This document shows, one piece after another, positions 1 through 64,000 of a stretch of DNA of 64,000 nucleotides. Positions within the stretch are counted from its first letter, which is position 1. Every line of letters starts with the position of its first letter. The translations under genes and the position numbers were made by a program. The notes beneath the pieces were generated by a model. The model saw only the letters and a list, made by a program, of their open reading frames with translations. It searched no databases and was not told the DNA's origin. Source of the stretch: Promineifilum sp. (lineage in GTDB: Bacteria > Chloroflexota > Anaerolineae > Promineifilales > Promineifilaceae); NCBI GenBank assembly GCA_019454405.1, contig JACFOH010000006.1, positions 38,262 to 102,261 on the forward strand. The letters are read 5' to 3'.

Positions 1-665
1 AATACCTGCATAGCGATGAGATCTTCTCCTCGCGCTACGGCCGATAGCTCAGATCCCTCTCCAGCAGTTGTCCGATTCAGTATCTCCGTCAGATCATTGG
101 CCGTCGGGAAGGGGACGTTGACCTTGAACAGGAATCGATCGAGTTGGGCTTCGGGGAGCGGGTAGGTACCTTCCTGTTCGATAGGATTTTGAGTTGCCAG
201 CACGAAGAACGGTGTGGGGAGCGGGTAGGTCATATTGGCCACGGTGACGGTGTGTTCCTGCATCGCTTCCAACAAGGCTGATTGCGTCTTGGGCGTCGCT
301 CGGTTAATTTCGTCGGCCAGCACTAGATTGGCGAAAATCGGCCCTTGCTGGAAGCGAAAGCCGCGCCGTCCATCATCGCGCTCTTCCATGATTTCGGTGC
401 CAGTGATGTCGGCAGGCATTAGATCTGGGGTGAACTGGATGCGGCTGAAGTCAAGGTCCAACGCCTGGCCCAGCGCGCGGATCAGCATCGTTTTACCTAG
501 CCCCGGCACGCCCTCTAACAGTACGTGACCATTGCTGATCATGCCGATCAGGACGTGGCGTATGACGGCATCCTGGCCAACGATAAGCTTCTTCACCTCG
601 GCTTCGATGGCTGCGGCTTGTTCGTGAAATGTCTCCGGGCTAATCTTTCTAACTGATTCTCTCAT
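1..665 (-). CDS. MoxR-family AAA+ ATPase (3' end outside window)
   Basis: The minus-strand reading frame opens with ATG at 665 and runs uninterrupted off the left edge, giving about 221 residues of the N-terminal part of a MoxR ATPase. Visible motifs are Walker A GVPGLGKT, Walker B LADEINRA and the family stretch ATQNPIEQEGTYPLPEAQ followed by LDRF. MoxR proteins are cytoplasmic AAA+ chaperone-like ATPases, usually encoded beside a DUF58 and a von Willebrand A protein whose complexes they help assemble; those partners would lie to the left of the window. The start is supported by the family-typical N-terminal helix and by the absence of an upstream in-frame extension of similar quality. Confidence 0.93.
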   Translation of the reverse strand, partial: MRESVRKISPETFHEQAAAIEAEVKKLIVGQDAVIRHVLIGMISNGHVLLEGVPGLGKTMLIRALGQALDLDFSRIQFTPDLMPADITGTEIMEERDDGRRGFRFQQGPIFANLVLADEINRATPKTQSALLEAMQEHTVTVANMTYPLPTPFFVLATQNPIEQEGTYPLPEAQLDRFLFKVNVPFPTANDLTEILNRTTAGEGSELSAVARGEDLIAMQV

Positions 666-722
666 GGATCCGACCCCACAATGTTTCGCCAATTATACAG
701 TCATTTGCGTCATGAAAATGGC

Positions 723-2363
723 TCACTCATCATAGCCTCTCTCAGCCAGGTAGTCAGTGTAGCCTCCAATGAAGTCGGTCAACGATCCGCCTCGCAATTC
801 GATGATACGGTCGACCACCTTATCCAGGAAATAACGATCGTGTGAGATGACGAAGACTGTGCCGATAAATTCGTTGAGAGTTTCTTCCAGCACTTCAATA
901 GCCGGGATATCGAGATTGTTGGTTGGCTCATCCAGTAGCAACAGGTTCGGCCGCTGCAATACGAGGCGCGCCAATTGTAACCGGCTTCGTTCACCGCCAC
1001 TCAATTTCCCAATGGGTTGCTGCATTTGATCATAGCTAAATAGAAAGCGCATTAGAAAAGCCACGGCCGCCTCTTGGGTTAATGGCGCTGCTTGTCGAAT
1101 GCAGGCGACTAGATCCTGATCTGGATTGAGTGTTTCTTGTTCTTGCGCATAGTATCCAATTCGAATACTTGGGCCGATCTTGATCTCACCCGACGATGTG
1201 CTCTCGGGATCGAGAAACATCTTGAGCAGGGCCGACTTGCCCGCACCGTTAGGCCCAACGAGGCCGACACGTTCGCCATGCCATAACGTCATGTTAAGCT
1301 TGCTGAAGAGCGTAACGCCAGTATCGAATGTACGGCTGACATTCACCAATTCCAGCACCTTGTTGCTGCCTCGCCAACCGTTCAGCTCCAGGGTCATTCG
1401 TTTGGCATCTGAGACGTTCTCGATCTTATCCATTTTTTCCAGCATCTTTTGCCGGCTACGCGCCTGACGAATGTGACGTTCATTGACGACAAGAGAGGCC
1501 CATAATTCGAATCGGGCGATTGCCGCCTCGATACGGGCGATCTCTTTTTGCTGAGCAGCATATAACTGTTGCTGACGTAAGCGCCGAATGGCACGTTCGT
1601 TGGCATAAGTGGTGTAATTGCCGGTGTATTGGGTGATGCGGCCGCCCTCCAGTTCGGCAATATGAGTTGCCACGCCGTCAAGTAGATAACGATCGTGAGA
1701 GATAATAACTACGCAACCCGGGTAGTCACGAATAATTCCCTCCAGGGCTCGTTTTGCCGGTAAGTCGAGGTGATTATCCGGCTCGTCCAGTAATAACAGT
1801 TGCGGCTGTTGAACCAGTAACTTGGCCAACATCACGAGCTTCTTTTGGCCGCCGCTGAGGTGTTCGGTCAAGGTTGACCAGCGATCACGACCGATACCCA
1901 AGGCGAGCAAGGCCGCCTTGATTTTGCTCTCGAAACGTTGGCCATCGAGTTGTTCGTAACGATGTAGTAGACGCTCGTGTTTTCGCATAGACTTTTCCAG
2001 AGCCTCAAGGTCGTTATACACCTCCGGTTGTGCCATCCGGTTGGCTAGCCACTCAAGCTCTCGCTCGATCTCGTCCAACTCGGGTAGGGCAGACAACGCC
2101 TCCTGCAATACCGTGCGACCGGCAAGGAGTTGTGGCTCCTGCTCTAACCGTCCCCAGGTTAGGCCTGCAATGCGAAATACCTGCCCCGCGTCGGCAGCTA
2201 ATTCTTGTGCGATGAGTTTCATGAGCGTTGATTTACCCGCGCCATTTGGCCCTATCAGAGCGATCCGTTGATCACGTTGAATTTCCCATGTGAGATTGGA
2301 TAGGATCGGCCGCCCGGCCAAGCTGACGTTGATATGATCAAGCTTGACAATAATCTCCGCCAT
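723..2363 (-). CDS. ABC-F family ATPase (duplicated ABC domains, no membrane part)
   Basis: A 546-residue protein with two ABC domains in one chain. Domain 1 has Walker A GPNGAGKST, signature LSGGQKK and Walker B LLLLDEPDNHLD; domain 2 has GPNGAGKSA, LSGGERSR and LLLLDEPTNNLD. A charged linker of about 80 residues separates them and there are no transmembrane segments. ABC-F proteins act on the ribosome, as translation factors or by displacing antibiotics. The frame stays open to an ATG at 2426, but the ATG at 2363 is preceded by GGAGG at good spacing and begins where family homology starts. A hairpin plus U-tract lies just upstream (see 2373-2407), an arrangement known for resistance-type ABC-F genes. 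Whether this is a housekeeping or resistance member cannot be told from sequence alone. Confidence 0.93.
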   Translation of the reverse strand: MAEIIVKLDHINVSLAGRPILSNLTWEIQRDQRIALIGPNGAGKSTLMKLIAQELAADAGQVFRIAGLTWGRLEQEPQLLAGRTVLQEALSALPELDEIERELEWLANRMAQPEVYNDLEALEKSMRKHERLLHRYEQLDGQRFESKIKAALLALGIGRDRWSTLTEHLSGGQKKLVMLAKLLVQQPQLLLLDEPDNHLDLPAKRALEGIIRDYPGCVVIISHDRYLLDGVATHIAELEGGRITQYTGNYTTYANERAIRRLRQQQLYAAQQKEIARIEAAIARFELWASLVVNERHIRQARSRQKMLEKMDKIENVSDAKRMTLELNGWRGSNKVLELVNVSRTFDTGVTLFSKLNMTLWHGERVGLVGPNGAGKSALLKMFLDPESTSSGEIKIGPSIRIGYYAQEQETLNPDQDLVACIRQAAPLTQEAAVAFLMRFLFSYDQMQQPIGKLSGGERSRLQLARLVLQRPNLLLLDEPTNNLDIPAIEVLEETLNEFIGTVFVISHDRYFLDKVVDRIIELRGGSLTDFIGGYTDYLAERGYDE

Positions 2364-2372
2364 TTCGCCTCC

Positions 2373-2407
2373 AAAAATAAAAAGCCGGGGTGTGTTACGC
2401 CCCGGCT
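2373..2407 (-). promoter_or_regulatory. attenuator-like intrinsic terminator in the ABC-F leader
   Basis: Perfect 8-bp inverted repeat AGCCGGGG (2383-2390) and CCCCGGCT (2400-2407) with a 9-nt loop. Read on the minus strand it is followed at once by TTTTTATTTTT, then GGAGG and the ABC-F start at 2363. The neighbouring upstream gene is divergent, so the hairpin cannot terminate another gene. It is best read as a terminator inside the ABC-F leader. A short in-frame open stretch from ATG 2426 overlaps it and could be a leader peptide. Confidence 0.65.
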
Positions 2408-2608
2408 GAAGAAATTCGTTAATCATTTGACATAAATATCATTCGCCAGGCGTGCGTCGAGAAGGCAACCCGAAACTGGAAGCCAGCAGGTGTGTTTGCG
2501 TGATTCGTAGTGTATATCCTGATAGGAATGACATGAGCCGAATTTAACCTGAAGAGTGGCGAAAAGGCAACTTCTCCCAACAATGATATACTAAAGGCTG
2601 GTTTAATT

Positions 2609-3943
2609 ATGAGATCTGTAAAGCCTCGCTTTGGTTATCTTATTGCGTCCATATTAAGTCTCGCCTTGGTGGTCGTTGCCTGTGGAATTAACCCGAACGC
2701 CTCTGAAGCGGAGGTGACGCCTTCTCCGGCCGTAACAATGCCGGTGGAGATCCCGCAACCGGCCGCCACTGCTGCATTATCCTCCACCCCGCAATCGCCT
2801 CCGTCGGTATCATCCCTTCGCTTATGGATTCCACCGGAGATCGGCGCGCGAACCGAGCCTGGGGCAGAGGAGTTGATAGGACAGATTCGAGCTTATCGCA
2901 CGATGCACCCTAATCTGGATGTCATTGTTGAGCAAAAACTGATCGAAGGGCAGGGAGGGCTGCTTAATTACCTTCAGACCGGTCGCGAGGTCGCGCCTTC
3001 CATATTGCCTGATGTCGTCGCTGTCCCTACGTCACTCCTGACTGATACGCGGGTGAAGGACCTGTTCTATCCTCTGGAAGGGAGCATCGGTTCTGAATTT
3101 CTGAACGATATCTACCCGGCTCCGGTTTCCCAGGTAGTAAGTAACGACCATATCTATGGCTATCCCTTCGCATCGACTGGGCTAACGCACCTGGTCTATA
3201 ACCCGGCCGTCGTTACCGAAACCGTTTCCCTGAATTGGACTCGATTTATTTCGGATACGGGCCACACTATGGTTTTTCCTGCGGATAGTCGTGAGGGAGC
3301 CGTATTCGGCCTCCAATTTTATCTGGCGGAGGGGGGCACTCTGGTGAATCAATCCGGTCAGGTAGCTCTCGAGGCCGAGCCTTTGTCGCGGGCATTAGCG
3401 AATATTGCCGTCAATAAAGGTAATTTGCTACAGAGCCACCAACTTAAGACATTGGATGAGAGTTGGCAATATTACCAGTTGGGCTTGAGTGATACGATCT
3501 GGATGCGTGCTGAGTATCTGTTTGGTCGTCAGCTTGCTCACTCATTGCCCGTAGATAAGCAAGGATTCTCGGCCGTTCCCGGCCCGGAAAGCGCGTTGAT
3601 TCCTTTGACAACAAGCTGGGCTTGGGCGATTACGACGAGTGATCCGGCGCGGCAGGCCGTGGCCGCTGATTTCATTCAGTATCTGACTGATCCCGATAGC
3701 CTCGCCAATTGGAGTGAACGCAGTCAGGTGATGCCGGCCAGACGTAGCGCGATGGCCCTTCTCGCTGAGAATGATTTGTATTATCGATTTCTGGGCGAGC
3801 AATCGGAATACGCTCAAGCGATGCCCATTAGTGAAACGAGCCGAGTGCTAGACGTGATCGGCGATGCTGTCTTTCAGGTATTGACGACGGACTCGTCTCC
3901 CGCGGCTATCGCTGATCGAGCTGTTGCAGCTTTGCGCCAGTAG
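2609..3943 (+). CDS. extracellular solute-binding lipoprotein (family 1, sugar type)
   Basis: A 444-residue secreted lipoprotein. The N-terminus has a basic start, a hydrophobic core and lipobox VVAC with Cys25, then a Ser/Pro/Thr-rich linker to about residue 80. The rest resembles family 1 periplasmic-type sugar-binding proteins (for example TSWAWAI and AADFIQYLTDP near the C-terminus). It would capture a solute outside the membrane for an ABC importer, but no permease or ATPase lies beside it, so its partner is elsewhere. TGATATACT at 2584-2592 looks like an extended -10, giving a very short leader; AAAGG lies about 12 nt before the ATG. Its 3' end overlaps the convergent hydrogenase protease gene by 70 bp. 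Confidence 0.85.
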   Translation: MRSVKPRFGYLIASILSLALVVVACGINPNASEAEVTPSPAVTMPVEIPQPAATAALSSTPQSPPSVSSLRLWIPPEIGARTEPGAEELIGQIRAYRTMHPNLDVIVEQKLIEGQGGLLNYLQTGREVAPSILPDVVAVPTSLLTDTRVKDLFYPLEGSIGSEFLNDIYPAPVSQVVSNDHIYGYPFASTGLTHLVYNPAVVTETVSLNWTRFISDTGHTMVFPADSREGAVFGLQFYLAEGGTLVNQSGQVALEAEPLSRALANIAVNKGNLLQSHQLKTLDESWQYYQLGLSDTIWMRAEYLFGRQLAHSLPVDKQGFSAVPGPESALIPLTTSWAWAITTSDPARQAVAADFIQYLTDPDSLANWSERSQVMPARRSAMALLAENDLYYRFLGEQSEYAQAMPISETSRVLDVIGDAVFQVLTTDSSPAAIADRAVAALRQ

Positions 3944-4452
3944 CGAGCTATCCAGTCGACCACTTCTTCTACGGCCGCTTTTACCGGCCCTGATAACCCC
4001 TCATCGAATCCCATACTTGCCGGGCATATCCCTAGTACGTAGCCGTCTGAACCGGTCATGCTGGCCACGTAGGTTGCTAGCATGCCCAGCGAGAGAGTGT
4101 GGGTGCTACTACCGGCACTATCAGCTTCACATGCTCTCAACCAGCGGATAGTTCCCGCTGGCTCGTCTGTTCGGATCGCATCGACGAACAGGATTATGTC
4201 GGGGCTGAAGCGAATGATGGGGCTGAAGCAGTTTTCCGGCGCGTGGCCACAGTTGATCAGGAGCAGGTTGTCATGAGGTTTCAGGACTTGTTCCAGCCCA
4301 CTGATAACAGCCGGCCCCGCGCCGTCGTCGCCGCATAGCGTTTGACCGACCCCTATGATAGCGAGTCTCGGCAGCGAATGGTCAGGCCGGTTCAATATCC
4401 GGTTCAGGTTCAGATTCCAAAGAGAACTGTTCAATGTCCTCTGGCTCCCCAT
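3874..4452 (-). CDS. hydrogenase maturation protease (HycI/HoxW family)
   Basis: Family M52 endopeptidase that trims the C-terminus of the [NiFe] hydrogenase large subunit after nickel insertion. The nickel-sensing motif is seen as IGVGQTLCGDDGAGP, followed by a second acidic position in ILFVDAIR. It is the last gene of the hydrogenase operon and overlaps the ferredoxin-like gene by 71 nt if the ATG at 4452 is used. The first 27 or so residues are not family-like, so a later TTG near 4393 is possible. The last 22 codons lie antisense to the end of the solute-binding gene and probably extend past the folded domain. Its presence supports a catalytically real hydrogenase rather than a complex I fragment. 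Confidence 0.85.
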   Translation of the reverse strand: MGSQRTLNSSLWNLNLNRILNRPDHSLPRLAIIGVGQTLCGDDGAGPAVISGLEQVLKPHDNLLLINCGHAPENCFSPIIRFSPDIILFVDAIRTDEPAGTIRWLRACEADSAGSSTHTLSLGMLATYVASMTGSDGYVLGICPASMGFDEGLSGPVKAAVEEVVDWIARYWRKAATARSAIAAGDESVVNT

Positions 4453-4801
4453 AGAGAACGGTGTAGTTATCTCGTCCTAGATCAGCTAACTCCCATTCGT
4501 CGTTCGATAATGTGATGCAATTAAAGCGGCATGAGTATGCGCATTGACCGCAGAACAGACATCGGTCGACATGATAACGGATGACAAATCGCTTGGCGGC
4601 CTTGTCGATAGTGATGAGCTCGATCGCGTCCGCGGGGCAATCCTTGACACATAACGCGCAGCCCGTGCACCCTTCGGGATTCCAATGCAGCATGCCCCGA
4701 AAGTCTTCGGCCGCAGGCCGTCGTTCAACCGGATACAGCTCAGTAACTGGTTGGCGAAATGCCGATCGGATCATGTCCTTGAGCATGCCAATCTTTTTCA
4801 T
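4382..4801 (-). CDS. group 4 hydrogenase 2x[4Fe-4S] ferredoxin-like subunit (NuoI/EchF/MbhN-like)
   Basis: A 139-residue iron-sulphur protein with two complete cluster motifs: Cys45/48/51/55 (CTGCALCVKDC) and Cys81/84/87/91 (CLFCGQCAYSC). Such subunits relay electrons between a soluble donor, normally reduced ferredoxin, and the small subunit of membrane hydrogenases. It sits directly after the NuoH-like gene with one base between them, as in Ech/Mbh and Nuo operons. The C-terminal tail after residue 105 is acidic and not obviously conserved. No NADH-dehydrogenase module (NuoE/F/G) is present in the window, consistent with ferredoxin as partner; that is an inference. Confidence 0.9.
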   Translation of the reverse strand: MKKIGMLKDMIRSAFRQPVTELYPVERRPAAEDFRGMLHWNPEGCTGCALCVKDCPADAIELITIDKAAKRFVIRYHVDRCLFCGQCAYSCRFNCITLSNDEWELADLGRDNYTVLYGEPEDIEQFSLESEPEPDIEPA

Positions 4802-4802
4802 C

Positions 4803-5765
4803 TCAACCTCCCAGGTTTAACACCCTGATGATAAGAATGATCAGCCATTGTGCGATAACAAGCACCGAGCCAAGCTTCCACCACAAGCTCACAGTTTGGT
4901 CAATGCGCAATCGAGCCAGAACTGTCTGTAGCATGACGACGATGACGAGCAGCCCTAGCGATTTCGCCGTGAATATTATCGGCACCAGCAGGCCGTCGCC
5001 GACACCGCCTAGATAGAGAGCTGTAATCAGCATCAGCCCGATGACAAGCTCGGCGGCCCGCGCCAGATTGAAGAGCGCCAGACCGCGGCCGCTGTACTCC
5101 GTCAGCGCTCCCGCTACGATCTCCGTCTCCGCTTCCGGTGCATCGAATGGCGGTAGCTCCAGCTTACCCATCAATCCGATGATGGCGACGATGAAGGTGA
5201 ACGGCAATGTTAGAGCGAACCAGGGTCGATTCGCCGCTGATTGCGCCAACTCCCAGATTTGCCAACTACCCGCTTCACCGGCGATCATCAGGGCGATGGA
5301 TGGGCTGAGAAGTGCTAGGATGAAGGGTGCTTCATAAGCGAACACCTGTGTGAAGGCTCGCAAAGCCCCGGTTAGCGAAAAACGACCGCGCGTTTGTGCC
5401 CCTGCCAGCCCTGTGCAGAGCATCAATAGACTGAGTAGATATAGGCTTACGACCAGATCGCCCGGGAAGCTGAAGACCGGCGGTAAGCCGAATAGAGGAA
5501 CGGCTAACCCGGCCGTTAATACTCCGGCTAGTGCCAGGATGGGCAACGCGGCGAACAGGAACGCACTCGTTCCATGGGGCTGGATCTCTTCTTTGCCTAG
5601 TAATTTGAGCGCGTCGGCGAATGGCTGGAACCAACGTGGCCCTAGCCGGTTCTGAAAACGAGCCAATAGCTTCCTGTCTATCCATTGATAGAACAAGCCG
5701 GCGGCGATGAGACCCAATCCCGCCGGAAAAAACATCAAGTAGGTCAGGTCGCGTACGATAGCCAT
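4803..5765 (-). CDS. group 4 hydrogenase membrane anchor (NuoH/EchB/MbhM-like)
   Basis: A 320-residue polytopic membrane protein with about eight hydrophobic segments. Family signatures are RKLLARFQNRLGP in the first loop and the acidic stretch LPPFDAPEAETEIVAG followed by TEYSG. The NuoH-like subunit forms the joint between the hydrogenase module and the membrane ion-pumping arm, and the conserved acidic residues are thought to start the coupling path. It lies between the large-subunit gene (12 nt upstream) and the ferredoxin-like gene (1 nt downstream). Confidence 0.93.
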   Translation of the reverse strand: MAIVRDLTYLMFFPAGLGLIAAGLFYQWIDRKLLARFQNRLGPRWFQPFADALKLLGKEEIQPHGTSAFLFAALPILALAGVLTAGLAVPLFGLPPVFSFPGDLVVSLYLLSLLMLCTGLAGAQTRGRFSLTGALRAFTQVFAYEAPFILALLSPSIALMIAGEAGSWQIWELAQSAANRPWFALTLPFTFIVAIIGLMGKLELPPFDAPEAETEIVAGALTEYSGRGLALFNLARAAELVIGLMLITALYLGGVGDGLLVPIIFTAKSLGLLVIVVMLQTVLARLRIDQTVSLWWKLGSVLVIAQWLIILIIRVLNLGG

Positions 5766-5777
5766 ATGATGTGTCCC

Positions 5778-7004
5778 TTACTCCAATATTGATGACTCCA
5801 GGCCCATTTTGCGCCGATAAAATTCGATTCCGTAGCGGCGAAGATCAGCCCAGTTCCAGACCTTTTCCTGGCCGTTGCGTCGTGACTCGCGAATGGAGAC
5901 GGCGCGATCATTGCAGGAAAAACAAGGATCGATGCCGACCAGAATCATAGGCACATCGGCCAGATTGTGACCGACGGCTTGTTTGATGACCGATCCCATA
6001 TTGCAGAGAGTAGGCGTGCGCACTTTAATACGATCGGGCGATTCTCCTCCGGTGCTACGGATAAAGTAGAACAGTTCGCCGCGTGGCGCTTCAACCCGAC
6101 TGATCACCTCACCGGGTTTCATCTTGCGCGGCATGCGTTTGACGGTGAGCTCCCCTTCCGGCATGTCGTTAAGGATATCTCGAATGACTCGATAGCTATC
6201 GAGCAGTTCATCCAACCGTACGAGAAACCGAGCTTCCAGGTCTCCGGTCGGGAGCGTGACCAGGTTGACCGGGAAATCGTGGTAGGCGATATAGGGCGCG
6301 TCGACGCGGATGTCACGTTCCACGCCGGAAGCGCGCGCTGTTGGCCCCACGACACCCAAGCGAAGCGCCTCTTCTTTTGTCATCAACCCCACGCCCCGCG
6401 TCCGCTGCAGGAAGAACGTGTCTTCATTCACCACACTTCGATAGTGGTGAGTTCGTTCTTCCAAGAAGTCCAGCCCTTTCAAGATGGTATTGGCGGCTTT
6501 GTCAGTGATATCGAATTTGACTCCGCCCAGGATATTGGCTGAGTAGTGCACGCGGTTGCCACTGACTTCTTCCAGGATGTCCATCACAGTTTCGCGGTCA
6601 CGCCATGTATACATGAAGAGCGTATCGAATCCCGCATCATGGGCAGCCACACCTAGCCAGAGGAGGTGGCTGTGGATGCGCTCTAACTCGGCAAAGATTT
6701 CCCGGATGGCTTGAGCACGAGGTGGCGCTTCGACTTCGGCTAACTGCTCGACCCCGAGGGTGTAGGCTGTCGCATGAATGTGTGAGCAAATGCCGCAGAC
6801 GCGCTCCAATAAGTATAGATTTTGCGTCCAGTTACGACTTTCCGTGCCTTTCTCGATTCCCCGGTGCGCATAACCAAGCCGAACCGAGGCCCCGGTTACT
6901 GTTTCTCCTTCGACCGTGAATTCAAAATGCCCAGGTTCCTTCAGCGCAGGATGTTGGGGGCCGATGGGAATGATGAAACGATCGGCTGTTTGTGTCGGAT
7001 TCAT
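5778..7004 (-). CDS. group 4 [NiFe] hydrogenase large subunit (NuoD-like fold)
   Basis: A 408-residue catalytic subunit. Both nickel-binding motifs are intact: L1 as RVCGICSHIH (Cys70 and Cys73) and L2 as DPCFSCNDR (Cys361 and Cys364). Complex I NuoD lacks these cysteines, so this is a hydrogenase. About 41 residues follow L2, a tail that the protease encoded at the end of the operon could remove. ATG 7004 was chosen over ATG 7082 because GGAAGGAC precedes it, it sits one base after the preceding stop, and the extra 26 residues are not family-like. Group 4 enzymes couple ferredoxin oxidation and H2 evolution (or the reverse) to ion transport; direction cannot be inferred here. Confidence 0.95.
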   Translation of the reverse strand: MNPTQTADRFIIPIGPQHPALKEPGHFEFTVEGETVTGASVRLGYAHRGIEKGTESRNWTQNLYLLERVCGICSHIHATAYTLGVEQLAEVEAPPRAQAIREIFAELERIHSHLLWLGVAAHDAGFDTLFMYTWRDRETVMDILEEVSGNRVHYSANILGGVKFDITDKAANTILKGLDFLEERTHHYRSVVNEDTFFLQRTRGVGLMTKEEALRLGVVGPTARASGVERDIRVDAPYIAYHDFPVNLVTLPTGDLEARFLVRLDELLDSYRVIRDILNDMPEGELTVKRMPRKMKPGEVISRVEAPRGELFYFIRSTGGESPDRIKVRTPTLCNMGSVIKQAVGHNLADVPMILVGIDPCFSCNDRAVSIRESRRNGQEKVWNWADLRRYGIEFYRRKMGLESSILE

Positions 7005-7005
7005 A

Positions 7006-7476
7006 TCACTTTTGTCCTTCCGCGATAGCGTCGGCCATTTCAAACTCTTTGCGCATCGGATATACGCCTTCGGGCCAATCATCGGGAATAAACAGACGAC
7101 TCTTGTCAGCCATGCCGATGATTTCGACGCCTAATATCTCGGACAATTCGCGCTCGTAGATTTCTGATAAGGGTACGAGATGGTGCAGCGTGGGTACGGC
7201 GGGCTTATCCCGTGGAACGGTTATCCTCAAGGTAACAACAGCCGCGCCCTCGGCGAAATGATAGAGCACCCATAAAGCCCCCGTTGCCACGCCCGGATCC
7301 ATGCCCGTAATCGCGGCCAGGTATCCCCAGTCTGACCTGACGAGTGCTCCGGCGGCGGCTAATAGGTCGCCCGGATCGATTATCACGTCCAATCGATGCG
7401 GTTGAGGGGCGCTGGTGCCGCGCGACCATTCGGCCAGTAATCGTTCAGCGAATTCCAATCGGGTCTGCGTATTCAT
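7006..7476 (-). CDS. NuoC-like hydrogenase subunit (30-kDa subunit family)
   Basis: A 156-residue soluble subunit of the NuoC/EchD type. The diagnostic C-terminal pattern is present: PLSEIYERELSEILGVE, then DWPEGVYPMRK. In the complex this subunit packs on the large subunit and holds the peripheral arm together; it binds no cofactor. It overlaps the end of the small-subunit gene by 32 nt and is followed after one base by the large subunit, implying translational coupling. The order B-C-D matches the Nuo and Mbh/Ech gene order. Confidence 0.9.
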   Translation of the reverse strand: MNTQTRLEFAERLLAEWSRGTSAPQPHRLDVIIDPGDLLAAAGALVRSDWGYLAAITGMDPGVATGALWVLYHFAEGAAVVTLRITVPRDKPAVPTLHHLVPLSEIYERELSEILGVEIIGMADKSRLFIPDDWPEGVYPMRKEFEMADAIAEGQK

Positions 7477-8017
7477 CTGTCAGGTCCTCTTCTTGTGGTA
7501 TCGCATGAGGGTCGATGCCCATTTCAACCATGAGATTATCGATTTCGTCCACCCTGTCCGGCTGTAACTGTTTCAACAGGAGCGCCACGCCATTGATAAT
7601 CGCCTCAGGTCGCGGCGGACACCCGGGAATGTAAGCGTCAACGGGTATCGCTTCGTCAATGCCTCCCAGGATGTTGTAGCAACCGCGAAACACACCTCCC
7701 GAGATGCTGCATGTGCCGACGGCGACGACAAATTTCGGCTCCGGCATCTGCTCGTAGATCCGACGCAATCTATCTCTCGACTGGCGTGTCACCGGCCCCG
7801 TACAGACCAACACATCTGCGTGGCGCGGGCTACCTTGTAGTTTGATCCCCAGTCGCTCCAAATCGTAGCGTGGCGTCAAGGTGGCCAGAATTTCGATGTC
7901 GCAGCCGTTGCACGATCCACTGTTGTAATGCACCAGCCAAGGTGAGTTGGCCAGCGCCCAATTGCGCACCCTTTCCAATAAGTCTCTTAGATTTCTGGTT
8001 GAGCCTTCGACCATCAT
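7445..8017 (-). CDS. group 4 hydrogenase small subunit (NuoB/EchC-like, proximal 4Fe-4S)
   Basis: A 190-residue protein carrying the proximal [4Fe-4S] cluster next to the NiFe site. The four ligands are visible: Cys36 and Cys39 in GSCNGCDIE, Cys103 in VGTCSISGGVF and Cys133 in IPGCPPRPE. The last about 40 residues form an acidic tail beyond the conserved fold. It passes electrons from the two-cluster ferredoxin-like subunit to the active site. It precedes the NuoC-like gene with a 32-nt overlap and follows the NuoA-like gene by 28 nt. Confidence 0.93.
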   Translation of the reverse strand: MMVEGSTRNLRDLLERVRNWALANSPWLVHYNSGSCNGCDIEILATLTPRYDLERLGIKLQGSPRHADVLVCTGPVTRQSRDRLRRIYEQMPEPKFVVAVGTCSISGGVFRGCYNILGGIDEAIPVDAYIPGCPPRPEAIINGVALLLKQLQPDRVDEIDNLMVEMGIDPHAIPQEEDLTDEYADPIGIR

Positions 8018-8045
8018 GTCTATATCCTTGCCGCTGATAGATCGC

Positions 8046-8393
8046 CTAACTTAGAAAAATGATAACCATCGTGATCGTTAGCCCGATAAGGTAAATGAGC
8101 ACTGCTACCCATAAATTTGCGCCAATGACGATCCCCCCGGCGGTTAACCCGGCTGTCGCCAGGACCAGCGCGGCTAGATGGAGAACGGCGAAGAAAAGGG
8201 CGACAATGAAGAACCGTCGATAGCCAGGGGCGGCTTTCTTCGTTGACGCGACTTCTCCGCCGGCATAGAGACTTGACTTGATCGAATTGTGTGGCTTTGC
8301 TATTGGCGCCATCAAACGGCCGAACAGATAAAGCAACGCGACAAGCCCGATGTAAATCATGAAGGCGATGGGGGGCGAAGAAAGTAATGTCAT
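8046..8393 (-). CDS. NuoA-like small membrane subunit of the hydrogenase
   Basis: A 115-residue protein with three hydrophobic segments (about residues 7-27, 62-85 and 90-113) separated by a loop containing SLYAGGE, similar to the NuoA loop that ends in an acidic residue. In complex I this loop contacts the quinone-site junction; in membrane hydrogenases a related subunit (MbhI-like) links the arms. It lies between the NuoN-like and NuoB-like genes. Assignment to the NuoA family rests on size, topology, loop and position rather than strong identity. Confidence 0.72.
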   Translation of the reverse strand: MTLLSSPPIAFMIYIGLVALLYLFGRLMAPIAKPHNSIKSSLYAGGEVASTKKAAPGYRRFFIVALFFAVLHLAALVLATAGLTAGGIVIGANLWVAVLIYLIGLTITMVIIFLS

Positions 8394-8412
8394 AACTCCA
8401 TTTCCTTGCGTT

Positions 8413-9966
8413 TCATCGCGTGATGAAGCTCAATAAATCGGCCGCCGCCGGAGCAGTTAGTTGGCCGGCCAACATGGGCGCGACGCCCAAGATAACGATA
8501 GCTGCTGCCAGGATGAGCAGCGGTATAGTCATTGAAAGCGGTATCGTACGACCGTTGGCGACGGCGACCGCCGGTTTATGCCGGTAGAGCCGGTTGATCA
8601 GCGGCGCGTAATATCCCAGCGAGATCACGCTGAACAGGGCAGCAGCGATCAGAATAATTAACAAGGTGGGATCCTGCGCCTGGGCGCCGGCCATGAGCAC
8701 TTGCCACTTCGACATGAACCCTGCCAACGGGGGAAGGCCGGCCAGGCTCATCAGCGCCAGGCTGAATACCAGGGCGATGATTGGATAGCGCTGGGCTGCC
8801 CCGGACAGGTCGTCGATTTCCAGGCCTTTATGGCTGCCTGGATCGCTGTCATCTGACGCGCCCAACTGATGCTGCAGTCCATAGAGCAACGCGCCGGCAG
8901 CCAGGAAGGCCAGACCTTTCATCAGGCCATGGCTCAATAGATGGAAGAACCCCGCTTGTGCTCCCGCTTCCGTCCCGACATAGAGCGCTACGCCCAGCCC
9001 CAGGATCATGTAGCCGACGTGGGCGATGCTGGAGAACGCCAATAGCCGTTTGACCTGTCGCTGGCGAAGCGCCATTAAGTTCCCTACAGCGATGTTGAAT
9101 AGCCCGAAGCCTATCAGTAGTCCACCCCAGGTGACGGCCGCCCCCGCCAGCGCCGATAAAGACCGGAGCAAGGCGATTAGACCCGCCTCGATAACGACGG
9201 CCGACAGGATGGCGCTGATGCTGCTTGGCGCTTGCGCATGCGCGTCGGGCAACCAGGTGTGTAGTGGGACAAGAGCGATTTTCACGCCGAAGCCGACGAT
9301 GAAAAGCACCCCGGCCGTTATCCAAAGGGGCGTCCCTATTACGGTGGTGTCGATGGCAGCTCGCACCTCTAATATGTCGAGTGTCCCGGTGGAGAGCAGA
9401 ACCAGAGCGACACCTAGCAGGATGAATACTGAACCGGCCGAACTCTGGACCAGATATTTAATCCCTGCTTCAAGCGACGTGCGATCATGTGTGTAGAATA
9501 CGACTAACGGGTAGCCGGTGATGGCCATCGCCTCGAACCACATCCAAAGATTAAATAAGTCTCCAGCACTCACCAGGCCGATAATCGCCCCGGTCAGCAG
9601 AAGCAAGAGAGCGTAATGTTTTTCGACGCCTTCTTCCCGGCCGACATACGGGCCGGAATAGAATAGGATGGCTGTCATCAAGGTCATAACGAGGCAAGCC
9701 ATTAGGACGCTCAATCCGTCAAAGCGCATTGTTATTGCACCCAATGTCCACGTAGCGGAATTGATCAGATCGATATTGCCTGCTTCATAGAAGGCGGTAA
9801 GGGTTCGACCCAGACCAAGCCAGCCTGCCGCGATACAGAGCAAGCTTAGCCAACGCGCCAGATTTCGACGCGAATCGGTCAGGATATCGATGCGGCCGAT
9901 GATGTAGACAAATGGGGCTGAGAGAATCAGCCAGAGAATGAGCCAGACGAACGGTGGAAGGGTCAT
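8413..9966 (-). CDS. antiporter-like membrane subunit (NuoN/MrpD/MbhH-like)
   Basis: A 517-residue membrane protein with about 14 hydrophobic segments, belonging to the proton-conducting NADH dehydrogenase/Mrp antiporter family. Ion-channel residues typical of the family are visible: Glu in LWMWFEAMAITGY, Lys in GVKIALVPLHTWLPDAHA and another Lys in the RQVKRLLAFSSIAH segment. It probably forms one of the two ion channels of the hydrogenase complex. It starts one base after the stop of the NuoL-like gene, so the two are translated together. Confidence 0.9.
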   Translation of the reverse strand: MTLPPFVWLILWLILSAPFVYIIGRIDILTDSRRNLARWLSLLCIAAGWLGLGRTLTAFYEAGNIDLINSATWTLGAITMRFDGLSVLMACLVMTLMTAILFYSGPYVGREEGVEKHYALLLLLTGAIIGLVSAGDLFNLWMWFEAMAITGYPLVVFYTHDRTSLEAGIKYLVQSSAGSVFILLGVALVLLSTGTLDILEVRAAIDTTVIGTPLWITAGVLFIVGFGVKIALVPLHTWLPDAHAQAPSSISAILSAVVIEAGLIALLRSLSALAGAAVTWGGLLIGFGLFNIAVGNLMALRQRQVKRLLAFSSIAHVGYMILGLGVALYVGTEAGAQAGFFHLLSHGLMKGLAFLAAGALLYGLQHQLGASDDSDPGSHKGLEIDDLSGAAQRYPIIALVFSLALMSLAGLPPLAGFMSKWQVLMAGAQAQDPTLLIILIAAALFSVISLGYYAPLINRLYRHKPAVAVANGRTIPLSMTIPLLILAAAIVILGVAPMLAGQLTAPAAADLLSFITR

Positions 9967-9967
9967 A

Positions 9968-11746
9968 TCATAGAACCCCTTGTAGGATTATGATTAACAG
10001 AGCGATTAACCCCAGCGCGATCCCGACGATGTTCCAATTCAGTTGCCCGGTTTGAGTCTTTTGCAACAGAGCAGCCGACTGACGTGTCGCGCCGGAGACA
10101 GCCTCGGCCGATTCATTGAAAAACGCCTCGATCCGGCCGATTCTCGGCGCTAGTCGCGCCGATGCCGCAGTCGTAGCGCCAGCCCGCCACCCTAAATATA
10201 AGCCGACCAATGTCAGGCTCATGATGATCAGGGTTGACCATGCGAAGAGCGTGTGCGTCGAGATAAGGCTTTCCGGCGCTCGGTGCGGCAAAATGTACTC
10301 GGCATGGAAGGGAAGTGTGGCCCACATCCAACTTACAAAGGGCGCGGCAAGGAGCCACGCCAGGGCGACCCCAAGGGCGAGTAAAGCCAATGGCAGCGAC
10401 ATGGATAGCGGCACGTGCGGATGATCATCTGCCGTGCGTTCATGTTGTATCGGAGCAAAAAACACCATCCGACACATGCGTGCGGTATAGAACGTAGTGA
10501 TGGCTGCGCCTAATGCCAAGGGCAAATAGACGCCCAACGGGTTGCTCTCTAGAGCAGTTTCCAATAGGAGTTCCTTGCTCCAGAACCCGTTGAAGAACGG
10601 CAGGCCGACCAGCGCGGCCGCCCCTATAAGAAACGGCAGGACGACCTGCGGCATTCGCTTCCATAATCCGCCCATTTCACGCATATCGCGCGTGCCCAGC
10701 TCGTGGATAATCGCCCCCGAGCTGAGGAACAGAAGCGCCTTGAACAGCGCGTGGCTGAACAGATAAAATTGGCTTTCGAATATCGCCCCAATACCGACCC
10801 CGGCCACCATATAGCCGAGTTGGCTGACCGTCGAATAAGCCAATACTCGCTTGATATCATTGCTGAAGACGGCAAATAATGCGGCTAACAAGGCGGATGT
10901 CACGCCCATGGCAATGACGACAGCCGTCCATCCCGGCACGGCCGCGAACGCCGGATAGAATCGGGCTAGCAGATAAACCCCCGCGTTGACCATCGTCGCC
11001 GCATGGATGAGCGCGCTGATCGGCGTTGGAGCTTCCATCGCGTCCGGAAGCCAAATATGGAGCGGGAATTGGGCAGACTTGGCCATCGCTGCAATCAGAA
11101 AGCCGAAAGCGATGATGGTCAGGATGTCGCTTGGCAAGCTTCCAGCGGCCGCCAGCAACGTGCTAATCTGCAGGTCGGGCAGATAGGCGGCGGCGACGAT
11201 GATGCCGATGAGCAGCCCTACGCCGCCAAGTTGCGTGACGATCAGCGCCTTGATACCGGCGGCTACGGCCTTGGGATCGTCGTTATAGAAAGCGATCAGC
11301 GCGTAAGAGCAGAACGCTGTCATCTCCCAGAACAAGAATAGGAAGAGCAGGTTCCCACTCAACACCAGGCCGCACATTGCACCAATGAACAAGAGGACTA
11401 GGGTGTAATAACGGCCGAGCTGCGCCACTCCGGCCATATAACCTTGCGAGAAGATGACCGTCAGGCTGCCGATCGTTGTCGCGATGACTGCCAGAAATAC
11501 GCCCAGACTATCGGCGACGAAAGTCATGTCTCCGACAAATGCTCCAAACGGTAACCGGAGCACTACTTTGCCCGTCTCCCCCCAGAAGGTAGGTTGGAGC
11601 AACCATAAGGCCGCCGCCGCGGCAACTAAACTGGCGATAGCCGCGGTCAAGTGCTGGAGCCGGGGCTGCCGATCGCCGATTAACCAGACGACAACTGCGC
11701 CGATCCAAGGCGCACCGATCGCGATAAGGATGAGAGAAGGTTCCAT
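9968..11746 (-). CDS. antiporter-like membrane subunit (NuoL/MrpA N-terminal-like)
   Basis: A 592-residue membrane protein of the NuoL/MrpA type. Family features are FLFWEMTAFCSYALI (conserved Glu), AKSAQFPLHIWLPDAMEAPT (conserved Lys and amphipathic segment) and DIKRVLAYSTVSQLGY. Several further helices follow, ending with a helix at the C-terminus that may correspond to the lateral/anchor helix of NuoL. ATG 11746 has GGGAAG at correct spacing; the ATG at 11761 lacks this. Two antiporter-like subunits in one hydrogenase operon imply more than one ion-translocation path. Confidence 0.9.
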   Translation of the reverse strand: MEPSLILIAIGAPWIGAVVVWLIGDRQPRLQHLTAAIASLVAAAAALWLLQPTFWGETGKVVLRLPFGAFVGDMTFVADSLGVFLAVIATTIGSLTVIFSQGYMAGVAQLGRYYTLVLLFIGAMCGLVLSGNLLFLFLFWEMTAFCSYALIAFYNDDPKAVAAGIKALIVTQLGGVGLLIGIIVAAAYLPDLQISTLLAAAGSLPSDILTIIAFGFLIAAMAKSAQFPLHIWLPDAMEAPTPISALIHAATMVNAGVYLLARFYPAFAAVPGWTAVVIAMGVTSALLAALFAVFSNDIKRVLAYSTVSQLGYMVAGVGIGAIFESQFYLFSHALFKALLFLSSGAIIHELGTRDMREMGGLWKRMPQVVLPFLIGAAALVGLPFFNGFWSKELLLETALESNPLGVYLPLALGAAITTFYTARMCRMVFFAPIQHERTADDHPHVPLSMSLPLALLALGVALAWLLAAPFVSWMWATLPFHAEYILPHRAPESLISTHTLFAWSTLIIMSLTLVGLYLGWRAGATTAASARLAPRIGRIEAFFNESAEAVSGATRQSAALLQKTQTGQLNWNIVGIALGLIALLIIILQGVL

Positions 11747-11819
11747 GATTCTTCCCGTCATTATTTAGATTGTTGGTGGTGGCCCCGTTATACTGACGGG
11801 GTTGGCTTCGTTGCGTAGA

Positions 11820-12125
11820 TTAATGTCGAAGATCTGTCAATTTCGCTGCGTCTAGATGACCCGTTTGCCGTTTGATTTGGACGACCAAGGCCAAGGCTAG
11901 AACAGCAACGATGGTGTCGACTACGATAACGGTCAGGGCAATACTTTGCGACAGATTTATCCGGCCGGTTGCGTTCCCGGCCACGACCAGCGCTAGAATT
12001 GCCGATTTGGTCATAATCTGGAGAGCGATGATGATCTTGATGAGATTACGACTGGCTAACAAGGCGTAAAGGCCAACGCCCAATAGAGCGATGATGCCCA
12101 TGAAGGAGAGTTGCAGCGGGCTCAC
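11820..12125 (-). CDS. NuoK/MrpC-like small membrane subunit
   Basis: A 101-residue protein with three transmembrane segments, matching NuoK/MnhC in length. The segment AIALTVIVVDTIVAVLALALV resembles the family segment that in NuoK reads like VAxTAVVxGA(A/S), and a Lys lies in the preceding helix start (MTKSAILALVVAG). It overlaps the MbhD-like gene by 4 nt. In complex I NuoK forms part of the proximal ion path together with NuoA and NuoJ; the same role is inferred here. Confidence 0.82.
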   Translation of the reverse strand: MSPLQLSFMGIIALLGVGLYALLASRNLIKIIIALQIMTKSAILALVVAGNATGRINLSQSIALTVIVVDTIVAVLALALVVQIKRQTGHLDAAKLTDLRH

Positions 12126-12616
12126 GATCGCGCCTCCATTTTCGGTTCAGCGGTTCGCCGGGATTCCCCTAATAAGCTTAGGACGCCGATAACTCCGGAG
12201 ATAATGATGGCGATTTGCACCAGCAGATCAAGTAGGCGGTTTTCCCACATCTGGGTGATGAATGGCGCCTCAGCTGCGGTGGCCGCCTTCACGCCAGGTA
12301 ATTGCGGGAGGATCAGCCATAGAAGAAGCCCGCCTGCGGCCAGGATTAATATCCAGGCGAACGGACGGGGCACGATCGATGCGGGCATCGATTCATCCTC
12401 AGCCATACTGATTGCGAAAGCCAGGAGTACGGTAATTAATCCCGCGCCGACGCTTAATTCAATGACAGCCACTTCGGGCGCGCCGAGACGATAAAGAAGA
12501 AGAGCAGTGATTGCGCTGAGAACTGCCAGCCAGAGAGCGGCCGTTAGAGGACGTGCTCGAACGGTCAAGATCGCACTGAGGATCAGCCCGACAATAAGGA
12601 CCATATCAATCGACAT
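12122..12616 (-). CDS. MbhD/MbhE-like membrane subunit (DUF4040)
   Basis: A 164-residue protein, first gene of the hydrogenase operon. Residues 1-70 match DUF4040 (MbhD, C-terminal part of MrpA), with the diagnostic APEVAVIELSVGAGLITVLL. After a short linker come two more hydrophobic segments (about 87-105 and 130-150) that resemble MbhE or the MrpB start, so it looks like an MbhD-MbhE fusion. No MrpE/F/G-like genes precede it. The ATG is preceded by TAGGAGGCAAGG. A perfect TGTGA-N6-TCACA element lies about 100 nt upstream (12704-12731). Confidence 0.8.
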   Translation of the reverse strand: MSIDMVLIVGLILSAILTVRARPLTAALWLAVLSAITALLLYRLGAPEVAVIELSVGAGLITVLLAFAISMAEDESMPASIVPRPFAWILILAAGGLLLWLILPQLPGVKAATAAEAPFITQMWENRLLDLLVQIAIIISGVIGVLSLLGESRRTAEPKMEARS

Positions 12617-12675
12617 GTTCGCCTTGCCTCCTACCAGTCACGATAGCGTGAAGCGCAAATAATAAACAGTGATAC

Positions 12676-12698
12676 TTGTCATGCTATCGCCATGACAA
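12676..12698 (-). promoter_or_regulatory. inverted repeat upstream of the hydrogenase operon
   Basis: Perfect 8-bp inverted repeat TTGTCATG / CATGACAA with a 7-nt spacer, about 60-80 nt before the first hydrogenase start. On the minus strand the TTGTCA half at 12693-12698 could also serve as a -35, with TATCAC at 12669-12674 as a weak -10 (18-nt spacer). It may be an operator or a leader hairpin; no U-tract follows. Confidence 0.4.
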
Positions 12699-12703
12699 AT
12701 ATC

Positions 12704-12731
12704 CCGTCTTGTGAAATTAATCACAAGACGG
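12704..12731. promoter_or_regulatory. CRP/FNR-type palindrome or terminator hairpin
   Basis: Perfect 11-bp inverted repeat CCGTCTTGTGA / TCACAAGACGG with a 6-nt AATTAA spacer. Its core TGTGA-N6-TCACA is exactly the consensus of CRP-family sites. It lies between the stop of the GT4 gene (12801) and the hydrogenase operon start (12616), both minus strand. It could be a binding site controlling the hydrogenase or a hairpin ending GT4 transcripts. The missing U-tract favours the first reading. Confidence 0.5.
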
Positions 12732-12800
12732 ATCTGAATAGATACGCTCGTATCGCTTTGGAAGAGATAGAAAGAATTAGAACCTGACTGATGGTCAGAA

Positions 12801-14153
12801 TTAGAAATCGGTCAATGGATGGGGGAGAAAGCCGGGGAAATCTTCGAGTTCGAGCGGTTCCTCCGTGTCAGACGTTAATAATTTTTTGTATAGCGATACT
12901 ATCCGCCCGGCGATGATGGTCCAGTCGAATTGCTCCGCGCTCAGTCGTGCGGCGTGCCCCATCGCTTCGCGGCAATCAACATTGGTTAATAATTCAAAGA
13001 TGCGCTCGGCAAGCGCCTCCGGATCTCTCGACGGCACGTGATAGCCGGTTATTCCATCCTGGACCAGGAAGGCCAGGCCCCCCACTTCCGATGCGATGAC
13101 TGGCCGCCCCATGGCCATCGCCTCTAACGCGACCATACCGAAGCTCTCATAATGGGACGGCATCACCACCATTTCAGCCGCGGCGTAATAGTTAGGCAAT
13201 ACCTCTTGGTCCTTTGCCCCCAGGAACATGACAAAATCATGGATGTTCAGTTCCTGGCGTAATGTCTGCAGTCGTTCCATCTCCGCGTCCGGGTTATCAG
13301 ACCATGGATCGCCACCGATGATCGCTACACAAGTGTTCTCGATGACGGCTGGATGACGCTGCCGGATGAGGGCCATCGCTCGTATCAAGGTATCGATGCC
13401 CTTTAGAGGCTCAATGCGCCCGGCAAACATGATGTTTTTGTCGCCGCATGGGATACCTACCCTACGTTTGGCCTCGGTCTTGTCGATTGGATGGAAGCGC
13501 TCCAAATCGACGCCCGGTGGGATAATGGCGACTTTTGCCATGTCGGCACCATACAACCAGTTGAGCTGAGCTTTCTCGGCCGGCGTGGCTGCGATGATCC
13601 GATCGGCGATCGCCAGCACGCGACTCTCCCCCTCGAGCCGTTCTTGCGATGCCCGCTCGCTTGGGCTGCCGGCGATCCGATTCTTCATGTGGCCTAGAGT
13701 ATGGAACATGTGGACAATTGGTGTCTTTCCCCAATAAGCCTCCAGCTTTTCAGCTACAAGCCCCGACAACCAATAATGGCTATGGATGAGGTCATAGTGT
13801 AATCCTTCGCCTGCCGCGAATTGTGCTACACCCGCGGCAAATTCATCCAGATAATTGATGATATCGTCAACCGGGACCGGCGCTTCAGGCCCTGCAGGGA
13901 TATGGATGACTCTGGCGTTCTCATCCAAATCATGGTTCACCATTGGCACACAGTCGTCCTGGGAACGAGTGAAAACATCGACGTGTATACCCATTCGACC
14001 TAGCTCCCGGCTGAGATCACGGACATAAACGTTCATCCCGCCCGTCTTCTTGCCGCCTAACATAGCCAATGGGCAAGTATGAACACTCAACATGGCCACG
14101 CGAAGCTGGGGCATGATTGATTGAGAGTTTCCTAAATGATCGTCTTGAATCAT
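12801..14153 (-). CDS. GT4 glycosyltransferase (sucrose-phosphate-synthase/MshA-like)
   Basis: A 450-residue GT-B fold enzyme. The N-terminal Gly-rich loop is seen as GGKKTGGMNVYVRDL, the acceptor-side HSHYWLSG, the nucleotide-sugar site as MFAGRIEPLKGIDTLI, and the family E-x7-E as YESFGMVALEAMAMGRPV. These place it in glycosyltransferase family 4, nearest the sucrose-phosphate synthase/D-inositol glycosyltransferase group; donor and acceptor cannot be fixed from sequence. GGTGAG precedes ATG 14153; a second ATG at 14114 is a possible start. It follows the acyltransferase gene by 13 nt on the same strand, so the two are probably co-transcribed. Confidence 0.88.
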   Translation of the reverse strand: MIQDDHLGNSQSIMPQLRVAMLSVHTCPLAMLGGKKTGGMNVYVRDLSRELGRMGIHVDVFTRSQDDCVPMVNHDLDENARVIHIPAGPEAPVPVDDIINYLDEFAAGVAQFAAGEGLHYDLIHSHYWLSGLVAEKLEAYWGKTPIVHMFHTLGHMKNRIAGSPSERASQERLEGESRVLAIADRIIAATPAEKAQLNWLYGADMAKVAIIPPGVDLERFHPIDKTEAKRRVGIPCGDKNIMFAGRIEPLKGIDTLIRAMALIRQRHPAVIENTCVAIIGGDPWSDNPDAEMERLQTLRQELNIHDFVMFLGAKDQEVLPNYYAAAEMVVMPSHYESFGMVALEAMAMGRPVIASEVGGLAFLVQDGITGYHVPSRDPEALAERIFELLTNVDCREAMGHAARLSAEQFDWTIIAGRIVSLYKKLLTSDTEEPLELEDFPGFLPHPLTDF

Positions 14154-14166
14154 ATCAACTCACCCG

Positions 14167-15168
14167 TTACGCTCGCTCGATACGCAGCCGGTAGATTTTC
14201 GTGTCCGTGGCTCCGAACCGGTATTTGTATTCCTCATCTCCGCGCATGAAATCGAATTCTCGGCGGCCCAGATTAATAGCTTGGGCGATTGCCTCCGCTG
14301 TAATGATTACCCCCGGGCTGAGCGCAGAAAACGCAGCCGGATCCAGACCTGAGTTGTAGACCCATATCCGATCCCTATAGTCGAAATTAAACAAGGCGGC
14401 CGCCCGCTGACCTTCCAGCGTTGTGAACATTAATTGTAATGTCCCTGCTTCCAGCGCCGCACGGCCGACTTCATGGAAAAGCGCCCTGCGACCAGCATTC
14501 AGCCAATCTCGCTTCTCATAGGTGCTCTTTTGTAGTAAGTCCAGGAAATTATCTACTTCGACATCGATATCATGAGGCTCTTCAACGATGATGGTTTCGA
14601 TGCCTGCCGCCTCGGCTCTCCGCAGCTTGCGATTAAGTTCTCGCCGCTGCTTGCTGTCGAGAGATTCCAGATAAGCGTCCATTGACTTCGGTAACGAAAT
14701 AATCGGGCAAACTTCCATGATCTCTTCCTGGATAGAGATGCTGTACTTTTGCGCGAGAGCCGGCAGGATTGACCGCGTGGGTGAATCGGCCGGGATATTG
14801 CATAGTTCAAGAGTTGTCCATTGTGGGACATCACTACGCTGGAGACACTCCCATGTCGCTTGCCACACTCGTTCAGCGTGGTCATTTGACGCAATTAGAT
14901 CGAGATAATCTGTTTCCTCAACGCAACCATTAAAGTGTAGCAGGCCGCCCACCGAGTAAAAACAGCCGATTCCGATGAGTTCGTCATCATCGTTGCGGGT
15001 GATTACCGTCAAGAGTATGGCGCCTTCGGGACCGAGATGTGTCCACCAGGCTCGTTGGTAGGCAAGCGTCTGAAATGGCGTCGCTGTGAACCCTTTGGCC
15101 GCCAACTGATCCCACTCTCCCGCCAGATCTGTAAATGCAGTTTCTCCAATGATAAGTTCTGTCCTCAT
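14167..15168 (-). CDS. CelD/BioF2-like GNAT acyltransferase
   Basis: A 333-residue protein with the GNAT_6 (CelD/BioF2-like) arrangement of two GNAT lobes. The second lobe carries QRRELNRKLRRAE and later FNFDYRDRIWVYNSGLD and FDFMRGDEEYKYRFG, stretches typical of this family. Members acylate sugars or amino groups on cell-surface glycans and lipids. Pairing with the downstream GT4 gene suggests that both modify the same sugar-containing product; this is an inference. The leader holds GGCGG about 8 nt before the ATG. Confidence 0.82.
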   Translation of the reverse strand: MRTELIIGETAFTDLAGEWDQLAAKGFTATPFQTLAYQRAWWTHLGPEGAILLTVITRNDDDELIGIGCFYSVGGLLHFNGCVEETDYLDLIASNDHAERVWQATWECLQRSDVPQWTTLELCNIPADSPTRSILPALAQKYSISIQEEIMEVCPIISLPKSMDAYLESLDSKQRRELNRKLRRAEAAGIETIIVEEPHDIDVEVDNFLDLLQKSTYEKRDWLNAGRRALFHEVGRAALEAGTLQLMFTTLEGQRAAALFNFDYRDRIWVYNSGLDPAAFSALSPGVIITAEAIAQAINLGRREFDFMRGDEEYKYRFGATDTKIYRLRIERA

Positions 15169-15250
15169 GAATTCCGCCTATGATTGAGCATCCTGTTATA
15201 TGATAGCGCACGGCTCGATAAGTAGATATAGGAATTGCGTCAGAAGCTGC

Positions 15251-16723
15251 TTAGGGAGCGGTCGACGACCAAACGCGGCCGCTATACGGGGGGAGAATTA
15301 CAGACGCGCCGGCCTGTAAACTTTCACCTTGAGTTGCGCCAACCGGTTCTTCCCTGAGAACCTCGCCAGAAGCGCCTGTGTATTTGAACACGGCCGGTTT
15401 TCGGCGTGCCACATTGAAAGCAACCACGACGCGTTCTCCTTTAAAATACCGTTCGTAAGCGACCACTTGCTTGTCGGCCTGAATAACCTGGAAAGAGCCA
15501 CGCCGCAATGCAGCTGACCGATGTCTCATGGCGGTTAATCGCTTGAGCTCTTCTAGTAGACTATTGTCCCATACGCCCAGGTCATGCCAGGGAAACGCCT
15601 TCCGGCAATCGGGATCAGTTCGGCCGGTCATTCCGATCTCATCCCCGTAATAAATGTTCGGAGCGCCGGGGACTGTCATCTGGCATAGGAATGCCAAGGC
15701 GACTGTAGCACGATCGCCGTTGGCCAGGGTCATCAGGCGGGGTGTGTCATGGCTCCCTAGCATGTTTAATTGAGCCAGGGCGATCTCCGGATGGTATAAA
15801 TGGTTGAAGATATGGTCAAGCTCCTTGCCGAAACTCTGCCCATCAAGCGTCCGGATCCGACCATATCCCATTGGGATCGTCTGGGATTGGTCCAGTTTGC
15901 GACCGATGAAATAGCCGAACACGGCTCGTGTGAACAAATAGTTCATTTGGCCGTCAAACTGGTCACCTTTCAGCCACCGATGAGCGGGCTTCCACAACTC
16001 CCCGACGATGTACGCGTCCGGGTTCACTGACTTGCAACGCTGCCGGAACTCTTGCCAAAAAGAGTCATCGTCGATCTCGTCGGGCACATCCAATCGCCAA
16101 CCATCTATGCCCCGCTCTAACCAATGCGTTCCAACACTCCATAGAAATTCGCGTACGCCTGGATTATCGGTATTAAACTTGGGTAGCGCTGGAATGTTCC
16201 ACCAGGCGCTATAATCAGGCGCCTCATCGGATGAATAAGCGTTCAGGGGCCATCGATTAACATGGAACCAATCGCTATAGGGCGAATCGGGGCCGTTCTC
16301 CAGTAAATGATGGAACTGGAAGAAGCCTCGGCCGCAATGGTTAAAGACACCATCCAGCACCACACGGATGCCTCGCTGATGCGCGGATGTCAAAAGCTTA
16401 TCGAAGGCGGCATCACCACCTAACAGGGGATCGACCCGAAAGTAATCGTATGTGTTGTAGCGATGGTTGGCGGCTGCAGAGAAGATCGGATTCAGGTAGA
16501 TCGCGCTGATCCCTAACTCGACCAGATAATCCAGACGCCGCTCGACACCGGCCAGATTCCCGCCCATGAATTTACGCGGCGTTGGCTGGCCTCCCCATTC
16601 CTGAAAAGTAACACCTACAATTGCCGGGTTGCCGGCGCTGTCTCCCCTATCACGATCGAAGCGATCGGGAAAAATCTGATAGAATACCGCATCCTTAACC
16701 CAATCGGGCGTGCTGACGTTCAT
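15251..16723 (-). CDS. GH13 alpha-amylase-family hydrolase (neopullulanase/cyclomaltodextrinase-like)
   Basis: A 490-residue cytoplasmic (no signal peptide) glycoside hydrolase. The four GH13 regions are visible: VVLDGVFNHCG, GWRLDVPDEID (nucleophile Asp), YIVGELW (acid/base Glu) and MLGSHDTPR (third Asp). The N-terminal start VFYQIFPDRFDRD is typical of cyclomaltodextrinase-like enzymes, although the extra N-terminal domain of the classical members is absent. It probably cleaves alpha-1,4 glucans or maltodextrins. ATG 16723 with GGAGAG is preferred to ATG 16756. Confidence 0.88.
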   Translation of the reverse strand: MNVSTPDWVKDAVFYQIFPDRFDRDRGDSAGNPAIVGVTFQEWGGQPTPRKFMGGNLAGVERRLDYLVELGISAIYLNPIFSAAANHRYNTYDYFRVDPLLGGDAAFDKLLTSAHQRGIRVVLDGVFNHCGRGFFQFHHLLENGPDSPYSDWFHVNRWPLNAYSSDEAPDYSAWWNIPALPKFNTDNPGVREFLWSVGTHWLERGIDGWRLDVPDEIDDDSFWQEFRQRCKSVNPDAYIVGELWKPAHRWLKGDQFDGQMNYLFTRAVFGYFIGRKLDQSQTIPMGYGRIRTLDGQSFGKELDHIFNHLYHPEIALAQLNMLGSHDTPRLMTLANGDRATVALAFLCQMTVPGAPNIYYGDEIGMTGRTDPDCRKAFPWHDLGVWDNSLLEELKRLTAMRHRSAALRRGSFQVIQADKQVVAYERYFKGERVVVAFNVARRKPAVFKYTGASGEVLREEPVGATQGESLQAGASVILPPYSGRVWSSTAP

Positions 16724-16860
16724 TGGCTCTCCGAATGATGAATCATATGATGTCACTATATTATATAATTATCTAACGATTGGGAAATCTGATGCTACCA
16801 TAGCACAGGGAAAAAGGTAGCGCGATGTAACGCTCCTGAATTACTTCCTGGAGTTCTGAA

Positions 16861-17349
16861 ATGACCGAGAAAACTCAGGCGATGCGAGCCTTAGAAGGCA
16901 AGCGAATTCCTTATGAAGCTGTGACTTACCCGGACGGGCTTCGTGACGCCGAAGAAATTGCGCTGCTTTTGGATATCCCGCCCAATTCTGTGTTTAAAAC
17001 CTTAGTGGTGCTGCCCCCCGAAGCAGGGAAGAAGCCCATGTTGGTGATGGTTCCAGCCGATGCCCACCTGGACTTGAAGAAGCTCGCGGCTGCCACAGGC
17101 GCGAAGAAACTCAAGATGGCTACTCATCGAGAGGCAGAGCAGTTGACCGGTTTGCAGGTCGGGGGAATATCGGCGCTCGCCTTGCTCAATAAAGGGTTCG
17201 CCGTGTACCTCGACTCGTCCGCCAATGGTCAGGAGAAGATCTATATCAGCGCCGGCAAAAGGGGTATTCAGCTGCGGGTATCCGCTGACGCGGTCGCAAA
17301 AATAACTAATGCTCGCTGGGTAGATGTGGCAACTTACGAGGCAGCCTAG
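16861..17349 (+). CDS. YbaK/EbsC-type aminoacyl-tRNA deacylase (Cys-tRNA(Pro)/Ala-tRNA(Pro) type)
   Basis: A 162-residue single-domain trans-editing protein. The conserved Lys lies in SVFKTLVVLPP and the family ends are seen in VGGISALALLNKG and KIYISAGKRG. Members hydrolyse Cys or Ala misattached to tRNA(Pro) in the cytoplasm. CTGGAG precedes the start at good spacing. Its TAG stop shares four bases with the stop of the convergent DUF59 gene (17346-17349). Confidence 0.9.
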   Translation: MTEKTQAMRALEGKRIPYEAVTYPDGLRDAEEIALLLDIPPNSVFKTLVVLPPEAGKKPMLVMVPADAHLDLKKLAAATGAKKLKMATHREAEQLTGLQVGGISALALLNKGFAVYLDSSANGQEKIYISAGKRGIQLRVSADAVAKITNARWVDVATYEAA

Positions 17350-17651
17350 AACAACCCCCAATCTCCACCCGCGCCTTCTTCCATCATCGATGGGTCCCAT
17401 AGCTCTGCGCCGATCTGGACGCGCACGCCACCAGACATCACCTGGTTGCCAACCAGCCGAACCTGCTCGACTATCTGCGGGCCGTAGGGGCAAAAAGGGG
17501 TTGTGAGGATCATTGTGATCTCGGCGTGTTGGGCGTCCTCATCGACATCGAGATTCCGAATCAAGCCCAATTCAACGATGTTCAATCCGATTTCCGGATC
17601 GATTACCGAACGCAGCGATTCCATCAATTGTTCTTCTTGATTTGCGATCAT
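17346..17651 (-). CDS. DUF59/MIP18-family Fe-S assembly protein (SufT-like)
   Basis: A 101-residue DUF59 protein with DPEIGLNIVELGLI near the N-terminus and TTPFCPYGPQIVE holding the conserved cysteine. Such proteins assist maturation or delivery of Fe-S clusters. It lies 19 nt after sufR on the same strand, with GAGGAT before the ATG, so it is probably co-transcribed with the regulator and belongs to the Fe-S locus. Confidence 0.88.
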   Translation of the reverse strand: MIANQEEQLMESLRSVIDPEIGLNIVELGLIRNLDVDEDAQHAEITMILTTPFCPYGPQIVEQVRLVGNQVMSGGVRVQIGAELWDPSMMEEGAGGDWGLF

Positions 17652-17670
17652 CTAATCCTCTTTGTGACTT

Positions 17671-18363
17671 TCAGTTTGTTTCGACTATTTGTCGATCAGC
17701 TTCGGGCTGACCTTGTTCGTCAGGCGTAAATTTTGCCTCGATATGGTATTCACAGAAATTGGCGCCATGCAATATGCAGCTCTGCTGCTGTACCTCTTGC
17801 TGCAGGATACTATTCATGATCTGCCGATCAAAGTTGCAGACTTCGGTGTGGGCGCTGCCGATGGACAAATAAGGGCAACTATATTCGACCAGTTTGTAGC
17901 CGGTCCGCGTGCGCTCCCATGTAGAGAGGAACCCTTCATCGGATAGCAGGTTCGTCAGGTAATCGAGCCGCTCTTCCAACGGCAGATGCTCGTATTCTCC
18001 GCGATGCTCATGAAGTACAGTTTCGACGACTCCTTCGAAGATCTCCTCGATGGCTTCTTGCGGAAGCCTGTCTTTCAATTCGTCGAGCAGACGGCTGGTC
18101 AATTGGACATATCGCCTTGGGAATAGCTCCTGGCCGCGTTGACTCAATGAGTAGACATAGTAAGGGCGACCGACTTTTCGGCGAATGCTTGTCGCTTCAA
18201 TTGCGCCTTCAGCCAGCAAGGCATTCAGGTGATGGCGCACAGTGACCGGGGATATATCCGCAACTTCGGCCAGATCTTCAACAGTCGACTGAGGCGATTG
18301 CTTGATGCCGTGCAGGATAATTTCCCGAGTCGTACGTTTTTTCCCGTTTATATAATCGTCCAC
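17671..18363 (-). CDS. sufR: SufR-like Fe-S-sensing transcriptional regulator
   Basis: A 230-residue regulator. Residues 12-65 form a winged HTH with SPVTVRHHLNALLAEGAIE; the C-terminal part has four cysteines at 163, 176, 196 and 204, and C-X12-C (163/176) matches the spacing seen in SufR cluster-binding sites. SufR proteins bind a [4Fe-4S] cluster and repress the suf operon when clusters are sufficient. The gene starts with GTG at 18363 and is divergent from sufC, with a shared region holding two consensus promoters and an inverted repeat (18486-18575). Autoregulation is therefore likely. Confidence 0.85.
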   Translation of the reverse strand: MDDYINGKKRTTREIILHGIKQSPQSTVEDLAEVADISPVTVRHHLNALLAEGAIEATSIRRKVGRPYYVYSLSQRGQELFPRRYVQLTSRLLDELKDRLPQEAIEEIFEGVVETVLHEHRGEYEHLPLEERLDYLTNLLSDEGFLSTWERTRTGYKLVEYSCPYLSIGSAHTEVCNFDRQIMNSILQQEVQQQSCILHGANFCEYHIEAKFTPDEQGQPEADRQIVETN

Positions 18364-18485
18364 TCAATAACCCTGTATCGGAGAATAACCCGGCTCAGTA
18401 AGAACAAATCCGTCTCTCAGGTTCTTATAAACCAATTGAGGAGAATCGGATAGATCGCCGCTCCCTGCCTCTGTGCCAAATGTCG

Positions 18486-18513
18486 ATTATAGCAAGCGAC
18501 TAACAGACGTCAA
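18486..18513 (-). promoter_or_regulatory. sigma70-type promoter of sufR
   Basis: Read on the minus strand: -35 TTGACG (complement of 18508-18513), 16-nt spacer, -10 TATAAT (complement of 18486-18491). The predicted transcript would start near 18479, about 115 nt before the GTG of sufR. Confidence 0.75.
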
Positions 18514-18521
18514 TTTACCCT

Positions 18522-18547
18522 ATATTTATCATTATTATCATAAATAT
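18522..18547. promoter_or_regulatory. AT-rich inverted repeat between the divergent suf promoters
   Basis: Perfect 8-bp inverted repeat ATATTTAT (18522-18529) and ATAAATAT (18540-18547) with a 10-nt spacer. It lies between the two divergent -35 elements and touches the sufC -35. A second small palindrome TTGAC-N4-GTCAA (18547-18560) covers the sufC -35, and GTCAA also occurs at 18509. Both are candidate SufR operators. Confidence 0.6.
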
Positions 18548-18575
18548 TGACGCGTGTCAACGGCCATGATATAAT
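18547..18575 (+). promoter_or_regulatory. sigma70-type promoter of the suf operon
   Basis: -35 TTGACG at 18547-18552, 17-nt spacer, -10 TATAAT at 18570-18575: essentially consensus. The transcript would begin near 18582, leaving a leader of about 78 nt before sufC. Such a strong promoter fits repression by SufR as the control step. Confidence 0.8.
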
Positions 18576-18659
18576 TCCGCCTGTCTGATTCTTTCCATCT
18601 GACCTTCTACATCACGACACATTCGGCGGGAGCCCGCCTATCACTTACGAGGAGCATAC

Positions 18660-19448
18660 TTGACGATGACTGTTGCGTTGGAAATCAACAATCTCCATGT
18701 GAATATCGGAGAAAATCGAATTCTTAAGGGCATCGATCTGACGGTGAAGCAGGGTGAAATCCATGCCCTGATGGGCCCAAACGGATCGGGGAAAAGCACG
18801 CTGGCTTACACGCTTGCCGGCCACCCTTCTTATGTCGTTTCAGCGGGACAGGCCACGTTTGATGGCCAGGAATTGCTCGAAATGGAAGCGGACGAGCGCT
18901 CTCGGGCCGGCCTTTTCCTGGCGTTCCAATATCCGGTTGCCGTGCCGGGTGTGACGGTAGCTAAGTTCTTGCGTCAAGCCATTAATTCGCGTCGTAAAGC
19001 CGCCAACCCTGAAGATGCTGGAATTCCGATCCCTGAGTTTCGACGCCTCCTGCGCAACAAGATGGAGGTCCTGGGTATCGACCAGAAGTTCGCCGGTCGG
19101 TATCTCAACGACGGCTTTTCCGGTGGGGAGAAGAAGCGCGCTGAAATCTTGCAGATGGCCATCCTGGAGCCGAAGATCGCGATCATGGACGAGACTGATT
19201 CGGGCCTCGATATCGATGCCTTGCGAATCGTGGCGGAAGGTGCACAGCGCCTTCATGAGATGAATGATATGGGCGTCCTGGTCATCACTCACTACCAGCG
19301 CATCCTTAATTACATCCAGCCCGACCATGTTCATATCATGCTTGATGGGCGCATTGTTGAGAGTGGTGGCCCTGAGTTGGCCTTGCACCTGGAAGAGAAC
19401 GGTTATGATTGGCTGCGCGAGAAATATGGTGTAGCGGAGGTCGCATAA
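18660..19448 (+). CDS. sufC: Fe-S assembly ATPase SufC
   Basis: ABC-type ATPase of the SufBCD scaffold that builds Fe-S clusters in the cytoplasm. Walker A is GPNGSGKST, the signature FSGGEKKRAEILQM and Walker B IAIMDETDSGLD, all SufC-typical. Two starts are possible: TTG 18660 lies at the ideal distance from GAGGAG, ATG 18666 is six bases further. It ends immediately before sufB (sufB ATG at 19449). The gene is first in the plus-strand suf operon. Confidence 0.96.
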   Translation: MTMTVALEINNLHVNIGENRILKGIDLTVKQGEIHALMGPNGSGKSTLAYTLAGHPSYVVSAGQATFDGQELLEMEADERSRAGLFLAFQYPVAVPGVTVAKFLRQAINSRRKAANPEDAGIPIPEFRRLLRNKMEVLGIDQKFAGRYLNDGFSGGEKKRAEILQMAILEPKIAIMDETDSGLDIDALRIVAEGAQRLHEMNDMGVLVITHYQRILNYIQPDHVHIMLDGRIVESGGPELALHLEENGYDWLREKYGVAEVA

Positions 19449-20885
19449 ATGGCTGATCAGGCAATAGAACACCTGACTGAAGAAGAATTGCTGGCCGACG
19501 TTCGCGCCGACTATGCTACCAAGTATGGTTTTTCTGACGCCGAGGATTATGTTTTCAAGGCTGAACGTGGGCTGAACGAGAATGTCATCCGGGCCATGTC
19601 AGCCATGAAGGGCGAGCCGGAATGGATGCTTGAGCGTCGTCTGGAAGCTTATAAGCATTTCATGGATCGGCCGATGCCCACATGGGGCGCAGATCTGTCT
19701 GAGATCGACTTTGACAATATCTATTATTACATCAAGCCGAGCGAGAGACAGGAAGACTCCTGGGAAGACGTGCCGGGTTATATCAAGAATACCTTTGACA
19801 AATTGGGTATTCCCCAGGCGGAGCAGAAGTTCCTTTCCGGCGTCGCTGCGCAATACGAGTCCGAAGTTGTCTACCACAACATCAAGAAGGATCTTGAGAG
19901 CAAGGGCGTTATCTTCCTGGGGACAGACGACGGCCTGGCCCAATACCCCGAACTATTCAAGGAATACTTCGGTACGATTATACCGGCCAGCGACAATAAA
20001 TTTGCCGCGCTGAACACGGCTGTTTGGTCGGGAGGTAGCTTCATCTATGTCCCGCCCGGCGTCCATATCGAGATGCCGTTGCAAGCTTATTTTCGTATCA
20101 ACGCCAAGAACTCCGGCCAATTCGAGCGTACGCTTATCATCGTTGATGAAGGCGCATATGTCCATTACGTCGAGGGTTGCACCGCGCCTATCTACTCTAC
20201 GGATTCGCTGCACTCGGCTGTCGTTGAGATCATCGTCAAGAAAGGCGGTCGTTGTCGCTATACCACCATTCAGAACTGGTCCAACAACGTCTATAACCTG
20301 GTAACCAAGCGCGCTATGGTGTATGAAAAGGGGACGATGGAATGGGTTGACGGCAATCTTGGATCCAAGATCACGATGAAGTACCCATCGGTCTATCTGA
20401 TGGGCGAAGGCGCCCACGGTGAGGTGCTTTCGATCGCTTTCGCAGGGAAGGGGCAGCATCAGGATGCAGGCGGCAAGGTCGTCCATATGGCTCCCCATAC
20501 GACAAGCCGGATTATCTCCAAGTCCATCAGCAAGGGTGGCGGCCGTGCTTCCTATCGCGGTATGATGAAAGTCGCCGAGGGCGCCAATGACTGCAAATCC
20601 AATGTCGTTTGCGATGCCCTTTTGTTGGATGAATACAGCCGTTCCGATACTTACCCCTATATTGAGATTGGCGAGCAAGATGTGACGATTGGCCATGAAG
20701 CTTCCGTCAGTAAAGTTGGCGAAGAGCAGGTCTTCTATCTGATGAGCCGAGGTATCGGTGAAGACGAAGCCAATGCCATGATCGTCAACGGTTTCATCGA
20801 GCCGCTTGTCAAGGAATTACCGATGGAGTATGCGATTGAAATGAATCGCCTGATTCAACTTCAAATGGAGGGTAGCATTGGCTGA
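19449..20885 (+). CDS. sufB: Fe-S scaffold protein SufB
   Basis: A 478-residue SufB with the usual full length. Key features are YVEGCTAP (one conserved Cys), [12 protein letters not shown] (the second conserved Cys region) and [15 protein letters not shown] near the end. With SufC and SufD it forms the scaffold on which clusters are assembled from SufS/SufU sulphur. It starts directly after sufC and overlaps sufD by 8 nt, so stoichiometric translation is likely. Confidence 0.97.
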
Positions 20886-22188
20886 GTTGCTTCCCTTAAG
20901 TCGTAATGCCGTTGCCCAGCTATCGGCATCGCTTGATGAACCTGAATGGATGCTGGATCTCCGCCTGCAGGCTTGGGACATCTACGAATCCTTACCCGTT
21001 CCTTCTACGTCAGATGAAGCGTGGCGACGAACTGATATTCGCCGTTTCAAGCTTGGCTCAGTAGGCGTGTCGTTAAACGGAGATAATGGGGTCGCGGATA
21101 CGCCTGCTCCGAGTTATCTTGGCGAGCAGTTGACGGATGATATCGCCGGTGGCGTCCTTTTTGAAGTTGATGGAGTTGTCAAAGAATATGAGCTGAGCGA
21201 CGAGCTGCGCGCTCAGGGCGTCATCTTCTGCGATATGCATACGGCCGTACGCGAACATGGCGAACTCGTCCGCCAGTACTTCATGACCCAGGCTGTGCGT
21301 GCCGATGAAGGCAAATTTGCTGCTCTTCATGGCGCGTTCTGGCGTGGCGGCGTGTTCCTTTATGTTCCGCGTAATACTATAGCGGCCGCACCTCTTCATA
21401 GCGCGTTATGGGCTACCAACGGCCGCACGTTCACGCACACACTGGTTGTCCTCGATACCGCCTCGGAAGCGACCTTCATCGATGAGTACGCGTCTCCGGC
21501 GCGAGGCGAAGGTCAGGCGCTTCATAATGGCGTGATCGAATTGATCGTTGGCGATGAGGCCAGCTTGCACTATGCGTCGCTGCAGGACTTCGGCACCAAC
21601 GTTTGGCAGTTCAACCATGAGCGTGGCCGGGTGGGTCGTGGCGGCAAGCTTGACTGGATCACGAGCGTCATGGGTACACGACTGACCAAAGCCTTCCAGA
21701 CGGCCGAATTGGATGCTCCTGGCTCGTGGGCACGTATGTCGGGTATTTTCTTTACCAACGGTCGGCAGCATATCGACCTTGATACCCAGCAGAATCATAA
21801 CGCGGCTGATACAACCAGCGATCTGCTCTACAAAGGCGCGCTGAAGGATCAATCGCGCTCGGTCTGGCAAGGTATGATTAAAGCATTGCCTGGTTCTCAA
21901 CGCATCGATGGCTTCCAGGCCAACCGTAATTTGATGCTTGATAGAACCGCCCGAGCCGACTCTATCCCCGGTCTGGAGATCGAAGCTGATGATGTTCGGT
22001 GCACCCATGCCTCGACCGTTGGCAAGCTCGATGAAGAAGAGATCTTTTACCTCATGAGCCGCGGTATCCCGCGACATGAGGCGACCCGCATGGTTATCCA
22101 GGGCTTTTTCGACCCGATTATGCAGCGTATCCCGTTTGAACGAGTGCGCACACGAATCTTCGATCGGATTCTTGAGAAAGTAGGATAG
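20878..22188 (+). CDS. sufD: Fe-S scaffold protein SufD
   Basis: A 436-residue SufD, paralogous to SufB. It shows the beta-helix core and C-terminal [16 protein letters not shown] and [20 protein letters not shown], typical for SufD. The start is TTG at 20878, preceded by GGAGGG and overlapping the sufB end by 8 nt. No upstream ATG is available in frame. A strong hairpin follows at 22211. Confidence 0.95.
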
Positions 22189-22210
22189 CATCCCTGTCAT
22201 GACAGTTTTT

Positions 22211-22251
22211 CGCCGACCAGTGGTGAGCCTCACCATTGGTCGGCGTTTGTC
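22211..22251 (+). terminator. intrinsic terminator-like hairpin after sufD
   Basis: 16-bp stem (22211-22226 with 22230-22245, one G-U pair) and a 3-nt GCC loop, followed by TTTGTCTATT and preceded by a run of five T. It can fold on both strands. Since the rhodanese, sufS and sufU follow 50 nt later on the same strand, it would lower rather than abolish their expression from the suf promoter. Confidence 0.75.
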
Positions 22252-22295
22252 TATTATTATCGGGCAGAGCATCCATTCGCAATGAGGAAGTTAAC

Positions 22296-23165
22296 ATGGC
22301 GGAAAACGATTATGCTCACAATGAAGTCTTAGTTAGCACCCAATGGGTTGCCGACAACCTTGCCAACACTGACGATATTCGGCTTGTAGAGTCCAACGAG
22401 GATCTGCTCCTCTACGGCACAGGCCATATCCCCAATGCCGTCCATATTGATTGGGTGGCCGATCTCAACGATTCCATTCGACGTGACTATTTGAATGAAA
22501 GCCAGTTCGCGGCTTTGCTGGCCCGCAACGGCATCCGTAACGATACAACTGTTGTCTTCTACGGTGATAAAAATAATTGGTGGGCTACCTACGCCTTTTG
22601 GGTATTCAAGTTGTTTGGCCACCAGGATTGTCGCGTCATGAACGGCGGCCGCCAAAAGTGGATCGCGGAGGGCCGTACTCTGACCAAGGAGAAACCGTCT
22701 TTCCCACCGGCTGATTACAAACCGTTCGCCCGCGCTGATTATAAGATTCGCGCTCTTCGTGATCAGGTCCTGACCCATATTAATGCCGGACATCCACTGG
22801 TGGATGTTCGCAGTCCGCAAGAGTTCAGTGGAGAACTGCTTCACATGCCCGGGTCTCCACAGGAAGGCGCCTTGCGCGGCGGCCATATCAGGGGCGCGGA
22901 AAGCGTTCCCTGGAACCGTGCCGTGAATGAAGACGGTACCTTTAAGTCGGCTGATGAACTGCGGGCGATTTATGAAGGCGAGAAGGGCCTGTTGCCTGAT
23001 CAAGATATTATCGCTTACTGTCGGATTGGAGAGCGTAGCTCCCATACCTGGTTTGTTTTAACCTACCTTCTCGGTTATCCTAACGTCCGTAACTATGATG
23101 GTTCCTGGACCGAATGGGGTAACCTGGTCGGGGTTCCTATTGAGAATCCGTCCAGGCAAGCATGA
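22296..23165 (+). CDS. sulfurtransferase with two rhodanese domains
   Basis: A 289-residue thiosulfate/3-mercaptopyruvate sulfurtransferase-type protein. The C-terminal domain has the catalytic loop CRIGERSSH; the N-terminal domain is the usual inactive one, with [10 protein letters not shown] at the corresponding place. Such enzymes carry persulfide sulphur on the catalytic Cys. Its place between sufD and sufS suggests a role in sulphur supply to SufS/SufU or in thiosulfate handling; that is an inference. ATG 22296 follows GAGGAAG; an upstream TTG would add 20 unsupported residues. Confidence 0.9.
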
Positions 23166-23174
23166 GAGTGAATT

Positions 23175-24404
23175 GTGTATGACGTTGAGCGCATTCGGGA
23201 CGATTTCCCGATCCTGAAAACAGAAGTGTATCCCGGCGTGCCGCTCGTTTACCTCGACAGTGCCGCTTCGTCGCAAAAGCCACTGACTGTCATTAGGGCG
23301 ATGGATGATTATTATGAGCATTACCATGCCAATGTGCACCGTGGCGTCCATCGTTTAAGCGAGCTGGCGACGACAGAATATGAAGCGGCGCGGGAAAAGA
23401 TCGCTCGCTTCGTCAATGCGCCTGAAATTGAGCAGATCATCTATGTGGGCAACGCCACCGAAGGTTTTAACTTGGTCGCCTACGCTTGGGGACGAGCTAA
23501 TATTGGGTCGGGCGATGAGATACTCCTGACCGAGCTAGAGCATCATGCCAACATCGTTCCTTGGCAGATTTTGGCCGAGGAGAAAGGCGCAACTCTCCGC
23601 TATTTGCCTATACTCGATGACGGCACGTTAGCGATTGAACGACTCGGTGAATTCCTGACTGAGCGCACAAAATTGTTCTCGTTCACGGCCGCCTCTAATG
23701 TTGCGGGCACTATTACTCCTGTGCGCGAGTTGGTTGACGCGGCTCACTCTGTGGGAGCGCTTGCGATGGTTGACGCCGCACAACTAGCCCCTCATATGCC
23801 CGTCGATGTCCAGGCGATGGATTGTGATTTTCTGGCCTTTTCCTCCCACAAGATGTGTGGACCGACGGGGATCGGCATTCTCTATGGAAAGCGCCACCTG
23901 CTCGAGACTATGCCCCCGTTCATGAGCGGGGGGGATATGATCCGGCGTGTTACGTTCGATGGCTTTGTGCCTAACGATCTTCCCTGGAAATTTGAGGCTG
24001 GGACACCTCGAATCGCCGAAGCTGTTGGTTTAGGGGCAGCCATCGACTACTTGTCTTCGTTGGGGATGGACGCTGTCCATGAGCATGAGCGTGCAGTTAC
24101 CGACTATGCGTTCGAGGCGCTTAGCGATATACCCGGCATTCGCATTATCGGTCCCCTTGGTTCCCAGCGAGGAGGATTGATATCTTTTACTTTAGCGGGT
24201 CTTCATCCGCATGATATCGCCGAAATCCTTGATAAGAAAGGTATCGCCATTCGCGCAGGTCATCATTGTGCCATGCCGCTACACCAGCGACTGGGTCTCA
24301 GCGCGACTGCGCGAGCCAGTTTCTATGTCCATACGACGTTTGAAGAGATCGATCAGCTGACAGCCGCGTTGCATCACGCGCGTTCTGTGTTTAAACTAAA
24401 GTAG
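23175..24404 (+). CDS. sufS: cysteine desulfurase SufS
   Basis: A 409-residue PLP enzyme of the group II cysteine desulfurases. The PLP lysine is in FSSHKMCGPTGIG and the persulfide cysteine in RAGHHCAMPLHQ. It takes sulphur from cysteine and passes it to SufU, encoded next. The start is GTG at 23175, 9 nt after the rhodanese stop; the N-terminus VERIRDDFPIL is typical for SufS. Confidence 0.96.
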   Translation: MYDVERIRDDFPILKTEVYPGVPLVYLDSAASSQKPLTVIRAMDDYYEHYHANVHRGVHRLSELATTEYEAAREKIARFVNAPEIEQIIYVGNATEGFNLVAYAWGRANIGSGDEILLTELEHHANIVPWQILAEEKGATLRYLPILDDGTLAIERLGEFLTERTKLFSFTAASNVAGTITPVRELVDAAHSVGALAMVDAAQLAPHMPVDVQAMDCDFLAFSSHKMCGPTGIGILYGKRHLLETMPPFMSGGDMIRRVTFDGFVPNDLPWKFEAGTPRIAEAVGLGAAIDYLSSLGMDAVHEHERAVTDYAFEALSDIPGIRIIGPLGSQRGGLISFTLAGLHPHDIAEILDKKGIAIRAGHHCAMPLHQRLGLSATARASFYVHTTFEEIDQLTAALHHARSVFKLK

Positions 24405-24437
24405 GCAGTGCCGATATTTCTATTCGTGGGAACTCTT

Positions 24438-24839
24438 ATGGACGCAAACATCTATCGCGAACAGATAATCGACCTCTACGAAAATCCACTCAACTATGGG
24501 GAAATCGAAAACCCTGATTTCACCTATGAAGAAGATAACCCTCTGTGTGGCGATGTTATACGAATTGACGTCCGACTTGATGATCAAAATCGTGTAGCCG
24601 AAGTTGCTTGGCGTGGCGACGGCTGTGCCATTAGTCAGGCGTCTGCGTCCCTTCTCACCGAGGAGATTAAAGGCAAGACCCTTGATGAAGTGAAAGCTTT
24701 TCCCAGCGAGAAGCTGTTGGAGCTTATCGGTGTCCCTTTGAGCATGGCCCGCGTCAAATGCGCGCTCCTTTCCCTTAAGGTGCTCAAAGCCGGCGCTTAC
24801 GGCATCCCCGATCCAGGAACAATGCGTACTCATGAGTAA
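24438..24839 (+). CDS. sufU: Fe-S assembly sulphur-transfer protein SufU
   Basis: A 133-residue SufU. The three zinc-binding cysteines are Cys37 (NPLCGD), Cys63 (GDGCAISQAS) and Cys108 (RVKCALL), with the conserved Asp39. SufU accepts persulfide from SufS. ATG 24438 is preferred to the upstream ATG at 24408 because the extra 10 residues are not family-like and GGGAAC lies upstream. It overlaps the Rieske gene by 8 nt. Confidence 0.95.
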   Translation: MDANIYREQIIDLYENPLNYGEIENPDFTYEEDNPLCGDVIRIDVRLDDQNRVAEVAWRGDGCAISQASASLLTEEIKGKTLDEVKAFPSEKLLELIGVPLSMARVKCALLSLKVLKAGAYGIPDPGTMRTHE

Positions 24840-25152
24840 GATGGTTTCAGTTGCTCGTGTCGAGGACATTCCCTCCGGTTCTCGACTCCACCATGATTTT
24901 GAAGAAGAATCTGTTATCGTCCTTAACGTTGATGGTGAATTCTTTTGTATTGCCGATCTCTGTACCCATGACGGTGGTCCGTTAGAGGATGGAGATGTGC
25001 TAGACTATCAAATCGAATGCCCCCGCCATGGCGCTCGCTTCGATATTCGCACCGGCGCAGTAACCCGCCTACCGGCTACCGATCCCATCCCTACGTATCC
25101 AGTGAAGATTGAGGATGGGCTGATCTACATCGAAGAACCTGAACCCTGGTAA
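24832..25152 (+). CDS. Rieske-type 2Fe-2S ferredoxin
   Basis: A 106-residue soluble Rieske protein with Cys44-X-His46 (CTH) and Cys63-X2-His66 (CPRH), the [2Fe-2S] ligands. It resembles the small non-haem ferredoxin/NirD-like proteins often placed at the end of sufSU operons. It may supply electrons to, or be a product of, the assembly machinery. It is the last gene of the suf cluster. Confidence 0.92.
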   Translation: MSKMVSVARVEDIPSGSRLHHDFEEESVIVLNVDGEFFCIADLCTHDGGPLEDGDVLDYQIECPRHGARFDIRTGAVTRLPATDPIPTYPVKIEDGLIYIEEPEPW

Positions 25153-25324
25153 CTTCCCCCCGAACTTACCATCTCTGTCGCTCACTCCGATCCTGTGCCT
25201 GGCTCGGCTGAATATTACTGCCTATTTCCCGTTGACGGCCACCGACAAATTGCCTATAGTTGGGGCGATTTAGAACAAATTTTCATTCGATCGGTCTCTA
25301 TTTAATCGAGAAACTTTGCCGCCT

Positions 25325-27850
25325 ATGGAAGTCGGACTAGTTAAACAAGTGAACATAGATCAGGAAATGCGTGAGTCATACCTGAGCTATGCTATGAGCG
25401 TCATCGTCTCGCGGGCGTTGCCTGATGTCAGGGACGGCCTTAAGCCCGTCCAACGTCGCATCCTCTACGCGATGTATGACATGGGCTTGCGACCTGATCA
25501 ACCCTATCGAAAATCAGCCAGAGTCGTCGGCGAAGTATTGGGTAAATACCACCCTCACGGCGATCAATCTGTCTACGAAGCGATGGTGCGCCTGGCTCAG
25601 GATTTTTCCATGCGCTATATGCTCGTCGATGGGCAAGGGAACTTCGGCTCCATCGACGGTGACACCGCGGCCGCAATGCGCTACACCGAAGCCCGTATGT
25701 CTCAAATGGGCTTTGATCTCCTGGCGGATATCGATAAGGATACCATCGACTTCACTCCTAACTTTGATGAATCACTGAAAGAGCCGAGCGTGCTGCCCGC
25801 CACGATTCCTAATCTCCTTGTCAATGGTTCATCGGGCATTGCCGTCGGTATGGCGACGAGTATCCCGCCGCATAATCTCACCGAAATTGTCGGGGCCTTG
25901 ACTTATATGCTCGATAACTGGGAGGGGTTAGACGATATCACTGTGTCTGACCTGATGCGTTTTGTTCAGGGACCTGATTTTCCAACTGGAGGATTAGTTG
26001 CGCGCCGGCGCGGCGATGAAGACGATACGGACGCTATTGCCAGCGCCTATGCTACTGGGCGTGGCCGGCTAACTGTTCGTGCGCGCGCTCATGTCGAGCA
26101 AATGGGGCGCAACAAATCACGTATTATCATCACTGAGCTGCCCTATCAGGTGAATAAAACAAACCTCATGGGGCGCATCGCCGATCTTCACCGTGACGGC
26201 AAGATCGAAGGCCTTACCGATCTTCGGGACGAATCCGATCGGAGAGGGCTGCGAATTATTATTGAGACGACGCGCACTGTTGACGCTGAAGAAGTTCTAG
26301 CGGATCTATTCCGCCTGACCCCACTCCAGTCGACATTCAGTATATCATTGCTGGCTCTGGTTAATAACGAACCGCGTGTATTGACCTTGAAACAAGCGCT
26401 GCGCTATTATTTGGAGCATCGTCTGGAAGTTATCCGTAGACGGAGCGAGTTCGATCTAAATAAAGCTCGCCAGCGCGCCCACATCCTGGAAGGGTTACTC
26501 AAGGCGCTTGATCATCTTGACGAAGTGATCGAGCTGATACGTCGTTCTCGTTCAGCTGAAACGGCTAAAACGAACCTTATCGATCGTTTCAAATTCACTG
26601 AAATCCAGGCTCAGGCGATTCTTGATATGCAGCTTCGTCGATTGGCGGCGCTGGAGAGAAAGAAGATCCAGGATGAATATAAGGAAAAGCTGGCGCTCAT
26701 CAAGGAGCTTGAAAAATTGTTGGCCAAGCCCGAATTAATGCGCCGCCAAATCAAGACGGAGCTGGAGGAAGTCAACGGACGATTTGGCGATAAGCGCCGG
26801 ACTCAGATCGTCAATACCGTCGATGGTGGGGTCCTGACTAGTGTGGGGCTGCTCCCCGATGAGCGGGGTTGGATCATGATTGGCGAGAAGGGCACGATCG
26901 GGCGCACTATCGGGTCCGCGCTGCCCACGATGGCACGGAAGCCTCCTGAGCAGCCGGCCGCTCTTCTGGGGGCGAGTACACGAGATATCCTGTACATTGT
27001 ATCGGCATCCGGTCGAGCGGTGGGAATTCCCGTCCATCGCATACCTGAGGCGGAAACAGTTGGCAGTGGAGCATCGTGGACTAACCTGTCGTCGCTTGGC
27101 CGTTCCGAACATCTGGCTGCGGCTTTTGTCTTGCCTGCTGATGGATCACTCGAGGGATATCTTTTTCTGACGACTCTGGCCGGCGTCGTAAAGCGGGTTC
27201 GTCTGGAAGACTTACCGGGTGTGACGGCTGATCCTTTCACGGTGATTAACGTCGCTGATGACGATTCACTTGGTTGGGCGCGAATTACCGACGGAGACCA
27301 GGAAGTGTTTCTGGCTACATCGACCGGCCAGGCGATTCGCTTTAAGGAAGACACCGTTCGTCCAATGGGGCTACCGGCCTCCGGTGTCTTGGGGATCAAG
27401 CTTGATAGTGATGTTGATGGTGTCATTGGTATGGATGTGGTTACGCCGGAGAGTTTTGTCTGGAGTATCACTGATAACGGCCTTGCCAAAGCGACACCCG
27501 TTGACGAGTACCCGCTCCAGAACCGTTATGGTCAAGGGGTGATTAATCTTCGACTACCTAAAGAGGCATCAGAGGTTGTTGCCAGCACACTAATTACGAA
27601 AGGGGTGACTTTGATTGTCACCACGAGTGGTGGGGTCACTAAACGGGTAGGGCTGAGCGACACAGTCATTGGTTCGCGTAGTGTGCGTCCGCAATCGGTC
27701 ATGACGCTAGCTGCCAAGAGCCGCGTCAGCGGCGTTGTTCAGCCATTGACAAACGAGATGCTTACTAAGAATAAGAAAGAGAGCGTTTCTGAGCCGCAGA
27801 AGAAGCGTATAACAAGATCGGGCAAGTCTAGGGAAAGAATGGAGAACTGA
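25325..27850 (+). CDS. gyrA: type IIA topoisomerase subunit A (GyrA/ParC)
   Basis: An 841-residue protein. The catalytic tyrosine is in [10 protein letters not shown] and the QRDR reads [13 protein letters not shown]. Domains are the winged-helix/tower breakage-reunion region (to about residue 500) and a C-terminal six-bladed beta-pinwheel. The canonical GyrA box (QRRGGKG) is not seen in blade 1; the equivalent position reads ARKPPEQ. Without it DNA wrapping, and hence supercoiling, may be altered, so a ParC-like role is possible although six blades favour GyrA. ATG 25325 is chosen; a TTG lies at 25316. It ends one base before the cold-shock gene. Confidence 0.9.
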
Positions 27851-27851
27851 T

Positions 27852-28379
27852 ATGAATTTTCGAGATCGCTGGGAAGAAAACGAGCGCGGCGAGCGCTTCG
27901 TATTTACGGTGGAAATGCAGCGTCGTTTGAGTCAGGCTGGGTTACCGCTTGATCCTTCGTCGCTGTCTGAGCTAGAAGCAATGCCCGCGAGCGGCCACTC
28001 GCAGCGCGCTGAACGAGTGGATCGAGGAGAACGGCCCGGACGGGGAGAATCTTCATCGCGGCCATTGCCTCCGCGTCAACAAGGTGGCTCGCACTACGAA
28101 TCGCCTCCGCGTGAGCCCGAGGTTGTCGGCCCGGAAACTATCCAGATCGATCCGATGACCGGCAAGTATATCGGCCTCGTCAAATGGTATAATGCCAAGA
28201 AAGGCTACGGGTTCATTGTTCGCGGCGCAGGGGAGGAAATCTTCTTTCATAAGTCAGCCACTGTTGGCGATGTGGAAGAGTATGAAGAAGGACAATGGAT
28301 TCTTTACGATGTGGAAACGACGGCTAAAGGACCGGAAGCGACTGATATTGAGCCATATACCGGTGAGCCGCTAGGCTAG
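27852..28379 (+). CDS. cold-shock-domain protein with long N-terminal extension
   Basis: A 175-residue protein whose C-terminal residues 106-170 form a cold-shock domain: GLVKWYNAKKGYGFI (RNP1) and EIFFHKSA (RNP2). The first about 105 residues are charged and Pro/Arg/Ser-rich and probably disordered, unlike the usual 65-70-residue CspA type. It should bind single-stranded nucleic acid in the cytoplasm. It is coupled to the topoisomerase gene (1-nt gap) and followed by a clear terminator. Confidence 0.88.
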   Translation: MNFRDRWEENERGERFVFTVEMQRRLSQAGLPLDPSSLSELEAMPASGHSQRAERVDRGERPGRGESSSRPLPPRQQGGSHYESPPREPEVVGPETIQIDPMTGKYIGLVKWYNAKKGYGFIVRGAGEEIFFHKSATVGDVEEYEEGQWILYDVETTAKGPEATDIEPYTGEPLG

Positions 28380-28414
28380 CCTGGATGATTCGGAGTCATA
28401 CTCTCTATGAATAG

Positions 28415-28447
28415 AAAAGACCCGGGTGTGTCCCTCCGGGTCTTTTT
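28415..28447. terminator. bidirectional intrinsic terminator
   Basis: 11-bp perfect stem AAAAGACCCGG (28415-28425) and CCGGGTCTTTT (28436-28446), 10-nt loop, flanked by A and T runs. It lies between the cold-shock gene (plus) and the permease gene (minus) and can serve both. Confidence 0.92.
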
Positions 28448-28481
28448 GTTCAGCGGATCTTATATATAAATAGGTTTGTGA

Positions 28482-29471
28482 CTATTCTTTTGCCGCGCCA
28501 CTACCGTGGACCAGCCGCGGATCAAGAGCGTCGCGCAAACCGTCTCCCAGCAGGTTAAAGGCTAGTACGGTGAACATGATAGCCAGGCCGGGGAAGAATA
28601 CCAGGTGGGGAGCGCTGAATACCTGATTACGCTCGATCGCCAACATCGAACCCCATTCCGGCGTGGGCGGCTGCGCACCGAGGCCGATGAATGAAAGCGC
28701 GGCCGTATCCAGAATTGCGGTCGCGATGCCCAGTGTGGCCACAACGATGAGTGGCGGTAATGCGTTAGGCAAAATCCGGCCGAATAGGATTTGACGACTG
28801 CTAGCCCCCAATGCGCGAGAAGCCTCGATAAAATCCATTTCACGCACAGACAGGACGCTGGCACGCGTGACGCGAGCGTAAGTGGGAATGCTGATGACTG
28901 CGATGGCCAGCATGGCGTTTGTCAATCCTGGGCCGAGGACGCTTACAATCGCTATAGCCAACAATAGGAAGGGGAATGCCAGTACAACATCGAGCACACG
29001 CATGATGATGTTATCGATGAGACCTCCAGCATAGCCTGATATAGCCCCCAGGAAAGTGCCCACAAGGACGGCGAAGCTGACGGTGAGCAGCCCAACGGAT
29101 AGTGAAATACGCGTTCCATATATGATACGACTGAACACGTCCCGGAAGTTCCCATCGACTCCCATAATATGTTGTGGTTTGTCAGGTGGGCAACCGAGCA
29201 AATGGATACAAGGTCCTTGGCGCTTTGTTACGTTTTCGATGCCAATAAGAGGCTGCTCAGGGTTATAGGGCGCGATTATCGGCGCGAAGATAGCGCTTCC
29301 TACTAGGATAACCAGGAGGATAAAACCAACAACGGCCGAACGCTGCCGGAAAAGCCGGCGCATAGTCAGTCGCCACAGACTATTGGCACGGTAATCGCTT
29401 ATATCTCCTGCACCGGCGTCATCCAGCGGCGGCAGGGTTGCTATAGGGGTCGGCTCAGGCATGGTTGACAT
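28482..29471 (-). CDS. peptide/nickel ABC transporter permease (DppC-like)
   Basis: A 329-residue inner-membrane permease. It has an N-terminal cytoplasmic segment, a first helix at about residues 45-68, a lipid-exposed domain, then five helices with the coupling-loop motif EASRALGASSRQILFGRILPN. It pairs with the DppB-like permease encoded just upstream to form the channel of a peptide-type importer. ATG 29471 lies four bases after the DppB stop; an earlier ATG at 29522 would overlap that gene by 47 nt. The stop is followed by the bidirectional terminator. Confidence 0.9.
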   Translation of the reverse strand: MSTMPEPTPIATLPPLDDAGAGDISDYRANSLWRLTMRRLFRQRSAVVGFILLVILVGSAIFAPIIAPYNPEQPLIGIENVTKRQGPCIHLLGCPPDKPQHIMGVDGNFRDVFSRIIYGTRISLSVGLLTVSFAVLVGTFLGAISGYAGGLIDNIIMRVLDVVLAFPFLLLAIAIVSVLGPGLTNAMLAIAVISIPTYARVTRASVLSVREMDFIEASRALGASSRQILFGRILPNALPPLIVVATLGIATAILDTAALSFIGLGAQPPTPEWGSMLAIERNQVFSAPHLVFFPGLAIMFTVLAFNLLGDGLRDALDPRLVHGSGAAKE

Positions 29472-29475
29472 CAGG

Positions 29476-30555
29476 CTAATCCAGATGAATGCGCGGATCC
29501 AATAATGCGTAAGAGAGATCAACGATCAGGTTGACAAATACATATCCGATAGCAATCACGACAACAAATCCCTGGATGATCGGATAGTCCCGAGCAGTTA
29601 TGGCCTCGTACAGGCTACGGCCAACCCCCGATAAGCCAAAGATCGTCTCTGTTAGAATTGCCCCGCTAAGGATCAATCCGAATTGGAGACCAATAATAGT
29701 GACGATGGGTAATAAGGCATTGCGGAAGGCATGCTTCATAACCACTTTTTGCGGTCCCAACCCTTTAGCCTTGGCTGTGCGCACATAGTCCTGCCCGAGT
29801 ACTTCAAGCATGGCCGAGCGAGTCATACGCGCAATAATGGCCAGCGGAATCGTCGCCAGGGCTACTGAAGGCAGAATGAGATGGCGGATGGCGTCGTTGA
29901 GAACTTTCCAGTCTGCGGTGATGATTGAATTAAAGATATAAAAATTGCTGATAAATGTAGCCAGCGTGGCGTTAATCGACCCTTTGGTAAATTCCCAACC
30001 GTAGACTTTATAAAAAGGGATAGGGCTGACGCCGGCTGAGAGCCGACCGCTGGGGGGCAACTGAAACGGGGTATCTTTCAGAAGCAAGGCGAAAACGTAT
30101 GCCAGCATCAAGCCTAGCCAGAATACAGGCATGGAGACTCCGATGTTAGCCCCGATCATCGTCATGACATCTACGGGCGAATTTCGGCGCGTTGCGGATA
30201 GTATACCTAGTGGGATTCCAATAATGACAGCGATGGTCACTGATGCAATCCCTAGTTCGATGGTTTGCGGAAGCCGCTCGATCAAGATGTCCATCACGGG
30301 ACGTTTGAATCGGATAGATGACCCAAAATCGCCGCCCAACATGTCGCCCATGAAGATGAGCAATTGAGTTGTAATCGGCTTGTCCAACCCTTTATCTTTG
30401 TTGAACTTGGCACAGATCTCAGGCGTCGCCTTCTCTCCGAACATGGCTGTACAAGGCTCTCCCGGAATGGCCCGCGCCAGGGCGAAAGTCACGATCAATA
30501 CGCCTAGTATTACCGGGATTGCAGCTATGAGTCGGCGGATAGTATATTGGGCCAT
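29476..30555 (-). CDS. peptide/nickel ABC transporter permease (DppB-like)
   Basis: A 359-residue permease with a typical N-terminal helix (IPVILGVLIVTFALARAIPG), a large loop and five further helices. The EAA-type loop is YVRTAKAKGLGPQKVVMKHAFRN, and the C-terminus ends in LLDPRIHLD as in most DppB. ATG 30555 is preceded by GGGAGG. No ATPase genes (DppD/DppF) are found in the window, so these must be shared from elsewhere. Confidence 0.92.
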   Translation of the reverse strand: MAQYTIRRLIAAIPVILGVLIVTFALARAIPGEPCTAMFGEKATPEICAKFNKDKGLDKPITTQLLIFMGDMLGGDFGSSIRFKRPVMDILIERLPQTIELGIASVTIAVIIGIPLGILSATRRNSPVDVMTMIGANIGVSMPVFWLGLMLAYVFALLLKDTPFQLPPSGRLSAGVSPIPFYKVYGWEFTKGSINATLATFISNFYIFNSIITADWKVLNDAIRHLILPSVALATIPLAIIARMTRSAMLEVLGQDYVRTAKAKGLGPQKVVMKHAFRNALLPIVTIIGLQFGLILSGAILTETIFGLSGVGRSLYEAITARDYPIIQGFVVVIAIGYVFVNLIVDLSYALLDPRIHLD

Positions 30556-30595
30556 AATCCTCCCTTTATCTGACGGAGCATTTACCTGTAACAAA

Positions 30596-30643
30596 GGGCG
30601 GGATGGAGAACATCACACCAGGTGCGTGTTGTCCATCCCGCCC
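30596..30643 (-). terminator. stable intercistronic hairpin between binding protein and permeases
   Basis: 12-bp perfect stem GGGCGGGATGGA (30596-30607) and TCCATCCCGCCC (30632-30643) with a partly paired 24-nt loop. On the minus strand it lies after the binding-protein stop and is followed by TTTGTTA. It probably lets only part of the transcripts continue into the permeases, raising the ratio of binding protein to channel, or protects the upstream mRNA end. Confidence 0.65.
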
Positions 30644-30690
30644 GAATGACTAATGAACGTACAGGCTAATGCCTAATACCACGATTCTAC

Positions 30691-32514
30691 TTATTCCTCC
30701 GACGGCGGGGCATTCAGGAAACCACCCCACAGTGCCGAGAAGTAGGAGAAGGCGCCGGTATTACCGACATGCAGCGGGTTCGCTGCATCCCACTGAACGA
30801 CATACGACATCACGACGTCATTCGCATCGAGGGCTGAGCCATCGTGGAAGGTGATGCCTTCACGCAGGTTACAAGTCCAGACCGTCAGATCCTCATTTGC
30901 CGTGCAGGCCGTGGCCAGGGAAGGCTTGACAGCTGTCCCGCCGATTTCATAGGCCAGGAGCGATTCTGTCATCTGCTCGCAAGCACGCAGCGATTCACCA
31001 TCGGTCTCGTCCGCGCAGTAGAGGCTGATAGGCTCGGCATTCTGCATCCAGACGAAGGAGTCCTTGCCGGAGTCCATCGAGGCGAACATTTCGTTGCCCA
31101 ATGGGCTGACGTGCGCGTTCTTCACTGTCGCCAGATAAGCTGCCCCGGAACCGCCGTGCGCTACAGGAACCATCGGCACATACTGTTTGATCAGGTTGTT
31201 GGCCTGCTCGTACAGGGGCGCGCGAGCCTCATCGGTCGAGAGTGAAGCGGCCTCGGACAGGATCTTGGTCAGATCGGGGAATTTAGCGCCGAACTGATCT
31301 GAAGCGCCAGCACCGAAGTGGTAGTCCAGGAAGTTGGTCATGTCGGGGTAGTCAGCGCCCCAACCCAACAGATGCAGCCCCGTCAACCGACCGGCGTCAG
31401 ACGCCTCCAGGAAAGCGCCGGATTCCATGACGTTGATGGTGGCCTTGATGTTCAAATTCTCGGCCAACTGGGCCTGGATGTCTTGGGCGACGATGTTGGG
31501 GTCGGGCAGATAGCCACGGACGACATCGCGATAGGCGATCTCGGTCTCGAAACCATCGGGGAAACCAGCCTCGGCCAGCAGGGCGCGAGCAGCCTCAGGA
31601 TTGAACTCGTACCATTCTTCACCGGCGCAACCGTTCGGGATGACGCAGGGGGTGAAGTGGCTGGCGACCTCAGATCCCGGCGGGTAGAAATGATCGACGA
31701 TACGCTGCCGGTCGATGCCCATGGCGATCGCCTGGCGAACCTTCTCGTTATCGAACGGCGCGAACTTGTTGTTCATGCCAACGTAGAAGACGTTGAGAGC
31801 CGCGCGGTCGAGGATCTGGAGATTGGGATCGTTAGCAATCGTCGCGAAATCATCGGGGGCCGGGTTGTCGATTCCATCAACCGTGCCGGATTGAAGCTCC
31901 AGCAGGCGGGCGGCCGACTCGGTTTGCCAACGGAATACCAGCGTGTCAGCATTCGCCGCGTCGCCCCAGTAATTGGGGTTTTTGACCATGACAAGTTCTT
32001 CGCCACGGCTCCAGTTCTGGAACATGTAGGGGCCAGTGCCAATGGGGTGCTCCAGCAATTCGCCCGATCCGCCGGTGGATTCCAGATACTCCGACGGAAG
32101 GATTGCGAACGGGGAGAATGCTGCCTTGGACGGGAAAGCCGGGTCGGGCGCGCACATGCTGAACTGAACGGTCAGTTCGTCGATTGCGGCGATCTCCTTG
32201 AACAAACCACCGTAATCGCAATCAGGCGCGGCAACAACCATAGGCTCAAAGGAGGACTCGCTACCGCCAGCCACCTGCGTCGCCGCGGCGGCGACCGTCG
32301 GCGCGACCTCTTGCACCGCAGCTTCCAGCGTCGGCGCTACTTCCTGTGCCGCGGCTTGAAGCGTTGGCGCCACTTCTTGCGCTGCCGCTTGAAGCGTGGG
32401 GGCTACCTGCTCGACCGCTTGCTGAATATCTCCACTTGTAGCTGTACAAGCAGAGATAATCATCGCTGCGACGAGAAGTACTCCCATCAACAACAGTATA
32501 CGATTCTTCTTCAT
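30691..32514 (-). CDS. peptide-binding lipoprotein (family 5, OppA/DppA-like)
   Basis: A 607-residue secreted lipoprotein with lipobox IISAC (Cys23). Residues 32-82 are a helical spacer of about four and a half 11-residue repeats of the type VAPTLQAAAQE. The family 5 domain follows, with FAPFDNEKVRQAIAMGIDRQ. The domain order is unusual: typical early family 5 features (TWTCNLREGITFHDGSALDAND) occur near the C-terminus, as if the domain were circularly arranged, ending at ALWGGFLNAP. It delivers peptides or other substrates to the permeases downstream. GGAGAGAGAG precedes the ATG. Confidence 0.88.
   Translation of the reverse strand: MKKNRILLLMGVLLVAAMIISACTATSGDIQQAVEQVAPTLQAAAQEVAPTLQAAAQEVAPTLEAAVQEVAPTVAAAATQVAGGSESSFEPMVVAAPDCDYGGLFKEIAAIDELTVQFSMCAPDPAFPSKAAFSPFAILPSEYLESTGGSGELLEHPIGTGPYMFQNWSRGEELVMVKNPNYWGDAANADTLVFRWQTESAARLLELQSGTVDGIDNPAPDDFATIANDPNLQILDRAALNVFYVGMNNKFAPFDNEKVRQAIAMGIDRQRIVDHFYPPGSEVASHFTPCVIPNGCAGEEWYEFNPEAARALLAEAGFPDGFETEIAYRDVVRGYLPDPNIVAQDIQAQLAENLNIKATINVMESGAFLEASDAGRLTGLHLLGWGADYPDMTNFLDYHFGAGASDQFGAKFPDLTKILSEAASLSTDEARAPLYEQANNLIKQYVPMVPVAHGGSGAAYLATVKNAHVSPLGNEMFASMDSGKDSFVWMQNAEPISLYCADETDGESLRACEQMTESLLAYEIGGTAVKPSLATACTANEDLTVWTCNLREGITFHDGSALDANDVVMSYVVQWDAANPLHVGNTGAFSYFSALWGGFLNAPPSEE
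32269..32421 (-). repeat. 33-bp tandem repeat coding for an 11-residue spacer
   Basis: Inside the binding-protein gene, about four and a half imperfect 33-nt units encode (A/V)-Q-E-V-A-P-T-L-(Q/E)-A-A. The periodicity suits a continuous helix that holds the receptor away from the membrane lipid anchor. Confidence 0.8.
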
Positions 32515-32654
32515 CTCTCTCTCCTATAGAAGACTTGAATCAGGCAAGACGCCTTTGTAAGGGACAAAAATATATCATATAGATCGGTATGCGCAAGCTA
32601 TCGTGAAGTTTTGCTCTGTAAAGGGGAGCGCCGCCGTGTCCGCGGCGAATGGAG

Positions 32655-32660
32655 TATAAT
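32655..32660 (+). promoter_or_regulatory. -10 element directly before polX (leaderless candidate)
   Basis: TATAAT ends eight bases before the ATG at 32669 and no Shine-Dalgarno sequence is present, so the transcript would start at or within a few bases of the ATG. No good -35 is visible. Confidence 0.5.
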
Positions 32661-32668
32661 AAACACCA

Positions 32669-34399
32669 ATGAAAAATCGTGATGTCGTCGATATATTCAA
32701 TCAGATAGCTGATATGCTGGCCATTCGTGGTGACCAAATACACCGGATTCTCGCCTACCGGCGAGCGGCCGAGAGCATTGAAACTTTGGGACGAGATATC
32801 AATACTGTTTATGCCGAAGGTAAACTGACTGAAATCCCGGGCATTGGCGATACGCTGGCGGCCAAGATAGAGGAAATGCTCACGACCGGCAAGCTGGAGT
32901 TCTACGAGAAGTTAGCTAAGGATGTGCCGCCCTCTCTGGTCGATATGATGCGGGTCGAAGGGCTTGGCCCAAAGCGTGTTAAACAAATCCACGACTTGCT
33001 TGGAATATCTACGATGGCTGAATTAACCGCCGCCGCTCGCGAAGGTAAACTGCGCGAGTTGCCCGGCATGGGGGTGAAGTCTGAGGCCAAATTGCTGTCC
33101 GCTATTGAAGCTTTGTCTGTTCATGGTGACAGCCGTGTCCCGCTTGGTGTTGCCTGGCCTATTGCCCAACAAATGTTGGATGCCTTACAACAAGTCCCGG
33201 GTGTGACGCGCGCGGCCGTGGGTGGATCGCTCCGGCGCATGAAAGATACCATTGGCGATATCGATCTGCTGGTAGCGGCCGAATCCGCTGAGCAAGTCAT
33301 GGATCGATTTGTCCAATTGGATTTAGTTGAGACTGTTGATTCACGTGGCCCTACGCGCGCGCGTGTTACTCTTCTCACAGGGCTTGGCGTTGATCTTCGT
33401 GTTCTGCCGATAGAGCGGTGGGGTACCTTGATGGCCTACTTCACCGGCAACAAGGATCACAATGTCAAGCTTCGCGAGATGGCTTTAAAGATGGGCTATT
33501 CGCTGAGTGAATATTCTTTCACCCCGCTTGATGGCGGAGCGGAGATTCTGTGCGCGTCGGAAGAGGGAGTATACTCACGACTCGGGCTTGCTTACATCCC
33601 TCCTACATTGCGTGAGGATCGTGGTGAAATCGAGGCGGCTAAGACGAAGAGCCTTCCTGTGCTGATCGAGTTAGAGGATATTCGCAGCGACCTTCATATG
33701 CACACGGAGTGGTCCGACGGCAAATATAGCGTCATGGAAATGGCCAAAGCTGCTCGTGAACAAGGGCTTGACTATATCGCCCTCACCGACCATTCAGCTA
33801 GCCTGGGCATTGCTAATGGGTTATCTGTTGAGCGACTGAGACAGCGAGCCGTGGAGGTGAAGGAAGCCAACGATGTCCTGGGACCCAAATTTCGCGTGCT
33901 CCAGGGCACCGAGATGGAGATCCGTGCCGACGGCTCATTGGATTATCCTGATGATGTCCTCGAAGAACTCGATTTTGTCATCGCCAGCCTCCATACCGGT
34001 TTAAGCCAGCCTCGGGAACAAGTCACACAGAGAATGTTGAGCGCCATCAACAATCCACACGTAGATATGATCGCCCACCCAACAGGCCGGCTCTTGCCCG
34101 ATAGGCCGGGAGCGGATCTGGATATGGATGCCATCATCGCCGCCGCGGCCGCGACCGGAACAATACTGGAGATTAACGCTAATCCCGCTCGCCTCGACCT
34201 GCGCGATGTTCATGCACGAATGGCGATTGAACACGGCGTCAAAATCGCTATCAATACCGACGCTCACCAGCCGGAGGACTTTGGGTTACGCCACTTTGGC
34301 GTTGCCACTGCGCAGCGCGGTTGGGTTACCGCGTCCGATGTGGTCAATACCTGGCCTCTCGAACAATTCCTGGATTACATCAGCCGAAATAATGGCTAG
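32669..34399 (+). CDS. polX: DNA polymerase/3'-5' exonuclease PolX
   Basis: A 576-residue family X polymerase. Residues 1-140 hold helix-hairpin-helix repeats (IPGIGDTLAAKIEE, VEGLGPKRVKQI); the nucleotidyltransferase site is GGSLRRMKDTIGDIDLL with the two catalytic Asp; a PHP domain fills about residues 340-570, starting SDLHMHTEWSDG and including ALTDHSA and INTDAHQ. Bacterial PolX fills short gaps in base-excision repair, with the PHP domain giving exonuclease/AP-site activity. The gene begins a plus-strand run of repair and other housekeeping genes. Confidence 0.95.
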   Translation: MKNRDVVDIFNQIADMLAIRGDQIHRILAYRRAAESIETLGRDINTVYAEGKLTEIPGIGDTLAAKIEEMLTTGKLEFYEKLAKDVPPSLVDMMRVEGLGPKRVKQIHDLLGISTMAELTAAAREGKLRELPGMGVKSEAKLLSAIEALSVHGDSRVPLGVAWPIAQQMLDALQQVPGVTRAAVGGSLRRMKDTIGDIDLLVAAESAEQVMDRFVQLDLVETVDSRGPTRARVTLLTGLGVDLRVLPIERWGTLMAYFTGNKDHNVKLREMALKMGYSLSEYSFTPLDGGAEILCASEEGVYSRLGLAYIPPTLREDRGEIEAAKTKSLPVLIELEDIRSDLHMHTEWSDGKYSVMEMAKAAREQGLDYIALTDHSASLGIANGLSVERLRQRAVEVKEANDVLGPKFRVLQGTEMEIRADGSLDYPDDVLEELDFVIASLHTGLSQPREQVTQRMLSAINNPHVDMIAHPTGRLLPDRPGADLDMDAIIAAAAATGTILEINANPARLDLRDVHARMAIEHGVKIAINTDAHQPEDFGLRHFGVATAQRGWVTASDVVNTWPLEQFLDYISRNNG

Positions 34400-34459
34400 C
34401 CTAAGGCCCGCGAGATGAATAGTTTTCATTGCGCTCATTAGGACGATACCGAATTTTCT

Positions 34460-34999
34460 ATGTCATACGATCCGCGAAACGAACATCTAGCTAACAGGCC
34501 TGGTCACTCCGCCATTCCCTGGCTCTGGTTGGGCCTGGGGGGTGTGGTGGCCATTATTGGCCTTGTGGTCTTGATGATACTGCTCACCAACTATCTGGTT
34601 CGCTCCCCGGAGAATACGGCAGATATGATGGAGCCGTCGATCATTCAACTGACAGCTCCGCCACAACCGACGTTAACTATTGCCCATGACCCGCCGACCC
34701 CGACTATTGCTCCCACCGCAACGACTGCCCCTACGCCTGATTTGTCTGTCGCGCCGGACAAGATCACCGTGGGTTATTACGCCCGTGTGACAGAGACCGG
34801 TGGCGTTGGCGTCACAGTGCGCAATGGCCCCAGTACCAGCAACCAGCCGGTTGTCGTGGCTAGTGAAGGCTCCATTATTATGGTCACCGGCGGCCCAACG
34901 CGCGGAGGTGAATATGATTGGTGGCAGGTGCGACTGTCGGACGGCGCAGTGGGCTGGGTGGCTGGAGATTTTCTAACCCCTTCGGCCGCGCCCCGATGA
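34460..34999 (+). CDS. membrane-anchored SH3-domain protein
   Basis: A 179-residue protein with one transmembrane helix (about residues 20-45), a Pro/Thr-rich linker (70-95) and a bacterial SH3 domain from about 103 (GVTVRNGPSTSNQPV ... DWWQVRLSDGAVGWV). The topology places the SH3 domain outside the membrane, where it may bind cell-wall peptide or glycan. The specific role is unknown. Confidence 0.82.
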   Translation: MSYDPRNEHLANRPGHSAIPWLWLGLGGVVAIIGLVVLMILLTNYLVRSPENTADMMEPSIIQLTAPPQPTLTIAHDPPTPTIAPTATTAPTPDLSVAPDKITVGYYARVTETGGVGVTVRNGPSTSNQPVVVASEGSIIMVTGGPTRGGEYDWWQVRLSDGAVGWVAGDFLTPSAAPR

Positions 35000-35030
35000 T
35001 GATTTAATCGAACCTGGCCTCGGCACTTAA

Positions 35031-37067
<2,037 letters not shown>

Positions 37068-37068
37068 A

Positions 37069-38322
37069 ATGGCTGAATTTTTCAATGTTTTGCCTCCCGA
37101 TGATGCGCGCGCCTTGTTGCTGAGTCAGATTCAACCGCTGACACAGAGTGAGAGACTGCCGACGATTGAGGCGCTTGGCCGTGTGACGACCGATGACATC
37201 TATGCCCCGCATCCCCTGCCGGCTTTTCGCCGCTCTACAATGGACGGATATGCTGTTCGAGCTCAGGATACCTATGGCGCAAGCGAGGCCTTACCTGGAT
37301 TTATTCAAGTGGTGGGGGAAGTTCACATGGGGCATGCGGCCGATGTTGAATTAGAGGTCGGCCAGGCGACGCTCGTTCATACTGGAGCCATGCTTCCGTT
37401 TTCCGCGGATGCGGTGGTTCAGGTGGAGCATACTCAACTGGCCGGTAGTCCTGACCCCCATGATTATCCTTATGAGATAGAGATCTATCGGGCAGTAGCT
37501 GCTGGGCAAAATGTTATTCAGGTGGGCGAAGATGTGCCCGAACAGGCATTGATTATCGAGGCCGGTGCGATGCTTCGGCCACAAGACATCGGCGGTTTGT
37601 TAGCTCTGGGTATTACATCAATTTCTGTACGACGGCAGCCTCGCGTGATGATTTTGGCTACCGGCGATGAAATCGTCTCGCCAATGGAAACCCCCCGGTT
37701 GGGCCAAATTCGCGATATCAATAGTTATGCTGTGGCTGGGCAATGTATCAGGGCGGGAGCGCTCCCGGTCATAATGGGCATTGTCCCTGACGATTTCGCA
37801 GCGCTGAAGGATGCCGCAGGTAAAGCCCTTGCCGACGGAGATATCGTCGTTATGTCGGCCGGTTCTTCAGTCAGCGTTCGCGACATGACAGTTGATGTAA
37901 TTGACAGCTTGGGGGAGCCGGGCGTTTTGTTCCACGGCGTCGCTACGCGTCCTGGCAAGCCAACCATTGCCGGCGTGGTGAACGGCAAGCCTGTGTTGGG
38001 CTTACCCGGTAATCCGGTGTCGGCTATTATCCAATTCGATATGTTTGGCGTTCCAGTCGTATACCAGCTGCTGGGAATTAATCGCTTGCCTCCTCGAGAG
38101 CGAATTCAGGCTCGGCTGACGCAAAATATCCCGAGCGAGAGCGGGCGGGAAGATTATGTACCTGCTCGCCTGGAAGAATCACCTGACGGGTTCTGGGTCA
38201 CTCCTGTGTTCGGCAAGAGCAATCTGATCTATACGCTGGTTAACGCCGACGGATTGGTTAAAGTGCCGCTTAATCGCGGCGGGCTGTTGGCCGGCGAATC
38301 AGTTGAAGTGCGACTGTTCTAG
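37069..38322 (+). CDS. moeA: molybdopterin molybdenumtransferase MoeA
   Basis: A 417-residue enzyme that inserts molybdate into adenylated molybdopterin. Typical stretches are RRSTMDGYAV, LATGDEIVSP, MSAGSSVSVRDMT (where many MoeA have GGxSxG, here AGSSVS) and GLPGNPVSAI. ATG 37069 was preferred to the upstream ATG at 37012, which would overlap ligA by 56 nt. No other molybdenum-cofactor gene lies nearby. Confidence 0.93.
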   Translation: MAEFFNVLPPDDARALLLSQIQPLTQSERLPTIEALGRVTTDDIYAPHPLPAFRRSTMDGYAVRAQDTYGASEALPGFIQVVGEVHMGHAADVELEVGQATLVHTGAMLPFSADAVVQVEHTQLAGSPDPHDYPYEIEIYRAVAAGQNVIQVGEDVPEQALIIEAGAMLRPQDIGGLLALGITSISVRRQPRVMILATGDEIVSPMETPRLGQIRDINSYAVAGQCIRAGALPVIMGIVPDDFAALKDAAGKALADGDIVVMSAGSSVSVRDMTVDVIDSLGEPGVLFHGVATRPGKPTIAGVVNGKPVLGLPGNPVSAIIQFDMFGVPVVYQLLGINRLPPRERIQARLTQNIPSESGREDYVPARLEESPDGFWVTPVFGKSNLIYTLVNADGLVKVPLNRGGLLAGESVEVRLF

Positions 38323-38344
38323 GTTTTCGTGTCCGGCCCTGTCA

Positions 38345-39628
38345 TCATGGGATCTCGACTACGCATCGGAAACCAATTGTTCTATCGGCGTTGTCGGGGG
38401 CGGACGGGAAACGGATAGCTGAAGCGGTGAAATTGCCCGTGTCGTACCAGGAACCGCCTCGGACGACCTTGTCTTCACCTGTCGCGGGTCCAGTAGGATT
38501 CGATCGGGCAGGTTGAGCGTAATAGACTGGGTCATACCAGTCTGATACCCACTCCCAGACATTCCCGGCCATATCGTAGATGCCGAACGAGCTAATACCA
38601 TTTTCGTAAGACGCTACCGGGGATGTTTCAGCAAACCCATCATTGTATTTAGTGTTTTTATGAGGTGCGTCACACGACGTATCACAGAAATTGACTCTCT
38701 CCCCATCGAAAGAATTACCCCATGGATAGCGTAGCGCCTTCCCCGTCTCTTCGTCCCAGGAGGCCGCTTTTTCCCATTCTGCTTCCGTAGGTAGACGGCC
38801 GCCACGCCAGGCACAATAGGCGGCCGCTCCATACCATGTAACCCCTGTGACGGGATGATCGCCGAATCCCTCCGCGACCGTGAATGCTCCAGTTTGCCCC
38901 TCGATTTGGCTCTCCTCAGTATCAATACAGGTCTGCTCCAGACAGTTCGGTTCTCCTGCGATCGCGTTCAAGAAACGCGCAAATGCTTCATTAGTGACCT
39001 CATGTGAATCGATATAATACCTGTCTACCCACACAGTATGAATAGGCTCTGAGGCGCTAAACCATTCCTGCTGGCAACCATCGCGGAAGAGCGCGCAATC
39101 ATGGGCCAGTTGGTCGGCTGACACTCCCATCTTGAAAAGCCCGCCTGATATCATCGTCATCCATGCACCAGGTACGACGATGATATCGGGGTACGGCGTT
39201 GGAGTATAAGTGATGGTGGGGGTGGGAGTATCGGTTGGGGACGACGTCGCAGTTGGCGTCCTCGTATCTGTTGGAACTATGGTGTCTGTAGGAACCGCCG
39301 TGGGCGTAGAAGTTGATGAGGGGGTCGCTATAGGGATGCTGATCGTAGTGAGCGGCTGATTGATAACTATTGCGGTCGCAGACGGCACAGGAGCCTTGGC
39401 TGTGGCCAAGGCTACAGGTATCCGGGTTCCTAAATCCTGCGCATTAGCCACGGCAGTAGAACTCCAGGGCACGAGAGTCGCATCAAGCTGCACTGCAACA
39501 GTTGAGATTGCAGACGCTACGTCGTCTCGTGTACAACCGGCTTGCCCGAATAAACCGGTAAGCATCAGACCGATCAATAAGAATCTCCCCCGTAATCCAA
39601 GGGTGGAGATGTACCGACAAGTTATCAT
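38345..39628 (-). CDS. SUMF1/FGE-sulfatase-domain lipoprotein
   Basis: A 427-residue lipoprotein with lipobox GQAGC (Cys32), a long Thr/Pro/Ser linker with TPTP-type repeats (about 100-150) and a C-terminal SUMF1-like domain (residues 158-426): EVTNEAFARFLNA, RLPTEAEWEKAA, NVWEWVSDWY, VVRGGSWYDT, IGFRCV. The pair of catalytic cysteines of true formylglycine-generating enzymes, expected just after RGGS, is absent. It is therefore probably a surface carbohydrate- or protein-binding domain and not an FGE. Four other Cys pairs may form disulfides. Confidence 0.85.
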   Translation of the reverse strand: MITCRYISTLGLRGRFLLIGLMLTGLFGQAGCTRDDVASAISTVAVQLDATLVPWSSTAVANAQDLGTRIPVALATAKAPVPSATAIVINQPLTTISIPIATPSSTSTPTAVPTDTIVPTDTRTPTATSSPTDTPTPTITYTPTPYPDIIVVPGAWMTMISGGLFKMGVSADQLAHDCALFRDGCQQEWFSASEPIHTVWVDRYYIDSHEVTNEAFARFLNAIAGEPNCLEQTCIDTEESQIEGQTGAFTVAEGFGDHPVTGVTWYGAAAYCAWRGGRLPTEAEWEKAASWDEETGKALRYPWGNSFDGERVNFCDTSCDAPHKNTKYNDGFAETSPVASYENGISSFGIYDMAGNVWEWVSDWYDPVYYAQPARSNPTGPATGEDKVVRGGSWYDTGNFTASAIRFPSAPDNADRTIGFRCVVEIP

Positions 39629-39681
39629 TGGAATTCCAGCCGTTTACACTAAAGAGTTCGTGTTATTTCGTCCAAATCGAT

Positions 39682-39719
39682 TACGTGGCCCGGAAGTGTT
39701 ATTCTTGCCGGGCCACGTA
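39682..39719 (-). terminator. terminator-like hairpin after the secreted-protein gene
   Basis: 12-bp perfect stem TACGTGGCCCGG (39682-39693) and CCGGGCCACGTA (39708-39719), 14-nt loop, 37 nt after the stop of the minus-strand gene at 39757. Only a short T-rich tract follows on the minus strand. Confidence 0.65.
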
Positions 39720-39756
39720 TAAGCGCAACTATTTCAAATGATTGGTATTCACGCCA

Positions 39757-40602
39757 CTACCGAGTCTGTTGTGAATCCCAGTGGATTTTTGTCGTATTGG
39801 CACACTTCTCTCCGGAGTGAACCTTGAAATCTTCGGGAGAACCGTTGCACCAATTGAAGAAGCCATTGCTCGTATTTGGCGTACCATCAGCAGCGACAAT
39901 GCTGATGTCATCGATCACGAACATTGTCCAGCCAAGGAATTCAGGGAACTTGCGTCCCACCATTAAATGGAAGTATTGACCGGGTGAGACAGAAACAGTT
40001 TCATCGCGGCCGACATAATTACATACTCCATCCCCATTGGCACAGACGAATTGGTCGGCGAACAGCTCGCGCCAATCGGTAACTTCGGCTGGATTTGAGG
40101 AGTCGCTGATCGCATACCAGGCGACACTATTATAAGGTCCGGTCTTGCCGTCGGAGAATGCTGTTGTACTGATGCTTACATAGTACAACCCTGGGGCTGG
40201 GATTCGGTTCAATTGCTGATAAGCGCCGGCGTAGTAACCGCCTTCTTTCGCGCCGGAATGCTGGATAAACCAACCCATGGCGTTATTAATTCCGTCCTGA
40301 TTTGCCGGTAACGCCAAATCCACCTCATGTAAACGCCCGGCTGTCCAGCCGGCCTTATTATCCTTCCAGAAGGTCCAGGGATCGGATGGGCCTAACTTGG
40401 TTCCCCACTTGGTGAAATCGCCGTTATCAATGAGGCTATTCTCGACAGCTGCGGCCGTGCGGCTTTCACTGTCCTGGATCGTAAACTCACTCCAGGTGTC
40501 ATCAGTTGACGTATACGTTACGACGAGATCGGCGAACGCGCTGGCCGTTAATGCGAGTACCAACAGCACTCCGATCAGGATTGCCAATCTTGACCTTGTC
40601 AT
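39757..40602 (-). CDS. secreted protein of unknown function
   Basis: A 281-residue protein with a clear signal peptide (residues 1-24, cleavage after ASAFA). The mature part is rich in aromatic residues, Asn and Gly and reads like a beta-sandwich (for example LIDNGDFTKWGT, PGLYYVSISTTAFSDG, FLGWTMFVIDDISIVA), reminiscent of carbohydrate-binding jelly-roll modules. Six cysteines occur in the second half of the protein. I do not recognise a family. It has its own hairpin terminator and a 298-nt upstream region, so it is probably monocistronic. Confidence 0.8.
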   Translation of the reverse strand: MTRSRLAILIGVLLVLALTASAFADLVVTYTSTDDTWSEFTIQDSESRTAAAVENSLIDNGDFTKWGTKLGPSDPWTFWKDNKAGWTAGRLHEVDLALPANQDGINNAMGWFIQHSGAKEGGYYAGAYQQLNRIPAPGLYYVSISTTAFSDGKTGPYNSVAWYAISDSSNPAEVTDWRELFADQFVCANGDGVCNYVGRDETVSVSPGQYFHLMVGRKFPEFLGWTMFVIDDISIVAADGTPNTSNGFFNWCNGSPEDFKVHSGEKCANTTKIHWDSQQTR

Positions 40603-40884
40603 AATACAAACTCTCCTTACTTGATTTAACTTACAAGACTACTCCGATTGGATATAAGGGATGGGGATCGTTCTCAATAACTCCTCCTTGCCTGGGAACG
40701 GCTGCACGATGAATCGCGATTTGGATCTGCCAGATCCTCTGCTTAACTTGTACCATAAGTTAATTCGGGAATGTGTGAATCGGTCGTTAATAATGAATAT
40801 AGTAAGAGAAAATCATGCGGATGATGCCCCTTCTTAGAAGTATGTATTTATATCGGCTCGCTACCCGAGCAACGGCGACCCCGG

Positions 40885-40890
40885 TATAAT
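40885..40890 (+). promoter_or_regulatory. -10 element directly before the 40901 gene (leaderless candidate)
   Basis: TATAAT ends ten bases before the ATG at 40901; there is no Shine-Dalgarno sequence in between. The rest of the 298-nt gap (40603-40900) between the two divergent genes shows no gene or clear repeat. Confidence 0.45.
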
Positions 40891-40900
40891 CGGCCGTACC

Positions 40901-41437
40901 ATGAGCGAACTGCCTATGATCAGCGATGTTCATTTCGAACAAACGCCCGAAAGATTGAAGATCGTCATGCCACTCCGGCGTAAGTGGCTGTTCTTGATAC
41001 CCTATTCGATTCTCGCTTTTTCGTGGATGATGATGGTGGTTTGGGGGCTGGTCTATCTAGTACAAATCCTCTTCTCGAGGCAGAGTTATCGATTCGTCTT
41101 CGCACTAATGATCATCGTGTTGCTGCTGATCTTGCTGAGCTTCGGCAAATTCCTAATGCGGCAATGGGCGCATTACCTCAGCAACAGAGAGATCGTTTTT
41201 ATCAATCGGGAAGAGTTAATCGTGCGGCGTCCGGTATCTATTTGGGGTAATACTGACGCCTATGATATGGCCCATGTGACGCATTTCTACCAGGCCGACA
41301 AACCTGTGGCGCTAGCTTTCGACTATGGATATCGCCATATCTATGTTGGGGAAGCGCTGACTGCTGCCGGCCGCCACGCCCTTCTACAATACCTTAATCA
41401 AACGTATTTCCCCGGATACGACGAAGACGAAGATTGA
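40901..41437 (+). CDS. small membrane protein of unknown function
   Basis: A 178-residue protein with two transmembrane helices (about residues 30-57 and 65-88), followed by a cytoplasmic or external domain of about 85 residues. The layout (two helices followed by short beta strands such as REIVFINREELIVRRP) resembles bacterial PH-like membrane proteins, but this is only a topological likeness. The tail is acidic (DEDED). Confidence 0.7.
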   Translation: MSELPMISDVHFEQTPERLKIVMPLRRKWLFLIPYSILAFSWMMMVVWGLVYLVQILFSRQSYRFVFALMIIVLLLILLSFGKFLMRQWAHYLSNREIVFINREELIVRRPVSIWGNTDAYDMAHVTHFYQADKPVALAFDYGYRHIYVGEALTAAGRHALLQYLNQTYFPGYDEDED

Positions 41438-41459
41438 TTCTCGCCGGAGAAGGCATCTA

Positions 41460-42302
41460 TTATTCCAGGAATTCCAGGTCTTTGCCGGCGAAGAGTGTGG
41501 CCGCGATGAGGAAAAGAATCGTGCCGTAGAGGACCAGGATGGCCGGAGCCAGCGCCTGTGAGGGAGTGAAGCGGCCGCTAAAAATAGCATCGGAGATGGC
41601 GTTGAACGGCCAGAAGATCATGCTAACGGCTTGAGCCACTGGGGCGAGCGGTGAGCGGGCGGCCCAGGACGCCATACTGACAGACAGATCGCTGAACCAC
41701 ATCAGATTGAGGCGCGCGAATAGTTGAGCCAGGTCAGTAAACCGATCAGAAAACCATGAATCTGGGCCTGACGCTGCCGAGTTAAAGACTAAAGCGATAG
41801 CTATAAAGCCGAATAATATAACTCGCGACCAGCCGGCGGTTACCAGATCAGAAGCATGGCAGGCTAGTACGGCCGCCAGTAGATTAATCGATAACCAGAC
41901 AGGGGGAATAGCCAGGAGCTGGACTGAAGTTATCTCCGGTCCACGGATGAGCGCCAACCCGGCCACCAGCAACTGCATAAAGGCCCCTAAGATTAACGAA
42001 CCCAAAAGAACTGCGACAAGATATTCGACACGGCTGGGCAGCCGAGTGATGAGCGGGTAATTTTCAAGCCTCGACGCGCGACCGCTAAGCGCCAATGTGG
42101 CCAGAAAGGTAGCCGCCGCACCCCATGCGCCAATCAGAACAATGTAGTTCTCGACATCTGGCGTTCCTTGGCCGGGAGGGAAAAACACCGACCAATATAC
42201 CAGGCTGAAAATGAGGAGAATAAGCCCCGTGAGCGAGAAGAACACACCCTTTGCATAGTAACCAGCCAGGATCGATATTCGCCGGATCATCGCGCGGATC
42301 AT
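41460..42302 (-). CDS. ABC-2 type transporter permease
   Basis: A 280-residue membrane protein with six hydrophobic segments, characteristic of ABC-2 permeases (NosY-like). It overlaps the ATPase gene by four bases and will form an exporter with it. The substrate is unknown. Confidence 0.82.
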   Translation of the reverse strand: MIRAMIRRISILAGYYAKGVFFSLTGLILLIFSLVYWSVFFPPGQGTPDVENYIVLIGAWGAAATFLATLALSGRASRLENYPLITRLPSRVEYLVAVLLGSLILGAFMQLLVAGLALIRGPEITSVQLLAIPPVWLSINLLAAVLACHASDLVTAGWSRVILFGFIAIALVFNSAASGPDSWFSDRFTDLAQLFARLNLMWFSDLSVSMASWAARSPLAPVAQAVSMIFWPFNAISDAIFSGRFTPSQALAPAILVLYGTILFLIAATLFAGKDLEFLE

Positions 42303-43177
42303 TGCATTACCTCAGCATAAATCTCTGCCAATGTCGTCCGTCGCTGTTCAATTCTGGCGATATCGTATCCTTGGTTGATCAACACCGACAAGACCTGACG
42401 CCTCATCGCTATCGCCTCATCTCGTAAAATAACTTCATTACCCTCAATGAGGATGTTACGATGGATCATCGTTAGTAGTTCCTGCGATGGGTTAGGGGGG
42501 CGATCGACCTGAATGGCCACATGCGGTCGTAACGTAAGCGCCTCAGCCATCGGATTCTGATAGTGGACTTTGCCACTTTTCAGGATGATAAGATATGTGC
42601 AAACGCGCGTCACCTCATGTAGTTGGTGAGATGAGAGGACGACCGTTTTTCCGCCGGCGCGCAGTTCCTCAATATAGACCTGCATCTCTTCTTGACCTTC
42701 CGGATCCAGGCCACTGGACGGTTCATCCAATAAGATAAGATCTGGATTCCCGATGAGGGACTGCGCCAACCCCAGTCGCTGCCGCATCCCCTTGGATAAG
42801 GTCTTTATCTGCTTGCCGGCTGCCGCCAGTAAGTTAACCTGAGCCAGACTTTCCAGAACGACATTATCGATTTCCGCGCGGTCGATATTGCATAACCCAG
42901 CGACCATTTCCAGATATTGGCTGGTCATCAAGTTACCTGGGAAGACGAGGCGCTCGGGCTTATAACCGATGCTAGGCCATCGGCCATTACCTTCATGGAC
43001 TCGTAACTCCCCCTTGGTCGGGGAGATGATTCCAGCGATAAGCTTGATTAGAGTAGTCTTGCCGGCCCCGTTTGGTCCTAATAGCCCAATGACTTCCCCT
43101 TGCGGTAGCGTCATTGTGATGTTATCGAGGGCAGTCAGAGAATAATAATTCTTGGTTACTTCTTTGAATTCGATCAT
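42299..43177 (-). CDS. ABC transporter ATPase (ABC-2 exporter)
   Basis: A 292-residue ATPase with Walker A GPNGAGKTT, signature LSKGMRQRLGLAQ, Walker B LILLDEPSSGLD and the H-loop SSHQLHE. The C-terminal about 80 residues form the extra domain usual in ABC-2 ATPases. ATG 43177 begins the family homology; a GTG at 43219 and an ATG at 43207 are upstream alternatives. It is coupled to the permease by a 4-nt overlap. Confidence 0.9.
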   Translation of the reverse strand: MIEFKEVTKNYYSLTALDNITMTLPQGEVIGLLGPNGAGKTTLIKLIAGIISPTKGELRVHEGNGRWPSIGYKPERLVFPGNLMTSQYLEMVAGLCNIDRAEIDNVVLESLAQVNLLAAAGKQIKTLSKGMRQRLGLAQSLIGNPDLILLDEPSSGLDPEGQEEMQVYIEELRAGGKTVVLSSHQLHEVTRVCTYLIILKSGKVHYQNPMAEALTLRPHVAIQVDRPPNPSQELLTMIHRNILIEGNEVILRDEAIAMRRQVLSVLINQGYDIARIEQRRTTLAEIYAEVMQ

Positions 43178-43300
43178 CGGAGATGGCCAGATCCATCCAT
43201 TTCGCATCCAGGCGTTCACTGTCTACGCGATTCATAAGTGTATCACAGCCGATTGCCATCGCAATTCGCTCTTTGGAAAGTTAAAATCTACCTGAAGTCG

Positions 43301-43330
43301 TTCGACTAGTGCCTCCGGCTTGGATATAAT
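43301..43330 (+). promoter_or_regulatory. promoter of secG
   Basis: -35 TTCGAC (43301-43306), 18-nt spacer, -10 TATAAT (43325-43330). A leader of about 53 nt with AAGGAAAC before the secG ATG follows. Confidence 0.6.
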
Positions 43331-43389
43331 TCCCCGTTCGTCAGCGTGTTGGCGTTCGATCTGATTAATATAAGGAAACTTGCACAATC

Positions 43390-43644
43390 ATGAATTTACA
43401 GCCTTGGGCACCATATTTGAGCATTATCCAAATCATTCTGGGCCTGGCCCTCACAGCGCTGGTTCTCATCCAGTCCAAGGGCGAGGATCTGGGTGGTTTT
43501 CTGGGCGGTGGTGGTGGCAGTGGCGGCGTGTTCCGGACCCGCCGGGGCGTTGAAGCTGTGCTCCATCGTCTGACTATCATTATTGCCATTCTTTTCTTCT
43601 TAAACGCTTTCTTCGCGTTTATATCATGGGGCCAGGTCAGGTAA
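43390..43644 (+). CDS. secG: preprotein translocase subunit SecG
   Basis: An 84-residue protein with the SecG pattern: an N-terminal helix (residues 8-27) ending in VLIQSKGEDLGGFLGG, a Gly-rich loop and VFRTRRGVEAVLHRLTI before the second helix. It assists SecYE in secretion. It is followed after 31 nt by a peptide-binding protein gene on the same strand. Confidence 0.92.
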   Translation: MNLQPWAPYLSIIQIILGLALTALVLIQSKGEDLGGFLGGGGGSGGVFRTRRGVEAVLHRLTIIIAILFFLNAFFAFISWGQVR

Positions 43645-43675
43645 CCAGCCGATCTAGCTTTGCCGCTCCGTTCGC

Positions 43676-45349
43676 ATGAAACCTGATATCCGCTGGCAAG
43701 CGTTGCTGGCGTTGTCCGGGTTGGCTTTGGTCTTGATGCTTCTCTCGTATCATGTCCAATCCGCGGCACTTTGCACCGTCAGTGTTCCAGCCGCCGGCGG
43801 AACATTTATCGAAGGAATAGTCGGTCGTCCGACGGCTCTCAATCCTCTTCTCAGTGATCCCTATCCCGTCGATCGGGAACTGGTTGATCTGATTTTCGAT
43901 GGCCTGGTGCGCTATGACGAAACAGGTCAAGTTATCCCGGCGCTGGCGGAAACGTGGTCCATTAGCGAAGACGGGCTTTCGATTACCTTCACATTGCGCG
44001 ACGGACTTACATGGCACGATGGCCAACCGGTGACGACCGAAGATGTCGCCTTCACCTATGGGCTAATGCAGGATGATTCCTTTCCTGGCCCGAGCCATTT
44101 GATTTCACTCTGGCAATCGATAACGATTACACCGCTCGATGAGAGTAACATTACGTTTACCCTCGCTCAACCCTATGCGCCATTTATCGAGGCGACCACG
44201 CGAGGCATACTCCCCGCGCACCTGTTGAATAATGTGCCCGTGGCAGATTTGGCGACGGTCGCGTTTAATACAGTGCCTGTAGGAACCGGTCCGTTTATGG
44301 TTCAGCCAGGGCAGGATTGGCGGCAGACCGGGCGATTGCGTCTGTCACCCAACCCGGCCGCCTGGCGCCAGGGTACCCAGCTAAGCGATATCGAATTCCG
44401 CTTTTTCTCCACAGCCGATGATCTGTTCGCCGCTTTTCGAAACGGAGAGATCCAGGCTGTCGATGGCTTGCCGCCGACCATGATTTCTGATGCGGCGTCG
44501 CTTTCGAGTGCACGCCTCTTCACGTCACTCGCGCCGCGGTATTCGGCCGTCTACTTCAACGTGAGCGATTCGGGGATGCCGGCTCTGCGAACGAAGGAGG
44601 TGCGGCAGGCTCTGGCTTACGGTTTGGACCGAACGTCGCTGGTCGATGACCTATTAAACGGCCAGGGCGTCGTATTTGATGGCCCATACATCCCCGAAAA
44701 CTGGGCTTCACGCCCCGACATCATGACTCACTATAGTCACCAACCTGAGACGGCCTCTTCGCTCCTGGATGCAGCTGGTTGGGTTGGCCCTGGTGTGCGC
44801 ATGCGGGAGGGAACGCCGCTAACTCTGCGCATGATCGCCCTTGACCAACCAGAGTATCGCGCGGTAGCTGAAGAGATCGTCCGCCAATGGATGGCAATCG
44901 GTGTCGATGCACAGCTGACTCTACTCCCGGACATCGACGCTATGCGGCTGACGCTGAGCCGCCGACACTATGATGTGGCGGTGGTGGAAATCGCTCCCCC
45001 TAATGATCCCGACCTCTATAACTTCTGGAGCCAGGAGGCAATGGTGCGGGGCCAGAATTTTGCCGGATGGAATAACCGTCGGGCGAGTGAGGCGCTGGAA
45101 TCGGCGAGGCAAATTTACCCCCGGAATGAGCGCGCGCCCTACTATGAAGCTTTCCTTCGCCAGTTCGATGGTGATCTGCCTGCGCTGACTCTATATCAGC
45201 ACGTGAATACATATGTGCTGAGCGATACAGTGCGAGACGCAGAGATCGGCCGTATTTGGCATCCTCGCGATCGTTTCAATTCCTTTGCATCCTGGTTTAT
45301 CAATTATAGGGACGTGACTGTTAACTGTCCCGGCGACGGCGCGAATTAA
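43676..45349 (+). CDS. peptide/nickel-type solute-binding protein (family 5)
   Basis: A 557-residue extracellular protein of family 5: RPTALNPLLSDPYPVDRELVDLIFDGL, TFTLRDGLTWHDGQPVTTEDV (quoted in part), ALAYGLDRTSLVDDLL and FSWINY-like end (FASWFINYRD). The N-terminus has one hydrophobic segment (10-28) without a proper lipobox (AALC), so it is either secreted or anchored by that helix. No permease is adjacent. Located between secG and tatA. Confidence 0.85.
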   Translation: MKPDIRWQALLALSGLALVLMLLSYHVQSAALCTVSVPAAGGTFIEGIVGRPTALNPLLSDPYPVDRELVDLIFDGLVRYDETGQVIPALAETWSISEDGLSITFTLRDGLTWHDGQPVTTEDVAFTYGLMQDDSFPGPSHLISLWQSITITPLDESNITFTLAQPYAPFIEATTRGILPAHLLNNVPVADLATVAFNTVPVGTGPFMVQPGQDWRQTGRLRLSPNPAAWRQGTQLSDIEFRFFSTADDLFAAFRNGEIQAVDGLPPTMISDAASLSSARLFTSLAPRYSAVYFNVSDSGMPALRTKEVRQALAYGLDRTSLVDDLLNGQGVVFDGPYIPENWASRPDIMTHYSHQPETASSLLDAAGWVGPGVRMREGTPLTLRMIALDQPEYRAVAEEIVRQWMAIGVDAQLTLLPDIDAMRLTLSRRHYDVAVVEIAPPNDPDLYNFWSQEAMVRGQNFAGWNNRRASEALESARQIYPRNERAPYYEAFLRQFDGDLPALTLYQHVNTYVLSDTVRDAEIGRIWHPRDRFNSFASWFINYRDVTVNCPGDGAN

Positions 45350-45372
45350 GGGACTCCGTAGCCGCATGGCGT

Positions 45373-45385
45373 CAAACGACGTTTG
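45373..45385. promoter_or_regulatory. perfect palindrome upstream of tatA
   Basis: CAAACG-A-CGTTTG, a perfect 13-nt palindrome, with a possible -10 TAATAT at 45389-45394 three bases downstream. It could be an operator acting on the tat operon. Confidence 0.35.
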
Positions 45386-45442
45386 CTGTAATATCGTAGA
45401 AGTAACGAGAACATCTCACGATTTTAGTAAGGAGAAACAAAG

Positions 45443-45643
45443 ATGGGCACTATTGGATGGCCCGAACTGCTAATCATTCTATTAGTGGTGCTATTGGTCT
45501 TTGGCGTTGGTCGTATCGCTCGTGTGGGTGGTGAACTTGGCAAGGGTGTGGCTGCCTTCCGTGATGGATTGAAGGAGGGGCAGAAGAGCGGCGATGAGGA
45601 AGCCCGCAAGAAGAGCGATTCAACCGACGATCCGGCAGCCTGA
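45443..45643 (+). CDS. tatA: twin-arginine translocase subunit TatA
   Basis: A 66-residue protein: short N-terminal helix (WPELLIILLVVLLVFG) with the FG hinge, an amphipathic helix and a charged tail, the standard TatA form. TatA oligomers make the pore for folded proteins. TAAGGAGAAAC precedes the ATG. It is first in a compact tatA-tatB-tatC operon. Confidence 0.93.
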   Translation: MGTIGWPELLIILLVVLLVFGVGRIARVGGELGKGVAAFRDGLKEGQKSGDEEARKKSDSTDDPAA

Positions 45644-45652
45644 TAGCGGTTA

Positions 45653-46195
45653 ATGGATAATATATTCGGCATTGGTTTGCCGGAACTCATCCTTATTCTG
45701 GCGATCGCTGGAATGGTCATGGGACCGGAGCGCATCGCCCGGACCGCCCGTTCTTTAGGGGTCATGGTGGCGCGCCTGCAAGAGGTGTCGCGGTCATTTT
45801 TTCGCCAGCTCAGCGCCGAGCTGGATTCGGTTGACGAAAAAGGGGGGCTTAAGGATACGATCGAAGAATTAAACCAGCTGCGCCGGCAAGTGGCTGACTT
45901 ACGTGATGAAGTGTTCTCCCTCACCTCCGGGACGATAATGGATAGTAAGCCGGCAATCAGTAAAACCGAGCGCGAGATGGGACGCTCGACGGCGCTGCCT
46001 AGCCTGTCAGCGGAAGCTGAGAAGGCTACCCTGACGACTAAGGATGGGTCATCTGTCTATCGGCCGCCATCCTGGTCTGGGGAAGATTCGGCGATGGGGC
46101 CTCGTGACGAACATAGCAATGGCCTGGCAACCGCACCATCTTCCCCTATGAAATTGCCCAGGCGAGTTAATATCTCCGAAGACCCCGATCGATGA
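45653..46195 (+). CDS. tatB: TatA/TatB-family protein (TatB-like)
   Basis: A 180-residue TatA/B-family protein with the short helix GLPELILILAIAGMVMGPER and an amphipathic helix (RTARSLGVMVARLQEV), then a long, charged, coiled-coil and Ser/Pro-rich tail. The GPER motif and length fit TatB. It would recognise Tat signals together with TatC. It lies between tatA (9-nt gap) and tatC (6-nt gap). Confidence 0.88.
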   Translation: MDNIFGIGLPELILILAIAGMVMGPERIARTARSLGVMVARLQEVSRSFFRQLSAELDSVDEKGGLKDTIEELNQLRRQVADLRDEVFSLTSGTIMDSKPAISKTEREMGRSTALPSLSAEAEKATLTTKDGSSVYRPPSWSGEDSAMGPRDEHSNGLATAPSSPMKLPRRVNISEDPDR

Positions 46196-46201
46196 TCTCC
46201 T

Positions 46202-46972
46202 ATGAATCAGCAAGTTGAAGAACAGCGCGCGTCCGAGAACCGCGCGATCATGGGGGTGCTAGGTCATCTCAATGAACTGCGTATCCGCATGACGCATGCG
46301 GCCATCGCTTTGCTGATTACCGTCATCATTAGCCTTATCTTTGCCGATCGGGTGTTGGAGTTTTTGCTTCAGCCCTACGTGCGGAGCATGGCTAATGGCG
46401 CGACTTTGCAGACGCTGCGGCCGACGGAGGGAATCGAGACCTATTTCCGCGTGTCGTTACTCTCCGGCATCATTCTGGCCATGCCTGTCTTGCTTTACGA
46501 ATTCTGGCGCTTTATCAAACCCGCGTTGAACAAGGGAGAGGAGCGCTATATCTACCTCTTTATCCCGAGCGCCCTCCTGCTATTTGGATTGGGGATCGCC
46601 TTCGCGTGGTTTGTGTTGGCTCCGGCGGCCATCTATTTCCTGGCCAACTTCATGTCAGATGTCTTCCGGGCTGAGTGGACGGGGCAGGAGTATCTCAGCT
46701 TCATAACTCGGCTCTTGTTGTGGATCGGCCTTAGCTTCCAGATGCCGATCATTGTTTATGTTGTTGCGCGTGTTGGCTTGTTGTCGGCCGCGACGATGAA
46801 GAATCAGTGGCGTGTTGCGGTCGTCCTGATCGCCGTTCTCGCGGCCGTCATCACGCCGTCCGTTGACCCGGTGACGATGCTCCTGACAATGGCGCCCCTG
46901 TTTGTTTTGTATATTCTTAGTATCGGGTTGGCCGTTATTGGCGAACGCCAGTTTGAACGCTCCATGGCCTGA
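46202..46972 (+). CDS. tatC: twin-arginine translocase subunit TatC
   Basis: A 256-residue six-helix protein with HLNELRIRMTHA at the start and the family pattern FRVSLLSGIILAMPVLLYEFWRF (in parts), FAWFVLAPAAIYFL and a C-terminal VITPSVDPVTMLL. TatC is the Tat signal receptor. It ends 30 nt before the convergent rhomboid gene. Confidence 0.95.
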   Translation: MNQQVEEQRASENRAIMGVLGHLNELRIRMTHAAIALLITVIISLIFADRVLEFLLQPYVRSMANGATLQTLRPTEGIETYFRVSLLSGIILAMPVLLYEFWRFIKPALNKGEERYIYLFIPSALLLFGLGIAFAWFVLAPAAIYFLANFMSDVFRAEWTGQEYLSFITRLLLWIGLSFQMPIIVYVVARVGLLSAATMKNQWRVAVVLIAVLAAVITPSVDPVTMLLTMAPLFVLYILSIGLAVIGERQFERSMA

Positions 46973-47002
46973 ATTGAAAAGTGGCTGCGGTGTTACGGTC
47001 GC

Positions 47003-47602
47003 CTAGATTTGTCGAGGACCACTGTAATAATAGGCGGCGGCGACTCCGCCGACAATGCCGAACAGATGCCCCTGCCATGACACTCCATTGGCAGGTAACA
47101 CCCCAGCCAGTAATCCTCCATACAGAGCGAGGACGAGTATTGCTAATGCGATCGCGGCAAGGCTTCGCTCGTACCAGGCGTTGACGATCAGGTAAGCAAA
47201 GTAACCAAAGATCAGGCTGCTCGCGCCGACATGGACGGTGTTGCTGGGCGCGATGAGCCATGTTCCCAAGCCACTGATAATTATAATGAGGACTGTGATG
47301 GCCGGGAATTGTTCTTCGTGCCTGGCCATGACCAGAAAGCCGAGAATCAGGAAGGGGGCTGTGTTAGCCAGCAGGTGAGCGAAGTCGCCGTGCAGCAACG
47401 GCGCGAAGAAGATACCGCGCAACCCGATCAACTGGCGGGGGATGATGCCATAACCGTCGAGCGCTCCGCCGAAAAAGAGCTGATCGATGATCTCGATGAG
47501 CCAGAGTGCGATGATGAAGGTCAGGAGCGGCTTCAGCCTGCGCTTTGCATCTTCGCCATAAAAACGGAGGGTGTCTTGTAGGGTATACTCGGGCGTGTTC
47601 AT
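47003..47602 (-). CDS. rhomboid-family intramembrane serine protease
   Basis: A 199-residue (or 202 from GTG 47611) membrane protein with six hydrophobic segments. The catalytic serine is in VGASSLIFGYF and the histidine in WQGHLFGIVGG; HGDFAHLLANT in the first region is also family-typical. Rhomboids cleave membrane proteins within the bilayer. The gene starts 38 nt after the SHOCT-like gene (47641) on the same strand and so is probably the last gene of the DUF2089 operon. Confidence 0.88.
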   Translation of the reverse strand: MNTPEYTLQDTLRFYGEDAKRRLKPLLTFIIALWLIEIIDQLFFGGALDGYGIIPRQLIGLRGIFFAPLLHGDFAHLLANTAPFLILGFLVMARHEEQFPAITVLIIIISGLGTWLIAPSNTVHVGASSLIFGYFAYLIVNAWYERSLAAIALAILVLALYGGLLAGVLPANGVSWQGHLFGIVGGVAAAYYYSGPRQI

Positions 47603-47640
47603 CTTGAACACAATACGTGATACCCCGATCGAAGTTTCAA

Positions 47641-48024
47641 TTACTCAACGAAGATTTCGACGCGCTCCCCGTCTTCGTCGTCAGTGACATCGATTACCTT
47701 CCCGAGTTGGCCACCCTTAACCGCCTCCAGGAGTTCTTCCAGGCGCTGCCCCTCGATCTCCGGGGCGAAACGTGCTCCCATCTTCATGCCTACATTGACC
47801 AACCCCATAGGGATGTTGATGTTGACTTTGTTGCGGCCCGTATTCATATCCGTGACGCGTACGCGAAACCAGCGAGGGGCGCTGGCTCCTTTCAAAGGCT
47901 CCTGAGTTTGGACCTTGTCGCTTTTTGTATCTAATGCCCGAAGTAACTCAGCCCCCTCAGCAGCGCTAATCTTTCCTTCCTCAATCATTTTGAGGATTTG
48001 TAATCTTTCCTCTGTCGTTGCCAT
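47641..48024 (-). CDS. SHOCT-like domain protein A
   Basis: A 127-residue soluble protein. Residues 5-31 form the helical module ERLQILKMIEEGKISAAEGA followed by ELL; residues 48-127 form a second domain (PRWFRVRVTDM ... NVNIPMG-like NKVNINIPMGLV ... EDGERVEIFVE). That second domain is clearly related to the one in the protein at 50448. Members occur in DUF4097/LiaX-like and YvlB-like contexts, but function is unknown. GAGGAT precedes the ATG. Fifth gene of the proposed operon. Confidence 0.8.
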   Translation of the reverse strand: MATTEERLQILKMIEEGKISAAEGAELLRALDTKSDKVQTQEPLKGASAPRWFRVRVTDMNTGRNKVNINIPMGLVNVGMKMGARFAPEIEGQRLEELLEAVKGGQLGKVIDVTDDEDGERVEIFVE

Positions 48025-48043
48025 CGGCTTATCCTCACAGACG

Positions 48044-49024
48044 TTATGAAAGATCCAGCCGCATATGGGTCAATGTTCGCTGGACCGTAAAATTCGCTTC
48101 TCTAAGTATTTGATCGACGTACTCATCCGATTCGGGATGATCGATCCGTATGTTGCGGTGGGGAAGGTATTGTAGACGACGGATGACCTTCGCCAGCAAG
48201 GGGCGCTCCAGTCGGCCGCTGTAGTCCGGTCTGATACGTAATGTGACGAGGTGACTGCGGCCCCATTCGCTGGAGATATTTGCCAGGCCGATTAGTTTGT
48301 CGTCGAGATCGGTCGTGACCCAGGTTTCAAGATGACGACCGTTCATGAAATCCATGGCTCGCTGCCACCAGGTGCGGCGATAGGCGTCCGGTTGAAGAGG
48401 CTCAGGCCAGTTCAGATCGCGGTGCACGTGTGCCGTATCCAGCTCGTAAGCTTCGCGCCATCTTCGCAAGGGGAATGATGTGATAAATGGTTGCGAAGAT
48501 CCGTCGGAATCGACCGGAATCTGTCTGATCCTCGATCGGACCGCGTACCAGGTGGTCATATTCCCGAGGCTGATGTAACCCAGGCTTCGATAGAGATCGA
48601 GCGCTTGTTGATTATCCTTTACAACCTGAAGCAGTATTGTGCGTCCACCCCGCTTTCTTACCGCCTCTGTTGTGGCCTCCATTAATGCTCTGGCGATGCC
48701 TCTACGTCGATAGGAGGGGTGAACCGCGACGTTGGCCACAAGGTATCTGTCCCATGCTCTCGTCGATAGCAGAGAGGCATTGCCAACGATGCGACCGTTC
48801 TCCTGCCAGACGAAACCGTTGGAGAGCCGAGAGGCCATAGGGTTCATGCGATAAAGGATTTCGTTTACCGTTCCGGCGCTGTCCCCAAAGTATTGGCGTT
48901 CATCTCCGTCCAATGTATCGTCGAATACCATTTTAAGCAGTTCGATCACTTGGGGTAGGTCGCGGGATAATTCAACCGGGCGTAACCCATCTCCTGCGCG
49001 GGCTGTTGGAATTGAAACGTCCAT
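48044..49024 (-). CDS. GNAT-family N-acetyltransferase (two GNAT-like lobes)
   Basis: A 326-residue enzyme. The first lobe has the CoA-binding motif VAVHPSYRRRGIARALME and LYRSLGYISLG; the second lobe (about residue 160 onward) is a weaker GNAT-like repeat. Substrate unknown. The start is uncertain: the frame stays open to ATG 49180 (with another ATG at 49075), but family homology begins about 11 residues after ATG 49024; none has a convincing Shine-Dalgarno sequence. Fourth gene of the DUF2089 operon. Confidence 0.8.
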   Translation of the reverse strand: MDVSIPTARAGDGLRPVELSRDLPQVIELLKMVFDDTLDGDERQYFGDSAGTVNEILYRMNPMASRLSNGFVWQENGRIVGNASLLSTRAWDRYLVANVAVHPSYRRRGIARALMEATTEAVRKRGGRTILLQVVKDNQQALDLYRSLGYISLGNMTTWYAVRSRIRQIPVDSDGSSQPFITSFPLRRWREAYELDTAHVHRDLNWPEPLQPDAYRRTWWQRAMDFMNGRHLETWVTTDLDDKLIGLANISSEWGRSHLVTLRIRPDYSGRLERPLLAKVIRRLQYLPHRNIRIDHPESDEYVDQILREANFTVQRTLTHMRLDLS

Positions 49025-49200
49025 GATTCGCTTTTGTCTTGTACCCTGCCACGCACCGGATGTTTCGTCGGACATCACCGGTGAGACACGAGCCCCAGCA
49101 TAGATTGATAAGAGGCCTATGCTCCGGGGCTGCCAGCCTTTATCTAATATATTGTAAACCGGGACAGGGATGATAACCATAGCGAATATGGAGGGATATA

Positions 49201-50415
49201 TTAAGCCTCCAATGCCTCCAATAACATTTGGGCTTCTTCGGGCGATATTTTGCCGTTCTCAACCATTTTCAGGATTTCCATCTGTTCCTGAATTGACACA
49301 GCCTTCTTGGGTGTTGAAGAAGGCTCGGCCGTAAAGTCAAATCCGGATGCTTGCCGGGAGTAGTCAGTCCGTTTACGGGTACGTTCAGCTACCTTCTCGG
49401 CCTTTCTGGCGGCCTTTTCGGAATAGCGCCGGCCAAAATCTCCGCCGAATTTCGCTTCCAGATCGTCCATGACGCGCGAGATATGGCTGTTCACCTCTGC
49501 CTCGATCCGGGCCGCAATGCTATCAAACTCAAAATTGAATTCCATGTCGCCTCCATGATATTTACTTTTGTCATGCTCCAATTCAGATTCTCTTAGGATC
49601 ACCCGACCCTCGGATACTAACGTCAATTCGGCGCCACCCTGACCTATGTGGCCGGCCACCTCGCCTTTTTTCTCGGCAATATCTTCAAGCGAGAGGCGGT
49701 TATCAATCTTTGTGGCTGATGCGCGCAGGTCAAGAGGCAAGCCGCCCGGCCAGCGCACAACAATATCGCCTCTTGCTTCCAACAAATGATGCCCATCGGG
49801 CAACCCTCCGCGAAGGCGGATATCCCCCATGACGCCGGATATGTTGACCAGGCCGCGGACGTTATTGAGATTAACATCCCGGAAGCTTCGTTCAATCGTT
49901 ACGTTACCATGAATAGTGCGCACATCGGAATCGCCGTTAACCGCCTCAATGGTGATGTCGCCTTCGACTAGTCTTACGCTTAGATCACCATGTACCTCTG
50001 CCAGCGCGATATCTTTAGCCCCGCGAATGACGACATCGCCGTTGACTTCCGCGGCGGATAATATCCCGATGAGGCTCTTGATGACCAAATCGCCGTGAAC
50101 AGTGCCTAATTCTGTATCGCCTGAACGAGTGGCGACGACATCACCCTGCACGTATTCGCAGGAGCATGTCCCGATTGCATCCCGGATGATTAGGTTACCG
50201 CTGACTTTCCCGATGGATAGGAGCGCCTCTTCGGGAAGATACAGATGCAGATCGCCCTGACTTGTCACCAGGAAGCCCTTATCTGAATCGTGTAGTTGAT
50301 AGTCTCCTTTCAGTTCCAGAGCTGGTTCAGGCCAGCCTCGAACAACGAGGTCTCCCGCACAGGAATCGACGCGAACAAATGGGGGCTTTGAGATGTTGAA
50401 CCGTTCCCTAGTCAT
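49201..50415 (-). CDS. DUF4097-like beta-solenoid protein with C-terminal SHOCT-like module
   Basis: A 404-residue protein with no signal peptide or transmembrane segment. Residues 15-250 show repeated strands with the pattern xxGDVxIxG (for example GNLIIRD, GDVVIRGAKD, GDLSVRL, GDITIEA, GNVTIER, GDIRLRG), the signature of DUF4097-type solenoids. Residues 290-355 are charged and helical. Residues 374-404 form the module EQMEILKMVENGKISPEEAQ and then MLLEALE, the same module as at the N-terminus of its neighbours. Most DUF4097 proteins face outward; this one appears cytoplasmic. Third gene of the operon; the SHOCT-like gene is 32 nt upstream. Confidence 0.82.
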   Translation of the reverse strand: MTRERFNISKPPFVRVDSCAGDLVVRGWPEPALELKGDYQLHDSDKGFLVTSQGDLHLYLPEEALLSIGKVSGNLIIRDAIGTCSCEYVQGDVVATRSGDTELGTVHGDLVIKSLIGILSAAEVNGDVVIRGAKDIALAEVHGDLSVRLVEGDITIEAVNGDSDVRTIHGNVTIERSFRDVNLNNVRGLVNISGVMGDIRLRGGLPDGHHLLEARGDIVVRWPGGLPLDLRASATKIDNRLSLEDIAEKKGEVAGHIGQGGAELTLVSEGRVILRESELEHDKSKYHGGDMEFNFEFDSIAARIEAEVNSHISRVMDDLEAKFGGDFGRRYSEKAARKAEKVAERTRKRTDYSRQASGFDFTAEPSSTPKKAVSIQEQMEILKMVENGKISPEEAQMLLEALEA

Positions 50416-50447
50416 GTGTATTCCCCTTATCCGTGGTTCAATTTAGC

Positions 50448-50945
50448 TTACTCGATATATATCTGCACGTGTTCGTTATCGTCCTCGTCCTCAACATCGA
50501 TCATCAAACCGTGCCCTCCGGCCTTCACCGTCTGCATTAGCTCGTCGATCTGGAGAGTATCATCGTCCTCTCCACTGAAACGGCGAGCTATACCCCAACA
50601 GAGATTGGCCAGGCTTAACGGGATGGCGATGTTCACCTTTTTCCGATCCGTATCAAGCTCGCTAACGCGGATCTTGAGCCAACGCGGCCGGTGGTCATCG
50701 TTGCGATCGGGGAATATATCCTGATGATGGATCTTAAATGACGGCGGTTCGTCGCTTTTCAGCTCTTCGATAGATATCGCCGGAACGTCCTCGATAGCCT
50801 TCAATTCATCAATGGTCTCGAACGAGATCATATCATCAGCCACTGAGGCCGCCCTGCTGCTATCCAGCAATTCGGTTGCTTCTGCCGTTGAAATCTTCCC
50901 TTCGGCCAGCTGTTGCAAAATTTCCAACTCAGTGTTTGTACCCAT
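50448..50945 (-). CDS. SHOCT-like domain protein B
   Basis: A 165-residue soluble protein. Module ELEILQQLAEGKISTAEATE and LL at residues 6-28, an acidic linker (about 30-80), then a domain homologous to that of the 47641 protein: PRWLKIRVSEL, KKVNIAIPLSL, EHVQIYIE. The two genes are therefore paralogs in one operon, with this copy longer and more divergent. AGGTGAG precedes the ATG. Second gene of the operon. Confidence 0.8.
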   Translation of the reverse strand: MGTNTELEILQQLAEGKISTAEATELLDSSRAASVADDMISFETIDELKAIEDVPAISIEELKSDEPPSFKIHHQDIFPDRNDDHRPRWLKIRVSELDTDRKKVNIAIPLSLANLCWGIARRFSGEDDDTLQIDELMQTVKAGGHGLMIDVEDEDDNEHVQIYIE

Positions 50946-51025
50946 AACAACTCACCTTCATTTCCAAAGGATTAACAGGGTGCGTCGTCCGCGCACGCTA
51001 AAAATGGCAATGTCCCGTATTGGGC

Positions 51026-51415
51026 TTAACCGGTGCCCCCGCGTAATAATTGCAACGCTTCCTCGGCCGTTAATGCTCCGGCCTGGAGTTCATTCAAGAT
51101 ACTTTGTCGGGTTTCTTCAGATAGGCCTGTAGCCGCCGGAGCGCTATCGCCAACTTCGTAACCGAGAGTACGGATTACATCCGTCAGGCGCGCCCGGACG
51201 GCCGGGTAGGAGAGGCCGATCTCCTGTTCAACACGATTGATCTTGCCTTCGCACCGCAGGAATATTTCCACGAAGTCCAATTGTTCGGGACTAAGCTGGT
51301 AGAGGCGGCCGAGAGTGAAATGACCTTCTATCGTCGTATCACAATTCCGGCAATTTAATCGCGTCACATGCAGGTTGCCGCCACAGATGGGGCATTGGCC
51401 AATTACAGGATTCAT
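51026..51415 (-). CDS. DUF2089 zinc-ribbon/HTH protein with SHOCT-like tail (putative regulator)
   Basis: A 129-residue protein. Cys8, 11, 22 and 25 form a zinc ribbon (CPIC ... CRNC); residues 41-85 form a sigma-region-4-like HTH (LSPEQLDFVEIFLRCEGKIN, then RVEQEIGLSYPAVRARL); residues 103-124 form the module QSILNELQAGALTAEEALQL. Such a protein should bind DNA and interact with partners that carry the same module. ATG 51415 has GAGGAC at good spacing; an earlier ATG at 51505 lies inside the promoter. It is the first gene of the operon and has a strong promoter with repeated heptamers. Confidence 0.85.
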   Translation of the reverse strand: MNPVIGQCPICGGNLHVTRLNCRNCDTTIEGHFTLGRLYQLSPEQLDFVEIFLRCEGKINRVEQEIGLSYPAVRARLTDVIRTLGYEVGDSAPAATGLSEETRQSILNELQAGALTAEEALQLLRGGTG

Positions 51416-51476
51416 AAAGCTGTCCTCTTGATCAGGTAATTTGATATTGCCTTCAAGAAAATCTATTCTTGCTAGC

Positions 51477-51505
51477 AGAATACAACGAAATATCAATAAT
51501 GTCAA
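51477..51505 (-). promoter_or_regulatory. sigma70-type promoter of the DUF2089 operon
   Basis: Read on the minus strand: -35 TTGACA (complement of 51500-51505), 17-nt spacer, -10 TATTCT (complement of 51477-51482). The predicted start near 51470 leaves a leader of about 55 nt before ATG 51415. Confidence 0.78.
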
Positions 51506-51542
51506 TAACTATATTGATAATTACAATATAATCATTGATAAT
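51491..51542. promoter_or_regulatory. three helically phased ATTGATA heptamers (putative operator)
   Basis: ATTGATA occurs at 51513-51519 and 51534-51540 (each extended to ATTGATAAT) and as its complement TATCAAT at 51491-51497. Start-to-start distances are 22 and 21 bp, two helical turns each, so all lie on one face of the DNA. One sits between the -35 and -10, two lie upstream. This suits a co-operatively binding autoregulator, with the DUF2089 protein as first candidate. Confidence 0.55.
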
Positions 51543-51563
51543 ATTAAATGATTCAGAAAATAT

Positions 51564-52979
51564 CTATGGAGTGGGCCGCATTTCGAGTATGCTCAGGAGG
51601 ACGACATACCCAAAGCCCAATGAGGTGGTTGCCAAGAGGAATACCGGTCCGGCATAGCCTTTACTGATCGCCAACATCAGGGTTAGGATTGAGTAGAGGA
51701 GGAGGGTTCCTTCGACGCCCAACATCACACCAGGTGTCAGTCGATAGCTACGATGGGAGCCTTTAGGCGTGCGTTTGAACGTAAAGTCGCGGCGGAGGGT
51801 TCCATTGATTACAGCCCAGGCGTTTGAGGGGGCCAGGCCGATCGCCACGAGCAGTAGGGCGGGGAAATAGCGTAACCGGTGAAACCAGTCATGATATAGT
51901 TCGTGCTGGGCAAGAATGAATAGGACTGGTTGGCCGAGGCCAAGCATACTGAAGAAAAGCAACCAGGGCGGTAGCTGAGTGCCGGTCAATATCAATGGCA
52001 ACTGAACCAGAAGAAGGATCAGAAGCAGAACGTGGGTCAGATAAGCTGACATGGAAAGCAGAGCATAAATACGAGCCATGCGAGTCTGTCGTTCGGCTTG
52101 CATGATTGGCCGTGCGTACTTGACCATGCATTGCGTCGCTCCCATGGCCCATCTGGCTTGTTGTACTTTGTATGAAAGAATCGTGGCTGGGAGTTCTGCC
52201 GGCACGACAACATCGTCGGCAAAATGAAATTTCCAGCCCTTCAGTACCGCCCTTGTGCTAAGGCATAGATCTTCGCAAACCGTGTCGGCTTGCCACCCTC
52301 CGGCGTCCAGAATGCAATCTCTTCGCCAGATCCCCGCCGACCCGTTGAATTTGGGAAACAACACGGCTCGGTGTCGAACCAATTGTTCCACGGCAAAATG
52401 TTTATCAAGCGCGACCGCCTGGGCGGCCGTCAAGCTCGACGCCTCTTCATTTAGGTGACCCCAGCGGGCCTGGACCGCGCCAAGCTGTGGATCGTCCAGG
52501 AAATACGGGATGGTTCGTCGCAGGAAATCCGGCCTTGGGAGGAAGTCGGCATCCAATATGGCGATGAACTCTCCGGCGGCCTGCGCCAATGACCCCTGAA
52601 GCGCTCCTGCCTTAAATCCGTGTCGGTTGTCTCGATGGAGAATCTGAATGTTGATTTCCTTTTGTTGACATACTTTGACATACTCCGCCGCCAATTCATA
52701 AGTTTCATCGGTGGAGTCATCGAGTACTTGAATCTCCAGTTTGTCGCGTGGATAATCCAGAGCCGTAGCCGCCGTGATAAGGCGTTGAACGACTTCACGC
52801 TCGTTATAGATCGGCAACTGCACCGTCACTGACGGCAAATCGGAGTCGGTTGAGCTTGGCAAAGGGGAGCGCTCTTTGCGAACTTGCAGGAACAAGCCAA
52901 GAGTCAGGAATCCAAATACCCCATATAGCGCCAGTCCGGCGGCGCTGACGATGTGTAGAGCAACGAAGATTGCTGTCAT
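51564..52979 (-). CDS. processive family 2 glycosyltransferase (cellulose/mannan-synthase-like)
   Basis: A 471-residue membrane enzyme. One N-terminal helix, then the GT2 domain with LDDSTDETYE, AILDADFLPRPDF (DxD), CEDLCLSTRAV and the product-site motif QQARWAMG, then four C-terminal helices. The D, DxD, ED and QxxRW set marks a processive enzyme of the CslA type (glucan or mannan). It is translationally coupled to the DUF951 gene just upstream (stop and ATG adjacent). Product unknown. Confidence 0.9.
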   Translation of the reverse strand: MTAIFVALHIVSAAGLALYGVFGFLTLGLFLQVRKERSPLPSSTDSDLPSVTVQLPIYNEREVVQRLITAATALDYPRDKLEIQVLDDSTDETYELAAEYVKVCQQKEINIQILHRDNRHGFKAGALQGSLAQAAGEFIAILDADFLPRPDFLRRTIPYFLDDPQLGAVQARWGHLNEEASSLTAAQAVALDKHFAVEQLVRHRAVLFPKFNGSAGIWRRDCILDAGGWQADTVCEDLCLSTRAVLKGWKFHFADDVVVPAELPATILSYKVQQARWAMGATQCMVKYARPIMQAERQTRMARIYALLSMSAYLTHVLLLILLLVQLPLILTGTQLPPWLLFFSMLGLGQPVLFILAQHELYHDWFHRLRYFPALLLVAIGLAPSNAWAVINGTLRRDFTFKRTPKGSHRSYRLTPGVMLGVEGTLLLYSILTLMLAISKGYAGPVFLLATTSLGFGYVVLLSILEMRPTP

Positions 52980-53180
52980 TTATTCGCGCGCTTCTGGTGG
53001 GGTCAAAATGGTTTTGAGTTGCTTGTTGAATTTCCCCCGAGGCAATAGAACACGCTTCCGGCACCCACGACATATCAGGCCGATATCGGCGCCCAATCGA
53101 ACGACTTCCCATTCGTCGCTTCCGCAGGGATGTTTTTTGCGAAGCCGGACAATATCCTTCAAGCGAATTTCTACATACAT
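52980..53180 (-). CDS. DUF951 family small protein
   Basis: A 66-residue protein of the DUF951 family: KDIVRLRKKHPCGSDEWEV, ADIGLICRGCRK. Three Cys and a His suggest metal or nucleic-acid binding. Function unknown. It overlaps no gene but abuts the GT2 start. A TATAAT element with extended -10 (TGCTATAAT) lies 8 nt before its ATG, with no Shine-Dalgarno sequence. Confidence 0.85.
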   Translation of the reverse strand: MYVEIRLKDIVRLRKKHPCGSDEWEVVRLGADIGLICRGCRKRVLLPRGKFNKQLKTILTPPEARE

Positions 53181-53188
53181 CGTTCCGG

Positions 53189-53194
53189 ATTATA
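53189..53194 (-). promoter_or_regulatory. extended -10 element directly before the DUF951 gene
   Basis: Minus-strand TGC-TATAAT, eight bases from the ATG at 53180; the -35 is not consensus. A plus-strand CATAAT at 53230-53235 lies seven bases before the divergent gene at 53243. Both transcripts would be leaderless or nearly so. Confidence 0.55.
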
Positions 53195-53242
53195 GCATGG
53201 TTCTGGTTGGCAAATGAGGACGGATGACTCATAATCGATGCC

Positions 53243-54064
53243 ATGGGCGAATGGTTGTTTCATGACGAACTCCAATTGACAGAAATTAATGTGCCACGCG
53301 CTGCGTTGCAATTCGCCAGAGCTATTGCCTATCCGAGCCTCAACGTAGCCGCCTATATGGCCGAGTTGCACGAATTAAGCGAAAGCGCATTTGAGCACAT
53401 CCGCCCCGACGATCCGGTTAGCCTTCAAGTTGAAGGGCTGTCCAGGTTCTTGTTTCAGGAAGCCGGCTTTCGGGGAGATGCGGCAGAATACGGAGATCCG
53501 CGAAATAGCTTTCTCAATGATGTACTGGACAGGCGTTTGGGCGTCCCCATCTCTCTTTCGGTCATCTACATCGACGTCGCTACTCGCCTGGGGATACCAG
53601 CCTATGGCATCGGCTTGCCAGGCCATTTCATCGTTGGAGTAAAGGAAGAGCAGTCCGATTTATGGCTCGACCCTTATCATGGCGGCCGGTGGCTTGATCT
53701 ATCGGATTGTGCCCAACTCATCCATCTGTCGTCAGGCTATGAAGGCCCCCTGGAAGCAAGCTGGTTCACACCGGTTTCTCCACGGAGAATATTGGCGCGC
53801 ATGCTGGCCAACCTGCGTTCCAGTTATGTGTCATCCTCCTCATGGGCAAAAGCTGCTGCTGCTATCCAGCTCATCCGCCAAACCCAACCAAATGAACCGG
53901 AACATCTGCGTGACCTGGGATTGGTCTATTACCATCAGCACCACTTGCCGCAGGCCGCCTACTATCTGAATGCCTATCTCCAGAGATCGCCCGACGCCGT
54001 CGATGCGGAGGTGATACGCGACGGCATGAAGAACTTGCTGGACAGATGGGTACCCATGAACTAG
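53243..54064 (+). CDS. SirB1/transglutaminase-like family protein with TPR-like tail
   Basis: A 273-residue protein of the SirB1 family: transglutaminase-like core with LDRRLGVPISLSVIYIDVA, YGIGLPGHFIVGV and LDPYHGGRWL. The usual catalytic Cys is not obvious, so it is likely non-enzymatic; the Gly-His is present. The C-terminal 90 residues read like two tetratricopeptide repeats. Role unknown. No Shine-Dalgarno sequence; a -10-like CATAAT sits directly upstream. Confidence 0.85.
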   Translation: MGEWLFHDELQLTEINVPRAALQFARAIAYPSLNVAAYMAELHELSESAFEHIRPDDPVSLQVEGLSRFLFQEAGFRGDAAEYGDPRNSFLNDVLDRRLGVPISLSVIYIDVATRLGIPAYGIGLPGHFIVGVKEEQSDLWLDPYHGGRWLDLSDCAQLIHLSSGYEGPLEASWFTPVSPRRILARMLANLRSSYVSSSSWAKAAAAIQLIRQTQPNEPEHLRDLGLVYYHQHHLPQAAYYLNAYLQRSPDAVDAEVIRDGMKNLLDRWVPMN

Positions 54065-54157
54065 CGGGATGCCTGTTGCCGTCTTGTTTCAGGGCTACTA
54101 CAATTTCATCGATCGATCTCTGAAAGCATCGCTTGGAGACACAGGATAGGTACCTCG

Positions 54158-55825
54158 ATGGTTGAGTCATTGAATACAAGTATTGCCCAACTCTACCGTT
54201 CTACGAAGGCATCCCCGCGCCGGATGGCTGTCGCTCTTCTTGTCATCCTGTTCTTCGTCATTGCTCTGACAGTGCTGGGTATTCAGTTTATCATCACACG
54301 GAATAGCCCCTTGGCTCTGGTTAATTTATTGGGCTTGATGTTGATCCCCATCCTGCTAATCGGGGCCGCGCTTTGGTTGACTACGACTTGGCGTCGTACA
54401 CAGATGGATATCGCTCGCCTCAATGCTGCCCAGGCGATGATCGAGAGTTACTTTGATCGCTTGACCGATCTACTTCTGAACCATAATCTGAGTCAAGTTA
54501 CATCCGATAACGAAGTAGCCGGCGTTGCACGCGCCCATACTCTAACGACCCTACGAAATTTGAACGGAGAGAGGAGAGGGCAGGTCGTGCGGTTCCTCTA
54601 CGAATCTGCGTTGTTGAGCGCCGGGGAGCCGATAATCGATCTCCAGGCGGCCGAGCTGGGCGGCATGACAATGTCCCAAATCCCTATGCCCGGTATTAAT
54701 CTGCGCAATGTCGATCTTCGCTCAGCGCGGTTGCTGGGGGTCGCTATGCCCGCATCGGATTTGCGGGATAGCAACCTGGAAGGGGCTGATTTAAGTCACT
54801 CCGATCTGAGCGAGTCATATTTGCGTGGCGCGGTACTGCGCGACGCTGTGTTGAACGACGCCAACCTCCGAGGCGCAATCTTCACGAAAGCCGATCTGGC
54901 TGGAGCAAATCTAAGCGGAGCGGATTTCTCAGATGCTAATTTGTCGGGTGCGGATTTATCCGGGGCCAACCTGACTGGCGCTAATATGAGGAGCGCGAAG
55001 CTGGTTGGCGCGATTTTGACAGGCGCTATTCTGGATGGAGCAAATATCAGCCTCGCTAACCTCAATAAAGTAAATCTGTCCGGGGTGAATGCTGATGGCA
55101 CAAACTTCAGCGGCGCGAATCTGGCGAGCGCTACGCTTGTGGGGGCTAAATTAGACAATGCTCAACTAGGCGGAGCTATTCTCAGTGAAGCTGATTTGAC
55201 CGATGTTGAAATGCGAGATGCTAATTTGAATCTGGCTAATCTGCGTGGGGCGACGATGAATCAGGCGGTTCTGGTTGGTTCGAGTCTGGCCGATGCTATT
55301 ATGGGCCGCGTCTCTCTAAGTGGTGCCGATCTGTCTAATTGCGACTTAAGCCGCGCCAATCTCAGTATCGCCAATCTTAGTCGGGCGATACTGAACCGTG
55401 CCTTTCTGGAAGAGGCGGGGTTGAGTGGTGCGGATTTGCGCGCAGCTCAACTGCGTGGCGCGAATTTACGTGGCGCTATCCTCCGGGGAGCTATTCTAAG
55501 CGACGCAGACCTCAGCCGCACCGACTTGACCAGAGCTAATCTAAGGTGGGCCAATCTCCATAATGTTAATTTAACCGGCGCGGATCTAACCGATGTTGAC
55601 TTGACTGATACAGAGGTGGCTCCCCAAACTCTGGCAAAGGCTCGCTCAGTGACCAGAGTTGAGCGGGCGGACGTGACTCGCTTTACGTCGACTCCGGATG
55701 TCATTCCACCTACGCAACCCGGCTCGCTATCGAGCCTCCGCCCGCCAAAATATGAGCGGCCGGGAACGGAGAATATCGGAAAAGCCGCGGTAATAGTTGA
55801 AAGCGACGCCGAGTCCGACGCTTAA
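54158..55825 (+). CDS. membrane-anchored pentapeptide-repeat protein
   Basis: A 555-residue protein. Two transmembrane helices (about 23-45 and 52-72), a cytoplasmic linker of about 100 residues (with LNAAQAMIESYFDRLTDLLL) and about 60 pentapeptide repeats A(D/N)LxX from residue 181 to 484 with few interruptions, predicted to form a long right-handed quadrilateral rod. A Ser/Pro-rich tail follows. The linker is typical of membrane pentapeptide proteins whose role is not known. The stop shares four bases with the convergent aldo/keto reductase gene. Confidence 0.9.
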   Translation: MVESLNTSIAQLYRSTKASPRRMAVALLVILFFVIALTVLGIQFIITRNSPLALVNLLGLMLIPILLIGAALWLTTTWRRTQMDIARLNAAQAMIESYFDRLTDLLLNHNLSQVTSDNEVAGVARAHTLTTLRNLNGERRGQVVRFLYESALLSAGEPIIDLQAAELGGMTMSQIPMPGINLRNVDLRSARLLGVAMPASDLRDSNLEGADLSHSDLSESYLRGAVLRDAVLNDANLRGAIFTKADLAGANLSGADFSDANLSGADLSGANLTGANMRSAKLVGAILTGAILDGANISLANLNKVNLSGVNADGTNFSGANLASATLVGAKLDNAQLGGAILSEADLTDVEMRDANLNLANLRGATMNQAVLVGSSLADAIMGRVSLSGADLSNCDLSRANLSIANLSRAILNRAFLEEAGLSGADLRAAQLRGANLRGAILRGAILSDADLSRTDLTRANLRWANLHNVNLTGADLTDVDLTDTEVAPQTLAKARSVTRVERADVTRFTSTPDVIPPTQPGSLSSLRPPKYERPGTENIGKAAVIVESDAESDA

Positions 55826-56817
55826 TTCCAGTCTAGCCGCCCCCTGGCCTGCCAGTATTCCACGGCGGGTTCGACGAGATACGCCAATCGTCTATCTGAC
55901 TCATCATCCCACTTGGCCTTAAGCGCCTGAATATTGGACTCCAGGTGCTGGACTTGTGCCGCACCGCTGAGGACAATATCCACCCATGGCTGGGCAAGCA
56001 CGGCCGCCAATGCTATAGCATCGATTGTTGTCCCTTTTTCGATCGCTAACTGTTCCAGTGTATGGCGCTTGTCGGCGAATGCCGGATCATCGTTTCTGGA
56101 TGTCAAACGACCGTTCGCCAATGCCTCTTTAATGATTACTCCAACGCCCAAATCATGAGCCTCCCGGAGCGTCACAGTCGCTTCTCGCGCCAGCAGGTTC
56201 CACGTTGCCTGAACAGACCCAAACAAGGGGACACCTCCAATGCGGATAGAAAGGGCCTTCCGCAACGTATCAGACTGCCTCGGCCCACTTAGAGACAAAC
56301 CAACCACGATTCCTTCGTCCCTAAGTTCGGCCAAACCGTCTAATACGGCATGGTTATCGAGTACGCCACTATCCAGTGTGGCCGAGTGAATTTGATATAG
56401 TTTGAGGTAGGGACCTAGCAAGGCTCGGCTTTCGCTGAGCTGCCGCTGGAAAACAGGCAAGGAGTGCTCCTTCACCTCGTGCTTGTCTGCCTGGACCTGC
56501 CAGCCGGCGGTATAGATGTATCCCCACTTTGACCCGACGGTGACCTCCTCTGGACGGATCCCCCGCGACTTGAGCCACGTTGATAGGAATTCCTCTGCTC
56601 GGCCATATGAGCGTGCGGCATCGAAGTAGCGAATGCCAAGTCTCCAGGCAGCATCCAGCACACGGTGTGCGTGAGATTCCATTGACGCCGGATCATACTC
56701 ACGCTCGAGATCGGCCGCGTGACCAAGATTGATATACCCCGGTCGGCCCAGTGCCGCCAACCCTAATCCCATTCGCGTTACGAGCAAACCGGTCTCATTA
56801 AATTCAATCCTGTTCAT
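55822..56817 (-). CDS. aldo/keto reductase
   Basis: A 331-residue TIM-barrel NADPH-dependent oxidoreductase. The catalytic tetrad is recognisable: Asp in YFDAARSYG and its Tyr, Lys in VGSKWGY, and His in YQIHSATLD. A GAGGG site precedes the ATG. The closest described group by pattern is the AKR family acting on sugars or aldehydes (D-threo-aldose-1-dehydrogenase-like); substrate unknown. Confidence 0.88.
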   Translation of the reverse strand: MNRIEFNETGLLVTRMGLGLAALGRPGYINLGHAADLEREYDPASMESHAHRVLDAAWRLGIRYFDAARSYGRAEEFLSTWLKSRGIRPEEVTVGSKWGYIYTAGWQVQADKHEVKEHSLPVFQRQLSESRALLGPYLKLYQIHSATLDSGVLDNHAVLDGLAELRDEGIVVGLSLSGPRQSDTLRKALSIRIGGVPLFGSVQATWNLLAREATVTLREAHDLGVGVIIKEALANGRLTSRNDDPAFADKRHTLEQLAIEKGTTIDAIALAAVLAQPWVDIVLSGAAQVQHLESNIQALKAKWDDESDRRLAYLVEPAVEYWQARGRLDWN

Positions 56818-56893
56818 ATCACCCTCATGGCTCTATCCCGGTATGTATTTGGACAGGGCATCCTATGGCAAATCGGGTTGGAGAAGAGGTTAG

Positions 56894-57589
56894 TCACGAT
56901 AGGCTCTGACGCTCCATCCAATCGCACAATCGTTGTTCCAGGAGGCCGTAACCTGTATACCTGATCTCCAGAGGTAATCCCAGCGTTTTGGAAATCTCGT
57001 GTGCTTTGGCTACTAACTCTATATCCTCGACCTGGCTTAGATAGACGAGGCGTTGATAATTCTGAAAATAATCTTCCAGCAGTTCAGGATATCTGTCCAG
57101 CCCTAACCCATGCCAGATGGTGCCGCGAAAACCGCGGACCAGGAAGTCAGTCAGGAAAAAGGTTCCCGGTTCCTCATCCATTAGCGCCTGAAATTGCGCC
57201 CCTCCATACATCTCGTAGCAGTGCGGGCCGTCTATTCGTTCGAGGCTGTGTTGTGACAGGAATTTGTCCAGCGCCCCCCTGGTACCGCAGTCGCCATAGA
57301 CTACGAGCACTCGCTCATATTGGGCGCGGATCGTGTCAAACTTGTGCGCCACGTGAGGAGCTATCCGATCGGGATACATGTGGTCGATCGCTGGTATCCC
57401 ATATACATCTACGCGCCAGTTATGACGCTTGACAATAGCCATTACTTCTCTTGCCAAGGCTCCACAAAGGATGAATGCGATACGTGCTTGGTCAGACAAG
57501 ACGATGTAATCCTGATAGGGTGCGTTTTCAACGTGGCCGGGGAGTATAACGTCCCTTTCAAGCCCCTCCAAATGTGGATTGGCAGACAA
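56894..57589 (-). CDS. DUF1638 family protein
   Basis: A 231-residue protein matching DUF1638, with conserved cysteines in FILCGALAREV, VYGDCGTRGALD and GPHCYEMYGG. Family function is not established; related genes are sometimes found near corrinoid and one-carbon genes. The frame begins with TTG at 57589; a GGAGGGG lies about 25 nt inside it, so the true start may be slightly downstream. It is divergent from the ammonia-lyase-like gene (67-nt gap). Confidence 0.8.
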   Translation of the reverse strand: MSANPHLEGLERDVILPGHVENAPYQDYIVLSDQARIAFILCGALAREVMAIVKRHNWRVDVYGIPAIDHMYPDRIAPHVAHKFDTIRAQYERVLVVYGDCGTRGALDKFLSQHSLERIDGPHCYEMYGGAQFQALMDEEPGTFFLTDFLVRGFRGTIWHGLGLDRYPELLEDYFQNYQRLVYLSQVEDIELVAKAHEISKTLGLPLEIRYTGYGLLEQRLCDWMERQSLS

Positions 57590-57641
57590 GGGGCGCCATG
57601 ATATGATGTTCTTGCTTGTATATGCTCCATATCAGATGGTC

Positions 57642-57647
57642 TACACT
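57642..57647 (+). promoter_or_regulatory. -10-like element before the 57657 gene (leaderless candidate)
   Basis: TACACT lies nine bases before the ATG at 57657, with no Shine-Dalgarno sequence and no clear -35. Low-confidence; recorded because it repeats the pattern seen at other genes. Confidence 0.3.
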
Positions 57648-57656
57648 TAATCTGTT

Positions 57657-58850
57657 ATGAATCAAGATGCCCCATCAATCGCCCAGATCCTTATCGCTCC
57701 TAGCCGTCTCCTCGTGGAGGGTTCGGTGGGGCCATTATCTATAGGGATTTTATCAAGCAGTGGCGAGGTATTTTGGGGAGATTGTTTATCTAATCATATA
57801 CTTGCCGAACAGTTACCTACGGTTGAGCGCCTGGTTGATCTTGTTCTGTCCAGATCACGCGACCAACACTTATCCAGTTTCCGCGCTTTGTGGGATTCTA
57901 TCCGGTCGATATTCCCTGATTCCGGCCGTGTTCAGGTCGCGGATGAGGTAGCCGCGGCTGTTCAACAAGCCTTGCTGACAGCTGTTTCTTCAGTTCAACA
58001 TTGTACCGCCGTGGAACTGTTGTCGAGTGAGTATGGCCGGCCGGATCTCAACACAGATCGTTATGACTGCCCCGCTATCTTAGAAATAAGCGACTACACT
58101 GCTACGGCTGAGCGTATCGATCGTATGATAGCCCTGCGGCCGGCAGGAATTGGCTACCGGCTGACCAACAACCGCATTGCAGAATCCTTGGGGGAAAATG
58201 CCGAGTACCTGGAGCGTTTTGTCGCGGAGTTGTCCCAACGTGTCGGTCACCTTAACGAGGACGCCGCCCATCGCCCAACTCTGTACTTAGGGCTGAACGG
58301 CGCCCTTGGCCAATTGGCCGGCGATCCTGTGCGCTATATCGGGAAGGTGCTTGAGATCAGTGTGAACCTTCAAGTTGCCGCAGGCGTTAATCGCCTCGTT
58401 CTGGAAGATCCATTCCTTCTTAACGGCCTGACTGAGCAGTCGTCGAATTTGCTTCGCCTGAAGAATCTAATACGTGTCACGCCAACCTCGCATGGTCGCG
58501 ATGAGCCTACTCAATTAGTGTCCCGTAACCGCTTCCTTGATCGCGAGGCAGTCGCGACTTGTGCCAATATTCAGCCCGTCCACGCCATGATGTACGAACT
58601 CACAGCAATGGGCGATATCGATGCTCTAATGGCGAGTCTGGCAGAGCTTGGCGAAGCTCACATCGACTCATTTATACGCATTGATGGACAGGCAACCCCA
58701 CGTTGGGTGAAATCCGCCGTCGATATTGCTATGGCCTCTCGTTCAACAGGCTTGATCGTTGACTTCACCAACGGAACGGAGTTTCTCTATCATCAGATTA
58801 TACGGCAAATGAGCGAAACGACCGCCTTGCTGCGGCAAGCTTCGCAATAA
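57657..58850 (+). CDS. methylaspartate ammonia-lyase-like protein lacking catalytic residues
   Basis: A 397-residue protein of the enolase superfamily. The N-terminal domain has GEVFWGDCLSNHI at the place of the lyase's HGDC; the barrel has LYLGLNGALGQLAGDPVRYI and LVLEDPFLLNG, and ANIQPVHAMMYELTA near the end. By comparison with methylaspartate ammonia-lyase the metal-ligand Asp of the IDVYG region is Gly, the Glu of IEGP is kept (LEDP), the following Asp is not seen and the catalytic Lys of QIKTPDLGG is missing (QPVHAMMYE). It should not have lyase activity by the known mechanism. Function unknown; it is divergent from DUF1638. Confidence 0.78.
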   Translation: MNQDAPSIAQILIAPSRLLVEGSVGPLSIGILSSSGEVFWGDCLSNHILAEQLPTVERLVDLVLSRSRDQHLSSFRALWDSIRSIFPDSGRVQVADEVAAAVQQALLTAVSSVQHCTAVELLSSEYGRPDLNTDRYDCPAILEISDYTATAERIDRMIALRPAGIGYRLTNNRIAESLGENAEYLERFVAELSQRVGHLNEDAAHRPTLYLGLNGALGQLAGDPVRYIGKVLEISVNLQVAAGVNRLVLEDPFLLNGLTEQSSNLLRLKNLIRVTPTSHGRDEPTQLVSRNRFLDREAVATCANIQPVHAMMYELTAMGDIDALMASLAELGEAHIDSFIRIDGQATPRWVKSAVDIAMASRSTGLIVDFTNGTEFLYHQIIRQMSETTALLRQASQ

Positions 58851-58947
58851 GCAGAGGCGCATCGTCTATTGCCCATATATTTCGTGTAGCTGTTATGAAG
58901 CCAACAAAAACACGACCACATTACAACAACCCCACCACGGCAGCTCC

Positions 58948-60048
58948 TCATAATTCATCTAACATTGTCGCCACACGCTCATCGTAGGGTAGGGGGCCTG
59001 CCTGGCTATTCAGCGCGTCTTTAGGCGACACGTCCAGATTATCCAGCCATTCTGTCACAACTTGAACACCTAAAATCGGAGCATAGATATTACGAGTCGT
59101 CGTAACATCCGCATGACCCAGGAACTCCTGTACGACTTCCAACGGCATGCCTGCTCGCAGCAGTTGTGTCGCGCGGTAATGCCTGAAATCATGAGCGGAA
59201 AGGCCTTCGTGTAGGTTCATTGCTTTCACCGCTCGTTTCACAACGTTATGGACCGTTGTGATGCTCAATCGGGCACTGGTTGAATTGCGACTGTGGGAAA
59301 CGAAAAGGGCCGGATTCATATCCCGACGTTCAGACAGATAAGCTGCCACGGCTTCGCGGGCATAGCTGCGAATATGCAGTGTCCGCCCTTTATTGCCTTT
59401 CCCAACAATGGTGGCATATTCAGCTCGACCATTGCCTACATTGGCTCGGTTCAACGATACGACTTCTGATATACGAGCCGCGGTTGAATAAAGCATTCGC
59501 ACAATAGCTCGATTGCGGAGGAGGGATAAGCGACGATTGTAGCGATCATTCTCCGGGGGTAGGGGCAGCGCATCATAGTACGCGATAATCTTCGGTACGT
59601 CCTGGCGCGCCAAATCAAGGTCAATAACGTTCTCAGCCTGATTACGCTCGATTTGTCGCCGTGCCATCTGGCGCTGAAGTTTTCCCAATTGGACCGCCTC
59701 AGGCAATTTATCATAGCCATCCAGGAAATTAAGATATCCGATGACGGACGCCATATAAGTCGTCACGGTAGATCGAGCTCGATTAGCCACCAGCCAATTA
59801 CGATATTCCAGGACGATATCTGTGGTCAATCGATCGGGAACAAGCGGCCATGGCTCTTTTCTGGTATAGCCTGATTTTTGGAAATGCTGCAGCCAATCGG
59901 CAAAGAGCCGTAACCCACTACGGTAGGTCGATTCAGTCTTAAAGCTCTGTGCTCCGGCTTCACGCAAAAAAGCGTCCTGTTCAATCCAGGCCGGCTCTGC
60001 AGGAACGGGCTTGTTAGAAATGGGCAGCATCGTTTCCTTACGGCTCAT
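58948..60048 (-). CDS. tyrosine recombinase/integrase (XerC/D-like)
   Basis: A 366-residue tyrosine recombinase. The N-terminal core-binding domain (about 25-130) is followed by the catalytic domain with Arg in TAARISEV, Lys in GKGNKGR, HDFRH, GHAD and the nucleophile Tyr in TRNIYAPI. ATG 60048 is preceded by GGAGG. It is a single gene, without an excisionase, phage or transposon neighbour, and no attachment-site repeat was found, so it may be a housekeeping-like or orphan recombinase. Confidence 0.88.
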   Translation of the reverse strand: MSRKETMLPISNKPVPAEPAWIEQDAFLREAGAQSFKTESTYRSGLRLFADWLQHFQKSGYTRKEPWPLVPDRLTTDIVLEYRNWLVANRARSTVTTYMASVIGYLNFLDGYDKLPEAVQLGKLQRQMARRQIERNQAENVIDLDLARQDVPKIIAYYDALPLPPENDRYNRRLSLLRNRAIVRMLYSTAARISEVVSLNRANVGNGRAEYATIVGKGNKGRTLHIRSYAREAVAAYLSERRDMNPALFVSHSRNSTSARLSITTVHNVVKRAVKAMNLHEGLSAHDFRHYRATQLLRAGMPLEVVQEFLGHADVTTTRNIYAPILGVQVVTEWLDNLDVSPKDALNSQAGPLPYDERVATMLDEL

Positions 60049-60138
60049 TCGTATATCCTCCAGCTTATTAGGGCAGTGTGTGGGCTATTCGCCAGCATTG
60101 CCCGAACTGATAATCTTATAGTTAAATTAAGGTATATT

Positions 60139-60168
60139 ATTATAATCGTAAAAATTCGAAAAAAGCAA
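60139..60168 (-). promoter_or_regulatory. promoter of the recombinase gene
   Basis: Minus strand: -35 TTGCTT (complement of 60163-60168), 18-nt spacer, -10 TATAAT (complement of 60139-60144), in an AT-rich stretch about 90 nt upstream of ATG 60048. Between here and glgB (60169-60334) no gene is seen; overlapping small inverted repeats (GAAAGC/GCTTTC, TGAAA/TTTCA) occur at 60173-60205. Confidence 0.6.
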
Positions 60169-60334
60169 GGCTATGAAAGCGAAGGTTTCATGATGCTTTC
60201 GTGCAGTTAGCTTGTTCTCGGGTAAAATAGATCACAGTGGACATACGTTTCCGGACCGGGCCTCATTGCTATTAAGCAGTCTGCTGTATGTAATCTGCTA
60301 CTTGGAAAGAATAAGAGAATGCGAGGGTAAGCAT

Positions 60335-62527
60335 ATGGAGACCACCACACTTGATTCAAGCGTTATTGAAGCCATCGTTGGTGGTTATCATGGAGCGCCG
60401 TTCGATGTCCTGGGGCCGCACCTCATAGAAGGCAACCTGGTCATTCGCGCCTTCTGGCCGGATGCCCTCACTATGGCAGTCGTCAGCCGGTCAAAGCGTA
60501 TACCGATGACACGGATCCACGAGGCTGGCCTGTTCGAGGCGGTTGTTTCTGGCAGGAAGAGGGTCCCCTCCTATCAGTTGAGTGTGGAGTTTTATGATGG
60601 TCACGCATTACTATACGAAGATCCTTACGCTTTCCCGCCTACGCTCTCAGAGTTCGATATACATTTGATGGCCGAGGGCACACATCTGCATACATACGAG
60701 CGGCTGGGAGCTCATTTACTGGAGTTGAAAGGCGTTCGGGGCGTCTTGTTTGCCGTGTGGGCGCCCAATGCGTTACGGGTCAGTGTGGTCGGGAACTTCA
60801 ACAATTGGGATGGGCGCCGCCATCCTATGCGCCTGCATTCTTCAAACGGAGTATGGGAGCTATTCATTCCCAACCTTGGCGAAGGCGACGTCTATAAATA
60901 TGAAATCAAAACCCGTTACCGGGACTATACAGTGACCAAGGCCGATCCGGTGGCTTTTGCCGGAGAGTTGCGGCCGAATAATGCTTCAATCGTTTGGAAC
61001 ATCGATAAATATCAATGGCGTGATGCAGAGTGGCTGGCTAATCGCGGTAAATATAACGAGGAGGCCAGGCCGATCAGCATTTATGAAGTGCACCTGGGTT
61101 CATGGCGTCGGAAGGACGGGTGGGAATGGTTAACCTACCGCGACCTAATCACGGATCTCATTCCTTACGTTAAGGAGATGGGTTTCACTCATATAGAATT
61201 GTTGCCCATAGCCGAGCACCCATTTGATGGATCGTGGGGGTACCAGGTCACCGGTTTTTTTGCACCTACCAGCCGCTTCGGAACACCAGATGATTTTATG
61301 GCGTTCGTCGATGCTTGTCATGAAGCAGAGATAGGCGTGATTGTGGATTGGGTTCCGGCCCACTTCCCTACCGACGAACACGGCCTCGGATTTTTCGATG
61401 GAACACATCTATACGAACACGCAGATCCACGCCTGGGGCGCCAACCTGATTGGGGCACCTATGTATTCAATTATGGTCGCAACGAAGTAACCCAATTCCT
61501 GATCAGCAACGCCATTTTCTGGGCAGATAAATATCATATTGATGGACTGCGAGTGGATGCCGTGGCTTCAATGCTATATCTGGACTTCTCGCGGAAACCG
61601 GGTGAATGGGTTGCTAATCGATACGGCGGCCGCGAAAACCTGGAAGCCATCGCTTTTATTCGTCGCTTTAACAATGAGTTGCACCGCCTGTTTCCCACCG
61701 TCATCACGATAGCCGAGGAATCTACTTCCTTCCCCGGTGTTACTCGCTCTACAAGTGAGGGCGGGCTTGGTTTTGATTACAAGTGGAATATGGGGTGGAT
61801 GCATGACACATTGCAATATTTCAAGAACGATCCGATTTACCGCTCCTATCACCAGAAAACGCTAACATTCTCACTGCTTTATGCGTTTAGCGAGAAATTC
61901 CTGCTACCCTTTTCACATGACGAAGTCGTTCATCTAAAGCGGAGCATGCTCGACAAGATGCCTGGGGATTTGTGGCAAAAGTTCGCCAATCTTCGCTTGC
62001 TCTATGCCTATCAGTGGAGCCATCCCGGGAAAAAGTTGCTGTTCATGGGCGGTGAATTCGGTCAATGGCGCGAATGGAGTGAAGCTCGCAGCCTGGATTG
62101 GCATCTGCTGCAAGAAGATCCAAGGCACGAACAGTTACAAACGATGGTTCGAAGGCTTAATGCTCTCTATCAATCTGAAGCAGCTCTGCATGAAGATGAG
62201 TATTCGTGGAACGGCTTTCAATGGATTGATCTGCACGATTATGAGCGGAGTATTCTCAGCTATTATCGGCGGGCGCCCGACAGCGACGAGAAGGTGCTTG
62301 TCGTATTGAATTTCACACCCGTTGTTCGACATGATTTCCGGCTTGGCGTCCCCGATCCCGGGATATACGAAGAAATCATTAACACCGACGCGGCCGAATT
62401 TGGCGGTAGCAACGTCGTCAATCAGCCGCGCCAGAGCGTGGATCTAGCTTGGCATGATCAATTAAACTCAATCGAATTGACTCTCCCTCCATTGGGGGCG
62501 ATATATCTGAAACGTACAAATGGATAA
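60335..62527 (+). CDS. glgB: 1,4-alpha-glucan branching enzyme GlgB
   Basis: A 730-residue enzyme that makes alpha-1,6 branches in glycogen. The N-terminal CBM48-type domains include [19 protein letters not shown]; the GH13 core has [10 protein letters not shown]-like ([17 protein letters not shown]), [14 protein letters not shown] (nucleophile Asp), ITIAEEST (Glu) and [13 protein letters not shown] 60335 follows GAGGG; an in-frame ATG at 60212 would add 41 residues without homology. It overlaps manA by 8 nt. Confidence 0.96.
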
Positions 62528-63530
62528 GGGCCAACAACTCTCACTCTATCCATTACTGTTCGCACCGGCGCACAAGGATTACATATGGGGCGGCCGAAAC
62601 CTGGCTCGGCTACTCAATCGAGACTTACCGGCCGGGCGCATAGCGGAAAGTTGGGAGATCGCCGCGCATGAAGATGGTGTCGCAGTTGCCATCAATGGAC
62701 CATACGCCGGACTTCCGCTGACCACAATTCATAAACGCCTGGGGCTCGATTTAGTCGGCACGAATAACACTTGGGCGCAAGATCGCGGGAAGTTTCCCCT
62801 ACTCGTGAAACTACTGGATGCGCAAGATAAATTGTCAATCCAGGTCCACCCGGATGATTGCTATGCGTTGTCCCATGAGGGCAATGAATTGGGAAAGACT
62901 GAGATGTGGGTAGTCCTTCATGCCGTGCCCGAAGCTACAATCATCATGGGAGTTCGCTCGGGCACGACGCGAGAAGTATTCCGCGAGGCGATCAATAATG
63001 GCACGTTAGAGCAATATCTCCACACATTGCAGGTGAAGGCTGGTGATGTGGTGTGTGTGCCCAGCGGCACGGTCCATGCCATTATGGGAGGTGTCGTCAT
63101 TGCTGAGATTCAGCAAAACTCTAATACCACTTATCGAGTTTATGATTGGAACCGCACTCAGGATGGCAAGCCCAGGCTACTTCACATCGATAAAGCCCTA
63201 GATGTAATCAATTTTGCGGCCGTTGAGCCGCAACTGGTAACGCCATCGTTAATATCGGATGAAGATGGAGTACGTCGATCTTTATTGTGCCGTAATCAGT
63301 ATTTCACAACCGAGCGCGTCGAGTTCAAAGACGCGGCCGAGTTCTCCGGCTGGCTCAACGGAGAGAGCTTCGAGATCTGGGGAGTAATCGATGGACAAAT
63401 AGAAGTAAATGATGTCCATCTGGAAGCCATTCAATTTACACTCTTACCGGCCGCTCTCGGAGCATATCGGATAAAGGTGCAAGGATCTACATCGTGTTTA
63501 CGGACGTACGTGGAGAAATCGCCCGCCTGA
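62520..63530 (+). CDS. manA: mannose-6-phosphate isomerase, class I
   Basis: A 336-residue cupin-type zinc enzyme interconverting mannose-6-phosphate and fructose-6-phosphate. Zinc ligands lie in [19 protein letters not shown] and [28 protein letters not shown] is typical for the short (Bacillus-like) form. Overlap with glgB by 8 nt implies coupled translation. Confidence 0.93.
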
Positions 63531-63549
63531 GCGGGCTCAGTCTGTCGAG

Positions 63550-64000
63550 ATGAAAATAGTTCAGAAAAAAGTCTGTTTGTTGGGTGATTTCGCCGTCGGC
63601 AAAACGAGCCTCATCCGCCGATATGTGGAAGGCCGCTTCGACGATAGATACCTGACAACTGTTGGCGTGGCTGTTTCTAGGAAAACAATTGAATACCCCA
63701 GCTTGTCACTCCACCTGCTTTTGTGGGACCTGGCTGGAGGAAGGGACTATAGTCAATCTGGATATCTAACCGGCGTGGCCGGGGCGATGATTGTCTGTGA
63801 TTTGACGCGCGAGAGTACTCTCTCGAGTTATCACCTCTATGCTAATCAGTTGCGACAAATTAATCGTGACGTTCGGTTAACTCTCCTGGCGAACAAGGCG
63901 GACTTGTCGGAAGAGAGGGCAATATCAGAGGAACAGTTAAACGCACTGGCTCAGGAGATACGCGCTCCTTTATTATATACAAGTGCCAAAACAGGGGAAA
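63550..64000 (+). CDS. Ras/Rab-like small GTPase (3' end outside window)
   Basis: An ATG at 63550 opens a frame that is still open at the right edge (150 codons). It has all five G motifs of a Ras-superfamily GTPase: G1 GDFAVGKTS, G2 Thr in LTTVGV, G3 WDLAGG (commonly WDTAGQ), G4 NKAD and G5 TSAKTG. Bacterial members are cytoplasmic switches in motility or polarity in some phyla. It follows manA by 19 nt on the same strand. The Gly where Gln usually follows WDxAG suggests low intrinsic hydrolysis. Confidence 0.88.
   Translation, partial: MKIVQKKVCLLGDFAVGKTSLIRRYVEGRFDDRYLTTVGVAVSRKTIEYPSLSLHLLLWDLAGGRDYSQSGYLTGVAGAMIVCDLTRESTLSSYHLYANQLRQINRDVRLTLLANKADLSEERAISEEQLNALAQEIRAPLLYTSAKTGE

Follow-up and report, generated by a model that had tools for sequence, protein, structure and literature searches.

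What do the six genes that follow one another at positions 47003-51415 of this Promineifilum contig have in common, and which of them form one system? The locus was analysed within a window of 64,000 nucleotides, the whole stretch of DNA under study, taken from a genome that is 71% complete. The original prediction had placed a run of six minus-strand genes here, and the gene coordinates bear this out, with successive intergenic gaps of 80, 32, 176, 19 and 29 nt. In order, the genes encode a DUF2089 regulator (51026..51415), a protein here called SHOCT-A (50448..50945), a Toastrack (DUF4097-like) protein (49201..50415), a GNAT acetyltransferase (48044..49024), a second protein, SHOCT-B (47641..48024), and a predicted rhomboid intramembrane protease (47003..47611), which we judge to be a neighbour. 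A family 2 glycosyltransferase gene (51564-52979) lies upstream of the DUF2089 gene on the same strand, and members of its family are also found upstream in the clusters of many relatives (18 loci in the cluster count). On the other side, TatA/TatC-type genes on the plus strand (45443-46972) point towards the operon. Our main reading, to which we assign a probability of about 0.5, is that the operon encodes a cytoplasmic, probably membrane-proximal and autoregulated switch of the stress-response type.

The DUF2089 protein carries a zinc ribbon (PF22747, 7.6e-15) and a helix-turn-helix (HTH) domain (PF09862, 3e-20), both above the respective cut-off and both as originally predicted, followed by a C-terminal SHOCT-like module. 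SHOCT-A consists of an N-terminal SHOCT-like module, an acidic linker and a beta-alpha domain which, according to the alignment of the two proteins, is related to that of SHOCT-B. For SHOCT-B, the AlphaFold2 model (mean pLDDT 75.6, i.e. moderate) shows a helical hairpin and a subsequent beta-beta-alpha-alpha-beta-beta domain. No Pfam family was matched by this second domain in a profile search of SHOCT-B, and no confident Foldseek match was obtained for its fold (best VIA-align Z 4.7). The gene that follows SHOCT-beta in Niallia and Paraclostridium resembles, by eye, a SHOCT-beta second domain that lacks the hairpin (L239:4380-4661; L238:4421-4702). The Toastrack protein, for which a beta-solenoid had been anticipated, is confidently modelled by AlphaFold2 as a beta solenoid that carries two long charged helices and a C-terminal hairpin (mean pLDDT 86.7). 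The best PDB match of this model is 4qrk (E 4.3e-7, with a low TM-score). The copy in the window gives no sequence match to DUF4097/PF13349, and PF13349 is matched directly by its orthologs, including one from a Chloroflexus-type genome. Searches by sequence revealed no convincing solved structure for SHOCT-B, Toastrack or DUF2089. A scan for hydrophobic spans detected no membrane span in DUF2089, SHOCT-A, Toastrack, GNAT or SHOCT-B. Since the core thus contains no membrane protein, the membrane proximity of the proposed switch rests on published inference.

Four of the proteins share a module of 25-30 residues, which corresponds to the Pfam family PF22746 (SHOCT-like_DUF2089-C). It comprises residues 101-125 of DUF2089 (51041..51115, E 8.8e-4), residues 6-29 of SHOCT-A (50859..50930, E 1.2e-5), residues 377-403 of Toastrack (49207..49287, E 4.4e-9; modelled helices 375-386 and 392-403) and residues 5-35 of SHOCT-B (47920..48012, E 6.6e-12; modelled helices 2-15 and 21-33), all encoded on the minus strand. 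When the proteins are scored singly against the curated cut-off of 27 bits, SHOCT-B (45.0 bits) and Toastrack (36.0 bits) lie above and SHOCT-A (25.1 bits) and DUF2089 (19.2 bits) below it. A six-frame search of the genome yields genome-wide E-values of 8.6e-12 for SHOCT-B, 3.0e-10 for Toastrack, 1.7e-5 for SHOCT-A and 8.6e-4 for DUF2089. These are the only clear PF22746 copies in the genome (next best match E 0.014), where, given its completeness, copies elsewhere may be missed. The module had been described as N-terminal in two of the genes and C-terminal in the other two; this arrangement stands and also holds across relatives. Counting duplicate loci, the module is C-terminal in 116 of 119 DUF2089 genes and in 118 of 132 Toastrack genes, and N-terminal in 234 of 237 genes for SHOCT-beta proteins. 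That it is kept in nearly every member, at either end, is the best argument for the copies acting together.

Alternatively, the SHOCT-like hairpin could serve as a tag that localises the proteins individually to the inner membrane face, where they would cooperate without hairpin-hairpin contacts. Membrane anchoring has been predicted for SHOCT-like domains by Ravi et al. (PMC11237479), and one classical SHOCT domain (PF09851) showed no self-association in size-exclusion tests (PMC3581485), a result that concerns a different Pfam family and covers self-association only. However, the proteins have no hydrophobic span, and four copies within one operon, one of them kept in the DNA-binding DUF2089 protein, fit mutual recognition better, so that we consider a pure localisation tag possible but rather improbable.

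The genomes retrieved with SHOCT-B belong to Anaerolineae and related Chloroflexota, the nearest being Promineifilum. Among 40 clusters taken from relatives, the order DUF2089-SHOCT-A-Toastrack-GNAT-SHOCT-B recurs in most cases, and the intergenic gaps are mostly short. Across Anaerolineae, the genes for DUF2089, SHOCT-beta, Toastrack and SHOCT-beta are adjacent and co-directional, and reduced forms occur across Chloroflexota. The common form in Anaerolineales is DUF2089-Toastrack-SHOCT-beta-SHOCT-beta, often with an additional MFS transporter, and DUF2089-SHOCT-beta-Toastrack neighbourhoods are present in several genomes of other Chloroflexota. A sample of 201 genomes drawn from across Chloroflexota contains SHOCT-beta proteins in 65 cases, and SHOCT-B is a partner that is retained throughout the phylum; in Bacillota plasmids, too, SHOCT-beta adjoins DUF2089. 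Some of the loci derive from the same contig, and counts over all loci hence include duplicates. Of the co-occurrence implied by the original prediction, the part concerning DUF2089, SHOCT-beta, Toastrack and GNAT holds as a conserved set, while the rhomboid is linked to it only within the genus. In Dehalococcoidia-like genomes, a membrane protein of 92-94 residues that belongs to no Pfam family is encoded between DUF2089 and SHOCT-beta (L215:5291-5569; L213:5768-6052). We rejected the possibility that it is a membrane-bound form of the SHOCT-beta domain, as profile comparison revealed no homology.

The start of the GNAT gene is supported by an alignment of relatives. The protein possesses an N-terminal GNAT domain (PF00583, 2e-22, above cut-off) with an acetyl-CoA loop, in which G109-I110 are invariant in the alignment, and its C-terminal half is apparently degenerate. 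Against the RimI model TIGR01575 it scores 68.8 bits, below the equivalog cut-off of 86.4. Orthologs are present in 51 relatives, one per genome, and in 42 of these the gene resides at the cluster, as read from gene maps and coordinates. The gene is retained in reduced clusters such as DUF2089-GNAT-SHOCT-beta; many Anaerolineales clusters are devoid of it, and in relatives MFS or ABC exporters or a YvlD-like holin (PF04020), which we take to be YvlD itself, replace or adjoin it. GNAT is a real partner of the cluster. At one locus (L084), a GNAT ortholog is found outside any SHOCT cluster and is followed by a gene for a YvlD-like holin, which suggests a link between GNAT and holin that is independent of DUF2089.

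The presence of such effectors raises a second alternative, namely that the operon is mainly a GNAT- or exporter-based resistance or modification unit, with the SHOCT and Toastrack proteins as accessory assembly factors instead of a signalling switch. The retention of GNAT in the reduced clusters and the adjoining exporters or holin would agree with such a unit, as would the annotation of DUF2089 genes in leaderless bacteriocin loci (PMC7332713, PMC10707071). We nevertheless regard it as unlikely, since the effector gene varies or is missing while DUF2089, Toastrack and SHOCT-beta stay.

The last protein of the run was correctly predicted as a rhomboid intramembrane protease, judging from its rhomboid domain (PF01694, 1.6e-24) and the visible Ser/His motifs GASS, GHLFG and HGDFAHLLAN. 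Of the 29 relatives with an ortholog, only five, all of the same genus, have it close to the cluster; in the genus loci that were mapped, a RIO-kinase gene or a gene on the opposite strand lies between SHOCT-B and rhomboid. The RIO-domain kinase gene (L042:9269-10261 in one relative) is absent from this position in the window. In same-genus loci a TatC gene adjoins the rhomboid gene, and the two may thus be older neighbours. The proposal that the rhomboid cleaves an envelope signal and thereby frees DUF2089 from a hetero-oligomeric scaffold could draw on the domain itself and on a gene position only 29 nt after SHOCT-B on the same strand, but with linkage restricted to the genus, other genes intervening even there and no membrane-spanning substrate among the other five proteins, it appears highly improbable, and the rhomboid is best read as a neighbour. 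On account of its confined linkage we reject it as a component of the system; compared to the original model, the rhomboid is removed and GNAT is added as a conserved partner.

The promoter of the operon is situated between the glycosyltransferase gene and the DUF2089 gene on the minus strand (51477..51505) and consists of a -35 element TTGACA (51505-51500), a 17-nt spacer and a -10 element TATTCT (51482-51477), matching 10 of 12 consensus positions. By itself, the score of the window promoter is not significant (p about 0.10). Among the operon upstreams of relatives, 25 of 31 reach at least 10/12, with a mean of 10.3 vs 8.0 in shuffles. The -35 element is overlapped by a candidate operator, the dyad TCAATA-tagt-TATTGA (51502..51517, minus strand), with half sites of the form TCAA-N8-TTGA. 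In 100 operon upstreams, TCAA-N8-TTGA was observed 17 times compared to 0.8 expected, TTGA-N5-TCAA 10 times (1.4 expected) and TTGA-N6-TCAA 8 times (1.1 expected), the latter two combined giving 18 vs 2.5. Of 74 operon promoters, 26, i.e. about a third, have dyads at these positions, compared to 3 of 39 control promoters (p 9e-4), where the true strength is below what the p-value suggests because related genomes share dyads partly by descent. The control for phylogeny is rough, and the genus relatives of the window share their dyad by descent; the three matches among the control promoters, in turn, also appear to be operon promoters that were overlooked by the gene labels. The second DUF2089 gene of one relative carries the same dyad element, and the region upstream of the DUF2089 gene in Niallia showed no dyad. 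When genus genomes were searched for the combination of dyad and promoter, most of them had the pattern at the DUF2089 operon, with few other matches and no sign of a wide regulon. From the position of the dyads we infer that DUF2089 is the protein that binds them.

In such a switch, DUF2089 would bind the dyads and control the operon that encodes it, the simplest mode being repression. The hairpins of the Toastrack scaffold or of the SHOCT-beta proteins would bind the C-terminal hairpin of DUF2089, and the state of this hairpin complex would set DUF2089 activity by partner switching. GNAT might acetylate a component or itself serve as output; in relatives, the exporters (MFS, ABC) or the YvlD-like holin could be the output instead, in a response to envelope stress or antimicrobials. 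As a more specific and clearly more tentative version, we propose a widespread one-operon switch with DUF2089 as the DNA-binding output at tandem TTGA/TCAA dyads of its own promoter, in which interchangeable SHOCT-like hairpins on the Toastrack scaffold and on paired SHOCT-beta proteins may titrate DUF2089 off the DNA, and in which acetylation by a dedicated GNAT may tune the switch in Chloroflexota. The literature searched yielded no DUF2089 regulator that had been characterised by experiment. DUF2089, Toastrack and SHOCT-like proteins occur widely, and a defined operon with a fixed set of hairpins and a candidate operator turns a guess from gene context into simple binding tests.

Of the original prediction, the conserved unit of genes and the shared module are supported, and the idea of a scaffold combined with a regulator agrees with published gene-context work (PMC11237479). 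Ravi et al. (2024) described a four-gene DUF2089/Toastrack context with SHOCT-like domains, for which they proposed membrane-linked stress signalling to transcription (PMC11237479). DUF2089 and an adjacent Toastrack gene are common to that context and to the window operon, whereas the unit described here includes two SHOCT-beta proteins and GNAT. The published context can further include LiaI-LiaF-TM, B-box and PspC partners, none of which was found in the window operon; there, a LiaI-LiaF-TM or PspC membrane partner is a variant and not required (PMC11237479). The main text of that work names neither a GNAT nor a rhomboid.

A Toastrack plus SHOCT-like architecture like that of the window operon is also seen in the YvlB operon of B. 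subtilis and in LiaX of E. faecalis. LiaX is a Toastrack protein, and the window protein scores 14.4 bits against the LiaX model NF038025, far below its cut-off of 350. The SHOCT-like domain is N-terminal in CAB15517.1, a member of the YvlB/LiaX Toastrack group, in contrast to its C-terminal position in the window Toastrack. As a further common feature, a YvlD-like holin (PF04020) is found beside some Chloroflexota clusters; no LiaFSR or PspC gene was detected in the window operon. In enterococci, LiaX has been described as controlling membrane adaptation (PMC11601895). PSP systems, which have been proposed as a functional analogue of Toastrack contexts (PMC11237479), contain PspA, unlike the window operon; PspA/IM30 (PF04012) found no match in the 71%-complete source genome either. 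In conclusion, the window operon is a Chloroflexota version of the published DUF2089/Toastrack/SHOCT context; what it newly adds is GNAT as a partner, the pair of SHOCT-beta proteins, the fixed positions of the module and the candidate operator.
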